From: Paeniglutamicibacter psychrophenolicus | Lineage (GTDB): Bacteria > Actinomycetota > Actinomycetes > Actinomycetales > Micrococcaceae | Reading direction: 5' to 3' | Length of the DNA stretch: 64,000 bases | Assembly (NCBI RefSeq): GCF_030812255.1 | Contig: NZ_JAUSSH010000002.1 | Span: 434,001 to 498,000, forward strand | Shown: positions 1 to 64,000 of the stretch, piece after piece | How the letters are laid out: every line of letters starts with the position of its first letter | Position numbering within the stretch: the first letter of the stretch is position 1 | Notes under the pieces: generated by a model | What the model was told of the DNA's origin: nothing | Seen by the model: the letters and a program-made list of their open reading frames with translations, nothing else | The model's database searches: none | Made by a program: the position numbers and the translations under genes

Positions 1-73
1 CTCCGTGCGCCAGTGCGGCTCCGAGTTCGATGGTCTTGTCCAGGGCGGGGTTCATGGTCAGGGTGACGATCAT
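1..73 (-). CDS. fruK: 1-phosphofructokinase, N-terminal fragment (runs off the window)
   Basis: Only the first 24 codons are present. They read MIVTLTMNPALDKTIEL, the characteristic opening of bacterial 1-phosphofructokinases of the PfkB superfamily, which phosphorylate fructose 1-phosphate after PTS uptake. The ATG overlaps the stop of the upstream DeoR-type gene by four bases (ATGA), so the two are translationally coupled. Regulator-fruK-fruA is a standard fructose PTS operon order, and the fructose PTS permease is expected just outside the window. The identification rests on a short stretch, but the motif and the context agree. Confidence 0.8.
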   Translation of the reverse strand, partial: MIVTLTMNPALDKTIELGAALAHG

Positions 74-846
74 GCCAGCACCACCTCCACGTCGGCCGCC
101 TCGAGGGCCGCGGCCAGCTCGCCGGTCGGGGCGGCGTCGGTGACCAGGGTGTCAATGGCGTCGAGTTTCGCGAATTGCACGAGGGTGAGCCTTTCGAATT
201 TGGAGGAGTCGGCCAGCACGATCACGCGCTGGGCGCTGGCGACCATGGCGGTCTTGACCGTGGCCTCCATGGGGTCGGGGGTGCTCAGGCCGAAGCTGGA
301 GTGCAGGGCGTTGGTGCCGATGAAGGCCACGTCGGCGCTGAGCCGGGAGAACTGTTCGACGGTTCCGGCGCCGGTGGCGGCGCTGGTCAGCCCGCGCACC
401 CGGCCACCGATGAGTTCCAGCGGGATCTGCGGGTTTCCGGCCAGGCGCTGCGCGATCGGCAGCGCGTGGGTGATGACCAGCGAGGGGGTGTTGAACGAGT
501 TCCGGGCGATCAGGCCGGCCAGGATCTCGGTGGTGGTTCCGGCGTCGAGCATGACCGAGACGCCCTCGGCGGGCAGGAGCAGGTGGGCTGCCTGGGCGAT
601 GCTTGCCTTGGCCTCGGAGTGGATGGTGGTCCGTTCGCTGTGGCTTTCCTCCCGGGTGCTCACCGCCTGGGTGGCCACGGCCCCGCCGTGGACGCGGCGC
701 AGCGTGCCCTCGGACTCGAGCTGTGCCAGGTCGCGGCGGACGGTTTCGCGGGTGATCTCGAAGCGTGCCGAGAGTTCGGCGACGGTGACCTTCCCGTTGC
801 CGGCGATCATCTCGGTGATCAGTCGGTGCCGTTCTTCGGCGAACAT
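70..846 (-). CDS. fruR: DeoR-family transcriptional regulator of the fructose operon (FruR-like)
   Basis: This 258-residue protein begins MFAEERHRLI and has a DeoR winged helix-turn-helix at residues ~5-60 (VTVAELSARFEITRETVRRD, then LRRVHGGA). A DeoR sensor domain follows (residues ~75-235, with the DAGTTTE phosphosugar-binding signature and ADVAFIGTNAL). An upstream ATG would add ten residues, but starting at MFAEERH matches the family. Family members usually repress sugar-phosphate operons and release DNA on binding a phosphorylated sugar. Overlap with fruK points to fructose 1-phosphate as effector, which is inference. An inverted repeat in its promoter suggests autoregulation. Confidence 0.85.
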   Translation of the reverse strand: MFAEERHRLITEMIAGNGKVTVAELSARFEITRETVRRDLAQLESEGTLRRVHGGAVATQAVSTREESHSERTTIHSEAKASIAQAAHLLLPAEGVSVMLDAGTTTEILAGLIARNSFNTPSLVITHALPIAQRLAGNPQIPLELIGGRVRGLTSAATGAGTVEQFSRLSADVAFIGTNALHSSFGLSTPDPMEATVKTAMVASAQRVIVLADSSKFERLTLVQFAKLDAIDTLVTDAAPTGELAAALEAADVEVVLA

Positions 847-868
847 GGCTTCCTCGCATCCAGTGATA

Positions 869-925
869 TGCCACACATGAATCTGTGTTTGAATGACTTT
901 ATGCCCGCTTGTGTGGCAACGTCAA
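869..925 (-). promoter_or_regulatory. fruR-fruK promoter with inverted-repeat operator
   Basis: On the minus strand, TTGACG (920-925) and CATAAA (898-903) are 16 bases apart, a plausible sigma-70 promoter. It is bracketed by a perfect 9-bp inverted repeat, TGCCACACA at 869-877 and TGTGTGGCA at 910-918, about four helical turns apart. A smaller dyad, ACACA-N6-TGTGT, lies at 873-888. This arrangement fits paired half-sites for the DeoR-type regulator. The assignment is from pattern only. Beyond it, the ~240 bases to 1168 show nothing convincing. Confidence 0.45.
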
Positions 926-1168
926 GTGGTTTGCGGAGGAAATGTGGGATTGCTTGCGGGCGTGCCCGTTTTCTTGGGGGAATCGCAAGCGGTGTTCGCG
1001 AGGGTGGGTGCACCCTTTCTGTGCGTTGACGCGCACCGCTTCCCCGATGCCTGGCGAAACGCTGGGCGATGCCCTGCCGTCCCCTCCGGGGTGCCATATG
1101 ACGAATAGTCAGCGCCTCACCCGTTGCTCGCAAAGCGACGGCATCCCGCCGAGTGGAGCGGGGACTTT

Positions 1169-1739
1169 TTAGCTGTTCGGGGTCAGCGTTTGCTGCAGCT
1201 GCCTGACCAGTTCCAGCATCTGGGTTTCGGTGGCAGGGCATCCAAGGACTCGTTGGCTCCATCCAGGCTCAGCAGCGCATGGTGGTTCAGCCCGTCGCCG
1301 GCAAAGAGCACGAGCTTGGCCAATGCTTCGTTGCCGGTGGCCGGCAAGAGCGCGCCGTACCAGTCGTCGCGGCAGCTGCGCAGCAACTGAAGGGCGTCCG
1401 CGTCACCGGTCTGCGCGAGCCGGTAGTCCGCATCGATGAGACGTTCGAGCAGATTGTCCCGGCTCAACGAGGAGACCAAGTAGCCCTCGGCCGCACGCGG
1501 AAGGTCGGCCGTCATCTGTTCCACTTCCGCGGAGGCCTGCGCCATGAGCTCGGTGAAGATGCCCTGGCGCAGGGCCTGCATGTTGGGAAAGTGGTGTAGC
1601 ACCCCGGCAATGGAGGGCTTGCAGGCGGAGCTGACCGACTCGAGGGTCGCGGCGTGGGTGCCTTGGCGCGAGAGAAGGTTCAGGTACGGGGTGGGGACAT
1701 TCTCCCGCTTTCGGTGCTCGGTGAGCGCTGCACGTTGCT
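1169..1739 (-). pseudogene. Decayed TetR-family regulator (start lost, 3' frameshift)
   Basis: The minus strand encodes a TetR-like helix-turn-helix (LNLLSRQGTHAATLESV, then SIAGVLHHFPNMQALRQGIF) followed by a C-terminal ligand-domain-like stretch. Two lesions are visible. Upstream of the HTH the frame runs back to a TAG near 1739 without any ATG, GTG or TTG. Near 1230 a one-base shift is needed to continue into the expected tail (TETQMLELVRQLQQTLTPNS, ending in TAA at 1169). The open frame as it stands runs off into an unrelated tail ending at 1183. It lies 18 bases downstream of the fructokinase gene. It is probably a dead gene; a sequencing error could explain one lesion, less easily both. 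Confidence 0.65.
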
Positions 1740-1757
1740 ACCCAGCACCCGGGTCCT

Positions 1758-2702
1758 TCAACCGTTGGCGCCCTCCGTGGCGAGGTGCTCGCGCAGCTCC
1801 GCCACGGTGGGAGGGTTGGCCCCGGCCCGCCGCACCGTGATGGCGGCGGCCATCGACGCGGTGCGTCCCAGCGATTCCAGCGAGGCCCGATCCACGCGAA
1901 GTTCCCCGGCGCCCAGCAACGACATGATCATCGCGGCCATGTAGGAATCCCCGGCCCCGATGGTGTCCACGACCGTGGAGGCGACCGAGGGAGCCGAGAA
2001 CACGGTCGTGGCGGTGGCCAGCAGGGAACCTTCCCCGCCCCGGGTGATGACCACCAGCCGCGCCCCGGTGCCCAGGATCCGGGTTGCCGTTTCCTCCAGC
2101 GTCGAGCCCGGGTAAAGCCAGGCGGCATCCTCGTCGCTGAGCTTGACGGCATGCGAGAGTCCCGCAATGTCCTCGAACGTCGCGCGGGCCTCGGCCTGGC
2201 TGCCCAGCAGTGCCGGGCGGATGTTCGGGTCGTAGGTGACTAGGCATTCGTCCCGGTGGTTCGCCAGCAGCTCCTGCACCGCCGAGGCCCCCGGCTCAAG
2301 GAACGTGGCGATGGACCCGGTGTGGATGAGCCGGGGGACCTGTGCAAGCCGCTCGGCCTCCAGCGACCAGTCGATGTCGAATCGGTAGCTGGCCGACCCG
2401 TCCCCGGCCAGGGTGACGGTGGCGCTCGCCGTGCGCCCCAGGGTCGTCGAACCGGGCAGGACGCTGACAGCGGCACGGCCCAGGTGCTCGTGCAGTGCCT
2501 GCCCGCGGGCGTCGTCCCCCAGTGCGGTCAGCAATCCGGTGCGCAGCCCCAGGCGCCCCAGCCCGTAGGCGACGTTTGCGGGGGAGCCGCCGGGGTGTTC
2601 GCTGGTTCCCGCTGCCGAGGTGACGATGTCGGTCAGTGCCTCGCCGACCACCACGACGTCGAGGGGCGGGTTCGTGGCTTCGGCCGCTTCTGTGTGCTGC
2701 AT
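1758..2702 (-). CDS. PfkB-family carbohydrate kinase, probable fructokinase
   Basis: The 314-residue protein carries both PfkB signatures: the N-terminal GG motif (HPGGSPANVAYGLGRLG, residues ~36-52) and the C-terminal catalytic motif (DTIGAGDSYMAAM), whose Asp is the base that activates the sugar hydroxyl. The length is normal for the family. It follows a GH32 hydrolase and a sugar ABC importer on the same strand, so the likely reaction is ATP-dependent phosphorylation of fructose released by that hydrolase to fructose 6-phosphate. AAGGAAAG lies about ten bases before the ATG. Ribokinase-type specificity cannot be excluded from sequence alone; the operon argues for fructose. Confidence 0.82.
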   Translation of the reverse strand: MQHTEAAEATNPPLDVVVVGEALTDIVTSAAGTSEHPGGSPANVAYGLGRLGLRTGLLTALGDDARGQALHEHLGRAAVSVLPGSTTLGRTASATVTLAGDGSASYRFDIDWSLEAERLAQVPRLIHTGSIATFLEPGASAVQELLANHRDECLVTYDPNIRPALLGSQAEARATFEDIAGLSHAVKLSDEDAAWLYPGSTLEETATRILGTGARLVVITRGGEGSLLATATTVFSAPSVASTVVDTIGAGDSYMAAMIMSLLGAGELRVDRASLESLGRTASMAAAITVRRAGANPPTVAELREHLATEGANG

Positions 2703-2750
2703 GGTTCTGCTTTCCTTGTGGTGCCGGATGTCGGATCCGGCGCGGGATTC

Positions 2751-4268
2751 CTAGGCGTAGGTGGTGACGGTGAGGTTGTTGATGGTTGCCGTCCCGCCCG
2801 CGGCAAAGAGCGAAAGCTCCCGGCTGGCGGCGGAGGGGAAGACCAGCTGGGTCATGGTCAGCAGCCCGGCCTGGGCAAAGACCTCCACCGAGCAGCGATC
2901 CACGTGGATGACCAGTTCGTAGGAGCCGTCCAGGGAGCGCAACGGGGCCACGTCGAGTGAGGCGAAGGACTCGTGGAAGTCAGTGGCGCCCGATTCGCGG
3001 CGGTCGACGAAGAGCATGCCGCGCTGTGCATCGATGCCGATGCGGGTTCCCTCGGTTCCGTTCCCGCGCACGACCACCCCGGCTTCGCCGGCGCTGTCCG
3101 GGGCCAGCGAGAACTCGATGCGCTGCACGGTGCCGGCGGCGCCGTCGAGCACTTCGGTGCCCTCGGGAATCTCACGGGCAGGCAGCGTGAATGTCGAGAC
3201 GGGTTCGGGTTCGGCCCCGGAACCGAACGCCACCTGCTGGATTAGTCGCGGCTGCCCGTCAACGGTGCGCAGCGTGAGTTCGCGCGCGAGCGACATGGGG
3301 CTGCGCCACGGGGCGGTGGGGATCTGGTTGGCGTAGTCCCAGTTGTTCATCCAGCCGATCATCAGTCGGCGGTCATCGGGTGCATCGGAGAAGGAGACCG
3401 CGGCGTAGTAGTCCCGGCCCCAGTCCAGCCATTGGTAGTCGTGCTCCCGGGTGCCGTCGCCCATGCCCTCAGTCACGGTGCTGTGGGAAACGAAGGTGGT
3501 GCCGTCGAAGTCCCCGACGAAGTACTGCCCGGCCGAGCCGTTGTTCGGGCCTCCCGGGTTCAGGTTCACCGTCAGCACCCACTTGAGGTTTTCGGGGTCC
3601 CCGTCCACCGGCATGGCGAAGAGGTCCGGGCATTCCCAGATGCCGCCGGTGGCATTGGCCGGGCCGAAGCTGCTAAGCTCCGTCCAATTCAGCAGATCCG
3701 CGGATTTATGCAGCAGCACCCGGTACTCGAGTGCCTCCACCGTCACCATGACCCAGTAGCTTTCGTTCTGTCCCTGGTACCAGAAGACCTTGGGGTCGCG
3801 GAAGTTCGGGGTGTTGCGGGTCAGCACCGGGTTTTGCGCGTGCTTTCTCCAGCTGTAGCCACCGTCCAGGCTGTAGGCCAGCGACTGGGCCTGGGTGCCG
3901 TGGAGTGCGGAGGCCAGCTTGTAGGCGCTGGTGTAGAGAGCCACCAAGGGGGGCTGCTCCGCGGTGCCGAACCCGGAGGTGTTATGGCGGTCGAAGACGA
4001 TGGACCCGGAGAAAATGTCCTCGTGTTCGTCGAACCTGATGGCCACCGGGTGCTCGGTCCAATTCAGCAGGTCGGTGGAGGTCGCATGCCCCCAGGACAT
4101 GTTTCCCCAAACTGAATTCAGCGGGTTGTTCTGGTAGTAGAGGTGGTAGAGCCCGTCGTGGAAGATCAACCCGTTGGGATCATTCAGCCAGGTGTCCTGG
4201 GCCGCGTAGTGGAAAGCGGGACGGAAATCGTCGCGTAGCTCAGTGGTGGTCGTGGTGGGTGCCGACAT
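2751..4268 (-). CDS. Glycoside hydrolase family 32 (beta-fructofuranosidase type), cytoplasmic
   Basis: The GH32 signature WLNDPNG lies near residues 27-33 and holds the nucleophile Asp. The RDP motif (FRDPKVFWYQ) and the acid/base motif ECPDLF follow in order, with a beta-sandwich C-terminal region. At 505 residues it is a full-length five-blade propeller enzyme. No signal peptide is visible, so it should act inside the cell on imported sucrose or short fructo-oligosaccharides, releasing fructose for the kinase encoded next. The ATG at 4268 is preferred to a TTG eight codons upstream. Sucrase, levanase and inulinase specificities share these motifs and are not separable here. Confidence 0.88.
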   Translation of the reverse strand: MSAPTTTTTELRDDFRPAFHYAAQDTWLNDPNGLIFHDGLYHLYYQNNPLNSVWGNMSWGHATSTDLLNWTEHPVAIRFDEHEDIFSGSIVFDRHNTSGFGTAEQPPLVALYTSAYKLASALHGTQAQSLAYSLDGGYSWRKHAQNPVLTRNTPNFRDPKVFWYQGQNESYWVMVTVEALEYRVLLHKSADLLNWTELSSFGPANATGGIWECPDLFAMPVDGDPENLKWVLTVNLNPGGPNNGSAGQYFVGDFDGTTFVSHSTVTEGMGDGTREHDYQWLDWGRDYYAAVSFSDAPDDRRLMIGWMNNWDYANQIPTAPWRSPMSLARELTLRTVDGQPRLIQQVAFGSGAEPEPVSTFTLPAREIPEGTEVLDGAAGTVQRIEFSLAPDSAGEAGVVVRGNGTEGTRIGIDAQRGMLFVDRRESGATDFHESFASLDVAPLRSLDGSYELVIHVDRCSVEVFAQAGLLTMTQLVFPSAASRELSLFAAGGTATINNLTVTTYA

Positions 4269-4364
4269 GGTGGTCTGCGACTCGATTCTCAAATGGTGCT
4301 GGTGCTTCGTCCCCTCGGGGAATCCGCATCGTGGGTGTTGCTGGATGTTGCTGGGACGCGGGGA

Positions 4365-5291
4365 CTAGCCCTTGACGCCGCTGGTGGCGATGCTGTTGAC
4401 GAAGGAACGCTGGAAGGCAATGAACAGGGCGACCACGGGAAGGGTGATCATGGAGGAATAGGCCATGATTTCGCCCCAGGAAACATTGAGCTGGAAGAAG
4501 TACTGCACGCCGATCATGACCGGGCGCAATTCCTCGGACTGCACCACCATCAGCGGCCACAGGTAGGAATTCCAGGCAGGCAGGAATGTCAGGATCGATA
4601 CGGTGGCGATGGCGGGACCCGAGAGCGGCATGACAATCCGTGAGTAGATCTTGAACCAGCCGGCCCCGTCCACACGGGCAGCTTCGTCGAGCTCCTTGGG
4701 GATGGACTCGAAGTATTGGTGGAAGAGGTAGATGGAGAAGGCATTGGCGATGAACGGAATGATCTGCACCTGGTAGGTGTCAAGCCAGCCGGTGGTCAGC
4801 GACAGCGAGAATCCGTTGACCTCGAGCCACGGCAACTGGTTGACCCACCAGACCAACGGCAGCGCTAGGGTCTCGAAGGGCACGATCAAGGTGGCGATGA
4901 TCAGCGTCAGGATGATGCCCTTGCCGCGCAACTGCATGCGGGAGAGGGCGAACGCGGCCAGGGAATTGATGAGCACGCCCAGCACCACCGTGACGGCCGA
5001 GATGCCGATGGAGTTGATCAGGAACCTCGCGGCCGGAACCCTGTCGAAGACCGCCGAGTAGTTCTCGAAGGACAGGTTGCCCACCGGCAGGAAAGCAGCG
5101 ATCGAGGACAGGTCCCCGAAGATCTGTGCATCGGGTTTGAGCGAGGAAACGAACATGAACAGCAGCGGGAAGGAAAACACGATGCCCAGCAACACCCGAA
5201 CGGTCCAGGCGCTTAACGAGCGGATCCGGCGGCGCTTGGCCGGTGCGGCCACAGGAACCTTGGCGGTTTTTGTCTCAAGAATGGTTGCCAT
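4365..5291 (-). CDS. Carbohydrate ABC transporter permease, MalG/CUT1 type
   Basis: The 308-residue inner-membrane protein has about six transmembrane helices. The EAA loop contacting the ATPase reads IPKELDEAARVDGAGWFKIYSRIVMPLSGPAIAT, split here as IPKELDEAARVDGAG and IVMPLSGPA (residues ~195-230). The C-terminus (FVNSIATSGVKG) is typical of MalG homologues. Its ATG is one base from the stop of the MalF-like gene, so the two subunits are co-translated. No ATPase gene lies in the operon. Actinobacterial CUT1 importers commonly share one MsiK-type ATPase encoded elsewhere, and that is inferred here. Confidence 0.88.
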   Translation of the reverse strand: MATILETKTAKVPVAAPAKRRRIRSLSAWTVRVLLGIVFSFPLLFMFVSSLKPDAQIFGDLSSIAAFLPVGNLSFENYSAVFDRVPAARFLINSIGISAVTVVLGVLINSLAAFALSRMQLRGKGIILTLIIATLIVPFETLALPLVWWVNQLPWLEVNGFSLSLTTGWLDTYQVQIIPFIANAFSIYLFHQYFESIPKELDEAARVDGAGWFKIYSRIVMPLSGPAIATVSILTFLPAWNSYLWPLMVVQSEELRPVMIGVQYFFQLNVSWGEIMAYSSMITLPVVALFIAFQRSFVNSIATSGVKG

Positions 5292-5292
5292 G

Positions 5293-6258
5293 TCAGGACT
5301 TCTCTCGGGTGAGGTAGCGCTGGATTGCGGAAATGATCAGGACCAGGGCGAAGAAGACCAGCGATATTGCCGAGGCATAGGCTGTTTCCTGCTGCTTGAA
5401 GCCCGAGCGGACCGCCTGGTAGACGAGGGTCGTCGTCGCGTCGAGCGGACCGCCCTGGGTCATCACGTTGATTTGCGTGAAGAGGCTGAGCGCCTGGATG
5501 GTGATGGTGATCAGGATGAGGTTCCGTGTCGCGGCGAGCCCGGGCCAGGTGATGTACCTGAAGCGTTGCCAGCGGCTCACCCCGTCAAGGTCGGCGGCCT
5601 CGTAGAGCTCGGCGGAGATGGTCTGCAGCCCCGAGAGCCAGATGATCATGTGGAACCCGGCGCCCTGCCATACCGACATCAGCATGATGGCCGGAAGCGC
5701 GGTGGACGGATTGTTCAACCAGTCGGCACCCTGCAGTGCCCCGAATGACAGCTTCGCGATGATCTCGTTGAGCAGCCCGTCCTTGGAATAGATGAACATC
5801 CACAGCAGCGACACGACGACCATCGAGGTGACAACGGGAAGGAAATACAGGGTTCGGAAGAACGTCACCCCGCGCACCTTGGTGTTGATGAGGATCGCCA
5901 TCAGCAACGCAACGCCGCCCTGCAACGGCACCACGATCAGGGCGAAATAGGCGACGTTCACCAAGGACCTGTAGAACGTCTCATCGGTGAAGAGCCGGGC
6001 GAAGTTGTCCATCCCCACGAAGGTTGCGGGGTGCGGGGAAATCAGCCGGGCGTTGGTGAAGGCAAGCCCGAAGGAGAGCACCGCGGGGATGAGAATGAAG
6101 AGCACCAACAGCACCACCGCGGGGCTCAGCATGAGCCAGCCGGTGCGTTGTTCGCGGCTCTTATACCGTGAGGTGATGGACGTCTTCTGCTGCGGGGCCG
6201 GTGCAGGATCATCGTGTGAAGGATTTGGCAGGGTCGTTTGGGCCAACGAAGTATTCAT
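5293..6258 (-). CDS. Carbohydrate ABC transporter permease, MalF/CUT1 type
   Basis: The 321-residue membrane protein has an extended, charged N-terminus followed by about six transmembrane helices (first near VVLLVLFILIPAVLSF). It contains an EAA loop (ISAELYEAADLDGVSRWQRF) for ATPase contact. The ATG at 6258 is preferred because GGGAG sits about seven bases upstream; the open frame continues 16 codons further without support. It pairs with the MalG-like gene one base downstream and with the binding-protein gene upstream. The substrate is inferred to be a fructoside from the GH32 and fructokinase genes in the same operon. Confidence 0.88.
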   Translation of the reverse strand: MNTSLAQTTLPNPSHDDPAPAPQQKTSITSRYKSREQRTGWLMLSPAVVLLVLFILIPAVLSFGLAFTNARLISPHPATFVGMDNFARLFTDETFYRSLVNVAYFALIVVPLQGGVALLMAILINTKVRGVTFFRTLYFLPVVTSMVVVSLLWMFIYSKDGLLNEIIAKLSFGALQGADWLNNPSTALPAIMLMSVWQGAGFHMIIWLSGLQTISAELYEAADLDGVSRWQRFRYITWPGLAATRNLILITITIQALSLFTQINVMTQGGPLDATTTLVYQAVRSGFKQQETAYASAISLVFFALVLIISAIQRYLTREKS

Positions 6259-6331
6259 CGGTTTGCTCCCGGTCTCTAAGGGGCTTGGGAGTGCGCGACG
6301 GATCAAATCCGTTTCCGCACCCGGAAGCTGA

Positions 6332-7615
6332 CTAGTTGGTGTAGCCCTTGTTGGACTTGATGTTGGCGTCGATGTTCTTGACTGCCCGGTTCAGCGCCTT
6401 CTGCGGGACCGCTCCGGCGAGGATGTCGGCGGTGGCCTTCTCGAACTCGGAGGAGATGAACGCATAGGCGGGGGTTTCGGGGCGCAGCACGGAGAACTTC
6501 TTCGAGAAATCCATCAGGATCCTGTTGGTTCCGCCCGGCTCGAAGCCGGGGACCAGTTCCGCCGCGGCGTCGGTGGCCGGGATGGTCCCGGTTGCCTTGG
6601 CGACCTTCGCAATGTTTTCGGACCGCAGGGAGAAATCGAGATAGTCCATGGCCGCCTCGGGGTTCGCGCATCCCGTGCTGACACCCCACTGCCAGGAGCC
6701 GCCACCAATTTTTGGCCCGGTTCCAAGGTCCACGGAAGGCATGACGGCCAAATCATCGCCCAGGGCCTCGCGGGCCTTGTCCGCGGCCCAGCTGCCGGTG
6801 TAGACGATGGCGCTCTTGTGGTTCAGGAAATCCAGGGTGGAGTCCTTGCCGCTCTTCTGGGCCATGTAGCCCTGCTCGACAAGTCCGCGGAACCACGTTC
6901 CCCAGGCCACGGCGGGTGCCGAATTCAGGTACCCGTCGGCGCTCTGGGCTCCGTCACGGTTGATCAGGTCACCGCCGAAGGACTGCAACAGCGGGGAGTA
7001 GGCGTAGGGAGTCCATTCTCCGGTGCCGGCGGTGCCCAGATCCAGCGGGTAGTCCCAGCGACCGAGTGCCTTCAGCGAGGCGAGGGCGGCATCGAATTCA
7101 TCCTTCGTCCAGGGCTTCTCGATGGTGGCCCCCCGGACGCCGGCGGCGTCCAGGTCCGATTTGCGGGCCATGAGCGAGAGGGCAACGTCGTAGGTGCCGA
7201 CCGCGTAGGTTGTCCCGTTCCAGTTGCCGAGGGTGCTGTCCAGGTGCTTGGAAAGGTCGGTGGAAAGTTCCAGCGGCCGCAGGTATTGGGCCCAGGCCCA
7301 GTTGGGGACGTTGGGTCCGTCGATGTCCACCAGGCAGGGCAGTTTGTTGGCGGAGGCCGCGGCCACCACCGAGTCGTTGTAGGAGTCCTGTGGGAATGCC
7401 TGGACCTTGATGGTGGCGTTGTCCTGGCTGGCATTGAATGCGTCGACAACTTCTTGGATGGCGTCGAGCTCGGGGGCGTTTCCCGCATTGTGGGTCCAGA
7501 GCGTGAGTTCACCGTTGGCCCCGTCCTTGGGGCCCGCACCGCACCCGGCCAAGCCGGCGGTCAACGCGGCAACCGATAGGCTGGAGGCGAGGAGCCTCGT
7601 GAAACGAGTTTTCAT
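6332..7615 (-). CDS. Extracellular sugar-binding lipoprotein of the ABC importer
   Basis: The chosen ATG gives 427 residues beginning MKTRFTRLLASSLSVAAL, a signal sequence ending in the lipobox LAGC, whose Cys (about residue 25) would be lipid-modified. The mature part is a family 1 solute-binding protein, with ELTLWTHNAG near the start and a central GGDLINRDGAQSADGYL-like segment. The open frame extends 59 codons upstream but lacks signal-peptide logic there. It is first of the transport genes and lies 128 bases downstream of the LacI-type gene. Ligand binding would be sucrose or fructo-oligosaccharide by operon context. Confidence 0.87.
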   Translation of the reverse strand: MKTRFTRLLASSLSVAALTAGLAGCGAGPKDGANGELTLWTHNAGNAPELDAIQEVVDAFNASQDNATIKVQAFPQDSYNDSVVAAASANKLPCLVDIDGPNVPNWAWAQYLRPLELSTDLSKHLDSTLGNWNGTTYAVGTYDVALSLMARKSDLDAAGVRGATIEKPWTKDEFDAALASLKALGRWDYPLDLGTAGTGEWTPYAYSPLLQSFGGDLINRDGAQSADGYLNSAPAVAWGTWFRGLVEQGYMAQKSGKDSTLDFLNHKSAIVYTGSWAADKAREALGDDLAVMPSVDLGTGPKIGGGSWQWGVSTGCANPEAAMDYLDFSLRSENIAKVAKATGTIPATDAAAELVPGFEPGGTNRILMDFSKKFSVLRPETPAYAFISSEFEKATADILAGAVPQKALNRAVKNIDANIKSNKGYTN

Positions 7616-7669
7616 GGAGTGCGAATCTTTCTGATGGATTCCAGCGTGAGTAAATCGGTTCCTCATTTG

Positions 7670-7737
7670 GGGGTGTGTGGCTGTTGCAGCAGCCGCACAC
7701 CCCATTCTCTCGTTACCCGATTCCCGTGGAGGGAATC
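7670..7737 (-). terminator. Two stem-loops between the LacI gene and the importer genes
   Basis: A 14-bp stem with one mismatch (7670-7683 with 7690-7703, GGGGTGTG...CACACCCC) and a second 7-bp stem (GATTCCC, 7719-7725; GGGAATC, 7731-7737) lie just past the LacI stop. Neither is followed by a clear U-run in the direction of transcription. They may act as a partial terminator or as processing signals setting different regulator and transporter levels from one operon. No promoter-like pair was seen between them and the binding-protein ATG. Confidence 0.4.
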
Positions 7738-7743
7738 CCGTGT

Positions 7744-8769
7744 TTAGGTATGCGCCGGTGGCGCAATCGATTCCCGTTCCACCAACGGGCAAGCAAGTTT
7801 CATGTGCATCGGGCCGGGTTCCGTCTTGCCCTCGATTTCGTCCAACAACCGGCCGACGGCCCAGCTGCCCATTTCGTAGTGCGGCAGGGCAACGGTGGAA
7901 AGCCCGGGCCAGAGTCCCTCGGCGATGAGTTCGAGGTTGTCGATTCCGATGACCGACAGGTCCTTGGGGATCTGGAGCCCCAATGCAGCTGCTGCCTGGT
8001 AGACGCCCATGGCCAGGCGATCGTTGAAGGCGAAAATGGCAGTGGGGCGGTCGGGGGAAGAGAGCAGCTCGAGCGCAGCCTCGCGTCCGCCGGTGGCTTC
8101 GGCCGAGGCCGTGGCCACGAGCGTCGGGTCCACCTCGAGGCCGTTGGTACGCATGCTGTGCTCGAACCCGCGAAGCCGTGCGTGGGTGGCGGGGATGTCA
8201 TCCCGGTTGTTGATGAACGCGATTTTCTTATGTCCCGCAGCAATCAGTGCGCCCGTTGCGGTTGCAGCCGCGGCTTCCTCGTCGGGGACCACCGAGGAGA
8301 ACGCATCGTGCTCCGAGATGGCGTCGAGCAGGATGACGGGGGTCTTGTCCAAGGCCCCGGGAACTACTACCTCTTGGTGGAACATCCGTGCGTAGACAAG
8401 GCCGTCGATTTGGTGCTGCAGCAACGTGCTGATTTGGTGCTTTTCCAGTTCGATGTCCATGGAGCTATCGAGGATCATGACCAGCCAGCCTCGGTCGTAG
8501 GCGGCGTCCTGGGCACCCTGGATCATTTCCCCGGCAAACGGGGTCGTGGCGATTTCGTCGCTGAGCAGCCCGAGGACGTTTGAGCGTTGGCTGCGCAGGC
8601 CGCTGGCCATCTTGTTGGGGGAGTAGCCCAGGCGATTCGCCACGGCCTGTATGTGGGTCCTGGTTTTTTCATTGACGCGTGCTGCATGGGTTTCGCTGAG
8701 CGCGTGGGAGACCGTAGTGACGGAAACCTCCGCGGCCTTCGCCACGTCGCGGATGCCGATCCTTCTCAT
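7744..8769 (-). CDS. LacI-family transcriptional repressor of the fructoside operon
   Basis: The 341-residue protein has a LacI helix-turn-helix at residues 3-25 (IGIRDVAKAAEVSVTTVSHAL), a hinge helix (NRLGYSPNKMASGLRS) and a periplasmic-binding-protein-like sensor domain, the standard layout. AGGAGCG precedes the chosen ATG. Two identical 14-bp palindromes of the classic LacI type (central CG) occur in its own promoter, so it is almost certainly autoregulated. Because the transport and hydrolase genes follow on the same strand with no obvious second promoter, the same operators probably control the whole operon. The inducer is not evident from sequence. Confidence 0.9.
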   Translation of the reverse strand: MRRIGIRDVAKAAEVSVTTVSHALSETHAARVNEKTRTHIQAVANRLGYSPNKMASGLRSQRSNVLGLLSDEIATTPFAGEMIQGAQDAAYDRGWLVMILDSSMDIELEKHQISTLLQHQIDGLVYARMFHQEVVVPGALDKTPVILLDAISEHDAFSSVVPDEEAAAATATGALIAAGHKKIAFINNRDDIPATHARLRGFEHSMRTNGLEVDPTLVATASAEATGGREAALELLSSPDRPTAIFAFNDRLAMGVYQAAAALGLQIPKDLSVIGIDNLELIAEGLWPGLSTVALPHYEMGSWAVGRLLDEIEGKTEPGPMHMKLACPLVERESIAPPAHT

Positions 8770-8781
8770 TGCACGCTCCTT

Positions 8782-8838
8782 GCAAAACGTTTTGCTTGTA
8801 ATGGGAATCACGGTACGCAAAACGTTTTGCAGTGTCAA
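8782..8838 (-). promoter_or_regulatory. LacI-operon promoter with two identical operators
   Basis: Two perfect copies of the palindrome GCAAAACGTTTTGC lie at 8782-8795 and 8817-8830. On the minus strand TTGACA (8833-8838) and TACCGT (8810-8815) are separated by exactly 17 bases, and the upstream operator fills that spacer. The downstream operator lies between the start site and the ribosome-binding site. Repressor on the first would occlude RNA polymerase, and on the second would block elongation. The centres are 35 bp apart, a little over three helical turns. Confidence 0.85.
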
Positions 8839-8891
8839 GCATGCGGCGCGGGCGTCGAAGGAGGATGCCGTAAAACACTTGATTCCACGGG

Positions 8892-8938
8892 AGGTGTCGG
8901 AGCGTTCACATTCTTCAATGTGGCGGTACGTTCATCCG
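8892..8938 (+). repeat. Distal pair of hip-type operator repeats (degenerate promoter copy)
   Basis: Two 21-base units start at 8892 and 8918, 26 bp apart. They match the units in front of hipB: the first keeps CGGAGCGTTCACATT exactly, the second resembles the unit overlapping the hipB start (ATGTGG-CGG-TACGTTCAT). The pair looks like a second, decayed copy of the hip promoter ~330 bp upstream. No credible gene follows it. The stretch 8939-9223 between the two arrays holds no convincing coding frame in either strand. Confidence 0.6.
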
Positions 8939-9223
8939 TTGGAGCGGAAAGGAATCGAATGTGAACCAGCCGCTGGCACGTGGATGGCGCACGCGTCCAG
9001 GTCGGGACTGCCATGGGCCGATACAGCACGATAGGGCCCGGGAGGCGGGTGAGTTGAGTCGATCCCTTGAGACGCTGGTCCCTTTCCGTGACGATGGCGG
9101 ACGCGTTTCTGAATCGCAGCCTGACGCTGCCGGTGCAGGCGGGACTCCAGCGAGCGGCACCTTCGGACGTTCGGATAATCAATCAAGATTCACCTGAAAC
9201 CGAAAGGGCCATTTCCTTTGTTG

Positions 9224-9295
9224 ATGTGACGGAGCGTTCACATTCTGACATGTGTCAGAGCGTACACATTGTCGAGTGTGGTGGTATGTTCACAT
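9224..9295 (+). promoter_or_regulatory. hipBA promoter with three tandem operator-like repeats
   Basis: Three 21-base units begin at 9224, 9250 and 9275, spaced 26 and 25 bp. The core is TGTGA-N8-TCACA in the first and TGTGT-N8-ACACA in the second, with a weaker third copy. This 5-8-5 geometry is the same as the E. coli HipB site (TATCC-N8-GGATA). The third unit contains TATGTT (9286-9291), a -10-like hexamer six bases before the hipB ATG. Since no Shine-Dalgarno sequence precedes that ATG, the transcript is probably leaderless and the repressor would sit over the -10. Confidence 0.7.
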
Positions 9296-9296
9296 C

Positions 9297-9854
9297 ATGA
9301 AGCGGCAGATATCGAATGAGCGACAACTTGGTGCCTATATTCATGACGCGCGCATACAGGCGGGTATGACCCAAGCTGATCTGGCCTTGCGGGCGGGGGT
9401 CTCCAGGAAGTGGCTGATAGGTCTCGAGCAAGGCGCTCGAACTCGGGCAGAGTTGGGCAAGGTTTTCGATACCCTGCGGGCGCTAGGGCTTTCAATGCAG
9501 TTTTCTTCCAGCTCAGCGGAAGAAGCCCAGAGCGACGCACCAGAAGGGCAACTTTCGCATCCGTCCACCGCGTCGAATATCTCCGCGTCCACCTTGGACG
9601 CGATCCGTCGGGCTCCTGTTCCGAGTGCTTCGGCTTTGGAGTCGCTTCGTGGTGTTATGGCTCCGAACAAGGCGGTGTTGGATGCCATTCGTGGGGCTCA
9701 TGTTCCGAGTGCTTCGGCTTTGGAGTCGCTTCGTGGTGTCATTGCCCAGAATCAAGCAACGAAAGGCACATTGCGAATTGGCGGTACCTCGAAAGCCACG
9801 GCCGATGAATCACCTGAAACTGCTAATCCCTCGGAGGAAGGCCCAGCAGAATGA
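9297..9854 (+). CDS. hipB: HipB-like antitoxin / DNA-binding autorepressor
   Basis: The 185-residue protein has an XRE helix-turn-helix at residues ~8-65 (LGAYIHDARIQAGMTQADLALRAGVSRKWL) matching HipB. In that family the antitoxin sequesters the HipA kinase and, with it, represses the operon. The stop overlaps the hipA start (ATGA). The C-terminal half is longer than usual and contains two near-identical 28-residue units (LDAIR.A.VPSASALESLRGV), then a Ser/Thr/Glu-rich end. The ATG at 9297 follows directly on the operator array; an in-frame upstream extension would read through the operators. Codon use is more AT-rich than in neighbouring operons, suggesting acquisition. Confidence 0.85.
   Translation: MKRQISNERQLGAYIHDARIQAGMTQADLALRAGVSRKWLIGLEQGARTRAELGKVFDTLRALGLSMQFSSSSAEEAQSDAPEGQLSHPSTASNISASTLDAIRRAPVPSASALESLRGVMAPNKAVLDAIRGAHVPSASALESLRGVIAQNQATKGTLRIGGTSKATADESPETANPSEEGPAE
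9617..9739 (+). repeat. Tandem 84-bp repeat inside hipB
   Basis: A 39-base stretch beginning TGTTCCGAGTGCTTCGG is repeated without a single change at 9617-9655 and 9701-9739, a period of 84 bp (28 codons). The flanking codons of each unit also match at the protein level (LDAIRRAPVP and LDAIRGAHVP). Perfect DNA identity points to a recent duplication. It is in frame and makes two copies of one segment in the HipB linker. Confidence 0.9.
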
Positions 9855-11131
9855 GGGAATTAATTGCAGTCCTGTATGAGCAGCCCGTTGGCGTGTTGCA
9901 GCAGGATGACTCGGGAAAGCGGACGTTTCAGTACTTGCCTGGAATACCAACAGGACTCGATGTCTCTCTTGCGCTTCCCTACAGGCAAGACGCCTACCAG
10001 AAAGCGAAGGCCGATCCATTTATAGAAGGTCTCGTTCCTGAAGGCGTCGGCGTTCGCGAGTCGTTTGCGCAGAGATTCGATATTTCTCCCAGCAATCCCT
10101 TTGCGCTCCTGGAGCATATTGGTCTGGATTGTGCCGGGGCCATACAGTTCGTCCGTCCCGACGAGCTGGATAATGTTTTGCAGAGAAAAGGCGGTCTGGT
10201 TCCATACAGTGACGAGAAAATCGGGCAACGAATTCGTTCGCTGATTTCTGAACCAGACGGATCATGGGTTGTAAACCGGGAAAGGTGGTCTCTTGGCGGC
10301 GCGCAAAGCAAATTTGCCTTGCGCTGGGAGAACGGCTGGCACAAAGCATCCGGCGCGGAGCCGACGACGCACATATTCAAGCCCGGAATACACGATTTCA
10401 AGGATCAGGCCCTCAACGAACATCTCTGCCTCAGGACGCTTGGAGTGGTCGGGCTTAACGTGGCGTCCACGACCTACTCGGAATTCGATGGGGCATCAGC
10501 CATCGTTGTTAGCCGGTACGACCGGATTTCCCGGGATGGACGCGTCATCCGATTGCACCAAGAAGATTTCTGCCAAGCGACTTCGACACTTCCCAAACGG
10601 AAATACGAATCCAACAAGGGACCGAACGCACTAAAGATCATTCGCACTCTTCGTGATGCGAGAGCTTCCGAAGACGAAGTCAAGAAATTCGTGGAGGGAC
10701 TGATCGGAAATTATCTGCTGGGCGCCCCGGATGCACACGCCAAGAACTATTCAGTCATGTTGATGCCTTCGGGGGAAGTCACCCTTTCACCGTTCTATGA
10801 CATTGCTTCCGGTCTGCCGTACGAGCACCAAACCGATGATGGTTTCCCCGCGAAAAATGACGGACTACGGAAAGCCGCCATGGCCATCTCCGGAGAGCGC
10901 AGGTTCGGGAAAGTCGAACGAAGGCACTGGGAAAAATTTGCCAGTGATGCAGGCCTTGACCTGTCGTGGCTCACGGAAGTCATCCGCTACATGGCCACAG
11001 CAATACCCGAAGCATTGGTTCAAATAATCGACGAAGAGCAAGCAGCGATAAAAGGTAGCGACCTTCCGAGCAGGCTCATGCAACCGGTAACGGATTTGTG
11101 TCAGATTAGCCTTGGGCAGCTCACCGGATAG
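9851..11131 (+). CDS. hipA: HipA-like serine/threonine kinase toxin
   Basis: This 426-residue protein spans a HipA N-terminal domain (residues ~5-105) and the kinase core. The glycine-rich loop is SLGGAQSKFAL (147-157), the ATP-anchoring segment is IFKPG (175-179), the catalytic loop is GAPDAHAKN (291-299, catalytic Asp294) and the metal-binding motif is SPFYDIAS (314-320, Asp317). All key residues are present, so it should be active. Characterised HipA proteins phosphorylate aminoacyl-tRNA synthetases (GltX in E. coli) and cause growth arrest; the target here is unknown. It is translationally coupled to hipB. Base composition is below that of the window. Confidence 0.9.
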   Translation: MRELIAVLYEQPVGVLQQDDSGKRTFQYLPGIPTGLDVSLALPYRQDAYQKAKADPFIEGLVPEGVGVRESFAQRFDISPSNPFALLEHIGLDCAGAIQFVRPDELDNVLQRKGGLVPYSDEKIGQRIRSLISEPDGSWVVNRERWSLGGAQSKFALRWENGWHKASGAEPTTHIFKPGIHDFKDQALNEHLCLRTLGVVGLNVASTTYSEFDGASAIVVSRYDRISRDGRVIRLHQEDFCQATSTLPKRKYESNKGPNALKIIRTLRDARASEDEVKKFVEGLIGNYLLGAPDAHAKNYSVMLMPSGEVTLSPFYDIASGLPYEHQTDDGFPAKNDGLRKAAMAISGERRFGKVERRHWEKFASDAGLDLSWLTEVIRYMATAIPEALVQIIDEEQAAIKGSDLPSRLMQPVTDLCQISLGQLTG

Positions 11132-11144
11132 TGCGTCGCAGAAT

Positions 11145-11195
11145 GTGACTTCTTGGATTTGGCGTTGAAGGCCCACACCGAATCCAAGAAGTCAC
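11145..11195. terminator. Stem-loop between hipA and the thiolase gene
   Basis: A perfect 15-bp inverted repeat (GTGACTTCTTGGATT at 11145-11159, complement at 11181-11195) with a 21-base loop lies between two convergent genes, 14 bases after the hipA stop. There is no strong U-run on either side. It probably works as a bidirectional terminator or 3'-end stabiliser. Confidence 0.6.
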
Positions 11196-11237
11196 CTCAA
11201 AGCGATCTTGACCAGGGACCGTCGAGGGCGGAGCGCT

Positions 11238-12449
11238 CTAGACCCGCTCGATGAGCATCGAGGTTCCCTGGCCCACGCCGACGCACATGGTGGCCAGGCC
11301 GCGTGCCGCGTCCTCGCGCTCCATCCTGCCCAGCAGGGTCACCACCAGGCGTGAACCGCTGGAACCCAGTGGGTGGCCGAGGGCAATGGCGCCGCCGTCG
11401 TTGTTGACGATGCCTCCATCGAGCCTCAGTTCCCGCATGACCGCCAGGGACTGGGAGGCAAAGGCCTCGTTGAGCTCGACCGCGCCCAGGTCCCCGATGC
11501 CCCAGCCTGCGCGTTCCAGCACCTTCAAGGTGGAGGGGACCGGTCCCATGCCCATGGTTTCCGGGGCCGTTCCGGCCGATGCGCCGTCGACGATGCGGGC
11601 GCGCGGGACCAATCCGTACTTCTTCACCGCGGACTCGGAGGCGATCACGATCGCGGAGGAGCCGTCGTTGAGCGTGCTGGAGTTTCCGGCGGTGACCACG
11701 CCGCCGGGCTTGATGATGGGCCGCAGCCCGGCGAGCACCTCGGCGGTGGTGCCGGTGCGCGAACCCTCGTCGGTGTCCACCACGGTCTCGCCCTTGCGCC
11801 CGCGGATTCTCACCGGCACGATCTCCTCGCTGAGCCGGCCCGCGGCCATCGCCGCGAGCGCACGTTCGTGGGACGAAACGGCGAACGCGTCGGCGTCTTG
11901 CCGGCTGATGCCGTGCACCTCCGCCACTTCCTCGGCGGTCTGCGGCATGGAGTAGGTCATCTTGCCATTGCGGGACAGGTCCCCGGTGGTGAAGCGGTCG
12001 TTGGCGAAGCGCCAGCCGATGGAGGTGTCGAAGATTTCGCCGGGCTTGGAGAAGGCCTTCGTCGGCTTTTCCTGCACCCAGGGTGCCCGGCTCATGGATT
12101 CGACGCCGCCGGCGACGACGATGTCCGCGGCTCCGGCCTTGATCATGTGGCTGGCCATGATGATGGCGCTCAGGCCCGAGGCGCAGAGCCGGTTGACGGT
12201 GATGCCCGGGACATGGTCGCCGTAGCCGGCCAGCAGCCAGCCCATGCGTGCGACGTTGCGGTTTTCCTCGCCGGCGCCGTTGGCGTTGCCGAAGATGACC
12301 TCGTCCACCGTGTCCGGGTCGATCCCCGCGCGCTCCACAGCGGCCCTGATGGCGATGGCTGCCAGGTCGTCGGGGCGCACCGAGGAGAGCGCACCGCCGT
12401 AGCGGCCGACCGGGGTGCGGGCCCCGCCAATGAGGAATGCCTCTGCCAT
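11238..12449 (-). CDS. Acetyl-CoA C-acetyltransferase (thiolase II family)
   Basis: The 403-residue enzyme has the thiolase catalytic set: the acylated Cys89 in NRLCASGLSAI, His359 in LGHPLGSSGSR and Cys389 in MCVGVGQG. Length is standard. Thiolases cleave 3-oxoacyl-CoA with CoA. As last gene of the operon, its probable substrate is acetoacetyl-CoA, giving two acetyl-CoA. It follows the 3-hydroxyacyl-CoA dehydrogenase gene by 64 bases on the same strand. Homologues act on 3-oxoadipyl-CoA in aromatic pathways, which is the main alternative, but the upstream glutaryl-CoA dehydrogenase supports the C4 route. Confidence 0.9.
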   Translation of the reverse strand: MAEAFLIGGARTPVGRYGGALSSVRPDDLAAIAIRAAVERAGIDPDTVDEVIFGNANGAGEENRNVARMGWLLAGYGDHVPGITVNRLCASGLSAIIMASHMIKAGAADIVVAGGVESMSRAPWVQEKPTKAFSKPGEIFDTSIGWRFANDRFTTGDLSRNGKMTYSMPQTAEEVAEVHGISRQDADAFAVSSHERALAAMAAGRLSEEIVPVRIRGRKGETVVDTDEGSRTGTTAEVLAGLRPIIKPGGVVTAGNSSTLNDGSSAIVIASESAVKKYGLVPRARIVDGASAGTAPETMGMGPVPSTLKVLERAGWGIGDLGAVELNEAFASQSLAVMRELRLDGGIVNNDGGAIALGHPLGSSGSRLVVTLLGRMEREDAARGLATMCVGVGQGTSMLIERV

Positions 12450-12513
12450 GGTGTTTTTCCTTTGCTTCGGTGTCGTGCGTGGGGTTCCCGGCAGGTGGTG
12501 CCGGGAAGGAGGA

Positions 12514-13389
12514 CTACTTCTTGGCGCCGGAAGCGTCGTAGTCGTACCAGCCCGAGCCGGTCTTCTTGCCGAAGCGCCCGGCCTCGTAGAGCGCCTTCAC
12601 ATCGGGGTGCGGGAGGTCGGATTCGTCCCCGGTCTCCTGGTAGGTGGCCATGCGGATCAGGTAGCTGACATCCAGGCCCACCAGGTCCATGAGCTCGAAC
12701 GGGCCCATGGGGTGGCCCAGCGCGGTCTTGGCGGTGGTGTCGATGTCCGCGATGCTGGCGATGCCGGCCTCCTGCAGGGCCAGGGCCTCGTCGCGCAGCG
12801 CACCCATCAGGCGGTTGGCCACGAAGCCGGGGATTTCCTTGTTGACCAGCACCGGGGACTTGCCCATGGAGCGGGCCAGTTCCATGGTGGTGTCGATGGT
12901 TTCCTGGCTGGTTTCCCCGTGGCGGACGACCTCGACGCACTTCATGACCAATGCCGGGTTGAAGAAGTGCATGTTGCACACCTTGGACGGGCGGGAGGTG
13001 GCAGAGGCGACCTTGGAGGAGCCCAGCGTGGAGGAATTGGTGGCCAGGATGGCGTGGGTCGGGGCCGCGACGTCCAGGGCGGCGAAGATGGCCCGCTTGA
13101 TCTCCAGCTTTTCGGTGGCGGCCTCGATGACGTAGTCGGCGTTGGCCGCGCCTTCCTCCAGGGAGGTGGTGAAGTGCAGGCGGGCCATGGCCGCATTGGC
13201 GTCTTCGCGGGAAAGCCGGCCCTTGGCCAGGGAGTGGTCCATGCGGGAGGACAGCTGGTCGCGGGCAGCGGCCAGCGATTCCTCGGCAATGTCCTGGATG
13301 GTGGTGGTGTAGCCGGCCAGGGCCGCAACCATGCCGATCTGCGAGCCCATGGCACCGGATCCAATGACCAGGATGTTGTTGATCTGCAT
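12514..13389 (-). CDS. 3-hydroxybutyryl-CoA / 3-hydroxyacyl-CoA dehydrogenase
   Basis: This 291-residue protein has the N-terminal Rossmann motif of the family (ILVIGSGAMGSQIG, residues ~6-19) and the conserved catalytic region HFFNPALVMKCVEV (residues ~140-153), with the His of the His-Glu pair. The C-terminal dimerisation domain contains GPFELMDLVGLDV. Single-domain proteins of this size oxidise short-chain 3-hydroxyacyl-CoA with NAD(P). Here that step would turn 3-hydroxybutyryl-CoA into acetoacetyl-CoA for the thiolase encoded downstream. Spacing to the enoyl-CoA hydratase gene is 37 bases. Confidence 0.9.
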   Translation of the reverse strand: MQINNILVIGSGAMGSQIGMVAALAGYTTTIQDIAEESLAAARDQLSSRMDHSLAKGRLSREDANAAMARLHFTTSLEEGAANADYVIEAATEKLEIKRAIFAALDVAAPTHAILATNSSTLGSSKVASATSRPSKVCNMHFFNPALVMKCVEVVRHGETSQETIDTTMELARSMGKSPVLVNKEIPGFVANRLMGALRDEALALQEAGIASIADIDTTAKTALGHPMGPFELMDLVGLDVSYLIRMATYQETGDESDLPHPDVKALYEAGRFGKKTGSGWYDYDASGAKK

Positions 13390-13426
13390 AAGTGTTGTCC
13401 TTGAAGGTAGTGCGTGGGAGCGCGGG

Positions 13427-14224
13427 TTAGGAGCCGGTGAAGCTGGCGGGGCGTTTTTCCAGGAAGGCGTTCAGGCCTTCGGCCTTGTCGTTGCTGGTGT
13501 AGAGCAGCGACTGGGCCAGGCGTTCGAGCAGCAGTCCGGTGCGCTGGTCGGTCTCGGCGCCGTTCTTGATCACGAGTTTGGCCAGCCGGATGGCCAGCGG
13601 ACCCTTGGCCATGATCTGCCCGGCGGTGGCGCGCGCGGCATCCAGCAGGTCCGCGGCCGCCACGACCTCGGTGACCAGGCCGATGCGCAGCGCCTCGTCG
13701 GCGTCGAAGATCCTCCCGGTGAGGATCAGTTCCACGGCCCGGCCGCGGCCGACCAGCCGGGACAGGCGCTGGGTGCCGCCGGCCCCCGGAATGATCCCGA
13801 GATTGGTTTCCGGCAGCCCGAAGCGTGCGCCGGCCGCGGCGATGCGGATGTCGCAGGCCATGGCCAGCTCGTTGCCGCCACCTAGGGCGAACCCGTTGAT
13901 CGCGGCAATGGTCGGCAGCTCGTAGTCCTCGAGGAAATCGAAGAAGCGCTGCATCTTCGCGTTCAGCCCGTCGATGGCCGTGTAGGTGGCCAGCGCGGTG
14001 ATGTCGGAGCCGGCCACGAAGGCCTTTTCGCCGGCACCGGTGAAGACCACGGCCCGTACCTGCCCGTGCTCCGCAATCTCCTCCAGGGCGGTGCGCAGTT
14101 CGCGCACCACCGCGGGATTCAGGGCATTGCGGGCCTCGGGCCGGTTGATGGTGATGATGCCGAGGTTGCCCGTTTCCTCAACGAGGATCGTCTCATACCG
14201 TGTGTTGGTGGCCGCGGTCTGCAC
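13427..14224 (-). CDS. Enoyl-CoA hydratase (crotonase family)
   Basis: A GTG start at 14224, preceded by GAGAG, gives 265 residues; the open frame upstream of it is spurious. The oxyanion-hole motifs are present (FVAGSDITALATY and AINGFALGGGNELAMACDIRIA), and the catalytic glutamates are found in GNELA and in the segment LPETNLGIIPGAGGTQRL. The enzyme adds water to crotonyl-CoA to make 3-hydroxybutyryl-CoA. It lies 14 bases downstream of the glutaryl-CoA dehydrogenase stop, in the order expected for the pathway. Confidence 0.9.
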   Translation of the reverse strand: MQTAATNTRYETILVEETGNLGIITINRPEARNALNPAVVRELRTALEEIAEHGQVRAVVFTGAGEKAFVAGSDITALATYTAIDGLNAKMQRFFDFLEDYELPTIAAINGFALGGGNELAMACDIRIAAAGARFGLPETNLGIIPGAGGTQRLSRLVGRGRAVELILTGRIFDADEALRIGLVTEVVAAADLLDAARATAGQIMAKGPLAIRLAKLVIKNGAETDQRTGLLLERLAQSLLYTSNDKAEGLNAFLEKRPASFTGS

Positions 14225-14238
14225 TGGGGGTTCTCTCT

Positions 14239-15429
14239 TTAGCGGAAGGCCGGCTGGCCGGTGATGTGGTTGCCCAGGATCAGGGTGTGGACCTCGTCGG
14301 TGCCCTCGTAGGTGCGCACCGACTCCAAGTTGTTCCCGTGGCGCAGCGGCGAGTAGTCCAGGGTGATGCCGTTGCCGCCCAGGATGGTGCGGGCCTCGCG
14401 GCAGATTTCGATGGCCTCGCGGCAGTTGTTCAGCTTGCCCACCGAGATCTGCACCGGCTGGAGGGTACCGGCGTCCTTCATGCGTCCGGTGTGGATGGCC
14501 AGCAGGGTGCCCTTCTGGATTTCCAGCAGCATGTTGACCAGCTTGAGCTGGGTCAGCTGGTAGGCGGCCAGCGGCTTGTCGAACTGCATGCGCTCCAGCG
14601 AGTACTTCAGCGCGACCTCGTAGGAATCGCGGGCGGCGCCCATGGCTCCCCAGATGATCCCGTAGCGGGCCTCGTTCAGGCAGGAGAACGGCCCGCGCAG
14701 GGACGTGGCTCCCGGCAGGACCGCATCTTCGGAAAGCTGCACGTCCTCGAAGGTGATGTCGCACTGGATGGAGGCGCGCATCGAGAGCTTCGGCTCGATC
14801 GGGGTCGCGGTGAAGCCCGCGGTGTCGGTCGGGACCAGGAAGCCGCGCACGCCCTCGTCGGTGGCAGCCCAGATCACTGCCACCTGGGCAATGGAGGCCA
14901 GGCCGATCCAGCGCTTGGCGCCGTTGAGCACCCAGCCGGTCTCGGTGCGCACCGCGCGGGTCTGCATGGAGGACGGGTCCGAGCCGGCGGTCGGTTCGGT
15001 CAGCCCGAAGCAGCCGATGATCTCGCCCTTGGCCATCGAGGGCAGGTAGGTGTTCTTCTGCTCTTCCGAGCCCCATTTGTGGATCGCGGTCATGGCCAGC
15101 GAGCCCTGCACCGAGACGAAGGTGCGCAGGCCCGAATCCCCGGCCTCCAGTTCCATGGCGGCAATGCCGTATTCGACCGAAGTGCGGCCCGGGCAGCCGT
15201 AGCCCTTCAGATGCATACCCAGCAGGCCGAGCTCACCCATTTCCCTGGCGATTTCCACCGGGAAGTGGGCCGCCTCGTACCAGTGGCTGATGTTCGGCTT
15301 GATGCGTTCGTTGACGAATCCGCGCACGGTGTCGCGGAAGGCGAGCTCCTCGGCGCTGAACAGCGCGTCGAGGTTCAGTACGTCGGAGTTGGCCAGGGCC
15401 GGGTCGCGTTCGATGGCAAGGGTGTTCAT
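14239..15429 (-). CDS. gcdH: Glutaryl-CoA dehydrogenase
   Basis: The 396-residue flavoprotein belongs to the acyl-CoA dehydrogenase family. Features typical of glutaryl-CoA dehydrogenase include GYGCPGRTSVEYGIAAMELE, the FAD-contacting FGLTEPTAGSDPSSM, and the catalytic base motif YEGTDEVHTLILG near the C-terminus. These enzymes oxidise and decarboxylate glutaryl-CoA to crotonyl-CoA. The start at 15429 (MNTLAIERD) is chosen over a frame extending 31 codons upstream into the preceding gene's 3' end. A class III CoA-transferase precedes it and the remaining beta-oxidation enzymes follow. The neighbours make a simple short-chain acyl-CoA role less likely. Confidence 0.88.
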   Translation of the reverse strand: MNTLAIERDPALANSDVLNLDALFSAEELAFRDTVRGFVNERIKPNISHWYEAAHFPVEIAREMGELGLLGMHLKGYGCPGRTSVEYGIAAMELEAGDSGLRTFVSVQGSLAMTAIHKWGSEEQKNTYLPSMAKGEIIGCFGLTEPTAGSDPSSMQTRAVRTETGWVLNGAKRWIGLASIAQVAVIWAATDEGVRGFLVPTDTAGFTATPIEPKLSMRASIQCDITFEDVQLSEDAVLPGATSLRGPFSCLNEARYGIIWGAMGAARDSYEVALKYSLERMQFDKPLAAYQLTQLKLVNMLLEIQKGTLLAIHTGRMKDAGTLQPVQISVGKLNNCREAIEICREARTILGGNGITLDYSPLRHGNNLESVRTYEGTDEVHTLILGNHITGQPAFR

Positions 15430-15469
15430 GGTGGAGTCTCTCTTCTGGAACTTAATTCTTCGGTGGCGC

Positions 15470-16645
15470 TTAGGCCGTGGGCTGCGGGGAGTAGGCCGGA
15501 AGCACGGTGTCATTGTCGGCACCCAGCATCGGGGGAGCGGTTCGCACCTGGGGGCGTTGGCCGCGAAAGTTCACCGGGAAGGCCACCTGCTTCAAATCCC
15601 CGATGACCGGGTGGTCGGCGACCTGGACCATGTCCAGGGCCGCGGTGTGCGGGTGGGCGTAGACCTCGTCCAGGGAACGAATTGGGGAGGCCGGGACACC
15701 TATTACGGCGAACAGCTCACACCACTGTGTTGCGGTCTTGGCCTGGAGCGAATTCCCCAGCTCCATGTTCAACCGCTCGCGGTTGGCCAGCCGGCCGTTG
15801 TTGGTGGCGAGATCCGCATCCGCGCCCAGGTCCGGGCGGCCGATCGCCGCGCAGAGCTTCTGCCACATCGCGTCGTTGCCCACGGCGATGACGAAGTAGT
15901 CGTCCTGCGCCTGGTACGCCTGGTAGGGCACCAGGTTCGGGTGCCCGGAGCCCAGCGGGCCCGGCGTGATCCCGTCGTCAAAGTAGTTGGTCGCCCAGTT
16001 CACGTGCAGCGCCAGCTGGCATTCGTACAGCGAGGTGGTCACGTACTGGCCAAGGCCGGTGCGGCCGCGCTCCACCAGAGCGGCGAGCAACCCGATGATC
16101 CCGAACAGCGAGGCACCCAAATCGCCCATGGCGAAGCCTGCCTTCAGCGGTGCGCCGCCCGGCTCGCCGGTCAGCGACATCAGCCCGCCGGCGGCCTGGG
16201 CGATCATGTCGTAGCCCGGCTCGTCGCGCAGCGGACCGTGGTCGCCGAACGCGGAGATATGCAAGATGACCAGCTTGGGATAGCGCTCGGAGAGCACCTT
16301 GTAGTCGAAGATGCGCTGCAGGCCGGAGCCCGGGCGGAAGTTCTCCACCAAGACGTCTGCATCCTCGAGCATGCGGTGCACGATTTCCTGGCCCTCGGCG
16401 GACTTCAGGTCGATGGTGACCGACTTCTTGCCGCGGTTGATGGCCAGATAGTAGGTGGCGTCGGTGCCCTTTACCGGCGGGCCCCAAGAACGGGTGGGGT
16501 CCCCGCCCTGCGGGTGTTCGACCTTGGTGACGTCCGCGCCCAGGTCCGCCAGGGACATGGTGGCGTAGGGGCCGGCGAGGATCTTGGAGAGGTCGACGAC
16601 CTTGATGCCGGCTAGCGGGCCGGTGGCGGTGGTGTGCTTGTCCAT
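15470..16645 (-). CDS. Class III (CaiB/BaiF) CoA-transferase, probable succinyl-CoA:glutarate CoA-transferase
   Basis: The 391-residue protein begins with the family signature GPLAGIKVVDLSKILAGPYATM and contains ADVLVENFRPG and a Gly-rich region ending in the catalytic Asp of PGYDMIAQAAGG (near residue 170). Family III enzymes transfer CoA between carboxylic acids through an aspartyl-CoA ester. Its position directly upstream of glutaryl-CoA dehydrogenase is the arrangement of glutarate CoA-transferases (SUGCT type), so it probably activates glutarate with succinyl-CoA. The frame upstream of the ATG at 16645 is not used. Confidence 0.82.
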   Translation of the reverse strand: MDKHTTATGPLAGIKVVDLSKILAGPYATMSLADLGADVTKVEHPQGGDPTRSWGPPVKGTDATYYLAINRGKKSVTIDLKSAEGQEIVHRMLEDADVLVENFRPGSGLQRIFDYKVLSERYPKLVILHISAFGDHGPLRDEPGYDMIAQAAGGLMSLTGEPGGAPLKAGFAMGDLGASLFGIIGLLAALVERGRTGLGQYVTTSLYECQLALHVNWATNYFDDGITPGPLGSGHPNLVPYQAYQAQDDYFVIAVGNDAMWQKLCAAIGRPDLGADADLATNNGRLANRERLNMELGNSLQAKTATQWCELFAVIGVPASPIRSLDEVYAHPHTAALDMVQVADHPVIGDLKQVAFPVNFRGQRPQVRTAPPMLGADNDTVLPAYSPQPTA

Positions 16646-16667
16646 GGGTATCAGTCTTTCCCGGTGC

Positions 16668-18359
16668 TTACTTGAAGACCTTGAGGGCGGCCTCGCGCGG
16701 CACCGCGGCGCCGTCGACGAGCTCGTCGAGCCATTGAAGGGCGACCGGCAGCGTGCTGGTGTGGCCGTTGACGATCGAATCGAGGTAGGTGTTGGCGACC
16801 AGCAGCTTGCGGTGGCCGGTGGCAGACGTCGACTCATGGATGCCCTGCTCGAGCAGCAACGTGGCCATGATGCCCTGGGCCAGGGCGTTGGTGTAGTGCC
16901 CGATCAGCGCCTGGGCGTCGCTGTTCTCGCCTTCCAACAGCGCATCGCCGCGCGTGCGCAATTCGTGCCAGAGCTCGGTGAGCTGAGCGGCGCCGGGCGC
17001 TGCGTCGGTGGCTTCCAGTGCGGCGAGCTTCTCGAGCATCGAGTCGGTGATGACCCGGTGCGCGCCGTATTGCTTCATGCACCGCAGCACGTCCAACGCG
17101 ATGACGTTGGAAGAACCCTCCCAGATGGAACCCAGGTGCGAGTCGCGCAGCAGGCGCGAGTTGGGCCAGTCCTCGATGTAGCCGTTGCCGCCGCGGATCT
17201 CCATGGCTTCGCCGGTGACCCATCGGGCCTTCTTGCAGACGTAGTGCTTGGCGATCGGGGTAAGCACGCGGATCAGCGACTTGGCGGTCTCGTCCCCGGC
17301 GTCTGCCTTCTGCAGCATGTCCCCGGAGTGGAAGATCAGCCCGAGGGCCGCCTCCGTTTCCAGGGCCAGCGGCAGGATGGTGTTGCGCATCAGCGGCTGG
17401 TCCATCAGCGGCTTGCCGAAGACCACCCGTGACCGGGCGTGTTCCACGGATTCGTGGACGGCGCGGCGCATCAATGCCGCGGCGCGCATGGCGTTGGACA
17501 GGCGCGAGGTGTTGATCATCTCGGCCATCTGCTTGAAGCCGCGGTCCAGCTCGCCGACCTGCAGCGCGTAGGCACCATCCAGGGTGATCTCGCCCGAGGG
17601 CATCGATCGGGTGCCGAGCTTGTCCTTGAGCCGATCGATCACGTACGAGTTGCGGGTTCCGTCCGGCAGCACCTTGGGCAGCATGAACAGACCCACGCCG
17701 CGGGTCGTGTTATCCCCGCCCGGGTACTTGGCCAGGGTCAGCACCACGTCGGCATCCGGGTTGGAGGTGAACCACTTCTTGCCGCTCAGGCGCCACACGT
17801 CCCCGTCCCGAACCGCCTGGGTTTCGGTCATCGCGATGTCGGTGCCGGCCTGGGTTTCGGTCATGAACATGCCACCGGTGAATCGGGTGTCCGCGTCGGT
17901 GGAGGTGAGCCCGTCGATGTAGGGGGAGAAGAGCTCGGGGTCGCCGAACTTGCGCAGCGTGCGCGCCGCGGCGTCAGTCATCGAGACCGGGCAGGCCAGG
18001 CCGAACTCGGCCTGCACAAAGACGTAGCTCATGGCGTACTTGGCCAAATGTGGGGGAGTCTTCTCCCAGCCGTGGACGCCGCGGTGCGAGAGCGCTGAGA
18101 GGCCGTAGGTCTCGTAGGCGGCCTGGGAGAGCTCGATGTAGGACGGGTGGTAGGTGATCTTGTCCACGCGCTTGCCGTCGCGGTCGAAGTGCTCCAGGGT
18201 CGGCTTGTTCTTGTCGGCCGTATCGGCCAGCGCAGCTAGGCGGTTGGCGACATCGGCGCCGAGTTCGGTCAGGACCGGGACGAGCAGGTCCTGGTCCGCG
18301 GTGTCCAGGTAGCGTTCGACGAGGGGCAGCAGGGCCGGGTCGCTGGTGACAAAATTCAT
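16668..18359 (-). CDS. AidB-like acyl-CoA dehydrogenase
   Basis: At 563 residues this is longer than standard acyl-CoA dehydrogenases and fits the AidB subgroup. It shows GGMFMTETQAGTDIAMTETQA at the flavin site, KKWFTSNPDADV, and a C-terminal RGGNGYIEDWPNSRLLRDSHLGSIWEGSSNV pattern (here quoted in parts: RGGNGYIEDW, LGSIWEGSSNV). The catalytic Glu of IWEGSSN is retained. AidB itself binds DNA and is induced by alkylation damage, with only weak dehydrogenase activity. Its place between the transporter and the CoA-transferase genes suggests a metabolic role instead, but the substrate is unknown. Confidence 0.8.
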   Translation of the reverse strand: MNFVTSDPALLPLVERYLDTADQDLLVPVLTELGADVANRLAALADTADKNKPTLEHFDRDGKRVDKITYHPSYIELSQAAYETYGLSALSHRGVHGWEKTPPHLAKYAMSYVFVQAEFGLACPVSMTDAAARTLRKFGDPELFSPYIDGLTSTDADTRFTGGMFMTETQAGTDIAMTETQAVRDGDVWRLSGKKWFTSNPDADVVLTLAKYPGGDNTTRGVGLFMLPKVLPDGTRNSYVIDRLKDKLGTRSMPSGEITLDGAYALQVGELDRGFKQMAEMINTSRLSNAMRAAALMRRAVHESVEHARSRVVFGKPLMDQPLMRNTILPLALETEAALGLIFHSGDMLQKADAGDETAKSLIRVLTPIAKHYVCKKARWVTGEAMEIRGGNGYIEDWPNSRLLRDSHLGSIWEGSSNVIALDVLRCMKQYGAHRVITDSMLEKLAALEATDAAPGAAQLTELWHELRTRGDALLEGENSDAQALIGHYTNALAQGIMATLLLEQGIHESTSATGHRKLLVANTYLDSIVNGHTSTLPVALQWLDELVDGAAVPREAALKVFK

Positions 18360-18417
18360 CGTTTTCACGTGTCTTTCAAGATTCGGAACGTAGAGAAGTT
18401 CTGGGTCTGCGTGGCGG

Positions 18418-19755
18418 CTAGCTGGTGACGGCTTCGACTTCGCGGTTGGCCCACGCCTTGCCACGCAGCAGGACGCTCATGCAGATGATCGACAGCACCA
18501 CGTAGCCCAGCGCCAGGAAGACCACTGGCCAGATCGAGCCGGTGGAGGTGAGCAACGCCTGGGAAACGAACGGGGCGGTGCCGGCGAAGACGGCGGTCGA
18601 GAGCTGGTAGGCCACGGAGATCCCGGTGTAGCGGATGTGCGTGGGGAAGAGCTGGGCCAGCACCCCGGCCAGGGCCGAGTAGTACATGGCGTGAGGTGCG
18701 GTGGCCAGCACCATGCCGATCATGGCCAGGGCGAAGTTGCCGGTCTGGATCATGAAGAACATCAGCGGCAGCAGCACGATCTCCGGCAACAGCATCCACA
18801 ACACCGCCTTCTTCACATCGATCTTGGAAGCCAGGATGGCGCCGAAGGGCTGGATGATGACCTGGGCGATGAGGGCGACGGTAATGATCTGCAGGAATTC
18901 GGTGCGTCCGAAGCCCAGGTCCTTGGTGGCCCAGGACAGGGCGAAGGTGGTTTTCACGTAGGTGATGGCCACGCCGGCGACGACGGCGCCGACGCCCAGC
19001 AGCACCACGCGCCAGTGGTCCTTCATGAGTTCGGCCAGCGGCACGCGCTTCTGAGACTTGGATTCGACGGCCTTGACCATTTCCGGGGTTTCGGTGATGT
19101 GCAGGCGGATGTAGAGGCCGATGATGATCAACACGGCCGAGGCCAGGAATGGCAGGCGCCAGCCCCAGGAGTTGAACGCCTCGTTGCTCAGGAACGTCAG
19201 GCCCAGGAAGGCCAAGGTGGCCAGCAGGTTGCCAACGGGCGAGCCCTGCTGGGCGAAAGCGCCGTAGAGGATCTTTTTCTTCGGGGGAGCGAACTCGGTG
19301 GCGATGAGCACCGCGCCTCCCCATTCCCCGCCCATGGCCACGCCCTGGATCACGCGCAACAGGATCAGCAGAATGGGGGCGGCGACACCGATCTGCGCGT
19401 AGGTCGGAAGCAGGCCGACACCGACGGTTGCGGCTCCCATGAGCAGCAGGGTGGTGATGACGGTGTTCTTGCGACCGAACTTGTCACCGAAGTGTCCGAA
19501 GATGATGCCGCCCAGCGGGCGGGCCAGGAAACCGACGGCGAAGGTCGCGAAAGCGGCCAGTGTGCCGATGGCCGGGGAAACCTCGGGGAAGAAGAGCTTG
19601 CCGAGCACCAGCGCCGAGGCGGTGCCGTAGATGTAGAAGTCGAACCATTCGATGGTGGTGCCGACGAAGGCCGCGATGCCGGCTCGGCGACCCTGCTTTG
19701 GATCGATACCGGCCACCGCTGGTGTATCCGACATTGATGCGTTCCTGATGCTCAT
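18418..19755 (-). CDS. MHS-family (MFS) proton symporter, probable dicarboxylate/glutarate importer
   Basis: The 445-residue, twelve-helix transporter has the metabolite:H+ symporter signatures GTTIEWFDFYIYGTAS in helix 1 and GHFGDKFGRKN in the helix 2-3 loop, plus RVIQGVAMGGEWGGA. MHS members import small organic acids such as citrate, alpha-ketoglutarate and shikimate. GGAGGA lies eight bases before the ATG at 19755. It is the promoter-proximal gene of the glutarate operon, 58 bases before the AidB-like gene, so glutarate is the inferred substrate. Confidence 0.85.
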   Translation of the reverse strand: MSIRNASMSDTPAVAGIDPKQGRRAGIAAFVGTTIEWFDFYIYGTASALVLGKLFFPEVSPAIGTLAAFATFAVGFLARPLGGIIFGHFGDKFGRKNTVITTLLLMGAATVGVGLLPTYAQIGVAAPILLILLRVIQGVAMGGEWGGAVLIATEFAPPKKKILYGAFAQQGSPVGNLLATLAFLGLTFLSNEAFNSWGWRLPFLASAVLIIIGLYIRLHITETPEMVKAVESKSQKRVPLAELMKDHWRVVLLGVGAVVAGVAITYVKTTFALSWATKDLGFGRTEFLQIITVALIAQVIIQPFGAILASKIDVKKAVLWMLLPEIVLLPLMFFMIQTGNFALAMIGMVLATAPHAMYYSALAGVLAQLFPTHIRYTGISVAYQLSTAVFAGTAPFVSQALLTSTGSIWPVVFLALGYVVLSIICMSVLLRGKAWANREVEAVTS

Positions 19756-19824
19756 GACATTCCTCCGTGGGGGTGAGGGGGCTCACTCACCCCTGTGCTG
19801 GATACCACTATTTCAGGGTTGATC

Positions 19825-19863
19825 ATTATAGTCCAAGACAACATTTGCTACTCATTGATGTAG
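19825..19863 (-). promoter_or_regulatory. Glutarate-operon promoter with LysR-type dyad
   Basis: On the minus strand a perfect TATAAT lies at 19825-19830 with no recognisable -35 hexamer at the proper distance. A dyad CTAC-N8-GTAG (19848-19863) occupies that position instead. An activator-dependent promoter served by the divergent LysR protein is the natural reading. An 8-bp hairpin (19770-19777 with 19786-19793) lies in the leader near the transporter's ribosome-binding site. All of this is pattern inference. Confidence 0.45.
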
Positions 19864-19919
19864 ATTTTAGAATAATCACATCTGCGCTGATCGGCGGCAA
19901 CCCAAGGGGGCATCGGGAC

Positions 19920-20816
19920 ATGGAATTTCGGCAATTCGAGGCTTTTTTGGCGGTGGCGGAGGAGCTGCACTTTGGGCGGGCAGCCGAAAAACTGCATATG
20001 GCACAACCCGCCCTCAGTCGGATCATTCGCCTGCTCGAGCGGGAGCTGGGAACCGAGTTGTTCGAGCGCACCACCCGCAAGGTTCGGCTCACACCGTCGG
20101 GCGAGGCGCTGCTGGAACCAGCCAAGGTCATCAACGTCCATGTGGACGGTGTCAGGCGGATTGCCCGTTCCGCCCAACAGGGGGAGATCGGCAGCGTCAA
20201 GGTCGGCTTCGCCGGAACCACCGGGTATTCGATCATGTCGATCTTGGCCAGAGAGGTCTCACGCGCGCATCCAGGGATCAGCCTCGACCTACAGCCCCAG
20301 ATGTACTCTGGCGAGGCCCTGTCGATGCTCCGTGACGGGGAAATTGACCTGGGAGTGATCAGCTCTCCGGCCCCCGTGGGCATCTCCACGCTGCTGGTGC
20401 GCAACGAGACCCTGATGGTCGCTGTCCCCAATGACCATCGCCTGGCCAACCGGGAAGAGATTGAGATCGGGCAGTTGCGGGACCAGCGGTTCATTGCCTA
20501 TCCGGCCTCGCACGGATCCCGGGTTCGGGATGCCATGCTTTTCCTGTGCACGGCCGGCGGCTTTGTGCCGCACGTTGCCCAGGAGGCTCCGGACCCGTAT
20601 AGCATGCTGGCCCTGGTGGGGGCGGACGTAGGGGTTGCGATTGTGGTCGGCTCATCGAGGCATATTCAGGTCGACGGGGTCTCCTACCTTCCGCTCGCTG
20701 ACTCGGACATCGTGCTGCCCATCGCGTTGGCGTGGCGGGATTCGAATCCTTCGTTGGCGCTGCGCACGGTGGTGGGGCTGGCAAAAAACGCCTTCCGGCA
20801 AACGGCTGCCGACTGA
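19920..20816 (+). CDS. LysR-family transcriptional regulator (GcdR-like by context)
   Basis: The 298-residue protein begins MEFRQFEAFLAVAEELHFGRAAEKLHMAQPALSR, split as MEFRQFEAFLAVAEEL and LHMAQPALSRIIRLLE, the canonical LysR winged helix-turn-helix (residues 1-60). A periplasmic-binding-like effector domain begins near GEIGSVKVGFAG (residue ~90). It is transcribed divergently from the transporter of the glutarate operon with 164 bases between the starts, the usual geometry for LysR control. In Pseudomonas the LysR protein GcdR activates gcdH genes for glutarate, an established precedent; orthology is not shown here. AAGGGGG precedes the ATG. Confidence 0.88.
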   Translation: MEFRQFEAFLAVAEELHFGRAAEKLHMAQPALSRIIRLLERELGTELFERTTRKVRLTPSGEALLEPAKVINVHVDGVRRIARSAQQGEIGSVKVGFAGTTGYSIMSILAREVSRAHPGISLDLQPQMYSGEALSMLRDGEIDLGVISSPAPVGISTLLVRNETLMVAVPNDHRLANREEIEIGQLRDQRFIAYPASHGSRVRDAMLFLCTAGGFVPHVAQEAPDPYSMLALVGADVGVAIVVGSSRHIQVDGVSYLPLADSDIVLPIALAWRDSNPSLALRTVVGLAKNAFRQTAAD

Positions 20817-21002
20817 TCCGACGCCGGAGGTTCCTGCCCTGGATAATTCGCTGGCCACGGAAGTCGTGCTGTCACATTCGGCGTCCACACGAATTGTTCA
20901 GGAGACGATATCGTGGCGCTGATTCGTGTCTGGGCGTAGGGATTTCAGCGGACCGTGGAGACCCGATTGGTCCGCGGTTCACCGAGTGTTTGCCGCCTCT
21001 TC

Positions 21003-21018
21003 ATGAGAGCCCTCTCAT
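21003..21018 (+). promoter_or_regulatory. Palindrome upstream of the DUF4956/VTC genes
   Basis: ATGAGAG-CC-CTCTCAT is a perfect 7-bp dyad about 86 bases before the DUF4956 start, in an AT-richer patch that includes TCATC repeats (to ~21040). It could be an operator. The rest of the 20817-21103 gap holds no gene, only a 6-bp hairpin (CGGACC/GGTCCG, 20949-20974) that may end the LysR transcript. Confidence 0.4.
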
Positions 21019-21103
21019 CAAAAACTCCTTTTCATCTCATAAAGAATCAATACCGTCCTAGTCAGACAGTGAATGAACAACACCTGAGATGAAGGAGTTC
21101 GAT

Positions 21104-21772
21104 ATGCAGAACTTTTGGATAGCCCTGGCAGCCAACATGGTTGCGATGCTGGTGCTGGTATGTGGCATCTACTACCGCCGGCACTTCCGCAAGGACCTTG
21201 CGCTGGCCTACCTGGCCTTGAACTTCGGCATCTTCGGGGTGACGATGCTGCTCAACGGTTCCGGGGCCGGAGCCGGCCTGGGTCTGGGACTGTTCGGCAT
21301 CCTGTCGATCATCCGACTTCGCTCGGACACCCTGACCCAGGAAGAGGTCGCCTACTACTTCATTTCGCTGGCGATCGGCCTGATCAACGGGCTGCACCCG
21401 GACCCGGCCTGGCTCTCGCCGGCACTGAGCCTGGCCATGGTCTTGGTCATGTTCGTCGCCGACCACCCGGCCTTCGGCCGACGCACCATGCGCCAGACCG
21501 TCACCCTCGACACGGCTTATGCGCAACAGCACCAGCTGCACGCCGCGCTGGGCGAGTTGCTCAACGCCAAGGTGCTGCGCACCGTGGTGATCGAGCTGGA
21601 CATGGTCCGCGACCTGACCATCGTGGACGTGCGCTTCCGCGCCAACACCGTGGCCGGCAAGCGCCGCGAGCTCCTTGACGCCCCGTCCATCGAATCGATC
21701 CCGACCCCGGCAAGCGCACCGCAGCCGCACATCGCCGGCGAACGGGACCTCGCCCAGCGCCGGGGGCGATAA
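21104..21772 (+). CDS. DUF4956 membrane protein paired with a VTC-domain protein
   Basis: The 222-residue protein has about four hydrophobic segments in its first 130 residues (from FWIALAANMVAMLVLVCGIYY), then a soluble domain to the C-terminus. The conserved LGLGLFGILSIIRLRSDTLTQEEVAYYF region (quoted in part: GILSIIRLRSDTL, EEVAYYFISL) identifies DUF4956. Function is unknown; the family is repeatedly found beside VTC-type polyphosphate polymerase domains, as here with two bases between the genes. AAGGAG lies eight bases before the ATG at 21104; an ATG five codons earlier overlaps that site and is unlikely. Confidence 0.8.
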   Translation: MQNFWIALAANMVAMLVLVCGIYYRRHFRKDLALAYLALNFGIFGVTMLLNGSGAGAGLGLGLFGILSIIRLRSDTLTQEEVAYYFISLAIGLINGLHPDPAWLSPALSLAMVLVMFVADHPAFGRRTMRQTVTLDTAYAQQHQLHAALGELLNAKVLRTVVIELDMVRDLTIVDVRFRANTVAGKRRELLDAPSIESIPTPASAPQPHIAGERDLAQRRGR

Positions 21773-21774
21773 CC

Positions 21775-22605
21775 ATGACCACGATGCAGGGTTCCGGGAC
21801 CGGGGTGCTGGCAGGATCGTGCGCCCGGGCGTTGGACTCGGCTGCCACGGCGGCGGATCCGATCTCGCTTGAGGAGGTCGTGAGCGAGGCCGCGTTGATG
21901 ACCCGGGTGGATAAGAAGTTCCTGCTTTCAGCCGAGCAGTTCACCGAGCTGATGTCCCGGCTTGGCCCCGATTTCCGGATCATGGAGATCGAGGGACGCC
22001 GGATGTTCACCTACGAATCGGTGTACTTCGACACCCCCGATTTGGAGATGTTCACCGCGCACAAGCAGGGGCGCCGACGTCGCTACAAGATCCGCACGCG
22101 CACCTACGCCGATTCCGGGTTGTGCATGTTCGAGGCGAAGTTCAAGGGGCTGCGCGGGCAGACTGTGAAGCACCGGATTCCCTACGAGCTTGCCGAGCGC
22201 GATGCCATCAACCCAGAGGCGACCGAGTTCCTGCGTGCGCAACTGCGCGCCGAGTACAACCAGGAACTGCCGCACTTGGAGCCGATCATGCGCAGCGACT
22301 ATGTCCGCGGGACCTTCGTGAACCCCCTGGACGAGGAGCGGCTGACCTGCGACGTGAACCTGGTGTACTCCCGGGAGGACACCACGGTGTATGGCCCGGA
22401 CCTGTTCGTGATCGAGACGAAGACCGCCAGCGGACGCGGAGCGGCGGACTGGGCGTTATCGCAGATGGGCATCCGCCCGGTGAGCATGAGCAAGTACTGC
22501 CTCGGCATCGCGCTGCTGCACCCGCACCTGGCCGCCAACAAGTGGAGCCGGCTGCTCAGGCAGAACTTCGGCTGGAAACGCACCCCGCGGCAATTCTCGG
22601 CCTAA
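21775..22605 (+). CDS. VTC-domain protein (polyphosphate polymerase family)
   Basis: The 276-residue protein carries the tunnel-fold VTC domain: RVDKKFLL at the first strand, FTYESVYFDTPDLEMF, the basic run RRRRYKIRTRTYAD, FEAKFKGLRG and a late glutamate-bearing strand (LFVIETKTASG). In yeast VTC4 these Lys/Arg and Glu residues bind ATP, metal and growing polyphosphate. Bacterial stand-alone members are poorly characterised. Pairing with DUF4956 suggests the two act together at the membrane, which is inference. No signal peptide is visible. Confidence 0.82.
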   Translation: MTTMQGSGTGVLAGSCARALDSAATAADPISLEEVVSEAALMTRVDKKFLLSAEQFTELMSRLGPDFRIMEIEGRRMFTYESVYFDTPDLEMFTAHKQGRRRRYKIRTRTYADSGLCMFEAKFKGLRGQTVKHRIPYELAERDAINPEATEFLRAQLRAEYNQELPHLEPIMRSDYVRGTFVNPLDEERLTCDVNLVYSREDTTVYGPDLFVIETKTASGRGAADWALSQMGIRPVSMSKYCLGIALLHPHLAANKWSRLLRQNFGWKRTPRQFSA

Positions 22606-22615
22606 GCAGCGGATT

Positions 22616-22668
22616 CAACGGAACGTCGTGGCTTCACCATCGACTGGTGGAACCACGACGCTCCGTTG
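22616..22668. terminator. Long hairpin after the VTC gene
   Basis: Arms of 16 bp (22616-22631 and 22653-22668, one mismatch: CAACGGAACGTCGTGG) enclose an inner imperfect stem, giving a ~53-base hairpin eleven bases after the VTC stop. It is the likely terminator for the DUF4956/VTC pair and may also serve the convergent vsr gene. The rest of the gap to 22780 shows nothing else. Confidence 0.6.
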
Positions 22669-22780
22669 CTGTGTGCAGGGCAGCCCAAGAAATGCCTTGG
22701 TGTTGGAACGGCGCATCGGCAGGAAAAATACCGGGACAGGTGAGCCGGCGATCCACAAAGCAAGGGGAATACCTCGAAAT

Positions 22781-23272
22781 CTAGGATTTCAGGCGTCGCG
22801 AGGGTGGACCAAGGAACCGGGCGAGAGTTTCCATGGTGGCTTGCGGGTCCCCGAGGTCGCATTCCCACAGCACCAGGGATTCCCAGCCCAGGGCCTTGAG
22901 CGCCTCGGCGTTCTGCCCGTCGCGTTCGCGTGTGCGGTTGCGCTTGTCTTCCCAGAACCGGGCGTTGGTCGCCGGCGCGTGCCGGCCTGCGGGGCAATCG
23001 TGCAGATGCCAGAAGCAGCCGTTGATGAAAACGGCCTTGCGGCGGGCGCTAAAAACGATGTCCGGGGCACCGGGGAGTTTTCCGCCGCGCAGTGTGGCTG
23101 AGGGGTGCTCACTCTTCAGATTTTCGAGTGTTCCCCGGGGAATGCGGCCGTGAAGCCGGTATCGATATCCCGCCGCGTGGAGCAACCTTCTCACGGATAA
23201 CTCGGGCTTCGTATCCTTTCCGCGAATCCTGCCCATCAGTTGCGAGCGCGCCTGTTGGGACATGCTGTCCAT
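22781..23272 (-). CDS. vsr: Very short patch repair (Vsr-type) endonuclease
   Basis: This 163-residue nuclease starts MDSMSQQARSQLMGRIRGKDTKPEL, split as MDSMSQQARSQLMGRIRG and KDTKPELSVRRLL, the Vsr N-terminus. It contains the catalytic LPGAPDIVF (Asp), GCFWHLHDCP and WEDKRNRTRERD. Vsr nicks beside T:G mismatches formed by deamination of 5-methylcytosine and normally partners a cytosine methyltransferase. None is encoded in this window. The open frame continues 24 codons upstream, but that would run through a perfect dyad at 23279-23301, so the shorter start is preferred. A loop of unusual length precedes LPGAPDIVF. Confidence 0.85.
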   Translation of the reverse strand: MDSMSQQARSQLMGRIRGKDTKPELSVRRLLHAAGYRYRLHGRIPRGTLENLKSEHPSATLRGGKLPGAPDIVFSARRKAVFINGCFWHLHDCPAGRHAPATNARFWEDKRNRTRERDGQNAEALKALGWESLVLWECDLGDPQATMETLARFLGPPSRRLKS

Positions 23273-23278
23273 GTACCG

Positions 23279-23301
23279 ATTGTGCACCCATGATGCACAA
23301 T
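23279..23301 (-). promoter_or_regulatory. Operator-like dyad directly upstream of vsr
   Basis: ATTGTGCA-N7-TGCACAAT is a perfect 8-bp inverted repeat ending seven bases before the vsr ATG. It is well placed to bind a dimeric repressor and block transcription or translation of vsr. No candidate regulator is adjacent. Confidence 0.45.
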
Positions 23302-23703
23302 GCGTCATGGTCAACCGGCCGAGTGAAAATTTTCTTGCCGCCATCGAATTACTTGCCGTCGGTTTGCTTCATATTCCCGCATCGGGGAAGCAAACCGATT
23401 CGGCTTCGTGGCCGTGGCCGGTTTTGGCGGTGCAGAGGCCCCAAATCCTGTGGCCCCGGCGAATGGCATGCAAGGTTTTGCGGAAGAACCGGGAGCGTTG
23501 GTTGACGGCCTACTCATGGGTAATGCCCTGATTTTGGACAGGGAACCGTTTCACAAATTTCTGCCTTCGGGATGGATCCGCCCTGGAATTTATAGTCAAA
23601 GGTCCATATGCAGGGTTTGAAGCGTGTGTTTGACTGTTGAGCACCCGGTGCCTCGGCACACACTTTTGAAGGTGGCAATGGCGCCACCGGACAGGATGAA
23701 AAC
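23302..23703. other. Gap without a convincing gene; one stem-loop
   Basis: No open frame here has convincing composition, ribosome-binding site or recognisable content. A perfect 12-bp inverted repeat (TCGGTTTGCTTC at 23359-23370, complement at 23387-23398) forms a stem with a 16-base loop of unknown use. The region contains AT-richer patches, and the protease promoter should lie in its last 100 bases. Confidence 0.5.
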
Positions 23704-24699
23704 TTGCAAACGAAGTACGTAAGCCAGAATCCAAAGACCAAATCCATGAGCAGGACGGTGGCGGCACTTCTCCTCGCTGGCGCCCTGATCGGCGGGACCG
23801 CGTCAACGGCAACTTCGGCCCCGCTGTCCGAAACCGACTCGGTCGACACTAAGAAGATCTCCGCGACGCAGGGTGATGCGGCGATGGACTACTGGACTCC
23901 GCAGCGAATGAAGGAAGCCAAATCGGCCGACGTCCTTGCCCGCGGCAAGTCGGCCTCCAACGCCCCGCTGAATATCGGCAAATCGACGAAGATTGCCGGG
24001 CGAAGCGCAAACGCAAACAAGGTCAAGCCGAATGCAGGAAAACCAAGCAAAAACGTGGCACAGACCCCCGTTTCCCACATCGGCAAGGTGTTCTTCACCT
24101 TGGGTGGAGCGGACTACGTGTGCTCCGGAAATGCCGTTGTCTCCGCAAACGAGTCGACGGTCTCGACGGCCGGCCACTGTGTCAACGAGGGTCCGGGCGC
24201 CTTTGCTACCCGGTGGGTCTTTGTGCCCGCCTACGAAAACGGCAATGCTCCCTACGGGTCCTTTGCGGCCACCGAGCTCGTCGCTCCGACCCAGTGGTCA
24301 AATGACGGGGACATCACCTACGACACGGCCTTCGCAGTGGTCTCCGACCAGAGTGGCGTGAGCCTGGCGGACAAGGTCGGCACCTCGGGTGTCGCCTTCA
24401 ACCAGGCCCGGGGCCTGACGTACAGTGCATTCGGATACCCGGCCGCACGGCCGTTCAACGGCGAGACCTTGCAGTCATGCAGTGGAACCGCGACGGATGA
24501 TCCCTACGGACAGACCCAGTCCCAGGGGATTCCGTGCAACATGACCGGCGGTTCCTCCGGTGGTCCATGGTTCCTCGGTGGATCCGACGGTTTCCAGAAC
24601 TCGGTGAACAGCTTCGGTTACGGAGGCATCCGCGACACGATGTTCGGTCCATACTGGGGATCGGTCATTGAGCAGGCTTACCAGAGCGCACAAAACTAG
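23704..24699 (+). CDS. Secreted trypsin-like serine protease (S1 family)
   Basis: A TTG start with AGGA upstream gives 331 residues; an ATG at 23746 is the alternative. The N-terminus has basic residues then a hydrophobic core (VAALLLAGALIGGTAS) and a likely signal cleavage near ATSA. A ~75-residue Lys/Asn-rich propeptide-like stretch precedes the protease domain, which has the catalytic His in STAGHC, Asp in TYDTAFAVV and Ser in GGSSGGPW. Conserved Cys pairs flank His and Ser. It resembles the actinobacterial glutamyl-endopeptidase/V8-like group, but specificity is not assigned. It stands alone with its own terminator. Confidence 0.85.
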   Translation: MQTKYVSQNPKTKSMSRTVAALLLAGALIGGTASTATSAPLSETDSVDTKKISATQGDAAMDYWTPQRMKEAKSADVLARGKSASNAPLNIGKSTKIAGRSANANKVKPNAGKPSKNVAQTPVSHIGKVFFTLGGADYVCSGNAVVSANESTVSTAGHCVNEGPGAFATRWVFVPAYENGNAPYGSFAATELVAPTQWSNDGDITYDTAFAVVSDQSGVSLADKVGTSGVAFNQARGLTYSAFGYPAARPFNGETLQSCSGTATDDPYGQTQSQGIPCNMTGGSSGGPWFLGGSDGFQNSVNSFGYGGIRDTMFGPYWGSVIEQAYQSAQN

Positions 24700-24725
24700 A
24701 AGCAAACGGAACCAGTAGCCCGCAT

Positions 24726-24760
24726 CGTGGGTGGGGTGCCATGATGGCATTCCACCCACG
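24726..24760 (+). terminator. Terminator of the secreted protease gene
   Basis: A 15-bp stem with two G-U pairs on the plus-strand RNA (24726-24740 with 24746-24760, CGTGGGTGG...CCACCCACG) and a five-base loop, followed by GTCGTTT, lies 27 bases after the protease stop. Confidence 0.7.
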
Positions 24761-24780
24761 GTCGTTTAAGGACGTGCACC

Positions 24781-24954
24781 ATGGAAACCAGCGATGACGC
24801 AAACAAGGAACCACAGGGCGAGGCACCTTCCGTCTCCAAACTGAAGGCGACGCCCCAAGAACAGGTTGAATACTTCACGGAAGATCGGCGCAAGGCCGCT
24901 GTGCCCCGGGAGATCGAATTGCCCGACCCGGAGAAGACCAGCGACGAGGATTGA
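24781..24954 (+). CDS. Small hypothetical acidic protein (57 residues)
   Basis: A short frame begins METSDDANKEPQGEAP and ends DPEKTSDED. It has AAGGA eight bases before the ATG and a highly charged, low-complexity composition predicted to be disordered, with a central KLKATPQEQVEYFTEDRRK segment. It ends nine bases before the first copy of the dispersed structured repeat. No family is recognised. Codon use and the ribosome-binding site make it plausible; nothing more can be said of function. Confidence 0.55.
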   Translation: METSDDANKEPQGEAPSVSKLKATPQEQVEYFTEDRRKAAVPREIELPDPEKTSDED

Positions 24955-24962
24955 CCTGGTCC

Positions 24963-25061
24963 TTAAAGGTTTGAGCACCGGTCGGAAGATTCGGGGGACA
25001 AATCATATTTCCGACCGGTGCTCGCATCACTCGCACCTTCATGAGGTAGTAATGACTCTAG
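24963..25061. repeat. Structured repeat, copy 1 (15-bp stem plus conserved tail)
   Basis: A perfect 15-bp stem (GAGCACCGGTCGGAA at 24973-24987, complement at 25009-25023) is followed by a tail starting CATCACTCGCACCTTCA and ending GACTCTAG. The whole unit recurs at 26419-26512 in the same orientation, including the tail and the TTAAAG before the stem. Only the loop differs. Terminators do not usually conserve flanks like this. It may be a structured RNA or a small mobile element. The stretch 25062-25362 between this copy and the HD gene shows no supported gene. Confidence 0.8.
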
Positions 25062-25362
25062 AACCGGAGCCTATGGATTTGATGTGCCTGGCCATGGCGT
25101 CCGGTGTGAGTGTCAGGAAGACGACCGGAAAGCCTGATGTCCGGGGCTGCAAGTCCAGCGTCTCCCGTTGACCCAGGTGTCCCCGGCAGACGCCTTGCAA
25201 CAGCCGCATCGGACGGTGTCGTCACTCCAGTCCGCCCCGCCGAGGACGCCTGCTCGTGGCAGGACCCGCGAGGGACGATGATTCGAAAGCCCCCGGCTTT
25301 GTCAGCTGTTTCCCGACGCTGGGCCGCCACCGCGAAGGCGACCCCATTCCCGGCGTCTTGGA

Positions 25363-26043
25363 TCATTGGTGGAGTTCCCGGCTGCGGGGCCAGAGGTTCG
25401 CTTGCTCGAAGGCGAGCAGTCCATGGGCCATGGTGGTGGCTTGCGGAGTGAATAGCTTGTCCAGTACCCGCGACGCACACAGGCGTAGGGCCTGACCGCG
25501 GTGAAGCCCGAACCAGTCCATGACGGTATCCAGCCCGTGCGGGGTCAACAACCAGAGTTTGTCGGCGTCCTTGACGATCTCATCTTCGGGGCCTATCGCC
25601 TCGGAGCGCGAGTCATGCCCGTCAACGATGGCCGCGACCTGCTTGGTGATGAGTGGATCCACGCGGAGGGATTCGAGGATCTCCGTGGCCAGCCGGGCGC
25701 CGGCCTTTTCGTGCTGCAACACCAGATCGGTTCGTCCGCCTCCCGGTGCTATTGCGGCGAGAACCTGCCCCGGTTCAACCTCCGACCAGCCAATGTCATG
25801 CAACATGATCGCAGGTAGCACCACGCCCGGGTCGGCCTGCGGATGTTCATCGAGCAGCGCGGATGCCAAGGACAGGGAGTAGAGGGTATGCATGTCGTTG
25901 TCGCGAACGGCCAGCAGGGACCGGGCCCGTCCCCAGATTTCACCCAGAAGCGGCTGGGTCTCGAAAAGGTCGGGCATCGGGGGTGGGATGTGCTCGGAGG
26001 TGTCTAGGCCGAAGTGGTTGGCCTGCGGATGCACTTTGATCAT
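25363..26043 (-). CDS. HD-domain phosphohydrolase family protein
   Basis: The 226-residue protein shows the HD metal-binding set: an upstream His in NDMHTLYSLSLASALL, His-Asp in IMLHDIGWSE (residues ~84-85), His in LQHEKAGARLA, and Asp in AIVDGHDSR and VKDADKLWLLTP. HD proteins hydrolyse phosphate esters of nucleotides or signalling molecules; no substrate can be named. Its start overlaps the stop of the upstream small gene (ATGA). Together they lie between two direct copies of the structured repeat. A GTG two codons upstream is an alternative start. Confidence 0.8.
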   Translation of the reverse strand: MIKVHPQANHFGLDTSEHIPPPMPDLFETQPLLGEIWGRARSLLAVRDNDMHTLYSLSLASALLDEHPQADPGVVLPAIMLHDIGWSEVEPGQVLAAIAPGGGRTDLVLQHEKAGARLATEILESLRVDPLITKQVAAIVDGHDSRSEAIGPEDEIVKDADKLWLLTPHGLDTVMDWFGLHRGQALRLCASRVLDKLFTPQATTMAHGLLAFEQANLWPRSRELHQ

Positions 26044-26366
26044 GGGCACATACTTGCACCTGCACCTGTTTTTCCCAAGGGTTGTTTTCGCGTCGGTGGA
26101 AATCGCTGATTAATGCCGAACGTAGGAATTATGGAGTGCCCGGCCTCGGCGAGTTCATCCTGGGCATCGATCCGACAAACAGGCAACGGGGCTTTCCCCG
26201 GCGGCTGCGACTCCACCTTGAGCGGCTCCAACAGGACTACGGGGTACGGCTCCCGGGGCTTCGGGCTGCACGGAAGGAACCAACGGGCAGCCAACACATC
26301 CGCGTTCCGGAGGTGTTGTTCGAGCAACTCAGTCACGCGGCCAAGCCGGACCGCGGTCGTGGGCAT
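26040..26366 (-). CDS. Hypothetical protein coupled to the HD-domain gene
   Basis: A 108-residue frame (MPTTAVRLGRVTELLEQ...) ends exactly on the HD gene's start with an ATGA overlap. Codon third positions are GC-rich through most of its length, as in a real gene, although the last ~20 codons are AT-richer. No domain is recognised: there is a predicted N-terminal helix (VTELLEQHLRNADVLAARWF), then a Pro-rich stretch. It starts 53 bases downstream of repeat copy 2. It could be a remnant of a larger gene. Confidence 0.45.
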   Translation of the reverse strand: MPTTAVRLGRVTELLEQHLRNADVLAARWFLPCSPKPREPYPVVLLEPLKVESQPPGKAPLPVCRIDAQDELAEAGHSIIPTFGINQRFPPTRKQPLGKTGAGASMCP

Positions 26367-26418
26367 CCAAGGTCCACGGGTTGCGGTGGTGGCTCGCCCG
26401 GACGTCCGAACGCGACCG

Positions 26419-26512
26419 TTAAAGAGGTGAGCACCGGCCGGAAGATTATGGGGGGATTCTTCCGACCGGTGCTCTCATCACTCGCACCTTCAAGAGGCAA
26501 CTACGACTCTAG
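26419..26512. repeat. Structured repeat, copy 2 (15-bp stem plus conserved tail)
   Basis: This is the second copy of the unit at 24963-25061, in direct orientation. Stem arms are at 26429-26443 and 26460-26474. One base differs from copy 1 within the stem (GGCCGG for GGTCGG). As minus-strand RNA that change is a tolerated G-U pair, as plus-strand RNA it is a C-A mismatch, a weak hint that the functional transcript is the minus strand. It begins 65 bases after the MFS stop and would lie in the 5' leader of the small gene/HD operon. Confidence 0.8.
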
Positions 26513-26576
26513 GCAATCATTCTGGACATTTCATGGGCAACGGCATCGCGTTTCATGTGATTGCAGGTGTGCGCGC

Positions 26577-27815
26577 CTACTGGGCGTGGGAGAAGTGCAT
26601 GCTGCCGCGGCGGCCGACCAGGACCGCGGACAGGATGATGCCAAGGACGGCGAAGACGCTGGTCATCCACCAGGTCGAAGACCAGCCGCCGGTGCTCATG
26701 GCCAGCCAGGCCACGATCATTGGGCCGGTGAAGTTGCCGACGTTGTAGATCTGCTGCATCAAGCCCATGGCTGCCGGGGCCGAACCACCCTCCGGGGCCA
26801 GGTCCACCGCCATCCGGGTCATGGTTGCCGGGATCATGGCCCCGGAGAGCGAGAAGAACCCGACGCAAGCGACCTGCCAGGCCAGTCCGCCGGGAACCGG
26901 GGACCAGTCAACGGCAAAGGTCGCCAGGCCCGCCGCGGCCATCAACACGAAGGAGAGGAACAACAGGGCGCGGGCCGGGGCGCCGCGCTGGAGCAGCATA
27001 CTGGTGATGATGGCGCCGACCCCGTTGAGCCCGCCCACAACGGCCGACAACACCCCGGCGTGCGTGCCGCTCAATCCGCTGTCCCCGTAGAGCGTAGGCA
27101 GGAACCCGACCACGGCCATCCACTGGACGGTGTAGCAGCCGAAGACCACCCCGGCGATCCACACCTTGGGCGAACGGGCGGTGATGCCGATGCGTCCGGC
27201 GGCCGCCCTGGCACCCCCGGCTCCGGCGGGTTGGTCCTTCGGAACCATGCGCAGCACCAACGGGATCGGCACCAGGCTGACGGCGGCCATGACCCACCAC
27301 CACGCCTGCCACGTGCCGACCTGCAGGAAGTAGGCGCTGGCGATCAATCCCACGAAGGTCGCGGTGCCCTGGTAGGCGCTCCAGCAGCCGACGGCCAGGT
27401 TGACGCGGCGAAACGGTGCATGGCGGCGGATCAGGCCCGGTCCCACCACGGTGGCCACAATGAAGCCGATGCCCTCAATGGCCCGCGAGGCCAGCAGGGT
27501 GTTCGCGCCGATGGACAGGGCACCAAAGATCGACCCGGCACTCAGGAAGACCAATCCCAGCAGCAGGGTCCGGCGCTCGCCGATGACCTCGGCCAACAGG
27601 GACACCGCCAGGCCGCCGACCATGCCGGCCACCTGCACGATGCCCAGCAACACCCCGGCGGCAAGCAGGGACAGGCCCAGGTCCTCCTGGATCCTTGGAA
27701 GTGCCGCGGGCAGCTTCCAGATATGCAGGGCCGCGGTGATGCCGGCAACCACCACCACGATCCAGGCGGCGTTGCCGCTGGCGGTGCGTTGGAGGCTCGG
27801 TTGGGTCAAGGTCAA
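26577..27815 (-). CDS. MFS transporter, CynX/NimT-like
   Basis: A TTG start at 27815, with AAGGA nine bases upstream, gives a 412-residue protein with about twelve transmembrane helices beginning AAWIVVVVAGITAALHIWKLPAALP. The MFS loop motif is LLAEVIGERRTLLLG, and RAIEGIGFIVATVVGPGLIRRH is the second conserved region. The layout resembles cyanate/nitroimidazole exporters (CynX/NimT). The substrate is unknown. The open frame upstream of the TTG is spurious. It lies divergent from the VOC gene across a 211-base gap with no obvious regulatory dyad. Confidence 0.78.
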   Translation of the reverse strand: MTLTQPSLQRTASGNAAWIVVVVAGITAALHIWKLPAALPRIQEDLGLSLLAAGVLLGIVQVAGMVGGLAVSLLAEVIGERRTLLLGLVFLSAGSIFGALSIGANTLLASRAIEGIGFIVATVVGPGLIRRHAPFRRVNLAVGCWSAYQGTATFVGLIASAYFLQVGTWQAWWWVMAAVSLVPIPLVLRMVPKDQPAGAGGARAAAGRIGITARSPKVWIAGVVFGCYTVQWMAVVGFLPTLYGDSGLSGTHAGVLSAVVGGLNGVGAIITSMLLQRGAPARALLFLSFVLMAAAGLATFAVDWSPVPGGLAWQVACVGFFSLSGAMIPATMTRMAVDLAPEGGSAPAAMGLMQQIYNVGNFTGPMIVAWLAMSTGGWSSTWWMTSVFAVLGIILSAVLVGRRGSMHFSHAQ

Positions 27816-28026
27816 TGGAACAGGTCCTTCGCTGGGCAGTTGATCGGATTCTTCCACGCCAGTGACCGGAATACGAAGATATGTCGTGGCGAGCCAGGGG
27901 GGCGGGCAGTGATCCGGAACACGAGTCGGCACGGAACCCTGTCGGATTCCTTCAAGACGCCGGACCTGCATGAGGGGTTCAATGGAACGGCAAGCAACCG
28001 TCCAGGCTTTTGAAGGGTGAGAGACC

Positions 28027-28560
28027 ATGCCCATGGAACCAACAACCACGGCAGCGACCGGCAAGCACACGACCAACGGGGTGCCGCACGGCTACACGGC
28101 GCTGACCCCGTTCATCGTCGTTACTCCGGCGCAGGCAGCCATCGAGTTCTACCGAGAGGTCTTCGGCGCCACCGTGCTCTCGGTGATGCCAGGTGCCCCG
28201 ACGGAGGACGGCAGCCCGACCGTCTCGCATGCCGAGCTCGACTTCGGCAACGGAATCCTGCAGCTCTCGGACCCGCAGCCGGGGTACGGGCTGGTCGCGG
28301 CCGACGCGCAGCACACCAACAATTCCCTTGCGGTCTACGTGCAGGATGTGGACGCCGTCTTCGCACGCGCGCTGGAACGCGGCGCCACCGCCGTTGAGCA
28401 ACCCGCCGACTTCGTCTCCGGGGACCGCTTCGCCACCTTCGTGGATGCGTTCGGTCGGCGTTGGAACGTCATGACCCGCGTGGAAGACCTGTCCCGGGAG
28501 GAATCCGAGGCCCGGGTCACGGCCTGGTTGGAGACCTTCAACGCCACGGGCACCGCGTAG
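28027..28560 (+). CDS. VOC (glyoxalase/bleomycin-resistance) family protein, PhnB-like
   Basis: The 177-residue protein has two paired beta-alpha-beta-beta-beta units typical of the VOC fold: LTPFIVVTPAQAAIEFYREVFGATV at the start and DVDAVFARALERGATAVEQPADF in the second half, ending with GRRWNVMTRVEDLS. The PhnB subgroup name is by similarity and gives no reaction. GAAGGG lies before the ATG. It converges with the AraC gene, 17 bases apart. Confidence 0.8.
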   Translation: MPMEPTTTAATGKHTTNGVPHGYTALTPFIVVTPAQAAIEFYREVFGATVLSVMPGAPTEDGSPTVSHAELDFGNGILQLSDPQPGYGLVAADAQHTNNSLAVYVQDVDAVFARALERGATAVEQPADFVSGDRFATFVDAFGRRWNVMTRVEDLSREESEARVTAWLETFNATGTA

Positions 28561-28577
28561 CTGGACCCCGGCGCGGC

Positions 28578-29405
28578 TCAGCTGCCGGCGGACCCGGCCT
28601 GGACCTGTCGCACGTACTCGCCCGGGCTCATCCCGGTGACGCCGGCGAAGTCCCGGGTGAAATGCGCCTGGTCCGCATAGCCCAGCGCGTGGGCCAGGCG
28701 AGCCAGGTTCGGGCCGGTGCCCCGGCCCATGAGCGCCGCGGCCTCCTGGAGCCGGCGGCGCTGCAACAACCACTTCGGCGAGACGCCCATGCGGGCGTGC
28801 ACCAGCCGCTGCAACGCCCGCTCGCCGATCTGCCAGCGCTCGCAGAGCTGTGCCACGCGCCCGATTCCCGGGGTGGACTCGATGTCGGCGCAGATCCGGT
28901 TCAGCAGCAGTCCTTCTTCGTCCATGCCCCCCGGGAGCCGTTCCACCAGCCAGTCCTCGAAGATTTCGATGGCGCGGCGCTGCCGGTGCCCGGTGGTTCC
29001 CTCCATGTAGAGGGCCTGATGGATGGCTCCGGCGCGATCCAGCCCGCAGTCCAGGGCCGGGATCGAGCCGTCCACCAGCTCCGGGAGGGGAATGTTGCAC
29101 AGCAGTGCACCGGCGCCAGGACGCAGCAGCACCCCGAACGCGCGGCCCGAGCCGGACAGCCGCTTGAGCGAGAGCCTCGTCACCGGCCCGTAGAGCGTGC
29201 CGATGCCGTCTTCGATGGCGAGGTTGCAGCCCGGGTGGGAAAGGATGCGCTGTTCGTGGATCGCCCCGTCCGGGATCTGCCAGGTGGGAAGCCAGTAGTT
29301 GACCACCAGCTCGCGCAGCGCCGCCGAAGGCTCGAAGCGCGCGACGTGTGCCGTTCCTTCTCCTGTGGGCTGCAGCGGCCCGCGCGGGGTGTCCATGGAA
29401 GCCAT
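28578..29405 (-). CDS. AraC-family transcriptional regulator
   Basis: With the ATG at 29405 (GGAG upstream) the protein is 275 residues. The C-terminal third holds a complete AraC DNA-binding domain with two helix-turn-helices (IGERALQRLVHARMGVSPKWLLQRRRL and LARLAHALGYADQAHFTRDFAGVTGMSP, quoted in part as GVSPKWLLQRRRLQEA and LGYADQAHFTRDF). The N-terminal sensor domain (ELVVNYWLPTWQIPDG...) resembles the DUF6597-like AraC sensor group. Target genes are not evident; the divergent pRiA4b-like gene is one candidate. Confidence 0.85.
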   Translation of the reverse strand: MASMDTPRGPLQPTGEGTAHVARFEPSAALRELVVNYWLPTWQIPDGAIHEQRILSHPGCNLAIEDGIGTLYGPVTRLSLKRLSGSGRAFGVLLRPGAGALLCNIPLPELVDGSIPALDCGLDRAGAIHQALYMEGTTGHRQRRAIEIFEDWLVERLPGGMDEEGLLLNRICADIESTPGIGRVAQLCERWQIGERALQRLVHARMGVSPKWLLQRRRLQEAAALMGRGTGPNLARLAHALGYADQAHFTRDFAGVTGMSPGEYVRQVQAGSAGS

Positions 29406-29508
29406 TATGTCGCTCCGGCACGGCGAAAGCCGTGGTTCGACGCAGGAAAATCGGGGGACAGGGCGCCGCGGAGCCCCGATGGCCCCCCCGATGCACCAGA
29501 CTGGAACC

Positions 29509-30876
29509 ATGAAGAACCTGCGTACCCAACACACGCTGCATATCCAACTCCATGGCTCGGAACCGGCCATCTGGCGGCGCATCGAGGTCGACGGATCCAT
29601 GACGCTGGAGCGTTTCCACGAGGTCCTGCAGGGTGCGCTGGGCTGGACCAACTCCCACCTGCACCTGTACATGGACCGCAATCCCTTCATCCGCGGCCAG
29701 ATCGCAGCGGGCGAGCAGCCAACAACCTGGCTGATGGCCAGCAGCATCGACGACGGGCTGGAGGGCGAGGACGAAACCGGCTCCACCCTGACCCAGGCGC
29801 TGGCCCGCTCCGGAGGCACGCTCTGGTACGAGTACGACCTGGGCGACAGCTGGATGCACCTGATCACCGAGGAATCCTCCCGGCCGCTGGACCCCGAGGC
29901 TCCCGAGGCCCGCGTGCTCGACGGCGCCCTGCGGGTACCGCTGGAGGACTGCGGGGGACTGGGTGGCTGGTACGAGATGCTCAAGCTGTCCCGGGTCCCC
30001 TCGGCGAACCCCGACCGCAGCTACATCGTGGACTGGTTCAGGGCCCACTTCGGCTACTTCACTCCCGTGGATCCCGAGGCCTTCGATGCGGCAGCGGCGA
30101 ACCTGCGGGTGCGCCTGCTGCTCGGCGGGATACCCCAGGACACCGCGACCGGCAAGTGGCTTTCCACCCTCCCGGTGCATGCACGGATGGTGCTGGCCGA
30201 GTTCCTCCACACCTTGGGAATCGACGTGTTTGCGCGCCCGGCGACGGCGGAAATGCCCGAGGAGGCACCGCGCGCCATGGCCTCGATCCTGTGGTGGATC
30301 AACGCATGCGAGGGCACTGGCCTGCCGCTGACCGCGGCGGGCTACCTGTCCCCGTCGGTGCTGCCGGAGGTGATCGCGGGGATCGGCTGGCAACACGAGG
30401 ACTTCGTGCAGTTCGGCGGCAAGACCGAGGTGCACCTGCACGGCATCCATGACTTCCGGTTGATGCTCATGGACGTCGGCCTGCTCAAGGCCCAGGGCAA
30501 GAAGCTGGTGGCCACGCCCGCCGCGCTGCGCGTGGCCGCGGACCCGGCCAAGCTGTGGACGCACCTGGCCAAGCGCGCCCGGAATTCGGCCCGGGACAAG
30601 GTCAGCTACGACGCGACAATGCTGGCCCTGCTGGCTGCCGCCGGGGAGGGGGACGCGGATGGCAAGGCCATCGAGGCGCGCACCAACGAGGGCATGCGGC
30701 TGCTGGAATACGTCCACCACGACGGGCGCACCATCGAGGATACGGACTTCAACCGGCTCGGGGACCGGTACCTGGCGATCACCAAGGCGTTCCGCATGGC
30801 GGTGCTGGAAAACGGCAACCGGGGCCGCGCGCCCGGGCTCGAGCGGGCCTTCGCCCTGGCCGTGCTGCGCTCCTGA
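29509..30876 (+). CDS. Plasmid pRiA4b ORF-3-like family protein
   Basis: The 455-residue protein opens with the PRiA4_ORF3 domain (residues ~1-185: LHGSEPAIWRRIEVDGSMTLERFHEVLQGALGW, quoted in part as EPAIWRRIEVDGS and LGWTNSHLHLY, then WYEYDLGDSWMHLI and PLEDCGGLGGWYEM). Family function is not established despite its occurrence near mobile DNA. The remaining ~270 residues form a helical C-terminal region, a common extension in actinobacterial members. The ATG at 29509 is preferred to one ten codons earlier because the domain starts immediately after it. A strong terminator follows. Confidence 0.78.
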   Translation: MKNLRTQHTLHIQLHGSEPAIWRRIEVDGSMTLERFHEVLQGALGWTNSHLHLYMDRNPFIRGQIAAGEQPTTWLMASSIDDGLEGEDETGSTLTQALARSGGTLWYEYDLGDSWMHLITEESSRPLDPEAPEARVLDGALRVPLEDCGGLGGWYEMLKLSRVPSANPDRSYIVDWFRAHFGYFTPVDPEAFDAAAANLRVRLLLGGIPQDTATGKWLSTLPVHARMVLAEFLHTLGIDVFARPATAEMPEEAPRAMASILWWINACEGTGLPLTAAGYLSPSVLPEVIAGIGWQHEDFVQFGGKTEVHLHGIHDFRLMLMDVGLLKAQGKKLVATPAALRVAADPAKLWTHLAKRARNSARDKVSYDATMLALLAAAGEGDADGKAIEARTNEGMRLLEYVHHDGRTIEDTDFNRLGDRYLAITKAFRMAVLENGNRGRAPGLERAFALAVLRS

Positions 30877-30893
30877 GTGTTCCGCTTCATGCC

Positions 30894-30935
30894 AAGGCCC
30901 CGGCGCCTCCCGAAACCGGGAGGCGCCGGGGCCTT
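30894..30935. terminator. Strong bidirectional terminator
   Basis: A perfect 18-bp stem (AAGGCCCCGGCGCCTCCC at 30894-30911, complement at 30918-30935) with a six-base GAAACC loop lies between the convergent pRiA4b-like and MHS genes. Flanking AA/TT gives short U-tails in both directions. Confidence 0.9.
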
Positions 30936-30955
30936 GTGTGCGGTGTGCCGCGGCG

Positions 30956-32317
30956 CTACTGCACGTGGGCGCCGGAAGCGCTTTCGACCTTGTGCGCGGT
31001 GCGGCCCAGGAGGTGCGTGGGCACGCGGTAGGTTTCCTTGGCGGTCAGCGCCGAGATCGAGGCAACCAGCGCGATCGCCAGGGTGAACAAGCTGATGACC
31101 ACCCAGCCTCCGGGGGCCAGGCCGCCCAGGGCAGCGACGATGGAGGGCGCGAACCCGGCCATCAGGAAGCCGAGCTGGGTGCCGATGGCCAGGCCGGAGA
31201 AGCGGACCTGGGAGGAGAACATTTCCGCGTAGAAGGAGGGCCAGACGGCGTTGGCCGCGGCGTAGGCGCAGGAGAAGACCAGCAGCGAGAGCGCGAATTG
31301 CATCACGGTGTTGTCGGTTTCCATGGAGCGCAGGTAGAAGGGCATGAATGCTGCGGAGGACAGTGCGCCGTAGATGAACACCGGCTTGCGGCCGATCCGA
31401 TCGGCCAGCTTGCCGAAGAACGGCTGGGTGAACAGTGCCCCGACGTTGCCGGCAACCACCAGCCACAGGGTGACCGACTCGTCCATGTGCCCGATGGACT
31501 TGCCGTAGGAGATGGCCAGGGTGCCGTAGACGGTGGAGACCGCGGCGATGAATGCGCAGAAGACCACGCGCAGCACGTCGCGCCAGTGGAAGCGGATCAG
31601 CACGCCCAGGGGCAGCTTGGCGATCTCGTTGTTCTTCTTGGCGTTTTCGAATTCCGGGGTTTCGTGCAGCGAGCGGCGGATGAAGAAGGTGACGATGACG
31701 ACCACCGCGGAGAGCCAGAACGGGATGCGCCAGCCGATGGTGTACTTGAACTCGTCGGGCATGGCCACCACGGGGATGAAGATCAGCGCGGCGAGGATCT
31801 GTCCGCCCTGGGTGCCGGTCAGCGTCCAGGAGGTGAAGAAGGAGCGCCGGTCATCCGGTGCGTGTTCCAGGGTCAGCGAGGAGGCTCCGGCCTGCTCGCC
31901 GGCGGCCGAGAGGCCCTGCAGCAGGCGCGCGAGCACCAGCAGGATCGGGGCCAGCCAGCCGACCTGGTCGAAGGTGGGCAGGCAGCCGATCATGAACGTC
32001 GCCGCGCCCATCAGCACCAGGGTGAACATCAGGACCTTCTGCCTCCCGATCCGGTCCCCGAAGTGGCCCAGGATCACCGCTCCGATGGGGCGGGCGACGT
32101 AGGCGAAGCCGAAGGTCGCCAGCGACATGACCGCGGAGTTGGCATCCGCGTCGGGGAAGAACACGTGCGGGAAGATCAGTGCGGCGGCGGAGCCGAAGAT
32201 GAAGAAATCGTAATATTCCACGGCACTGCCCATGAAGCTGGCCAGGGCGGCCTTGACCGGCGTCCTGCCCCCGGTGCCGGGCGCGGATTGCGCCGGTGTG
32301 TTCGCGGTGTTTGGCAT
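30956..32317 (-). CDS. MHS-family (MFS) transporter, probable quinate/shikimate importer
   Basis: The 453-residue, twelve-helix protein has MHS signatures FMGSAVEYYDFFIFGSAAA in helix 1 and GHFGDRIGRQK in the following loop, with RLLQGLSAAGEQAGA. It resembles ShiA-type shikimate/dehydroshikimate importers. It is divergently transcribed from the quinate/shikimate dehydrogenase gene, across a 156-base region containing a strong dyad, so it belongs to the same regulon. Another cyclic acid such as protocatechuate remains possible. Confidence 0.85.
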   Translation of the reverse strand: MPNTANTPAQSAPGTGGRTPVKAALASFMGSAVEYYDFFIFGSAAALIFPHVFFPDADANSAVMSLATFGFAYVARPIGAVILGHFGDRIGRQKVLMFTLVLMGAATFMIGCLPTFDQVGWLAPILLVLARLLQGLSAAGEQAGASSLTLEHAPDDRRSFFTSWTLTGTQGGQILAALIFIPVVAMPDEFKYTIGWRIPFWLSAVVVIVTFFIRRSLHETPEFENAKKNNEIAKLPLGVLIRFHWRDVLRVVFCAFIAAVSTVYGTLAISYGKSIGHMDESVTLWLVVAGNVGALFTQPFFGKLADRIGRKPVFIYGALSSAAFMPFYLRSMETDNTVMQFALSLLVFSCAYAAANAVWPSFYAEMFSSQVRFSGLAIGTQLGFLMAGFAPSIVAALGGLAPGGWVVISLFTLAIALVASISALTAKETYRVPTHLLGRTAHKVESASGAHVQ

Positions 32318-32384
32318 CGGATACTCCTAGGTAAAGCTGGGGGCTGTGGGGGAGGTGAACGGCTCGTTGTGCGCAATGCGTACA

Positions 32385-32405
32385 GTTGTACGAATTGCGT
32401 ACAAC
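32385..32405. promoter_or_regulatory. Dyad operator of the quinate/shikimate divergon
   Basis: GTTGTACG-N5-CGTACAAC is a perfect 8-bp inverted repeat midway between the divergent MHS and dehydrogenase genes. A partly matching half-site (ATGCGTACA) lies ~10 bases to its left, so two overlapping sites are possible. The IclR-type regulator encoded at the end of the same cluster is the obvious binder. IclR sites are typically ~15-20 bp dyads, which fits. Confidence 0.7.
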
Positions 32406-32473
32406 CATTAGAGTAGAGCTAAATCACATCCAAGACAATCCCCACGCGAAAAATCTCAAGGACTGGAACACTC

Positions 32474-33346
32474 ATGAGCACCAGCACGCAGTCGTACCTT
32501 GTAGGCCTGATCGGCGACGGGGTCATGCCATCGTTGACCCCGCCGATGCATGAGGCCGAGGCGGACGCGCACGGATTGCGCTACCTCTACCGGCCCATCG
32601 ACCTCACCGAGATCGGCAAGGAGGGCGCGGACGTCGGGGAGCTGTTGCGCGCCGGGGCCATGCTGGGATTCAACGCCTTCAACATCACCCACCCCTGCAA
32701 GCAGCTGGTGCTCGAGCACCTCGACGAAATCAGCGAGACGGCCAAGGCCATCGGCGCGGTGAACACCGTAATCATCCGCGACGGGAAGTTCCACGGGCAC
32801 AACACCGATGCCTCCGGCTTCGCCTGGGCCCTGGCCAACGGCCTGCCCGGCGCCAAGCTTGGATCGGTGCTGCAGCTGGGCGTCGGCGGCGCCGGCTCCG
32901 CGGTGGCCTTCGCGCTGCTGGACTCCGGGGTGCAGGAACTGCTGCTGGTGGACCCCGAAGCCACCCGCGCCGCCGAACGCGCGGCGACCCTGTCCATGCA
33001 ATTCCCGGACCGCACCATCCTGGCCTGCGGCCCGGAGGCGGTCCCGGACCTGTTGCCGCGCGTGGACGGCGTGCTCAACGCCAGCCCCATCGGCATGCAC
33101 CACCACCCCGGGCTGCCGCTGGACATCGCCGGGCTCACGCCCGGACACTGGGTCGGCGACGTGGTCTACCGGCCCGTGGACACCGAGTTGATCCGCGCCG
33201 CCAAGGCACTGGGCTGCCGCACGCTGGATGGCGGGCACATGGCCGTGGGCCAGGCCGTCGATGCCTTCTCGATCATCACCTCGATCACCCCGGACACCGC
33301 GCGCATGCGCAACCACCTGCTCTCGATGCTGGAGGCGGGTCTGTAA
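32474..33346 (+). CDS. Quinate/shikimate dehydrogenase (AroE family)
   Basis: The 290-residue enzyme has the shikimate-binding start VGLIGDGVMPSLTPPMHEAEA, split as GLIGDGVMPSLTP and MHEAEADAHGL, the conserved NITHPCKQ (catalytic Lys) and GAVNTVI, and a glycine-rich cofactor loop LGVGGAGSAVAFAL (residues ~135-148). The Asp after the second strand (LLLVDPEA) favours NAD over NADP, as in catabolic quinate/shikimate dehydrogenases such as QsuD. It would oxidise quinate or shikimate to the 3-dehydro form. Its TAA directly abuts the ATG of the dehydratase gene. Biosynthetic AroE is less likely given the neighbours. Confidence 0.87.
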   Translation: MSTSTQSYLVGLIGDGVMPSLTPPMHEAEADAHGLRYLYRPIDLTEIGKEGADVGELLRAGAMLGFNAFNITHPCKQLVLEHLDEISETAKAIGAVNTVIIRDGKFHGHNTDASGFAWALANGLPGAKLGSVLQLGVGGAGSAVAFALLDSGVQELLLVDPEATRAAERAATLSMQFPDRTILACGPEAVPDLLPRVDGVLNASPIGMHHHPGLPLDIAGLTPGHWVGDVVYRPVDTELIRAAKALGCRTLDGGHMAVGQAVDAFSIITSITPDTARMRNHLLSMLEAGL

Positions 33347-35188
33347 ATGCGCACCTCCATCGCCACCGTCTGCATCTCCGGCACGCTCGAGCAGAAGATG
33401 CTCGCCTGCGCCAAGGCCGGCTTCGACGGGATCGAGATCTTCGAACAAGACCTCACCGTCTCGGCCATGTCCCCCGAGGAGGTCCGCGCCCTGGCCGACC
33501 GCCTGGGCCTCACCCTTGACCTCTTCCAGCCCTTCCGCGACTTCGAGGGCGTCGATGCGGCAACGCTGGCAGCAAACCTGGCCCGCGCGGAGGCCAAGTT
33601 CCGGCTCATGAACCGGCTGGGCATCGACACCATCCTGCTGTGCTCCAACGTCGGCACCGCCACCATCAACGACGACGAACTGTTCGCCACCCAGATCCGG
33701 GCCCTGGCCGAACTCGCCGCGCGCCACGGGGTGAAGATCGCCTACGAGGCCCTGGCCTGGGGCAAGTACGTGAACACCTACCTGCATTCCTGGCGGATCG
33801 TTGAACTGGTGGACCACCCAAACGTCGGGCTCTGCCTGGATTCCTTCCACATCCTCTCCCGCGGGGACGACCCGGCGGGCATCGCGGGCATCCCGGCCGA
33901 AAAGATCTTCTTCGTCCAGCTGGCCGACGCCCCGGTGCTGTCCATGGACGTGCTCTCCTGGTCGCGGCACTACCGCGTGTTCCCCGGCGAGGGCGGCTTC
34001 GAGCTTGATAAGTTCATGGGACACCTGGTCCGCTCGGGCTACGACGGGATCGTCTCGCTGGAGATCTTCAACGACGTCTTCCGCCAGTCCAACGTCGAGC
34101 GCACCGCCGTGGACGGGATGCGCTCGCTGATCTGGCTGCAGGACCGGGCCATCGCGCACCTGGGAGACGGCGCGACCAAATACCCGCTGGGGATCGCCGC
34201 GCTGCCCGGCGCCCAGGCACCCTCCGGCTTCGACTACGCCGAGATCCGCACCGAGGACCCCGAGGCCGTGGCCGGGATGCTGGCCCAACTGGGCTTCACC
34301 TTCCGCGGCCAGCACCGACGCAAGCCGGTCACCCTCTGGAGCGCCGGGGACGCACGGATCATCATCAACACCCAGCGCAGCCGCGGGATCACCGCGGAGG
34401 TCTCCGGATTCGGCATCCAGGTCCCCGACGCGGCCCTGGGCACCCGGCGCGCCACCGCGCTGAAGGCCCCGGCCGTCCCGCGCCACCACACCGTGGACGA
34501 GCAGCCGCTGCACGGCTTCACCGCGCCTGATGCCACCGAGGTGTTCTTCGGGACCACCTCCTCCGAGCCTGCCTGGGCCCCGGAATTCGGCAACGGCAGC
34601 AAACCCGCGGACACCGGGCTGGTGACGGGCATCGACCACATCAACCTGGCCCAGCCCTGGCAGGCCTTCGACGAATCCGTCCTCTTCTACACCTCCACGC
34701 TGAACCTCCAGGCCCGCCCGGGCACCGAGGTCCCCAGCCCCATGGGCCTGGTCCGCTCCCAGGTGCTGCGCACCGCGGACGGCACCGTGCGCCTGGCACT
34801 GAACATCGTGCCGCACGGATTGGAGAACACCACCGACCGTGCCCTGGGGTATCCGGAACACATCGCGGTGCACACCGATGACATCGTCGCCCTGGCCCGC
34901 CGCGCGGTGGATGCCGGCATGGAGTTCCTGGCCGTCCCGAACAACTATTATGAGGATCTGGCGGCACGGTTCGGACTCGACGAGGCCACGCTGGGGCAGC
35001 TGCAGGAACTGAACCTGCTCTACGACCGCGACGAGCACGGGGAATTCCTGCATTTCTACACCGAAACCGTGGGCACCATGTTCCTCGAGGTCGTGCAGCG
35101 CCGCGGCGGCTACGACGGCTACGGGGCACCAAACGCCCCGGTCCGGCTTGCCGCGCAATTCGAGCGCAACCGCCTGACGACGTACTAG
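33347..35188 (+). CDS. Two-domain 3-dehydroshikimate dehydratase (QsuB-like)
   Basis: The 613-residue protein fuses an N-terminal xylose-isomerase-like TIM barrel (residues 1-~270: MRTSIATVCISGTLEQKML, KAGFDGIEIFEQDL, LCLDSFHILSRGDDP with metal ligands) to two VOC-fold modules resembling 4-hydroxyphenylpyruvate dioxygenase (~290-600, GIDHINLAQPW and the late Glu of TVGTMFLEVVQRRGGYDGYG). QsuB of Corynebacterium (about 618 residues) has the same layout; its first domain makes protocatechuate from 3-dehydroshikimate. Metal ligands in the C-terminal part appear kept. Protocatechuate-cleaving genes are not in this window. Confidence 0.88.
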   Translation: MRTSIATVCISGTLEQKMLACAKAGFDGIEIFEQDLTVSAMSPEEVRALADRLGLTLDLFQPFRDFEGVDAATLAANLARAEAKFRLMNRLGIDTILLCSNVGTATINDDELFATQIRALAELAARHGVKIAYEALAWGKYVNTYLHSWRIVELVDHPNVGLCLDSFHILSRGDDPAGIAGIPAEKIFFVQLADAPVLSMDVLSWSRHYRVFPGEGGFELDKFMGHLVRSGYDGIVSLEIFNDVFRQSNVERTAVDGMRSLIWLQDRAIAHLGDGATKYPLGIAALPGAQAPSGFDYAEIRTEDPEAVAGMLAQLGFTFRGQHRRKPVTLWSAGDARIIINTQRSRGITAEVSGFGIQVPDAALGTRRATALKAPAVPRHHTVDEQPLHGFTAPDATEVFFGTTSSEPAWAPEFGNGSKPADTGLVTGIDHINLAQPWQAFDESVLFYTSTLNLQARPGTEVPSPMGLVRSQVLRTADGTVRLALNIVPHGLENTTDRALGYPEHIAVHTDDIVALARRAVDAGMEFLAVPNNYYEDLAARFGLDEATLGQLQELNLLYDRDEHGEFLHFYTETVGTMFLEVVQRRGGYDGYGAPNAPVRLAAQFERNRLTTY

Positions 35189-35213
35189 GGAAGAACAAGG
35201 GGAATGGTGAGCC

Positions 35214-35993
35214 ATGGCCGAACAGCCTGACTACTACGTGAAGTCGGCGGAAAAGACGCTGGCGGTGCTGCTGGCCTTTGACGCCGGGCACCAGGCGCTG
35301 ACCGTCACCCAGGTGGCCGAGGCCATTTCGGTTTCGCGCGCCGCGGCCCGCCGCTTCCTGCTGACCCTGGTGGACCTGGGGTACCTGGAGGCCGAGGGCA
35401 ATGCCTACCGGCAGACCCCGCGGGTGCTGGACATCGGCGCCTCCTACCTCTCCGGGCTGACCCTGCCGCAGGTGGCCCGCCCGCACCTGGCGCAGCTGGC
35501 CGCCGAGCTGTCCGAGACCACGGCCCTGTGCGTGCTCGACGACCAGGACATCCTCTACGTGGAGCGCATCAGCAACCCGCGCCTGCATTCGATGAACGTG
35601 TCCATCGGCAACCGGCTGCCGGCCTGGGCCACCTCCATGGGCCGGGTGCTGGTTGCCGAGCTGCCCGAGGCGGCCCGCGAGGAGTTCCTGAACAACGCCC
35701 GGCTGCGGAACTACACCTCCAAGACCGTGTCCGGCATCGCCGAGCTGCGCGCCGAGCTGGAGACCGTGCGCGCGCAGGGCTGGTCCCTGGTCGCCCAGGA
35801 ACTGGACGAGGGGCTGCGCGGGCTGGCGGTTCCCGTGTACCGCGGGGCGCAGCTGCTCGGGGCGCTGAACGTCTCGGTGCAGCCCGGGCGCATCGGCTCC
35901 GCCTCGATCACCGAGGAGATGCTGCCGCTGATGCGCCGCACCGCCCAGGACATCGCCGACGACTTCGGCGGACGCACCGCGGCACGGAACTAG
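35214..35993 (+). CDS. IclR-family transcriptional regulator of the quinate/shikimate cluster
   Basis: The 259-residue protein has an IclR winged helix-turn-helix (residues ~8-70: LAVLLAFDAGHQALTVTQVAEAISVSRAAARRFLLTL, quoted as TVTQVAEAISVSRAAARR) and an effector domain with ATSMGRVLVAELPEAAREEF and GLRGLAVPVYRG. It resembles PcaR/PobR/PcaU-type regulators that sense aromatic acids such as protocatechuate. It starts 25 bases after the dehydratase stop, so it is probably co-transcribed. The dyad at 32385-32405 is its likely site. Confidence 0.87.
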   Translation: MAEQPDYYVKSAEKTLAVLLAFDAGHQALTVTQVAEAISVSRAAARRFLLTLVDLGYLEAEGNAYRQTPRVLDIGASYLSGLTLPQVARPHLAQLAAELSETTALCVLDDQDILYVERISNPRLHSMNVSIGNRLPAWATSMGRVLVAELPEAAREEFLNNARLRNYTSKTVSGIAELRAELETVRAQGWSLVAQELDEGLRGLAVPVYRGAQLLGALNVSVQPGRIGSASITEEMLPLMRRTAQDIADDFGGRTAARN

Positions 35994-36054
35994 GGGCGCA
36001 GCGCCGGCCCGCCGCCGACCTCGCTGCACCCCCAAGGCGCCGTTTTCGAAGCTG

Positions 36055-38451
<2,397 letters not shown>

Positions 38452-38605
38452 GGTCATTGCTCCTTTGCAATTGCTGACATGCGGTGCTGCTGCCTCCGGA
38501 GCGCGGCCGATGGCCGGGCAGGGGGACGTTTCTGTCCACTGTGACAGGTTCCGGCGGCTTCTTGCTAGGTGATGTGCACCATATTGACTTGGCGGGATTC
38601 CTTGC

Positions 38606-39448
38606 CTAGTGCTTCAGGCGCATTTTCTGCAGGATGGTCGCGGCCATCTCTTCCACGGACACGCTGGCCGAATTCAGGTAGGGAATCCCGTGGGCGAGAT
38701 ACAGCAGTTCGGCACTGCGCAGCTCGTAGCCGCATTGCTGAAGCGAGGCATACGAGGAACCCCGGCGGCGTTCGGTGCGGATCTGGCTCAGCCGCTGGGG
38801 AGTTGAGGTGAGCCCGAAACATTTCTGCGCAAACGGCCGCAGCGGCACCGGAAGCCCGTCCCTTTCAAAGTCCTCCTCGATCAGGGGGAAGTTCGCCGCG
38901 AAGATCCCGTGCTGCAGCGCCAGGTACATGGTGGTGGGTGTCTTCCCGCAGCGCGACGGGGCCACCAGGATGACCTGGGCCTTCTCCAGGGCGCGCAGGC
39001 TCTGCCCGTCGTCATGCTCCATGGCATATTCCACGGCCGTCATCCGGGCCTGGTAGCGGACCGCGTTTCCCAGGCCGTGCGCCTGGCCCGGCTTGCCGCT
39101 GGCCGCGGTGCCCAGCGCCCCCTCCAGCTGCCGGATGTGGGTCCCGATCAGGTCCACGACCGTTGCCCGGCATTCGGCCAGCGTCATCCGGATGTCCCCG
39201 CCCACGACCGTGGAAAACACGATCGGCGGCAGGCCCCGGGCGGCGATCGCGTCGATGGCGTCCACCACCGACCGCGCCTGTTCGACCGTCGTGATGAAAG
39301 GCACGGTGGTGCGGTTGAAGTTGCTTTCGGGGAACTGTGTCAGCAGGGTGTTGCCCAGGGTTTCGGCGGTGATTCCGGTGCTGTCCGAGAGGAAATAGAC
39401 GGGGCGGGACACCGGTTCATCGCCGCCGGGGTTTTCTGTCTTGCCCAA
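38606..39448 (-). CDS. ppsR: PEP synthase regulatory protein (bifunctional kinase / pyrophosphorylase, DUF299)
   Basis: The 280-residue protein opens with [20 protein letters not shown], the family signature (residues ~17-36), and has a P-loop-like [10 protein letters not shown] at 163-172. DUF299 proteins inactivate PpsA by ADP-dependent phosphorylation of the Thr next to the phospho-His and reactivate it by phosphate-dependent dephosphorylation. The target Thr is present in the neighbouring ppsA product. The gene lies upstream of ppsA on the same strand with a 154-base gap, so it may have a separate promoter. Confidence 0.92.
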
Positions 39449-39749
39449 GATGCATCTCCTTTTTCCCCATCATTGCAGATGGCCGGAAACCAGGTGCGTC
39501 CGCCGGAACGCCAAGACCCCGGAAAAACCACCGGAGGGAACCGGGAATGCGCCTGCAGCACGGCCGTCGGCACCGGTGGGACGGCTCGGATGGCCGGCGC
39601 TGTCGGGCCGCCTGCCGCCGGCCGGTCCACGTGGCTGCCCTGCCGGGGCGGGCGGGCAAACCGGAGGAAAATCCACGGCAACCGACGGGTCAAACGCTCC
39701 GGTCGAAGACTGGAATTGCGTCAGTTTCCTTCGAATCGAGGTGTTCGCC
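39449..39749. other. Intergenic region without a supported gene
   Basis: No credible coding frame or RNA was found; composition is GC-rich with Pro/Arg/Gly-rich shadow translations. It must hold the divergent promoters of ppsR and the GH3-derived gene. GC-rich inverted segments occur around 39580-39640 but match no riboswitch I know. Confidence 0.5.
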
Positions 39750-40436
39750 ATGCGCGGGCATTCATCATCCACCCCTCGTTCCGCCGCGCGGGCGGCCGTG
39801 ACCGGAGCCTTGGCGCTCGCGCTGGCGGCGGGCCTCTCGCCGATGGGCCCGCCCCTGGCAAGACCCGGCCCGGCCGCCGCCACCACCGGCGTGCAACGTG
39901 CCGCGGTGAACGTCGCGTCCCTGACCCCGACCCGGACCTTGGCCACGCTGAGTCTTGACCAACGCGTCGGACAGGTGCTGATGATGGGGGTGCCGGCCAC
40001 CGGAGCCAGCGCCACGGACCTGTCGATCCTCACCAAGAACAAGATCGGCAACGTGTTCCTCAAGGGCCACAGCCACTCCGGGGTCACCGCCACCAAGGCC
40101 GTGGTCACCAAGATCAACGCCACCGTGTCCCTGACGAGCACCGGCGGGCAGAAGCGCTTCATCGCCACCGACCAGGAGGGCGGATACGTCCAGGTGCTCA
40201 AGGGGCCCGGCTTTTCCACCATGCCCACCGCGCTGCACCAGGGAACCTGGGCTCCCTCGACGCTGAAGGCCGCGGCCACCACCTGGGGCAAACAGCTGCA
40301 TGCCGCGGGCCTGAACGTGAACCTGGCCCCGGTCGCCGACACCGTTCCGTCCGCGGCCTTCGCCCCGTACAACCTGCCCCGGGCCAAGGTCGACGCCGCC
40401 GCCCTGGAGGTGCTGCAGACCCGTGCCGGGCAGTAG
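39750..40436 (+). pseudogene. Glycoside hydrolase family 3 (NagZ-like), internally deleted
   Basis: The 228-residue product has a signal peptide (RAAVTGALALALAAGLSP) and the first half of a GH3 barrel: LSLDQRVGQVLMMGVP, IGNVFLKGHS, FIATDQEGGYVQ, HAAGLNVNLAPVADTVP. Then, at AFAPYN (about residue 205), it jumps to AKVDAAALEVLQTRAGQ, which resembles the extreme C-terminus of the family. The expected ~170-residue middle, with the KHFPG substrate motif and the catalytic Asp, is absent, apparently as an in-frame deletion. Intact homologues hydrolyse terminal N-acetylglucosamine from peptidoglycan fragments. This copy should be catalytically dead, though it could still be secreted. Confidence 0.7.
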
Positions 40437-40457
40437 CAACAAAGGTGATTCGGCCGG

Positions 40458-41093
40458 CTAGGGCTGCCCGAAGTCGATGCGCATCACGAAGCGGCGCGGG
40501 GTCGGGTGGCCGACCTCCCTGAAGCCGGCGTCGGCAAAGATCGAGCGGCTGCCCACATACAGCTCGCCCCACATCGGGGCCTTGCCCACGGGCAGCAGCA
40601 ACGGGTAGCCCTCCAGGGCGCGGGCCCCGCGGGACCGGGCGAAGTCCACGGCCGCCGCAGCCAGGGCGCGGCTGACCCCGCGGCGCCGGAACCCCGTGCG
40701 GGTGACAAAGCAGACCGCCGCCCACACGCCCCCATCCTCCCGGTCCTCCTCGTCGCGGCCGCCAAAGGCCACGCGCGAGGTGCGCAGTCGCGGGTAGGCG
40801 GTGCGCGGCTCGACGGCGCACCAGCCCACCGGTTCGTCCCCGAGGTAGGCGACCAACCCGCTGGTGGTCTGCGCATCCGGAATCCCGCACCGGGTCTGGG
40901 TGCGCAAGTCGTGTGCGCGCTCCTGCACGGAGAGTGCGTCGAAGCTCTTGCCGGGATTCTGGAACCACTGGCACTGGCAATCCCACGCGGTGCCCCTGGA
41001 GCCGAAGACCTTCTCCAGGTCCGCGCTGCCGGCCTGGTTGGCCGGCACGATGCGCAGGTCCGCGGTCTTGGTGGATTCCCGGCTTGTTTTCAT
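40458..41093 (-). CDS. GNAT-family N-acetyltransferase
   Basis: The 211-residue protein contains a GNAT fold with the acetyl-CoA pyrophosphate loop in VTRTGFRRRGVSRALAAAAVDFAR (R-x-x-G-x-S/A form) near residue ~135-158. The N-terminal segment has TAWDCQCQWFQ, typical of a GNAT subgroup with a conserved Cys pair. The substrate is unknown. The ATG at 41093 is chosen (GGGAG upstream); the longer open frame is antisense noise from the dps region. It converges with the GH3 remnant. Confidence 0.78.
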   Translation of the reverse strand: MKTSRESTKTADLRIVPANQAGSADLEKVFGSRGTAWDCQCQWFQNPGKSFDALSVQERAHDLRTQTRCGIPDAQTTSGLVAYLGDEPVGWCAVEPRTAYPRLRTSRVAFGGRDEEDREDGGVWAAVCFVTRTGFRRRGVSRALAAAAVDFARSRGARALEGYPLLLPVGKAPMWGELYVGSRSIFADAGFREVGHPTPRRFVMRIDFGQP

Positions 41094-41244
41094 GTCCTTT
41101 TCGCTCCCGCCCTGGCGGCATGTGCCGGGCGAGGTTCGTCCGGCACCCTGGATACGAGACTGCCAGCGCAGTATCCGGCGGTCAAGGGTAAACGAGGCCC
41201 AGCGGCCCGGGGAGCCGGCGTCGCGGCGCTGCAAGACAAGGAAA

Positions 41245-41274
41245 GGGGACCCCGGAGCATGCTCCGGGGTCCCC
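41245..41274 (-). terminator. Terminator of dps
   Basis: A perfect 30-base palindrome (GGGGACCCCGGAGCA and its complement) lies 21 bases past the dps stop, followed by TTTCCTT in the direction of dps transcription. It is a textbook rho-independent terminator. Confidence 0.9.
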
Positions 41275-41295
41275 TGGCTGGCCGTGCGATCGGCG

Positions 41296-41850
41296 CTACT
41301 TGGCCTTCTTGGCCGCGCCCTTCTCGGTGCGGGTGTCCTTGTTGGACAGCTCCCCGGCGCTGTTTTCCAGGTGCGAGCGCATGAACCACTGGAACTGCTC
41401 CAGTTCGCCGGTCTGGCCGATGAGGATGTCCTCGGTGATCGGGTCCAGCTTGCCGACCTCCTCGATGGTCTTGCGCATGGAGGTGATGACCCCGGTGTAG
41501 ACCAGGTCCAGGGCGGCAAGGTGTTCGGTGGTGCTGGCCCGGCCGATCTCGTAGTCGTCCCAGGCGCGTGCCGCGACCAGGGCGCCGGGCAGGCCGTTGG
41601 GGGCAACCCCCATGGTGGCCATGCGTTCGGCCAGGGCGTCGATCATGGACCGGACCAGATCGATCTGCGGGTCAAGCATTTCGTGGACGCCGATGAAGTC
41701 GCGACCCACCACGTTCCAGTGTGCGTGCTTGAGGGTCAGCTGCAGGTCGTTGAATGCGTGGATCCGCATCTGCAGCGCATTGGCGACCTTGTGCCCGTCG
41801 GCCAGGCTCATGCCCGGGACCGTGAATCCTGCGTTGGTTTTTGCTGCCAT
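41296..41850 (-). CDS. dps: Dps family DNA-binding ferritin-like protein
   Basis: The 184-residue protein has the Dps ferroxidase signature KHAHWNVVGRDFIGVHEMLDPQ (quoted in part: HAHWNVVGRDFIGVHEMLD), with the inter-subunit ligands His, His and Asp in place. The C-terminal tail is Lys-rich (KDTRTEKGAAKKAK), consistent with DNA binding by a disordered tail as in mycobacterial Dps. Dps dodecamers oxidise and store iron with H2O2 and compact DNA in stationary phase or under stress. GAGGAGG precedes the ATG. It is monocistronic. Confidence 0.92.
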   Translation of the reverse strand: MAAKTNAGFTVPGMSLADGHKVANALQMRIHAFNDLQLTLKHAHWNVVGRDFIGVHEMLDPQIDLVRSMIDALAERMATMGVAPNGLPGALVAARAWDDYEIGRASTTEHLAALDLVYTGVITSMRKTIEEVGKLDPITEDILIGQTGELEQFQWFMRSHLENSAGELSNKDTRTEKGAAKKAK

Positions 41851-42009
41851 AACTGCCTCCTCGATGATCGGCTGCCGCGCAGCCTTCCGTGGATATCCAT
41901 GTGATGTAGCGGTGACAGCAACGTATCACGCACCGGGAAAGAAACGCCCGGGGATTTCGCGAATGGCAAACAATGATGGGTTAAATCCCGGTCCGGTCCC
42001 TTCCCTCGC

Positions 42010-42501
42010 TCATTCCGCCGGAAGCGTCGAGCGCGGGGTAACGATCCGCGGCAGCACCAGCAGCAGGAAGAGCGCGGCCGCCATCAGGATCCCGCCTACG
42101 AGCAGGCCCATCTGCCAACCATGCAGCACCTGGACGACGAACCAGACGCACCCGGCCACCAGCACCCCCACCCCCACGACCACGAGCCGGGAAATGATGT
42201 GGCCCAGGTGGACGGTGGTGGCCTTGAGCTGCTGGCCGAAGAAGTGCCGGTGCACGGCCACAGGGGTGACCAGCAGCAGGATCACCAGGGCCGAGGCGAC
42301 CAGCAACACCAGGTAGAACCGTTCATCGGGCACCTCCAGGGTGTCGAAGCGGGACTGGAAGGGCAGGACCACCAGGAAGGCGGCCAGGATTTGCGCACCG
42401 GTCTGCATCACGCGCATCTCCTGCAGCAACTCGTTCCATTTGCGGTGCAGCTCCTCGTCGCTGTCCTCGGACTTCCTGGCGGTGTCGGTGTGCTTGGCCA
42501 T
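42010..42501 (-). CDS. DUF6328 family integral membrane protein
   Basis: The 163-residue protein begins with a charged cytoplasmic segment (MAKHTDTARKSEDSDEELHRKWNELLQE) and has four hydrophobic helices (GAQILAAFLVVLPF, FYLVLLVASALVILLLVTPVAV, LVVVGVGVLVAGCVWFVVQVL, GLLVGGILMAAALFLLLVL). The LxEMRVMQTGAQILxAFLxxLPFQxRF pattern marks DUF6328, whose function is unknown. AGGAG lies before the ATG at 42501; the extra upstream codons are unlikely. It is divergent from the UvrA-like gene with 140 bases between starts. Confidence 0.8.
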   Translation of the reverse strand: MAKHTDTARKSEDSDEELHRKWNELLQEMRVMQTGAQILAAFLVVLPFQSRFDTLEVPDERFYLVLLVASALVILLLVTPVAVHRHFFGQQLKATTVHLGHIISRLVVVGVGVLVAGCVWFVVQVLHGWQMGLLVGGILMAAALFLLLVLPRIVTPRSTLPAE

Positions 42502-42641
42502 GGCGAACTCCTCTGCTGGGGACGGTGTGTGAAAAACACTATGCGACATATCGCGCCGGGACATGGCAACACGGCCCGTGGATTGCACCGAAAAGCGGTG
42601 CGGGTGGATCTCCGGTGCACGCTGGCCCTAGGGTGGGGAAG

Positions 42642-45179
42642 GTGAACAGCATTGGCCAGGACACCGAATACACCCCGGCACCGGGCACGCATGACGGATT
42701 CGTCCACGTGCGCGGCGCCAACGAGAACAACCTGCGCGACGTCGAGGTGCGCATCCCGCGCGATGCCATCGTCGCCTTCACCGGGGTTTCCGGGTCCGGG
42801 AAGTCCTCGCTGGCCTTCGGCACGATCTTCGCCGAGGCGCAGCGACGGTTCCTGGAATCCGTGGCGCCCTATGCGCGCCGGCTCATCGCCCAGGGCCACA
42901 CGCCGAAGGTCGAGTTCATCTCCGGCCTGCCCCCGGCCGTGGCGCTGCAGCAGCGCCGCGGCACCGCCAGCTCCCGCTCCACCGTCGGCACGCTGACCAC
43001 GCTGTCGAACTCGGTGCGGATGCTCTTCTCCCGTGCCGGGGACTATCCGGCCGGGGCGCCGCGCCTGGACTCGGATTCCTTCTCGCCGAACACCGCGGTG
43101 GGCGCCTGCCCGCAATGCCACGGGCTGGGCGTCGCCCACACCGTCACCGAGGATTCACTGGTCCCCGACCCGTCCTTGAGCATCCGCGAGGGGGCGATTG
43201 CCGCGTGGCCCGGTGCCTGGCAGGGGAAGAACCTGCGCGACATCACCTCGCACCTGGGCCACGACGTGGATGTGCCCTTCCGGGACCTGCCGAAGAAGGT
43301 GCGCGACTGGCTGCTGTTCACCGACGAACAACCCGTGGTCCAGGTGACGCCCGAGCGCGACCGGGTCGCCAAGCCCTACCAGGGCCGCTTCTGGAGCGCG
43401 CGCCGCTACGTGCTGCACACCGTGGCCGACTCCAAGTCCGAAACGATGCGGGCCAAGGCGCTGCGCTTCATGCGCTCCGGGCCCTGCCCTCAATGCCATG
43501 GCACCGGCTTCCGCCCCGAGGCGCTGGCTGTCACGGTGGCGTCCCTGGACATTGCCGGCTTCAACGCCACCGCGCTCGACGACCTGGCCGTGGTGCTGCG
43601 GCCGCTGGCCGACCCCCGGAAGGGGGCCTCGGGGGACCTTGCCGGCGGGGTCGCCGCCTCGATCGCCGCCGACCTGCTGGGACGCATCGAGGTGCTGGCC
43701 AACCTGGGCCTGGGCTACCTGAGCCTTGACCGCGGAACCCCGACGCTCTCTCCCGGGGAGATGCAGCGCCTGCGCATCGCCACGCAGCTGCGCTCGGGTC
43801 TCTTCGGGGTCATCTATGTGCTCGACGAGCCCTCGGCCGGCCTGCATCCGGCCGATGCGAGGCCGCTGCTTGAGGTGCTTGAGGCGCTGAAGGCGTCCGG
43901 GAACTCCGTCTTCGTGGTGGAACACAACATGGAGGTGGTGGCCCGGGCGGACTGGGTGGTCGACGTGGGCCCCGGCGCCGGTGCCGGCGGCGGCAAGGTG
44001 CTCTACAGCGGCCCGGTGGCCGGGCTCCGCCGCGTGGACGAATCGGTGACCCGGCGGTTCCTGGAGCCCCGCACGGATGCCGCGGTGGCGCGGGCGCCGC
44101 GGGTTGCCGAGCACTGGCTGGAGCTGGACGGGATTTCCCTGCACAACCTGGCGGAGCTGGATGCGCGCTTCCCGCTGGGCGTGCTCAGCGCCGTCACCGG
44201 GGTGTCCGGATCGGGCAAGTCCTCCCTGGTCAGCCGTGCGCTGGCGCACGGGCTGGCGGACATGTTGGGCGGCAGCCGGCGCATCGGATCCGCCGAAACC
44301 CCCGGGCCCGAGATCCCGGAGCCGGGCGTCGATGCGGCCTTGGCCACGGTGCGCGAGGTGCGCGGGGCGCAGCGGATCGAGCGGATCGTGGCCATGGACC
44401 AAAAGCCCATCGGCCGCACCCCGCGCTCGAACCTTGCCACCTACACCGGCCTGTTCGACGCGGTGCGCAAGGCCTTCGCCGACACGCCGCTGGCCAAGCG
44501 GCGCGGCTACGGGGCCGGGCGCTTCTCCTTCAACGTCGCCGGCGGCCGCTGCGAAACCTGCCTGGGCGAGGGCTACCTGGAGGTGGAGCTGCTCTTCCTG
44601 CCCGGAAGCTACGGGCCGTGCCCGGAATGCCACGGCTCGCGCTACAACCCCGAGACCCTCGAGGTCACCTACGCGGGCAAGAACATCGCCGAGGTCCTGG
44701 CCCTGAGCGTCGATGATGCCGCGGCGTTCCTGGCCGGGATCCCGGCCGCCGCCCGGTCGCTGGCGACGCTGCGCGACGTGGGGCTGGGCTACCTGGCCCT
44801 GGGGCAGCCGGCGCCGGAGCTCTCCGGCGGCGAGGCACAGCGCATCAAGCTGGCCACCGAGCTGCAGCGCGCCCGGCGCGGGCACACGCTCTACCTGCTG
44901 GACGAGCCCACCACCGGCCTGCACCCGGCGGACGTGGCCTTGCTGCTGGGCCAGCTGCACCGATTGGTCGAGGAGAAGAACACCGTGGTCGTGGTCGAAC
45001 ACCACATGGACGTGGTGGCCGCCGCCGACTGGGTCATCGACCTGGGCCCCGACGGGGGAGACAAGGGCGGGAAGATCGTTGCCACCGGGACCCCCGGGGA
45101 GCTGGCCCTCCACCCGGAGTCCAGGACCGCTCCCTACCTGGCCAGGCGCCTGGGGCTCGTGGGGTCGAACCCGCGGTAG
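42642..45179 (+). CDS. UvrA-like ABC ATPase (UvrA2-type paralogue)
   Basis: A GTG start with GGGGAAG upstream gives 845 residues. There are two ABC modules, each with Walker [10 protein letters not shown] and signature motifs ([15 protein letters not shown] and [15 protein letters not shown]), and Walker [15 protein letters not shown] in the second. Zinc modules [16 protein letters not shown] and [11 protein letters not shown]...CPECHGS are kept. It is about 100 residues shorter than housekeeping UvrA and appears to lack most of the UvrB-binding insertion. Such paralogues occur in actinobacteria and are tied to tolerance of DNA-binding drugs. No uvrB or uvrC is nearby. Confidence 0.87.
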
Positions 45180-45210
45180 CCGGCGGGCGCGGCGCCTCGC
45201 ACCCGCCGGC
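45179..45210. terminator. Bidirectional hairpin between the uvrA-like and phosphatase genes
   Basis: A 9-bp GC stem (GCCGGCGGG at 45179-45187, complement at 45202-45210) with a 14-base loop sits between convergent stops at 45179 and 45219. It overlaps the last base of the UvrA-like gene. Confidence 0.65.
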
Positions 45211-45218
45211 CGGGGGGA

Positions 45219-45821
45219 TCAGGCCGTAAAGCCCAGATCCCGGCGGTGGGTCTGGCGCATCAGGTGGCGGATGCGCCCGACGGCGCTGGGCGTGAGCACC
45301 TCATCGATGTGCTCTTGCAGCAACCGCGCCTGCCTTTCCCGGTTGCCCGGCCGCGCCCCCTGGCGCATTTGCCGGGCGGCGTGGGCGGCCAAGGCGTCCT
45401 GCGCGTAGGCGATGAAGGCCTGCGGTCGCGCGGCGCGGATCATGTCGAAGGCCTCGATGGGCGGGTAACCGCGATCCAGCAGGATCGCGAAGCCCATGGA
45501 CGGTCCGCGGTTGATCCCCATATGGCAGTGGGCCAGCACCTTTCCGCCCTCGTGTGCCGCGAGCCGGGCGAAGCGCACCCCCGCGTCGAAGATTTCCGGC
45601 GGGACCACGTGCCCGTCGGCGTCGTCGGTCCCCAGCCAACGGTACTTGACATGCACGTGCTTCCAGATCCCGGCGTCGTTGGCCTCACTGCGCAGATCCA
45701 CCACGTGGGTGATCCCTGCGTCGAGAATGTCGATCACTTGCTGCACCATGACGTCGTCGTCGACGTCCAGGTCCCCGCCGACGGCAAGGTCTGCGGTCAC
45801 CCACCCCAAGTTGGCGCGCAT
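45219..45821 (-). CDS. Dual-specificity protein phosphatase family protein
   Basis: The 200-residue protein has the cysteine phosphatase loop HCHMGINRGPS, with catalytic Cys99 and Arg105, after a beta-alpha core (ITHVVDLRSEANDAG). A candidate general-acid Asp lies in WLGTDDADG. This is a complete DSP active site. The C-terminal ~50 residues are Arg/Gln-rich and helical. Its ATG is one base beyond the stop of the vWA gene, so both are co-translated. Protein, lipid or nucleotide phosphate substrates are all possible. Confidence 0.85.
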   Translation of the reverse strand: MRANLGWVTADLAVGGDLDVDDDVMVQQVIDILDAGITHVVDLRSEANDAGIWKHVHVKYRWLGTDDADGHVVPPEIFDAGVRFARLAAHEGGKVLAHCHMGINRGPSMGFAILLDRGYPPIEAFDMIRAARPQAFIAYAQDALAAHAARQMRQGARPGNRERQARLLQEHIDEVLTPSAVGRIRHLMRQTHRRDLGFTA

Positions 45822-45822
45822 G

Positions 45823-46476
45823 TTACTTGCCCGTGGCCTTGCGCTGGCGTGCGGTGAAGACCGACTCGGCGCGGATCTCGTCCCAGTCCGCGCCGAGCCG
45901 GGTGGCGCCGCGGGCCTTGCTGGTCATCTGGCTGTAGGCGTCCATGGCTTCGGCGGCGGTTTCCCGGGTGTAGGTGAGGGAGCGCTCGGGGGCGATGCCC
46001 AGGCTGGTGCCGATCTCGACGGCGTCCTGGTTGCAGCCCATGTAGGAAATGATCCAGTGGTCGACCTCCTGCTGGGTTTGGACCATGTCCCGGATGGCCC
46101 GGCGGCTGTATCGGGTGGAAGCGTTCTCGTGTCCGTCGGTGGCGATATTCAGGTGCACGATGCCCGGGCGCCGGTTGGCAGGCATGGCGGCAATGCGCTT
46201 GCGGGTGTTGGTGATGGTCGTGGCGATCGAGTCGAACAGGGCCGTGGAGCCGCGGGGTTCCAGGGTGAAGGTGGGCACGTCCTCCAGCGGCAGGTCCACG
46301 TAGACGTCTTCGTACTCGTTGTCGAATTGGTGCAGGGAGGCGGTGGCGCTGCCTGCTTCGGCCTTCTGCTTGGCGACGTAGGCGTTCAGTCCGCCCTCGA
46401 TGTCGTGCTTGATGTCGTGCATGGATCCGGAACGGTCGAGCAGGAAGACCAGCATGGCGGTGTCTTTGTCGGACAT
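45823..46476 (-). CDS. von Willebrand factor A (vWA) domain protein
   Basis: The 217-residue soluble protein is a single vWA domain: the MIDAS DRSGSM at residues 14-19, the Thr of GSTALFDSI and the Asp of NIATDGHENAS. It resembles YegL-type cytoplasmic vWA proteins, which assemble into metal-dependent protein complexes; partners vary widely. Here the neighbours are a small HTH-like protein upstream (30 bases) and a dual-specificity phosphatase downstream (one base). No membrane segment or signal is seen. Confidence 0.85.
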   Translation of the reverse strand: MSDKDTAMLVFLLDRSGSMHDIKHDIEGGLNAYVAKQKAEAGSATASLHQFDNEYEDVYVDLPLEDVPTFTLEPRGSTALFDSIATTITNTRKRIAAMPANRRPGIVHLNIATDGHENASTRYSRRAIRDMVQTQQEVDHWIISYMGCNQDAVEIGTSLGIAPERSLTYTRETAAEAMDAYSQMTSKARGATRLGADWDEIRAESVFTARQRKATGK

Positions 46477-46506
46477 GATCAGTGCCTTTCGGATGTGGCG
46501 CTTCGT

Positions 46507-46869
46507 TTAGGTGGTGCGCCGGGGTTTGAAGGTCATCGGTTCGGTGGGCGCGGGGCGCCCGGTTTCGGAGTCGTAGCGGGCCCGCTCGATGGAGGAGCTT
46601 GACACCTTGCCGCCGGCGTCCGTGTAGCTGGACAGCTGCGAGGTGCGGGCCAGCCGCGGGGGGACCGCGTTGGGCGAGAGCCCGGCGCGGACGGCCACCG
46701 AACGGATCGATGCGCCCTCGAGGGCGGCCTTGGCCATCTCCTCGTTCAGGGCGGCATCGATCAGTTCGCGGACCTCGCCCAGTCGTTCGACCGCTGCCAG
46801 CGGGTCGGACGGGACGTCCCCCAGCAGCTGTCGGGCTTCATCGATCGGGGTGCGCTTCCTCTTGTTCAT
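46507..46869 (-). CDS. Small HTH-like hypothetical protein, first gene of the vWA operon
   Basis: The 120-residue protein (MNKRKRTPIDEARQLLG...) has a predicted helical region with a helix-turn-helix-like segment GASIRSVAVRAGLSPNAVPPRL (residues ~60-81), then a Ser-rich, disordered tail. No family is recognised with confidence. The ATG lies seven bases downstream of a good -10 with no Shine-Dalgarno sequence, so it is probably read from a leaderless mRNA. A role as regulator of the operon is inference from position. Confidence 0.7.
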   Translation of the reverse strand: MNKRKRTPIDEARQLLGDVPSDPLAAVERLGEVRELIDAALNEEMAKAALEGASIRSVAVRAGLSPNAVPPRLARTSQLSSYTDAGGKVSSSSIERARYDSETGRPAPTEPMTFKPRRTT

Positions 46870-46875
46870 AAACTC

Positions 46876-46904
46876 ATCATGCGCAGTTTCTGAGCATGTG
46901 TCAA
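46876..46904 (-). promoter_or_regulatory. Leaderless promoter of the HTH/vWA/phosphatase operon
   Basis: TTGACA (46899-46904) and CATGAT (46876-46881) are separated by 17 bases on the minus strand. The predicted start site, about seven bases beyond the -10, coincides with the A of the ATG at 46869. Leaderless genes are common in actinobacteria. The absence of a ribosome-binding site agrees. Confidence 0.75.
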
Positions 46905-46958
46905 TAGTGAGAGGTGGATTATTTTGCGCAGACGGGGCTCCGGCGGGCCGAAGGCCCC

Positions 46959-48137
46959 ATGAAGGGCCGCCCAAAGAATGGCAGAATCAAAAGGGTGGAC
47001 AGCGAATCAGGACCGAGAACCCAAGCCCCATCTGCCGAAATCCAGTTTCGCGTGGAGAGCTGGGCGCTATGGCTGGGACTGGGCTGCACCGTGGCGGGCA
47101 TCGTGGCCGGACTCATCGGATTCGTCGGCTACCGCCCCGATCTGGCCGGCTTCCGCTCGGTGGGCGTCTTCGCCGCGATGCTCGCTTCACTGGCCGCCAC
47201 CGCCGGCGCCATCCTGGGATACCAGCGCTTCCTGCTGCAGACCCAGGTGTGGCTGCTCGAGCTTCCCCGCTACCGCCGGATCATCAACGCCGTCGCGCTC
47301 GTGCTCATCCATGCCGCAATCTGCGCCATGGCAGCGATCATCATCTTCCGGGTGTTCCAGGACGCGTTCCTGGGGCTGACCGTGGACAGGTTCGCCGGAA
47401 GCCTGATGGTGGGCATCTTTGCCGGGATCGCCGGGTACGCGGCGCTGGTCTCCGCGGCCAGGCTCAACGCCCTGAACCTCTCCGGGCTGCTGGCCGTCTT
47501 CCTGGTGACGGGCGTTTTCATCAGCATGATGGCGGCCGAGAACCCGTATTGGTGGAGGTCGATGTTTTCCTCGCTGGGAACCCGGTCCTCGGGACTCACC
47601 TCGTTCTGGACCTTCAATGTCACCCTGGTGATCTCCGGACTGGTGCTCAGCACCCTGACCGCGTTCATCGTGCGCAACATCAGGCTGTTGGCCCTCATCC
47701 ACGACGAGTTCGCCCGTGCCCAGGGCAAGCCGCGGCCCAGGTTCATCCGGCCGCGGCCCGCGGTGGTGCGCACCTGCCTGCTGGGCCTGGGTGCCTGCGT
47801 CATCGGCATCGGGCTGGTTCCGGTCAACGTCGCGGCCCCGGTGCACTCGGTCATCGTGCGGATCGCGGCGGGATTCATCGTGGTGCTGCTCCTGGGCGCG
47901 GCCTTCTGGCTCCCGGGGTTTCCCTGGGTCTTCCACCTGCTGTCCTTCGCCTGCTTCCTGGGGCTGGTGGGCGCGGCACTGCTCTGGCAGCCGCTGGCCT
48001 ACTACAACCTCACGGCGTTCGAGCTGGCGGTGGTGGGCATCGTCTTTGGCTGGCTGGTGGTTTTCATCCGGACCGCCGCCGCGGCGCTCGCCGTCAAGGA
48101 GAAGGCCCTGGCCGACGTGGTGGCGGTCAGCGGCTGA
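46959..48137 (+). CDS. Polytopic membrane protein of unknown function
   Basis: The 392-residue protein has about ten transmembrane helices with short loops, beginning SWALWLGLGCTVAGIVAGLIGFVGY, and a central cytoplasmic loop rich in Arg/Pro (ARAQGKPRPRFIRPRPAVVR). A charged N-terminus of ~30 residues precedes helix 1. No family is recognised. The start is uncertain: ATG 46959 (GAAGG upstream) is preferred, while GTG at 46914 would lie within the region divergent from the vWA operon. It converges with the monooxygenase gene, five bases apart. Confidence 0.65.
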   Translation: MKGRPKNGRIKRVDSESGPRTQAPSAEIQFRVESWALWLGLGCTVAGIVAGLIGFVGYRPDLAGFRSVGVFAAMLASLAATAGAILGYQRFLLQTQVWLLELPRYRRIINAVALVLIHAAICAMAAIIIFRVFQDAFLGLTVDRFAGSLMVGIFAGIAGYAALVSAARLNALNLSGLLAVFLVTGVFISMMAAENPYWWRSMFSSLGTRSSGLTSFWTFNVTLVISGLVLSTLTAFIVRNIRLLALIHDEFARAQGKPRPRFIRPRPAVVRTCLLGLGACVIGIGLVPVNVAAPVHSVIVRIAAGFIVVLLLGAAFWLPGFPWVFHLLSFACFLGLVGAALLWQPLAYYNLTAFELAVVGIVFGWLVVFIRTAAAALAVKEKALADVVAVSG

Positions 48138-48141
48138 GGAA

Positions 48142-49686
48142 TCAGGCCGGGACCTGTTCGAAGTGTGCGACGAACATGTCCGGGCGCACCAGCACCACCG
48201 AGCCGTTGGGCAGCCGGCGCTTGGGGGCGGCCGCGAACTCATGCAGCGGCACCCCGTACGCGGAAGCCAGTTCCTCCCCGCGGTCCCGGCCTGCGGGACC
48301 GTAGATGTGCACCTGCCAGCAGGCGTCGTTGAGCACCTCGAAGTTGTCCGGTGCGGCTCCGGAGCGGTTGGGCACCCAGGGCAGGCGGCGGCCCAGCACC
48401 TTGCCGCGGCGCCTGGTGCGGGCAAAGCCGGTGGCCAGGGTGGCGCGGTCCTTGGACCGGTCGTCCATCCAGTAGTGGATGCGGATCTGCGAGAGGTAAC
48501 CGAAGAAGCGGCGCCCGGCGGGGATCCTGCCCACCAGGCGCACGGCCGCCGGCCAGAAGACCGGCAGCGCACGGGTGCGCACCGTGCGGGCCAGCAACGA
48601 GCTGGAGGTTGCGGCGCTGAAGAGCTTGTCGGTGGTGGACACCAGCCGCAGCGCCACCGGACGGCGCTCGGCCTCGTAGCGCTGGAGGTAGGTCTCGGGC
48701 ATGCGGCCGGAGAACACATCGGCCAGCTTGCACACCAGGTTGTGTGCGTCCTGCAGGCCGGTGTTCATGCCCTGGGCCCCGACGGGGGAATGGATGTGGG
48801 CGGCGTCCCCGACCAGGAAGACCCGGTCTTCGCTGAAGTGCTCGGCGACCCGGTGGTGCACCCGGTAGGTGGCAAACCAGGCGGCATCCCGGTACAGGAC
48901 CCCGAACTCCTGGCGCAGGCTGGCCCGCGCCCGCTCCTCGTCAACGTCGGGCTTCTCCTTGCCGGAATTCTTGGGTTCGTGCAGGATGCCCAGCAGCCGG
49001 CGGCGCTCCCCGCCGTTCTGATCGCTGCCCATGGGGAATCCCAGCATGAAGTTCTCGTCGGAGAAACGCAGGTTGATGCCCGATCCCATGCCCGAGACCC
49101 CCTGGGCGTCGAGCACGTAGAAGACCTCGTCGTCGGTCGTGCCTTCGAAGGCGATGCCGAAGGATTCGCGCAGGGGGGACGAGGCGCCATCCGCTGCGAT
49201 CACGTAGCGCGCGGAAATATGCACCGGGCCTTCCGGGCCGGTGCACTTGATGAGCATCCGGTCCCCGGTGTCCTCGAAGGATTCGTAGCCGTGCTCCCAC
49301 AAGACCTCGTGGCCGCCGTCCTTGAGGTGCTCCGCGAGCAGTTCCTCGTTGACGCTTTGCTCCAGCATGGTCAGGCCCGCGTAGTGCGTCTGGGCGTAGC
49401 CGAGCCGGTTGAGCTTGATGCTCTTGAAGCTGCGGGCCCCGATGCCGGGGCGCAATTCACCGGTGGGGATGGCGCGGGACTTGACCTCGTCGGCCAGGCC
49501 GAGCTGGCGGTAGATCTCCATGCTGCGCGCCTGCAGCGCCAGCGCCCGGGATTCCTTGGTCGGGCCGGATTTCAGGTCCACGACCCTGGCGTCGATCCCG
49601 AATTTTTGCAGCCAGGCCCCCGCCATCAGGCCCGTGGGCCCGGCGCCGACTACCAGAACGTCAGTGTGTAGCAGTGAGGTGTCCAT
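48142..49686 (-). CDS. FAD-dependent aromatic-ring monooxygenase (group A, PheA/TfdB type)
   Basis: The 514-residue protein has the FAD-binding dinucleotide fold VLVVGAGPTGLMAGAWL (residues ~10-26), the DG motif (ARYVIAADGASSPLRESFG) and the second FAD motif VFLVGDAAHIHSPVGAQGMNTGLQDA (quoted in part: GDAAHIHSPVGAQGMN). This is the para-hydroxybenzoate hydroxylase class. The C-terminal thioredoxin-like domain of phenol hydroxylases is present in short form (~360-514). The substrate is unknown; phenolic or polyketide substrates are typical. It lies 62 bases downstream of the photolyase gene on the same strand. Confidence 0.82.
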   Translation of the reverse strand: MDTSLLHTDVLVVGAGPTGLMAGAWLQKFGIDARVVDLKSGPTKESRALALQARSMEIYRQLGLADEVKSRAIPTGELRPGIGARSFKSIKLNRLGYAQTHYAGLTMLEQSVNEELLAEHLKDGGHEVLWEHGYESFEDTGDRMLIKCTGPEGPVHISARYVIAADGASSPLRESFGIAFEGTTDDEVFYVLDAQGVSGMGSGINLRFSDENFMLGFPMGSDQNGGERRRLLGILHEPKNSGKEKPDVDEERARASLRQEFGVLYRDAAWFATYRVHHRVAEHFSEDRVFLVGDAAHIHSPVGAQGMNTGLQDAHNLVCKLADVFSGRMPETYLQRYEAERRPVALRLVSTTDKLFSAATSSSLLARTVRTRALPVFWPAAVRLVGRIPAGRRFFGYLSQIRIHYWMDDRSKDRATLATGFARTRRRGKVLGRRLPWVPNRSGAAPDNFEVLNDACWQVHIYGPAGRDRGEELASAYGVPLHEFAAAPKRRLPNGSVVLVRPDMFVAHFEQVPA

Positions 49687-49748
49687 GGTTCCCACGCTAC
49701 GCCCCCGGCACCGGCAACGCACCGGTAGAGCCCCGCGTGGCGGGGCCA

Positions 49749-51149
49749 TCAGCCCCCGACGCCGGTGGCCCGGAACTCCTTCATGCGCGCCAGCGCCTCC
49801 AGGGCCCCGGCGCGCGATGGTCCCAGCTCCACGATCGGTTCGCCCGGGGACAGCGGTGCGAAGCGGGCCACATAGGCGCCGCGCGGATCGAATTTCTTGG
49901 CCTGCAGCTGCGGGTTGAAGATCCGGAAGAACGGGGAGGCGTCGGCACCGCACCCGGCAACCCACTGCCAGTTCGCCGGGTTCGATGCGGAATCGGCGTC
50001 AACGAGGGTGTCCCAAAACCATTCCTCGCCGGAGCGCCAGTGGATGCCCAGGTTCTTGACCAGGAAGCTGGCGGTAAGCATGCGGACCCGGTTGTGCATC
50101 CACCCGGTTTCCCACAGCTGCCTCATGCCCGCATCCACCAGGCCAAAGCCCGTCGAACCCGCGCACCAGGCCGCGAAGTGGTTCTCCGCTTCGTCGTTCG
50201 GGTCCCCGGCGCCGGGCCGGGCCCAGTCGAACGCGTCGAACTCCGCGCGCAGGTTCGCCGTGGCCAGCTCCGGGTGGTGGTAGAGCAGGTTCCAGCAGAA
50301 GTCGCGCCACGCCAGTTGCCGCATCAAGGCCCGCGCCCCCGCCGCCCGGTCGGGGTGCGGGGCCAGGGTGGAACCCAGCGCCTCCCAGACCTCGACCGGG
50401 CTGAGGTGCCCCCAGCGCAGGGCTGCCGACAGCCGTGCGGTCCCGTCGGTGTCGGGCCTGTCGCGGGTCTGCGCATAGTCCCCGGCGATGTCCTCCAACA
50501 CCGTGCCGAGGCGGTCGCGGGCCGCCGCCTCGCCGGGAACCCAGGTGGCCGCCAGGCCGTGCGACCAGTCCGGATCCACCGGCAGCAGGTCCCACGCGGC
50601 AAGCTCCTCCGCGGGCAGGGAGATCTCCGGTGCGTGTTGTGCGGCGGGCCGCGGCAGTGCCCGGCGCAGCGGCAGGGCCTGCAGCGCGTTGAAGAAGGGC
50701 GTGAACACCTTGAAGTTCGTTCCGCCTTGCGTCGCCACGGTCCACGGCTCGTGCAGCAGGGTGCCGGCATGGCTCTGGACCTCGATTCCCGCCGCGGCCG
50801 CCAACGCCGTCGCCGCGGTGTCCACCGCACGTTCGGGCCCGCCGTAGCGCCGGTTGAAGTGCAGCGCGGTGAAGGAACCGGTGGCCAGCAGCCCCGGGAG
50901 GATGTTCGTCGCGGCCCCGCGGTAAAGCAGCAGCGGCACGCCGAGCCCCGCCAGGGAATCGCGCAGTTCGTTCAGTCCGTGGTGCAGCCACCACCTGGCC
51001 GCGCCGCCCAGCGGCCGGATCCCGGGGGACTGCTCGTCGAGGATGAACAGGGCAACGGCCGGCCCGGCGGCCATCGCGGCGGACAGCGCCGGGTTGTCGG
51101 CGACGCGCAAATCGTCGCGAAACCACATCAGGGAGGTGGGTGCGTTCAT
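49749..51149 (-). CDS. phrB: Deoxyribodipyrimidine photolyase / cryptochrome family
   Basis: The 466-residue flavoprotein has an N-terminal photolyase antenna domain (LMWFRDDLRVADNPALSAA) and the FAD-binding domain with the conserved WGHLSPVEVW, MRQLAWRDFCWNLLYHHPE and GMRQLWETGWMHNRVRMLTASFLVKNL (quoted in part: TGWMHNRVRMLTASFL). The DADSASNPANWQWVAGCG segment is typical of class I CPD photolyases. It uses blue light to split cyclobutane pyrimidine dimers. It lies 43 bases downstream of crtEb, and photolyase-carotenoid linkage is common in light-induced actinobacterial clusters. Confidence 0.9.
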   Translation of the reverse strand: MNAPTSLMWFRDDLRVADNPALSAAMAAGPAVALFILDEQSPGIRPLGGAARWWLHHGLNELRDSLAGLGVPLLLYRGAATNILPGLLATGSFTALHFNRRYGGPERAVDTAATALAAAAGIEVQSHAGTLLHEPWTVATQGGTNFKVFTPFFNALQALPLRRALPRPAAQHAPEISLPAEELAAWDLLPVDPDWSHGLAATWVPGEAAARDRLGTVLEDIAGDYAQTRDRPDTDGTARLSAALRWGHLSPVEVWEALGSTLAPHPDRAAGARALMRQLAWRDFCWNLLYHHPELATANLRAEFDAFDWARPGAGDPNDEAENHFAAWCAGSTGFGLVDAGMRQLWETGWMHNRVRMLTASFLVKNLGIHWRSGEEWFWDTLVDADSASNPANWQWVAGCGADASPFFRIFNPQLQAKKFDPRGAYVARFAPLSPGEPIVELGPSRAGALEALARMKEFRATGVGG

Positions 51150-51192
51150 GGTCCGGTCCTTCGGGATCAGTGGGGGAGGGTGCGGGTCGGGC

Positions 51193-52050
51193 CTAGCGAC
51201 CCAGGACATGCCAAACCAGCAGCATGGTGACGAAGAACCCGGTGGCGTAGTTCAGCCATAGGAAGCGCCGCCAGCCGGCGTTGGCCGCGGCGGAATCCTC
51301 GTCCCGCAGCCGCGCGTATGGCAGCACATTGGCCAGGTATGGCAGCGCCAGCAACGCGGCCAGCGGACCGGGCCAGTCGGTGGTCAGCAGCAGCGCGCCG
51401 GCGCCGAGGTAGGCGGCCGCGGCGAAGCGGACCGTCCACCTGGCCCCGAGCACCGTGCCGATGGAGCCCAGGGATGCGGCGCGGTCGGGCAGGATGTCCT
51501 GCACCGCGCCAAAGGCGTGCGAGGCCATGCCCCAGAGGAAGAAGGCCAGCAGGATCGCCACCAGGGCGAAGTCGAAGTGCGCCCCGGCCAGCACCAGAGC
51601 GTAGAGCGCGGGGGAGACGAAGTGCGTGCTGGAGGTCAATGAGTCAAGGAAGGGCCGCTCCTTGAAGCGCAGCTGCGGGGCGCTGTAGGCGATGACCGCG
51701 GCCATCGAGAGCAGCAGCACCAGGTTTGCCCGCCAGGACCCGGCGATGCCCAGCACCGCCAGGAACGGCACACAGGCCACCGCACAGGCCACCAGGATCC
51801 CGCGGTGCCGGCTGCGGTCCACCACCGCACCCTCCGCGCCGCCCTTGCGCGGGTTCAGCAGGTCCGACTCGTGGTCGAAGACGTCGTTGATCCCGTACAT
51901 GGCCAGGTTGTAGGGGATGAGGAAGAAGATCGTTCCGACCACCGCGAGCCAGTCGATCCGCCCGGCGACCAGCAGGTAGGCGGCGGCAAAGGGGTAGGCG
52001 GTGTTGACCCAGGAGACGGGCCTGGAGGTCGCCAGCAGTTCGCGCAGCAT
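51193..52050 (-). CDS. crtEb: Lycopene elongase, UbiA-family prenyltransferase
   Basis: The 285-residue, eight- to nine-helix protein has the two UbiA Asp-rich motifs: NDVFDHESDLLNPRKGG (residues ~55-70) and QDILPDRAASLGS in the second half. CrtEb adds dimethylallyl units to lycopene to make the C50 flavuxanthin. Last of the crt genes, it starts two bases past crtYf with AAGGGAGG upstream. The remaining open frame upstream of the ATG at 52050 is not used. Confidence 0.9.
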   Translation of the reverse strand: MLRELLATSRPVSWVNTAYPFAAAYLLVAGRIDWLAVVGTIFFLIPYNLAMYGINDVFDHESDLLNPRKGGAEGAVVDRSRHRGILVACAVACVPFLAVLGIAGSWRANLVLLLSMAAVIAYSAPQLRFKERPFLDSLTSSTHFVSPALYALVLAGAHFDFALVAILLAFFLWGMASHAFGAVQDILPDRAASLGSIGTVLGARWTVRFAAAAYLGAGALLLTTDWPGPLAALLALPYLANVLPYARLRDEDSAAANAGWRRFLWLNYATGFFVTMLLVWHVLGR

Positions 52051-52052
52051 GC

Positions 52053-52409
52053 TCAGTCCTCCCTTCCGGAGTCGTCCGGGGAGGGCTGCTTCGGCGTGGC
52101 ACCGGCGGGAGAGCCCCCGGCCAACCACCACAGTGCCGGGACCGCCAGCGCCGCGCAGAACGGGTAGCTGAAGTCCTCCAGCGGGGCCAGGCCCACGCGG
52201 ATGCCCAGCAGGGCCTGGCTGTTGTAGTCGAAGAGGCCCGAGCCGATCATCACGTTGTCGAACACCGCGGTCAGCACCAGCAGCACCGCCAGGGTGAGCC
52301 CGCCCGCGGGGGCAATGTCGCGCAGCCTCACACCGCGCACGCGCAGTGCCACGGCGAAGAGCGCCATGGAGCCGAGCATGAAATAGAGGGACAGGTGGGC
52401 GAAGCTCAT
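52053..52409 (-). CDS. crtYf: C50 carotenoid epsilon-cyclase subunit (CrtYf)
   Basis: The 118-residue membrane protein has three hydrophobic helices and the lycopene cyclase domain pattern: LTAVFDNVMIGSGLFDYN and GLAPLEDFSYPF, where PLEDF is the family's acidic motif. Heterodimeric CrtYe/CrtYf closes the ionone-type rings of flavuxanthin to give decaprenoxanthin. Its ATG overlaps the crtYe stop by four bases, consistent with equal subunit synthesis. The C-terminus is a polar tail (GATPKQPSPDDSGRED). Confidence 0.88.
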   Translation of the reverse strand: MSFAHLSLYFMLGSMALFAVALRVRGVRLRDIAPAGGLTLAVLLVLTAVFDNVMIGSGLFDYNSQALLGIRVGLAPLEDFSYPFCAALAVPALWWLAGGSPAGATPKQPSPDDSGRED

Positions 52410-52765
52410 GAGTTTTCCTCCGGGGCCGGAACGGGCGTTGAAATGCGGGCCGCCGCGGCGCGCCGTGCCCCCAGGGCCAGGGCGCCGGTGAACAGGACCA
52501 TCGCGTTGTAACAGAGGAAGAACAGGAAGAAGGCCTCTTCCAGCGGCAGTTGGGGACCGAGCATCACCCCTGTCATCAGCCCCGACTCGCGGTGCAGGAA
52601 GATCCCCAGGTCGATGGCGATCACGTCCCAGAGCAGGAACATCGCGGTGCCGCCGGCCAGTGCCAGCAGGGCGGGTGCGGGCCGGGCGAAGACGAACAGC
52701 CGGTATCTGGCATCCAGGGCGGCCATGCAGGCGATCAGCGCCAGCAGGATCAGCAGGTAAGTCAC
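52406..52765 (-). CDS. crtYe: C50 carotenoid epsilon-cyclase subunit (CrtYe)
   Basis: A GTG start overlapping the crtI stop (GTGA) gives 119 residues. The protein has three helices and the domain signature GPQLPLEEAFFLFFLCYNAMVL, split as GPQLPLEEAFF and FFLCYNAM, with the PLEE acidic motif. It pairs with CrtYf to form the cyclase. Preceding WDVIAIDLGIFLH is also conserved. No separate ribosome-binding site is needed because of the coupling. Confidence 0.87.
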   Translation of the reverse strand: MTYLLILLALIACMAALDARYRLFVFARPAPALLALAGGTAMFLLWDVIAIDLGIFLHRESGLMTGVMLGPQLPLEEAFFLFFLCYNAMVLFTGALALGARRAAAARISTPVPAPEENS

Positions 52766-54384
52766 GGGCGTGCCTCCCGGGCCGCCGCGGTGCGCCCGGC
52801 CGCCCATGCCGGGTGGCCGGGGTCGATGGGCCCCTTGCCCGTGATCCCGTTGACTTTCTTGGCAATGATTTCGGCACTGATCAGGCACATCGGGATGCCG
52901 ATGCCCGGGCGCACCGAGCTGCCTGCATAGTGCAGGCCGCTGACCTTCGAGCTGTGGTTCGAGGGACGGAAGAAGGCCGACTGGCCCAGCGTGTGGGCCA
53001 GCCCCAGCGCCCCGCCCTGCCAGGCATTGAGGTTCTGCGCGAAGTCTCCGGGGCCAAAGCTCTGGCGCACCACGACGCGCTCGCGCAGGTCCTCGATCCC
53101 GGCCCAGGCGGCCAACTGGTCGAGCGCGGCATCCGCCACGTTCTCCACCTGATGCGATCCGGTGCCGTCCGGGCCGCCGGTGCCCCATGCGGGCAGGGCA
53201 GGTGCGGGAACCAGGATGAACAGGTTCTCGTGGTCCGCCGGTGCCACGGAGGGATCGGTCGCGCTGGGCATGCAGACGTACAGGCTGGTTTCCTCCGCGA
53301 GGTCCTCCCCGCGGTGGATGCGCCCGAAGTTGTCGTCCCAGTCGGAGGTGAACAGCAGGTTGTGGTGGCTGAGCTCCGGGAGCTTGCCGGAGATGCCCAG
53401 GCAGAGCAGTACGGCGCTGGGCCCCGGATCGCGCCGCTTCCAACTTGCCGCGGAGGAGGAGCGATGTTCCACCGGGAGCAGCTCGGTCTCCAGGTGGTGC
53501 AGGTCCGCGGCCCCCACCACGGTCTGCGCCTCCAGATGCCGTAGGGTGCCTTCCTGGATCCAGCGCACGCCGCGGGCCCGGGCGTTCGCGCCGGTGCCGG
53601 AGACCTCGATGCCGGTGGCCTCGGCGCCGGTGATGATCTGGACCCCGGCAGCCTTGCAGAGCGCGGCCATGGCATCGACCAGCTGCGCGAAGCCGCCCAT
53701 CGGGTACTTCACGCCCTGGGTCAAATCCAGGTGGCTCATCAGGTGGTAGAGCGCCGGGGTGCGCTTGGGGCTCGAGCCCAGGAACACCGCGGGATAGCCC
53801 AAGATCTGGCGCAGCCGCGGATCGCTGAAGCGCTTGGCCACAAAGGACTCCAGGGAGCCGGCCAGCAGCGGCGCGAGCCTGGGCAGCAGCGGCAGCAGCC
53901 GGGGATCGAGCACGGAGGCGGCGGAGGACAGATCGGCATAGAGGAAGTGCTCCAGGGCCAGGTCGTGGCTCTCGGCGGCCTTTTCCAGGTAGTTGTCCAA
54001 GGCGTCTCCGGCACCGGGCTGCAGGGACTCAAAGGCGTCCCGGGCCCCGGCCCCCGACGGCATGTCCAGCGGGGTGTAGTCGCTCTGGAACCAGGTGCGG
54101 TAGCCGATGGGCAGGTCCACCAGGTCCAGCTCGTTCTGTGTGGAGGTTCCCATGAGCTCGAACCAATGCTCGATGACCTCCGGCATCAGATACCAGGAGG
54201 GGCCGGTGTCGAAGCTGAATCCCGCGCGCCGCAGTCGTCCGGCGCGGCCGCCGAGCTCTTCCTGCTTTTCCAGCAGGGTCACCCGGTGGCCGGAGGCGGC
54301 CAGCAGGCCGGCGGTGGCCAGGCCGGAAAATCCTCCGCCGATGACCACCACCGCGCGTCCGGAGTCTGTCGATGTGTTTTTCAT
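52762..54384 (-). CDS. crtI: Phytoene desaturase (CrtI type)
   Basis: The 540-residue FAD enzyme has the N-terminal dinucleotide fold VVVIGGGFSGLATAGLLAASGHRVTLLEK (quoted: VVVIGGGFSGLATAG, residues 12-26) and the C-terminal CrtI signature LHYAGSSVRPGIGIPMCLISAE. It converts phytoene to lycopene by four desaturations. Its ATG overlaps the crtB stop. A variant with fewer steps cannot be distinguished, but the elongase and cyclase genes require lycopene. Confidence 0.9.
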   Translation of the reverse strand: MKNTSTDSGRAVVVIGGGFSGLATAGLLAASGHRVTLLEKQEELGGRAGRLRRAGFSFDTGPSWYLMPEVIEHWFELMGTSTQNELDLVDLPIGYRTWFQSDYTPLDMPSGAGARDAFESLQPGAGDALDNYLEKAAESHDLALEHFLYADLSSAASVLDPRLLPLLPRLAPLLAGSLESFVAKRFSDPRLRQILGYPAVFLGSSPKRTPALYHLMSHLDLTQGVKYPMGGFAQLVDAMAALCKAAGVQIITGAEATGIEVSGTGANARARGVRWIQEGTLRHLEAQTVVGAADLHHLETELLPVEHRSSSAASWKRRDPGPSAVLLCLGISGKLPELSHHNLLFTSDWDDNFGRIHRGEDLAEETSLYVCMPSATDPSVAPADHENLFILVPAPALPAWGTGGPDGTGSHQVENVADAALDQLAAWAGIEDLRERVVVRQSFGPGDFAQNLNAWQGGALGLAHTLGQSAFFRPSNHSSKVSGLHYAGSSVRPGIGIPMCLISAEIIAKKVNGITGKGPIDPGHPAWAAGRTAAAREARP

Positions 54385-55313
54385 GGTCGTCCTTTGGTCG
54401 CCGCGTCGGCGGTGGCGGTGGTGGGGCGTCGGCCCAGGGCAGTGCGCAGCGCGATCAGTGCCTTGCGTCCGGGCGGCACCGAGATCCGCTGTGTCATGAG
54501 TTCGGCGGCGGGGGTGCGTTCGATTCGGTGGTTCAGTTCGCTGAACAGCCCGTGGGCCATGGCCACGGCGCGGGCGGCGCCGGGGGCCAGGTGCTCGATG
54601 CCGAGGGCTGCGGCGTCGAGGTCCGCGCGGATCTCCCGCACCAGGGCGGTTTTGTGCTCGTCGGAGAAGGTGCGCGGATCCAGCCCCGGGAAGTAGCTGC
54701 GGCCCAGCTCGGAGGTGTCGGCGGCCAGGTCGCGCAGGAAATTGACCTTCTGGAAGGCCGCACCCAGGCTCCGGGCGGCGGCCTCGGTTTCAGCCTCGTG
54801 CCCGGCCGGGGCGCCGGGCATGGAGCGGAACACCCGCAGGCACATGAGGCCCACGACTTCCGCCGATCCGTAGATGTAGCCCTTCAGGGTCTCCGCGTCG
54901 TGGCTGGCGACCTGCAGGTCGCTGCGCATCGAGGCGAAGAACGGGCGGGTCAGCTCGGTGTCGATGCCCCGGGACCGGGCGGTGCAGGCGAAGGCGTGCA
55001 CGATCATGTTGGTGCTATAGCCGCTGGCCAGCGCCGCCTCGGTTTCGGCCTCGAGTTGTTCCAGGGCCGCGGCGACCTCCCTGGCCTCGAGGCCCGCCTC
55101 GCGGGCGACCCCGTCGACGACCTCGTCGGCCAGTCGCACCAGTGCGTAGATGTTGGAGATGTGCTCGCGGGACGGGCTGCCCAGCAGGCGGCAGGCCAAC
55201 GAAAAGGAGGTGGAATACCTGGTGATGACCACCCGGGCGCTGCTGCTGGCCGTGGCCGAATAGCGTTGCAGGGCGGTGGGCCCGCCGGTTCCGGCCATGG
55301 TGTGGGCGTTCAT
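54381..55313 (-). CDS. crtB: Phytoene synthase
   Basis: The 310-residue enzyme has both Asp-rich motifs of squalene/phytoene synthases: YALVRLADEVVDG (residues ~59-71) and KVNFLRDLAADTSELGRSYF (quoted in part: NFLRDLAAD). The pattern STSFSLACRLLG near the start is typical. It condenses two geranylgeranyl diphosphates to phytoene. It is three bases from the crtE stop and overlaps crtI. Confidence 0.92.
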   Translation of the reverse strand: MNAHTMAGTGGPTALQRYSATASSSARVVITRYSTSFSLACRLLGSPSREHISNIYALVRLADEVVDGVAREAGLEAREVAAALEQLEAETEAALASGYSTNMIVHAFACTARSRGIDTELTRPFFASMRSDLQVASHDAETLKGYIYGSAEVVGLMCLRVFRSMPGAPAGHEAETEAAARSLGAAFQKVNFLRDLAADTSELGRSYFPGLDPRTFSDEHKTALVREIRADLDAAALGIEHLAPGAARAVAMAHGLFSELNHRIERTPAAELMTQRISVPPGRKALIALRTALGRRPTTATADAATKGRP

Positions 55314-55316
55314 GTC

Positions 55317-56435
55317 CTAGGCACCCCGGTTCAGGATCAGGTCGGCGAAGGCCTCGAGCTCGGAGCTGACGGCCACGGGCAGGTTGAGCGTGCGCGAGGC
55401 CGAAGTGGCTCCGGCGCACAGGTCATGCGCCAGTTGCCGGGCGAAGCGCTCCGCGCCCGCGGCTTCCAGTGCCGAGCGCATGGCCGGGACGTCCGCATCC
55501 GGATCACGGAAGAGCTGCAGGTGGGTGCTGAATCCGGGAGTGGCCGCGGCCATGGCCGTGAGGATGGTGCTTTTGCCTTCGCGCAGGTCCGACTCGATGG
55601 ACTTTCCCGTCTGCTCGGGATCGCCGAAGGTCCCCAGGATGTCGTCGATGAGCTGGTAGGCGACTCCCAGCTGGCTGCCGATGTTGGCCAGGGCCGCGGC
55701 CCCGGCGGCATCGGCACCGGCTAGCAGCGCCCCGGTATGCAGCGGCACCTGGAACGAGTACGCGGCGGTCTTCAGCTTCTCCATGCGCAGCACCTCGTGT
55801 ACCTGTGCCGGAACGGGGCCCAGGGAGAAAAGCAGGTCCTCCAACTCGCCGGCGGCGGCGTGGTGGATGGCCTGGTGGAAGGAATTCTCGATGGCGTCGG
55901 CAGCGGGCAGCGAATCGGCGGCGCACCGGGCGAGCTTGATGGCGGCGGCCAGCAGCAGGTCCCCGGCGATGATGGCGGCCGAGTGCCCCGCGTGTTCGGC
56001 GTCCTGCGCGGTCTTGCCCCGGGCCAGGGCATCGTCGCGGTACAACGCCGAAAGGGTGGGGCGCCCGCGGCGGGTGAAATCGCGATCTATCACGTCGTCG
56101 TGCATCAACAGCGAACCGTGGAGCAACTCAAAGGCGCAGCCGAGCTGGATGACGCGTTGAAGACGCTCCGCGGACTCGGTTTCGCCGGCGGCGGGGGAAG
56201 CGAAGGCCTCGTGGCCCAGCAGCACCAACCGTGGCCGGGTGAGCTTGCCTCCTTCCAGGGCCTGCCCGATGCGGGTCCAGAGTGTTTCGGCGGCCTTCGA
56301 ATACTCGCCGGCGGCCTCCCGCTGCTCCTGGATGACGGCCGCCAGGTGGAGCCGGACAGGCTGCTGGAGCGCGTCCGATGCCGGGGCTGGTCGTGGTCTG
56401 CAAGTCTGCGCGGGACTTTGGCTGGGCAGGCTCAT
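55317..56435 (-). CDS. crtE: Geranylgeranyl diphosphate synthase
   Basis: The 372-residue prenyltransferase has the first Asp-rich motif in GSLLMHDDVIDRDFTRRGRPT (DDVID, residues ~115) and the second in AYQLIDDILGTFGDPEQTGK (DDILGTFGD). A small hydrophobic pattern before the first motif suits a C20 product. It supplies GGPP to CrtB. Its start overlaps the stop of the marR-type gene (ATGA), making all seven genes one coupled operon. No idi gene lies in the cluster. Confidence 0.92.
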   Translation of the reverse strand: MSLPSQSPAQTCRPRPAPASDALQQPVRLHLAAVIQEQREAAGEYSKAAETLWTRIGQALEGGKLTRPRLVLLGHEAFASPAAGETESAERLQRVIQLGCAFELLHGSLLMHDDVIDRDFTRRGRPTLSALYRDDALARGKTAQDAEHAGHSAAIIAGDLLLAAAIKLARCAADSLPAADAIENSFHQAIHHAAAGELEDLLFSLGPVPAQVHEVLRMEKLKTAAYSFQVPLHTGALLAGADAAGAAALANIGSQLGVAYQLIDDILGTFGDPEQTGKSIESDLREGKSTILTAMAAATPGFSTHLQLFRDPDADVPAMRSALEAAGAERFARQLAHDLCAGATSASRTLNLPVAVSSELEAFADLILNRGA

Positions 56436-56932
56436 GATCGTTCGTTCCGTTTCTTGGTGGCGGGCGGAGGGGTGAGGGAATCGATCCGGGTTTGCATGAC
56501 GGAGAGGATGTGTTCCAGGTAGCGCACCACTGCGCGTTGCCCCTCGGGGTTCAGCCCCTGGATGGCGAGTTCGGCGTCGTCGAAGAGCGGCCGCAGCGCG
56601 GCCATGGTCCGGGTCACGGCCAGGGGGCTGGGCCTGAGCAACAGGCTGCGCCGGTCGGTGGGGTGGGCCAAGCGCATCACGAACCCGCGTCCATTCATCC
56701 GGTCAATCAAAGCGGTGGTGGCGGCGCTGGAGATGTTCAGCTTCGCCGCCAGATCCCGGGGAGTCATGGGATGGTCGAGCATCAGGTGCTGCAGGGCCTG
56801 GAAATCGGTCTCGTTGATGCCGAGGTGGCGGCACAGGGCATGCTCCAGCGCGGCGTTGCGCCTGAGCACCGAATGCAGCAGTGCGGACGCCGCGTGCGGG
56901 CCGGATGTCTCGCCGGTGGAAACCTGGATCAC
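56432..56932 (-). CDS. MarR-family regulator of the carotenoid operon (CrtR-like)
   Basis: A GTG at 56932 with GAGG five bases upstream gives 166 residues; a TTG at 56986 adds 18 residues but has no ribosome-binding site. The MarR winged helix is clear: INETDFQALQHLMLDH, MTPRDLAAKLNISSAATTALIDRMNGRGFV, split as DLAAKLNISSAATTAL, and RLAHPTDRRSLLLRPS (wing). In Corynebacterium glutamicum the MarR-type CrtR gene heads the crt operon and represses it, released by GGPP and related diphosphates. The position here is equivalent. Confidence 0.85.
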   Translation of the reverse strand: MIQVSTGETSGPHAASALLHSVLRRNAALEHALCRHLGINETDFQALQHLMLDHPMTPRDLAAKLNISSAATTALIDRMNGRGFVMRLAHPTDRRSLLLRPSPLAVTRTMAALRPLFDDAELAIQGLNPEGQRAVVRYLEHILSVMQTRIDSLTPPPATKKRNERS

Positions 56933-56947
56933 GAATGCCTCGAATGG

Positions 56948-57001
56948 TTGATTACTAGCTTGGATAGATACATCATGGGTTAACAAGATAGGGTTTGTCG
57001 A
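56948..57001. promoter_or_regulatory. Overlapping divergent promoters of the crt operon and tspO
   Basis: In a conspicuously AT-rich patch, the plus strand has TTGATT (56948-56953) and CATCAT (56971-56976), 17 bases apart, for tspO. The minus strand has TCGACA (56996-57001) and CATGAT (56972-56977), 18 bases apart, for marR-crt. The two -10 elements overlap, so a single bound MarR dimer could shut both. The direct contacts are not defined by a clear palindrome. Confidence 0.45.
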
Positions 57002-57055
57002 GTAGGGCAGCTCGATTCAGTGCATTTTTTCCCCGAGGCAAAGGAAACCGAACCC

Positions 57056-57868
57056 ATGCAATCGACACCACCGGCGTCCATCTCGAGCCGGATCATCTGC
57101 GCAGCGGCAGTGTTCGCCGCCATCGCCGGGGCCTTCATCGGAAGCGGCGCGCTGGGCGGCACGCCCATTGCCGAGGCCGCCGGCGGTCGGCTCGGATCCG
57201 ACTCGACACTGCTGGCCCCGGGCACCGGAGCCTTCTCGATCTGGAGCGTGGTCTACCTCGGGCTCGTCGTCTACGCGATCTGGCAGCTGACGCCCGAGGC
57301 GGCCCGCAGTGCCACACAGCGTCGGATCCGCCCCCTGGCTGCCGGCTCGGCCGTCCTCAACGCGCTGTGGATCGGCGTGGTGCAACTGGGCTGGCTCGGC
57401 GCCAGTGTCGTGGTGATGCTGTTTCTGTTGGCCGTGTTGGCCGGCATCTTCGTGCTGATGCGGCCGCGGATCGAGGGGCGTGCCGAGCGCTGGATCATGG
57501 GTTTGACCTTCGGTCCGTACCTGGGCTGGGTCAGCGTCGCCACCGTGGCGAACATCGCCGCGTGGCTCTCCTCCCTCGGCGTGGGTGCCGGGGCGACCTG
57601 GACCGTGGCGCTGGCCTGCGTCCTGGTGGTGGTGGCCGCCCTCATCGGAGCCCTGACGGTCGCGTTCTCCGGGGGCCGCATCGCGGCCGCCCTGGCCATG
57701 GTGTGGGGCATTGCCTGGATCGGAGTGGGACGCAGCGACGGTGGACTGGAATCCGGCACCGTCGCGACCGCCGCCTATTGCGCTGCCGGGGCCCTGCTGC
57801 TCTTCGCACTCGTTTCGGCCGCAAGGCGCAGGAGCCGCGGGAACGCAGCGACAGCGGTGGCGGCATGA
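57056..57868 (+). CDS. tspO: TspO/MBR-family membrane protein
   Basis: The 270-residue protein has the TspO five-helix core with WSVVYLGLVVYAIWQL and LNALWIGVVQLGWLGASVVVML, then further C-terminal helices (LALAMVWGIAWIGVGR), a longer actinobacterial form. TspO proteins bind porphyrins, modulate pigment gene expression in Rhodobacter and protect against photo-oxidative stress. Its position divergent from the crt operon is consistent. AAGGAA precedes the ATG at 57056; an earlier ATG lies in the promoter region. It overlaps the SDR gene by four bases. Confidence 0.82.
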   Translation: MQSTPPASISSRIICAAAVFAAIAGAFIGSGALGGTPIAEAAGGRLGSDSTLLAPGTGAFSIWSVVYLGLVVYAIWQLTPEAARSATQRRIRPLAAGSAVLNALWIGVVQLGWLGASVVVMLFLLAVLAGIFVLMRPRIEGRAERWIMGLTFGPYLGWVSVATVANIAAWLSSLGVGAGATWTVALACVLVVVAALIGALTVAFSGGRIAAALAMVWGIAWIGVGRSDGGLESGTVATAAYCAAGALLLFALVSAARRRSRGNAATAVAA

Positions 57869-59337
57869 GCATCATCGCCGTCACCGGGGCCACCGGCTAC
57901 ATCGGCGGGCGACTGGTTCCGCTGCTGCTGGAACAGGGCCATAGCGTGCGGGTGCTCACCCGCCGCGGCAACGCCCTGCGCGACGTTCCCTGGGGAACGC
58001 GGGTGCAGATCGTGGAAGGGGACCTCACCGATCCGCAGGCAGCCGCCCAACTGTGTGAGGGGGCCGAGGTCCTCTACTACCTGGTCCACTCCATGGGCGG
58101 CACCAGCAATTTTGCCCCCGTCGAGGAACGCTGCGCCCACACCATCGTGGAAGCGGCCCAATCCGCAGGAATCGGGCGTCTGGTCTATCTCTCGGGACTG
58201 CATCCCGAGGGCGAGCTGAGTCGCCACCTCGCCTCACGGGTCGAGGTCGGGCGGATCCTGGAATCCAGCGGCATTCCCACCATCACGCTGCAGGCCGGGC
58301 TGATCATCGGCTCCGGGTCCGCCAGCTTCGAGATGGTCCGCCACCTCACCGACGTGCTTCCGGTGATGCCGGCCCCGCGCTGGGTGCTGAACCGGGTCCA
58401 GCCCATCGCCGTGCGCGACGCCCTGCACTACCTGGGCGCATGCGCGGGCCTGCCGCCGGAAGTGTCCGGCACCTACGACATCGGCGGGCCGGAGGCACAC
58501 AGCTATGGGGACATGATGCGCCTCTACGCCGATGCCGCGGGCATCCGCCGCCCGGTCATCCTGGCGCTGCCGGTGCTGACCCCGTGGCTGGCGGCCCAGT
58601 GGGTCAACCTGGTCACCCCGATCCCGCGCTCGCTGGCCATTCCGCTGGTCGAGTCCCTGCAGCACGACTGCGTGATGCGAAACCGCGACATCGATGCGGT
58701 CATCGACCGCCCCTCCGAGGGGCTGACCGGATACCGGCGCTCGGTCGAGCTGGCGCTGGCCAAGATGCGCGACGACACCGTGGAAACCACGTGGACGACC
58801 GCCCACGCCCTGGAAGCTCCCGCCGAGCCGCTGCCCTCGGATCCGCAATGGGCCGGGCACACAGTCTTCACCGATGTCCGGGAGCGGGAAACCAGCGCGA
58901 GTCCCGCCGCGCTGTTCCGGGTCATCGCGTCACTCGGCGGGGAGACCGGATACTACTCGCTGCCTGGCGCCTGGGCGCTGCGCGGATTGATGGACAAGCT
59001 CGCCGGGGGAGTGGGCCTGCGCCGCGGGCGGCGCAATCGCACGTCCCTGGCGTTGGGGGACGCGGTGGACTGGTGGCGCGTGGAGGAGCTGGTGCCCGAT
59101 CGCCTGCTGCGCCTGCGGGCGGAAATGCGGGTCCCCGGACGGGCCTGGCTGGAGCTCTCGGTGGAACCGACCGAATCGGGAAGCCACTACCGGCAGCGTG
59201 CGGTGTTCTTCCCCGAGGGCTTGGCGGGCCGACTCTACTGGCTGGCGATCCTGCCCTTCCACGGGGTGATCTTTTCCTCCATGGCCCGTCGCATCACCAC
59301 CGCCGCCGAGGGGCTCGAGGCCACGGAGGAAGCCTAG
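57865..59337 (+). CDS. SDR-type NAD(P)-binding protein with C-terminal DUF2867
   Basis: The 490-residue protein combines an atypical short-chain dehydrogenase domain (residues 1-~300: IIAVTGATGYIGGRLVPLLLEQGH and the LVHSMGG...YLSGLHPEGELSRHLASR active region, quoted in part: VTGATGYIGGRL, YLSGLHPEG) with a DUF2867 lipocalin-like/START-like domain (from ~330, HTVFTDVRERETSASPAALF). Such fusions appear near carotenoid and photolyase genes in light-induced actinobacterial loci. The reaction is not known. The stop codon overlaps that of the convergent marR gene. Confidence 0.82.
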   Translation: MSIIAVTGATGYIGGRLVPLLLEQGHSVRVLTRRGNALRDVPWGTRVQIVEGDLTDPQAAAQLCEGAEVLYYLVHSMGGTSNFAPVEERCAHTIVEAAQSAGIGRLVYLSGLHPEGELSRHLASRVEVGRILESSGIPTITLQAGLIIGSGSASFEMVRHLTDVLPVMPAPRWVLNRVQPIAVRDALHYLGACAGLPPEVSGTYDIGGPEAHSYGDMMRLYADAAGIRRPVILALPVLTPWLAAQWVNLVTPIPRSLAIPLVESLQHDCVMRNRDIDAVIDRPSEGLTGYRRSVELALAKMRDDTVETTWTTAHALEAPAEPLPSDPQWAGHTVFTDVRERETSASPAALFRVIASLGGETGYYSLPGAWALRGLMDKLAGGVGLRRGRRNRTSLALGDAVDWWRVEELVPDRLLRLRAEMRVPGRAWLELSVEPTESGSHYRQRAVFFPEGLAGRLYWLAILPFHGVIFSSMARRITTAAEGLEATEEA

Positions 59338-59951
59338 CCTTCGGAGGGGTTGCGCTCGCCGACCGAGCCGATGCTGTCCTCGAGGTCCATGGCCGTTTCG
59401 GCGAGGAACCGGATGACCACCTCGCGTTCGGCGGGGCTCAGCCGTGCTGCCGCGCCGAAGCGCGCGGCGTGGTGTCGACCGACCTGCTGGCGGGCGGCAA
59501 GGTGCGTCTCGGGGGTCACGGTGATGCGCAGGGACCGGCGGTCGGTGGGATGTGCCGCGCGCACCACGTGGCCCGCCTTCTCCAGCCGGTCAACCATCTT
59601 GGTCACCGAGGCGGTGGTGATGCCCAGGTGCTTGGCAAGCATGCCCGGGGTCACTGCGGTCTCGGTGTGCTTGGCCGAGATCAGGAACCTGATGGCCCGC
59701 ATGTCGGTCTCGTTCAGGTTCATGTAGCTTTGCGAGGCGCGGGAGATCTTGCGCTCCACCGCCCGCAGCCGACCCATTTCGGCCATGATCCGGTCGATCT
59801 GCTGCAGCGTTTCCGCGCTGAGCTGCGACCTGTCGATCAACTCGCTGCGCGGGTCGCTCGAGGCAAGGTTGAAGATCGTGGGAAGTTCCTCGCGGTCCAC
59901 CGGATTCCACTTTCCTTCCCTTGCGCGTGCCGATAGGTTCGACGTCCCCAT
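59334..59951 (-). CDS. MarR-family transcriptional regulator
   Basis: The 205-residue protein has a MarR winged helix: NLNETDMRAIRFLI, TPGMLAKHLGITTASVTKMVDRLEKAGHVV (quoted in part: LAKHLGITTASVTKMV) and RAAHPTDRRSLRITVTPE in the wing. An extra ~50-residue N-terminus precedes the usual start. The sequence is distinct from the crt MarR. It converges with the SDR gene, stops overlapping, and is divergent from rlmN; the 170-base gap before rlmN shows no clear dyad. Confidence 0.85.
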   Translation of the reverse strand: MGTSNLSARAREGKWNPVDREELPTIFNLASSDPRSELIDRSQLSAETLQQIDRIMAEMGRLRAVERKISRASQSYMNLNETDMRAIRFLISAKHTETAVTPGMLAKHLGITTASVTKMVDRLEKAGHVVRAAHPTDRRSLRITVTPETHLAARQQVGRHHAARFGAAARLSPAEREVVIRFLAETAMDLEDSIGSVGERNPSEG

Positions 59952-60121
59952 GATACGACCCGGTCAGGCCGCGGCCGGTATCGCCCGGGTTCCGCAACCG
60001 CGCGCCCGCCGCAGTGCGAACCCGCGTTGGGCCCCTGTCTGGGCCCCCAAACGCACCCGTGCGAGGGGTGGTGCCCAATCTCACCGCCCACATCCTGGAC
60101 ATACATGGGAGAATGGAAACG

Positions 60122-61438
60122 ATGACTTCCCCCGAAAAAACCCCAGTGACCGAGTCTGCCACTACTGCGCCCGCCGCAGAGGACGCCGCGGCACGCCGTG
60201 CTGCCCAGGCCGCGGCGCAGGGCGCCCAGCAAATGCGCATCTCCGAATCCCGGGCCAAGGCCGAGGGCCGCGCCCAGGTGCGCCCCACCGCCGAGGGATG
60301 GAAGCAGGCCATGGGCGAGGACGGCCGCCCGCAGCTCCAGTTCACCGCCAAGGCCCGCGTCAGCCAGCCTCCGGTGCACCTGGCCGACCTCACCCTGGCC
60401 GAGCGTGCGGAGAAGCTCAAGGAGCTGGGTCTGCCGGGATTCCGCGCCAAGCAGCTCTCGGTGCACTACTTCCAGCACTACACCACCGATCCCGAGCTGA
60501 TGAGCGACCTTCCCAAGGACCGCCGCGCCGAGATCGCCGACGTCATGTTCCCCAAGCTGCTCACCGAGGTCAAGCGACTGGCCACCGACGACGGCCGCAC
60601 CATCAAGTTCCTCTGGCGCCTCTTTGACGGCTCGCTGGTCGAGTCGGTGCTGATGCGCTACAGCAACCGCATCACCCTGTGCATCTCCAGCCAGTGCGGC
60701 TGCGGCATGAACTGCCCGTTCTGCGCCACCGGCCAGGCGGGCCTGACCCGCAACATGTCCACCGCGGAGATCCTGGACCAGATCGTCCAGGCCAACCGCG
60801 TCATCGCCGAGGGCGGTCTGGGTGGACAGAAACACCCCGAAGAGCGCGTGGGCAACATCGTTTTCATGGGCATGGGCGAGCCCCTGGCCAACTACAAGCG
60901 CGTCATGAACGCCGTGCACCGCATGGTCGCCGAGGCCCCCGAGGGCCTGGGCATGAGCGCCCGCGGCATCACGGTCTCCACCGTGGGCCTGGTTCCGGCC
61001 ATCAAGAAGCTTGCCGAAGAGGGCGTCCCTGTCACCTTCGCCCTGTCGCTGCACGCCCCGGACGACGAGCTGCGCGACGAAATGATCCCGGTGAACTCGA
61101 AGTGGAAGGTCGACGAGGCACTCGATGCAGCATTCGCCTACTACGTGAAGACCGGACGCCGCGTCTCCATCGAATACGCGCTGATCAAGGACATGAACGA
61201 CCACGGCTGGCGCGCGGACCTGCTGGCCCGCAAGCTCAACGCCCGTGGCCGCGGCTGGGTGCACGTGAACCCGATCCCGCTGAACCCGACCCCGGGTTCG
61301 GTCTGGACCTCCTCGGAGCCCGATGTCACCGCCGAGTTCATCGACCGCCTCGAGTCCGCCGGCGTGCCCACCACGCTGCGCGACACCCGCGGCAAGGAAA
61401 TCGACGGGGCCTGCGGGCAGCTCGCCGCGGCTGAATAG
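60122..61438 (+). CDS. rlmN: Dual-specificity 23S rRNA/tRNA adenine C2-methyltransferase
   Basis: The 438-residue radical SAM enzyme has the iron-sulphur motif C194-x3-C198-x2-C201 (GCGMNCPFCATG), the S-adenosylmethionine GxGEP motif (FMGMGEPLANY) and the second mechanistic Cys431 in EIDGACGQL; the first methyl-carrying Cys should be C384-type in the TLRDTRG region of the family. RlmN methylates A2503 of 23S rRNA and A37 of some tRNAs. The N-terminal ~80 residues are Ala/Glu-rich and family-variable. The ATG at 60122 is chosen, with GGGAG ten bases upstream; an ATG three codons earlier is too close to that site. Confidence 0.93.
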   Translation: MTSPEKTPVTESATTAPAAEDAAARRAAQAAAQGAQQMRISESRAKAEGRAQVRPTAEGWKQAMGEDGRPQLQFTAKARVSQPPVHLADLTLAERAEKLKELGLPGFRAKQLSVHYFQHYTTDPELMSDLPKDRRAEIADVMFPKLLTEVKRLATDDGRTIKFLWRLFDGSLVESVLMRYSNRITLCISSQCGCGMNCPFCATGQAGLTRNMSTAEILDQIVQANRVIAEGGLGGQKHPEERVGNIVFMGMGEPLANYKRVMNAVHRMVAEAPEGLGMSARGITVSTVGLVPAIKKLAEEGVPVTFALSLHAPDDELRDEMIPVNSKWKVDEALDAAFAYYVKTGRRVSIEYALIKDMNDHGWRADLLARKLNARGRGWVHVNPIPLNPTPGSVWTSSEPDVTAEFIDRLESAGVPTTLRDTRGKEIDGACGQLAAAE

Positions 61439-61491
61439 GCTGTAACCACCACGTTGGGGCGCGATGCGCCATTGATGAGATGAGTTTTTAG

Positions 61492-61959
61492 ATGTCGTTG
61501 GCAGCACCGTTCTTCCTGGACAAGTCCGACACCGCAAGCTGGAAGGCCCTGAACGGGCTCTCGCTCAAGGTCAAGGAAGCCGCGGATGCCGCCGGGCTGG
61601 GCACCAGGCTCATCGAGCTGCTCAATGTGCGCATCTCCCAGATCAACGGGTGCTCGTTCTGCCTGGACATGCACTCGCGAATGGCCCTTGAGGCGGGCGA
61701 GACCACCCAGCGCCTCGCGGTGCTCGCCACCTGGCGCGAGACCTCGCTCTTCGATGACCTCGAATCTGCAGCGCTCTCGGTCGCCGAGGCAACCACCGAG
61801 CTGCCTGATTCCGAGACCCGGATTGCCGAGCTCGCCGCATCCCGGCTGGTGCTGGACGACGCGCAGTTCTCCGCGATCCAGTGGGCCGCGATCGCCATGA
61901 ATGCCTTCAACCGCGTCTCCATCCTGTCCCAGCACCCGGTGCGCCCGAGCAAGAAGTAG
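61492..61959 (+). CDS. AhpD-like carboxymuconolactone decarboxylase family protein
   Basis: The 155-residue protein has the AhpD motif C54-x2-C57 in INGCSFCLDMHS with a nearby His (61), as in alkylhydroperoxidases. The helical bundle otherwise follows the CMD family. Such proteins reduce peroxides or act as thiol-linked partners. The frame begins 53 bases after rlmN, probably in the same transcript, and ends eight bases before the MpaB-type gene. Confidence 0.82.
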   Translation: MSLAAPFFLDKSDTASWKALNGLSLKVKEAADAAGLGTRLIELLNVRISQINGCSFCLDMHSRMALEAGETTQRLAVLATWRETSLFDDLESAALSVAEATTELPDSETRIAELAASRLVLDDAQFSAIQWAAIAMNAFNRVSILSQHPVRPSKK

Positions 61960-61967
61960 CAGGGCCA

Positions 61968-62783
61968 ATGGCGAGCGCGACCGGAACGCAGGGTGCACCA
62001 GCGCGCCCCGAGTCGGTGCTCTCGCGCTTTGCCCCCGAATGTGTCTACCTGCTCGGTGGCGGGCGGGCCATCCTCATGCAGCTGGCGATGCCAGGTGTCG
62101 GCCACGGCGTGGCCAGGCACTCGAACTTCGCTGCCAACCCGCTCGGCCGCCTCAACGGCACGCTGACCTATATCTACGCACTGAGCAACGGAACAGACGC
62201 GCAACGGGCCAGGGTGCGGGAGATCGTGCACGCTGCGCACGCCCCGGTCAAGGCCCCTGCTGCGAAGGATGGATCGCACCCTGCCTATTCGGCCCGTGAT
62301 CCGAAACTCCAGTTGTGGGTTGCCGCCACGCTCTACGACTCCGCGATGCAGATCCAGCACGCGGTCTTCCCTCCGCTTGACGATGATACGGCCGAGGCGC
62401 TGTACCGCGAGTATGCGCAGCTGGGGACCGAGCTGGGCATGCCCGCACACCTGTGGCCGGCCACGCGGGCAGATTTCGCCGAGTACTGGAACGAGACGCT
62501 TGGGCAGTTGGGCGTTGACCAGCCGGTACACGCCGTTGCCCATGAACTGCTGGCGGCCAGGAGCGCTCCCTGGTGGATCCGTGCGGCGATGCCGCTGGTT
62601 CGACTGATGACCATCGGCCTTCTGCCCGAGCCGGTGCGCACCATGTACGGATTCGAGTTCGAGCCCCGGCACCAACGCCGAATGGAGCTGGTGCTGCGCT
62701 GCGCGAGGGCTTCGATGCGCATCCTGCCGCGGGTCTTCAGGCACTTTCCCATGCACTACTACCTCAGCCGTCTTGACAGGTGA
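61968..62783 (+). CDS. Oxygenase MpaB family protein (DUF2236)
   Basis: The 271-residue protein begins with the family pattern ECVYLLGGGRAILMQLAMPGVGHGVARHSNF, quoted in part: GGGRAILMQLAMPGVGHGV, and has the conserved PWWIRAAMPLVRLMTIGLLPEPVRTMYGF region near the C-terminus, ending with KFPMHYY-like residues (FRHFPMHYYL). Members include the rubber oxygenase Lcp and the fungal MpaB, which bind heme through His residues. The true substrate is unknown. The start at 61968 overlaps the 3' region of the AhpD-like gene's transcript. Confidence 0.8.
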   Translation: MASATGTQGAPARPESVLSRFAPECVYLLGGGRAILMQLAMPGVGHGVARHSNFAANPLGRLNGTLTYIYALSNGTDAQRARVREIVHAAHAPVKAPAAKDGSHPAYSARDPKLQLWVAATLYDSAMQIQHAVFPPLDDDTAEALYREYAQLGTELGMPAHLWPATRADFAEYWNETLGQLGVDQPVHAVAHELLAARSAPWWIRAAMPLVRLMTIGLLPEPVRTMYGFEFEPRHQRRMELVLRCARASMRILPRVFRHFPMHYYLSRLDR

Positions 62784-62847
62784 GCCGGGAACGGGCATGA
62801 CCACTTGTCGTTCAACGCAGGGATAGTCCAGCTCGGTAGCGCAGAAT

Positions 62848-62879
62848 GCGAAAGGCCCGGCACGCGCCGGGCCTTTCGC
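62848..62879. terminator. Bidirectional terminator
   Basis: A perfect 14-bp stem (GCGAAAGGCCCGGC at 62848-62861, complement at 62866-62879) with a four-base loop. It separates the oxygenase gene from the small Cys-rich gene, 13 bases past the latter's stop, and ends both. Confidence 0.9.
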
Positions 62880-62891
62880 GGATGGCTTTTG

Positions 62892-63008
62892 TTACTTGCA
62901 GGTGCAGCGATCCGCCAAAGCCACATCACCGAGTGCGTCCTCGATGTGCTCGCCGCAGCCTTCCCAGGTCGGCTTTGCGCAGGCTACGCAGGTGATCTTC
63001 TTGCACAT
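62892..63008 (-). CDS. 38-residue Cys-rich small protein, probable metal-binding
   Basis: A short frame reads MCKKITCVACAKPTWEGCGE and ends DRCTCK. It has six Cys (2, 7, 10, 18, 35, 37) and one His (21), in pairs suited to binding zinc, copper or an iron-sulphur-type centre. AAGGAG lies eight bases before the ATG and a strong terminator follows, so it is a real gene. I recall similar tiny CKxxTC...GxHxE proteins in actinobacteria but no assigned function. It is divergent from a thioredoxin gene with an ATACCC-N4-GGGTAT dyad between them. Confidence 0.8.
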   Translation of the reverse strand: MCKKITCVACAKPTWEGCGEHIEDALGDVALADRCTCK

Positions 63009-63053
63009 GTGGTGTCTCCTTGGGAAATAAGCTTCTACGAACTCCTAGGAATA

Positions 63054-63069
63054 ATACCCCTGTGGGTAT
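63054..63069. promoter_or_regulatory. CsoR/CstR-like operator between the Cys-rich gene and trxA
   Basis: ATACCC-N4-GGGTAT is a perfect dyad in the 129-base divergent gap. G/C-tract dyads of this form (ATACCC...GGGTAT) are recognised by DUF156 repressors such as CstR (persulfide) and CsoR (copper). It may therefore couple both genes to sulfane sulfur or copper. No such repressor is encoded in this window. Confidence 0.6.
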
Positions 63070-63137
63070 GGTTGTGCCATTTGCGGTACACCAATTTATC
63101 CGCGACAAACGCAACCTCTCGAAGGGAAGAAGCACGC

Positions 63138-63503
63138 ATGGCTTCCGCAGAACTCACCGCAGCAAACTTTGAATCCACCATCTCCGGCAGCGGTACGGTC
63201 TTGGTGGACTTCTGGGCCGCGTGGTGCGGTCCGTGCCGCAACTTCGCCCCGGTCTTCGAAGCGGCCAGCGAGAAGTACCCCGACATCACCTTCGGCAAGA
63301 TCGACACCGAAGCCGAGCAGCAGCTGGCGGCAGCCGCAAACATCACCTCCATCCCCACGCTAATGGCGTTCCGCGACGGGATCCTCGTGTTTTCCCAGCC
63401 CGGCGCACTGCCCGCTGAGGCCCTTGAAGACCTGATCGGCCAGGTCCAGGGACTGGACATGGAAGCGGTCAAGAAGGATGTAGCAGCCGAATCGCAGGTG
63501 TAA
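63138..63503 (+). CDS. Thioredoxin
   Basis: The 121-residue protein has the thioredoxin active site WCGPC (residues 29-33) in VDFWAAWCGPCRNF, the cis-Pro in ITSIPTLM and the usual length plus ~12 C-terminal residues. It reduces disulfides in cytoplasmic proteins. The ATG follows CGAAGGGAAG. The nearby Cys-rich protein and AhpD-like protein could be redox partners, which is inference. A strong terminator follows. Confidence 0.92.
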   Translation: MASAELTAANFESTISGSGTVLVDFWAAWCGPCRNFAPVFEAASEKYPDITFGKIDTEAEQQLAAAANITSIPTLMAFRDGILVFSQPGALPAEALEDLIGQVQGLDMEAVKKDVAAESQV

Positions 63504-63523
63504 ACACCGGCGCGTCCAAGATT

Positions 63524-63562
63524 CGAAGGCCCCACCCGCAGGTGCTGCGGGTGGGGCCTTCG
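63524..63562 (+). terminator. Terminator of the thioredoxin gene
   Basis: A 17-bp perfect stem (CGAAGGCCCCACCCGCA at 63524-63540, complement at 63546-63562) with a five-base loop and GTCTTTCC after it, 20 bases beyond the stop codon. Confidence 0.92.
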
Positions 63563-63630
63563 GTCTTTCCCTGCGTCGCTTGTGACACCCTTGGGGGAGT
63601 GCAAGAAGGCACACGTTCACTGGAGGAAGA

Positions 63631-64000
63631 TTGCAGCGCAGTTTGAAGGTCGCCGACCGGGCCAAGGTTCCGGCGTTTAAGGTCATGAATATCCTGGATC
63701 GGGTAGCCCAGTTGCGGGCCGAAGGCCGGGACGTCATTTCCCTGTGCGCCGGGGAGCCGGGCGATGGCGCGCCGAGCGCCGTTTCGCAACGGGCCGCCAT
63801 GATCCATTCCGCTGGCACGCCGATGACCTACACCCCGGCCCTGGGTATCCGGGAGCTGCGCGAAGCCATCGCCAAACACTATAGGCGTTGGTACGACATC
63901 GACGTTTCGGCGGACAACGTCGCGGTCACCACCGGCAGTTCCGGCGCTTTCCTGCTGATGTTCCTTTCCGCCTTCAACGCCGGGGACAAGGTCGCGTTGG
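63631..64000 (+). CDS. Class I/II aminotransferase, N-terminal part (runs off the window)
   Basis: A TTG start with GGAGGA just upstream opens a frame continuing to the window edge, 123 codons. It reads VADRAKVPAFKVMNILDRVAQLRAEGRDVISLCAGEPG (quoted in part: RDVISLCAGEPGDGAPS), then MTYTPALGIRELREAIAKHY and VAVTTGSSGAFLLMFLSAF, the classic start of fold-type I aspartate/aromatic aminotransferases. The PLP Lys lies beyond the edge. AspC-type or a valine-pyruvate type cannot be told apart from this part. Confidence 0.85.
   Translation, partial: MQRSLKVADRAKVPAFKVMNILDRVAQLRAEGRDVISLCAGEPGDGAPSAVSQRAAMIHSAGTPMTYTPALGIRELREAIAKHYRRWYDIDVSADNVAVTTGSSGAFLLMFLSAFNAGDKVAL

Follow-up and report, generated by a model that had tools for sequence, protein, structure and literature searches.

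A conserved multicopy family of predicted small RNAs with PhoP-like promoter repeats in the Micrococcaceae

Organization of the locus

The window analysed here, a 64,000-nucleotide stretch of the Paeniglutamicibacter psychrophenolicus genome, contains two related repeat units in direct orientation with a spacing of 1451–1456 bp (Table 1). Pairwise comparison of the two copies gave 83% identity between positions 24963–24997 and 26419–26453, and 87% between a second pair of aligned blocks at 25009–25061 and 26460–26512. With up to three mismatches allowed, the stem motif matches four times in the window (both arms of the two copies) versus 0.05 times expected in shuffles, and the 15-bp stem of copy I is perfect. 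The two direct copies reported in a first-pass annotation of this DNA are thereby borne out, but the unit described there was too short, as the conserved sequence goes on through the promoter region to 25108 and 26559. The tail of about 37 bases singled out in that annotation is conserved, but it corresponds to the 5′ part of an RNA plus its −10 box. The repeats look like the genes of two related small regulatory RNAs (sRNAs) transcribed from the minus strand.

A simple open reading frame (ORF) caller places the copies between genes, with some short ORFs also called over the copies themselves. Copy II lies between an MFS transporter gene and an HD-domain gene. Of the two coupled genes originally described between the copies, the HD-domain gene stands, with a Pfam HD match, whereas the second, encoding a 108-residue hypothetical protein (26040–26366, minus strand), is doubtful. 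Because it lacks a Pfam match at 1e-4 and its alignment to relatives is confined to patches of differing identity, it is perhaps no gene, and the segment may instead be non-coding leader DNA. On the other side of the repeats, a plus-strand gene (23704–24699) encodes a secreted-looking protein with a GGSSGGP motif and no Pfam match at 1e-4, which we take to resemble a chymotrypsin-fold serine protease. Downstream of it, a small protein of 57 residues (24781–24954, plus strand) has conserved counterparts of 59–62% identity, likewise following that gene, in relatives G005 and G009. A minus-strand gene at 22781–23344 presumably encodes a very-short-patch repair (Vsr-type) endonuclease, to judge from its motifs.

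Table 1 Features of the two predicted RNA genes and their neighbours in the window
Feature	Position	Strand	Basis or remark
sRNA copy I	24958–25047	−	Predicted start (A of ACCUC) to U-rich end; both ends inferred
Copy I 5′ hairpin ACCUC-AUG-AAGGU	25035–25047	−	Consensus fold and pair counts; absent from copy I's own minimum-energy fold
Copy I linker GCGAGUGAUG	25025–25034	−	Almost invariant across the family
Copy I terminator-like hairpin	24973–25023	−	15-bp stem, CCCCC in loop
Copy I −10 box TAGAGT	25055–25060	−	
Copy I CACAG-like units, four at 11-bp spacing (CACAC, CCATG, CACAT, CATAG)	25071–25108	−	
sRNA copy II	26414–26498	−	Predicted start to U-rich end; both ends inferred
Copy II 5′ hairpin GCCUC-UUG-AAGGU	26486–26498	−	
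Copy II terminator-like hairpin, CCCCCC loop	26429–26474	−	
Copy II −10 box TAGAGT	26506–26511	−	
Copy II box, four positions at 11-bp spacing, weak matches (CACAT, CGATG, CCCAT, TCCAG)	26522–26559	−	
HD-domain protein	25363–26049	−	Pfam HD, synteny; neighbour, outside the RNA genes
MFS transporter	26577–28076	−	Copy II lies behind its 3′ end; same arrangement in 5 of 8 relatives with the HD gene and in 2 with no HD match

Architecture and strand of the predicted RNA

The RNA comprises a 5′ hairpin (ACCUC-NUN-AAGGU), a near-invariant linker (GCGAGUGAU), a long hairpin whose loop is rich in C, and a short, terminator-like U-rich tail, with a predicted total length of about 85–90 nt. The 3′ hairpin with its U-rich tail is recognized by sequence among the 40 matches that were read, out of 49 in the window and 20 fetched stretches, the other nine being the opposite strand of the same stems. 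The invariance of a 21-nt tail in alignments A1–A3 is by construction, as the tail itself was the search query. A small ORF inside the RNA, for which a start in AAGGUG...GUGAUG looked possible, was rejected, its frame seeming by eye to be broken between copies.

Strand and fold were analysed on an alignment of 31 copies (30 distinct). RNAalifold predicted two hairpins with 18 pairs and −30.4 kcal/mol for the minus strand versus 16 pairs and −17.1 kcal/mol for the plus strand, on which pairs are lost as C–A; for the short stem, pairs were tallied in registers that differ slightly between the strands, with 17 of the 18 pairs common to both. For the same 13 long-stem pairs, 99.2% of cells are paired on the minus strand versus 93.1% on the plus strand, the weaker pairing of the latter arising because G–U pairs turn into C–A mismatches. 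The first-pass observation that a substituted stem base keeps its pairing in minus-strand RNA alone therefore holds across the aligned copies.

Fifteen long-stem cells are changed on both sides on the minus strand, a count reached by none of 500 shuffles; the corresponding plus-strand count likewise exceeds its own shuffles. Four of the five minus-strand covariation measures were reached by at most 3 of 500 shuffles, with the reservation that relatedness of the copies alone can beat shuffles, and the fifth, which counts further pair types, was reached by 447 of 500 and is not above chance. Covariation in the 5′ stem is not significant, with one pair changed on both sides and 64 of 500 shuffles equalling it, because this stem hardly varies. 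When copy I is folded alone, its 5′ module pairs with the U-rich 3′ end in the minimum-energy structure and the 5′ hairpin is not formed; in copy II folded alone, the hairpin forms.

Distribution in the Micrococcaceae

Scanning one-genome-per-species contigs for the conserved tail gave 25 stretches, 24 of which are named Paeniglutamicibacter, Zhihengliuella, Zafaria, Kocuria polaris, Arthrobacter or Micrococcaceae bacterium; the remaining one, from an Opitutaceae bin, was discarded as a chance match. A DNA search of the window's own genome gave 12 matches, with three full copies and one partial copy. A covariance model built from the 31 aligned copies (R1) finds four copies there on their own strand, two of them the window copies and the other two a tandem pair located at C6:57798 and C6:58238. 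R1 matches in 15 of 15 genomes of the genus, where the counts per genome include opposite-strand echoes of the same stems, and in 129 of 295 genomes and 24 of 32 genera of the family. R1 misses many copies because, across genera, the RNA keeps its promoter and its first 22 nt but exchanges its 3′ hairpin; several genera have a longer RNA with an additional middle hairpin.

A second model (R2), comprising the promoter and the 5′ module, matches at an E-value threshold of 1e-4 in 262 of 290 family genomes and all 32 genera, with one to nine matches per matched genome and three to five copies per genome of the genus. Among 20 listed of the 28 R2-negative genomes, 15 belong to genus g6, three to g3 and one each to g13 and g31. 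In a sample of the order, R2 matches in 34 of 396 genomes, of which 32 are Micrococcaceae and two belong to other families (E values 9.5e-5 and 9.5e-4), and three family genomes are among 20 listed misses. Both weak matches outside the family were rejected, since the RNA module proved absent when the stretches were read. All three genomes that match in a class sample of 296 are Micrococcaceae, and nothing convincing was found outside the family in either sample. Some genomes stand in both of our collections (L023 and G012; L029 and G007). The genome-wide tail and stem searches and the covariance model thus reveal further copies, so that a complete lack of such copies, which would have spoken for a chance local duplication, is excluded. 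One genome (G245) carries five sRNA copies within 2.4 kb (L097), with a gene for a GmrSD C-terminal domain between them, and nine matches genome-wide.

Genomic neighbourhoods

For comparison of the HD neighbourhood, 12 stretches were fetched from 11 other genomes of the genus. An HD orthologue (79–85% identity) is present in eight of the 11, each time directly behind an RNA copy. The next RNA copy is 11–12 kb away in six of these eight relatives, and the other two (G005 and G009) have the window's order of RNA, HD gene and RNA. The MFS gene precedes in five of the eight, including P. sulfureus and Arthrobacter sp. C2, with no MFS match within the fetched stretch in the remaining three. In two genomes, G014 and G010, the MFS gene is accompanied by three RNA copies, with no HD match in the fetched 5 kb, and another (G004) has an HD relative of 30% identity and none closer. 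Because HD presence and copy spacing vary among relatives, the repeats do not define the HD block, and on this comparison the HD gene is between the copies by neighbourhood only.

Other gene contexts recur. The tandem pair in the window's genome lies between a thiolase gene and an aldo/keto reductase gene, and in two g21 genomes two or three copies stand between an acyl-CoA dehydrogenase gene and an aldo/keto reductase gene. The RNA adjoins proC in five further genera (g9, g10, g26, g31 and g32), and the proC loci tested have a TIM-barrel or Ppx/GppA gene on the RNA's other side; in two of them (L130 and L139) the RNA stands between proC and the TIM-barrel gene and runs opposite to both.

Predicted promoter architecture

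A TAnnnT −10 box lies 6–8 nt before the predicted start (ACCUC) in all 103 distinct copies that were fetched by RNA or tail sequence rather than by promoter; these are distinct sequences rather than independent loci, and 53 are left at 80% identity. Because loci L109–L138 were fetched with a promoter-containing model, the 130 of 131 obtained in the unit analysis is partly by construction, which the 103 of 103 is not. Upstream of the −10 box, positions are conserved with an 11-bp period. Among 93 non-redundant promoters, the score for a CACAG unit peaks at −48, −37, −26 and −15 from the −10 box (3.46, 2.71, 3.31 and 3.47 of 5), whereas all other offsets from −55 to −9 score 0.27–2.12. The units are on average four, 11 bp apart, and are weak in both window copies. 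The aligned sRNA promoters have no conserved −35 box. PhoB/OmpR-type activators use repeats next to a −10 box without a −35 box.

The TCACAG-like direct repeats with 11-bp period that mark the PhoP regulon are present here as a family average. PhoP of Mycobacterium tuberculosis is described as binding TCACAGC repeats with a strict 4-bp spacer, with higher affinity for three or four motifs than for two (PMC4832192), and the units and spacing of the sRNA promoters agree with these sites. The related GTCACAgcg repeats are reported to be read by mycobacterial MtrA (PMC2945938, PMC13189361). Over all loci fetched so far, four promoter-matrix matches above 13 are not followed by the RNA motif (L149, L066, L024 and L119), and L119 looks like a further copy with other spacing. 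In another family of the order, a locus fetched with the promoter-containing model (L225) has no sRNA module but carries two TCACAG units at 11-bp spacing immediately before a −10-like TACGGT, and is possibly another PhoP-type promoter. The comparisons support a conserved minus-strand RNA element, with its own promoter-like sequence and terminator-like end, throughout the Micrococcaceae.

Candidate regulator

The OmpR-type DNA-binding domain is matched 11 times in the window's genome. One of the corresponding loci (L143) encodes the PhoP orthologue, with an E value of 8e-84 to PhoP versus 2e-51 to the next other protein in a comparison with solved structures, and all 46 family genomes sampled have a match to it. 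The start codon at L143 is preceded by CACAA, CACAG and TACAG at 11-bp steps, then a −10-like CAGACT. The four-unit sum for this phoP gene is 14, within the shuffle range of 11–15. Across 30 phoP loci (the best 30 of the 46 family genomes), 27 have three units scoring at least 10 of 15 within 140 nt upstream versus 217 of 1500 shuffles (14%). Averaged over these loci, the unit score has modest maxima at −60, −49, −38 and −27 relative to the start codon (2.07, 2.27, 2.27 and 2.70), with neighbouring offsets reaching 1.97.

A second PhoP-like regulator (L146, G000:C16:32997-33215) is preceded by three perfect CACAG units at 11-bp steps, which by eye end a few tens of bp short of a plausible start codon. 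Its four-unit sum of 17 of 20 is above all 80 shuffles, and because its box is stronger, it is an equal candidate for the activator. The pstS promoter of the window's genome has GTTCACC repeats, unlike the sRNA promoter units, and scores 0.8 against the sRNA promoter matrix (training median 33.4) and 10.2, above background, against a later matrix (training median 32.8). Since the pstS box differs and scores low, the phosphate regulator appears less likely as activator. MtrA was also set aside, as no box was found at L145, which we take to be the mtrA locus (best score −4.6). A PhoP-type regulator, encoded at L143 or L146, is thus the best-supported candidate activator, with other OmpR-type regulators also possible.

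Relation to known RNAs

No Rfam 15 family matches at gathering score in the window. A permissive scan of 24900–26650 gave two matches, both far below cut-off, and 20 loci with family members gave one match, to a c-di-AMP riboswitch elsewhere in L091. Among the options raised in the first-pass annotation, that of an sRNA is supported by the promoter-like sequence, the terminator-like end and the family-wide occurrence.

Several described RNAs resemble the family in part. The 6C RNA of Actinobacteria has C-rich loops. It is actinobacterial like the present family, but its model (RF01066) has no match in the window's genome; this test is not very sensitive, because among 14 control genomes RF01066 matched in Corynebacterium glutamicum only, and there below cut-off. 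The Streptococcus csRNAs under CiaR are several homologous sRNAs whose promoters carry direct-repeat sites of an OmpR-family regulator, but they differ in being unrelated in sequence and host.

In Listeria monocytogenes, LhrC1–5 are multicopy sibling sRNAs dependent on the LisR response regulator, and their C-rich UCCC motifs, of which the terminator loop carries one, are held to bind Shine–Dalgarno regions; LhrC, RsaE and others are said to block Shine–Dalgarno sequences by C-rich motifs (PMC4132741). The family shares with LhrC its sibling copies and a C-rich motif, as well as control by a regulator, which is predicted here. LhrC differs in belonging to another phylum, in sequence by Rfam scan and in having a CU-rich motif three times (PMC4132741), whereas the RNA described here combines a single C-rich loop with a constant 5′ hairpin and linker. 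In M. tuberculosis, Mcr7 is a PhoP-dependent non-coding RNA and a major PhoP target, and a loop in it is predicted to base-pair at the tatC ribosome-binding site (PMC4038636). It thus shares with our family a loop proposed to pair and the orthologous regulator, PhoP, a candidate here. It is set apart by description, as a 350-nt transcript from one locus for which the available part of the report describes no tandem family (PMC4038636). We infer that the family works like LhrC and PhoP–Mcr7, and by the tests run it is a member of neither.

Two reports concern Arthrobacter itself. Ms1 is reported there by a synteny study (PMC9130861) and was rejected as a match by the synteny description alone, as given in the available part of that study, since its flanking genes differ (HAD hydrolase, oxidoreductase). 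Four sRNAs are reported in Arthrobacter oxidans KQ11 (PMC6696678) and could belong to the family, of which we found no description in the available parts of the literature consulted. The Micrococcaceae RNA family is thus apparently undescribed. If this is right, an sRNA family that is missing from Rfam and comes with a ready regulator hypothesis is present in 262 of 290 sampled Micrococcaceae genomes; named family records include Paeniglutamicibacter, Zhihengliuella, Kocuria, Zafaria and Arthrobacter.

Proposed function

We consider it probable that the repeats belong to a PhoP-controlled, multicopy family of trans-acting sRNAs working like LhrC, with the C-rich loop most likely pairing with mRNAs. 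The basis is the conservation of sequence and structure, the strand, the −10 box, the phased repeats (also at phoP), the copy number and the distribution. What the model predicts, namely transcription between the proposed start and end points, activation by PhoP and pairing with mRNAs, would proceed as follows. A response regulator of the OmpR/PhoB family, with the PhoP orthologue as the most likely one, would bind the CACAG-like tandem units adjoining the −10 box and recruit RNA polymerase to a promoter without a −35 box, turning on several sibling RNAs at once. The resulting minus-strand RNA of 85–90 nt, ending at the long hairpin, would offer two potentially single-stranded parts: the linker GCGAGUGAU behind the small hairpin and the C-rich loop, of the UUCCCCCAA type. 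The loop would most likely pair with G-rich ribosome-binding sites of target mRNAs and thereby block translation. Sibling copies would provide dosage and allow the loop to vary, and the constant 5′ hairpin and linker could serve to seed pairing, to bind a protein or to stabilize the RNA. If the model is right, these RNAs are direct, conserved outputs of PhoP in the Micrococcaceae, parallel to mycobacterial PhoP–Mcr7.

In 79 of 110 non-redundant copies the minimum-energy fold leaves most of a run of at least four C unpaired, with loops that are most often UUCCCCCAA or CUCCCCCGA, and CCCC occurs in the 3′ part of 91 of the 110 versus 61.3 expected, moderately above chance. For the linker, the perfect complement ATCACTCGCACC has 76 matches in 15 genus genomes versus two for a backward control; 66 of the 76 fall on R1 copies and 10 elsewhere, and in the window's genome all four are sRNA genes. 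Among the four off-copy matches that were read, two are the same gene in near-identical stretches and the other two differ, so that no conserved mRNA complementary to the linker emerged from these four of the 10.

This last result, together with the near-invariance of the first 22 nt across genera while the 3′ hairpin changes, and the several, often tandem, copies, would also fit a different reading. Protein-binding sponge RNAs are known, such as CsrB and RsmZ. The 5′ hairpin and linker might likewise bind an RNA-binding protein that the copies titrate, leaving the 3′ hairpin as a mere terminator. We hold this to be unlikely, because C-rich loops recur in unlike hairpins in the 79 copies above, and each RNA has a single binding module rather than an array. 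A related and still rather doubtful idea is that the constant ACCUC-NUN-AAGGUGCGAGUGAU module, and not the variable loop, is the working part of an RNA arm of PhoP common to the Micrococcaceae, docking an RNA-binding protein (a chaperone, or one that is titrated), and that the 3′ hairpins are exchanged like cartridges addressing different mRNAs. A cis-acting role as terminators or leaders of neighbouring genes seems very improbable. The long hairpin with its U-rich tail does resemble an intrinsic terminator, and some copies closely follow a gene (thiolase, MFS); however, a terminator would make the 5′ module, the −10 box and the phased repeats superfluous, copy I leads no gene because it runs toward a convergent small gene, and the RNA at L130 and L139 runs counter to the genes on both sides.

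The first-pass annotation had also considered that the unit is a small non-autonomous mobile element or that the HD module arrived by way of the repeats. Direct repeats do flank a gene, each genome has several copies, and one relative's copy adjoins a gene with an integrase core domain (L031). Yet the copy number is low, at four in the window's genome, three to five per genus genome with R2 and one to nine in matched family genomes, rather than REP- or MITE-like; the neighbours recur; and across the 11 genus genomes compared the HD gene is present or absent regardless of the copies. Neither a mobile element of the MITE or REP type nor an origin of the HD module through these repeats retains more than a marginal likelihood.

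We know of no Hfq in the Micrococcaceae group. If the preferred reading of a PhoP-controlled, mRNA-pairing family is right, its members form a natural series of sibling RNAs, with constant 5′ and exchanged 3′ parts, for asking which part works without a known Hfq. Genus g6 (for example, G019 and G049), which accounts for most of the listed sRNA-less genomes and has one weak match, in G266, offers a natural loss of the sRNA for comparison; phoP was matched in both g6 genomes tested.
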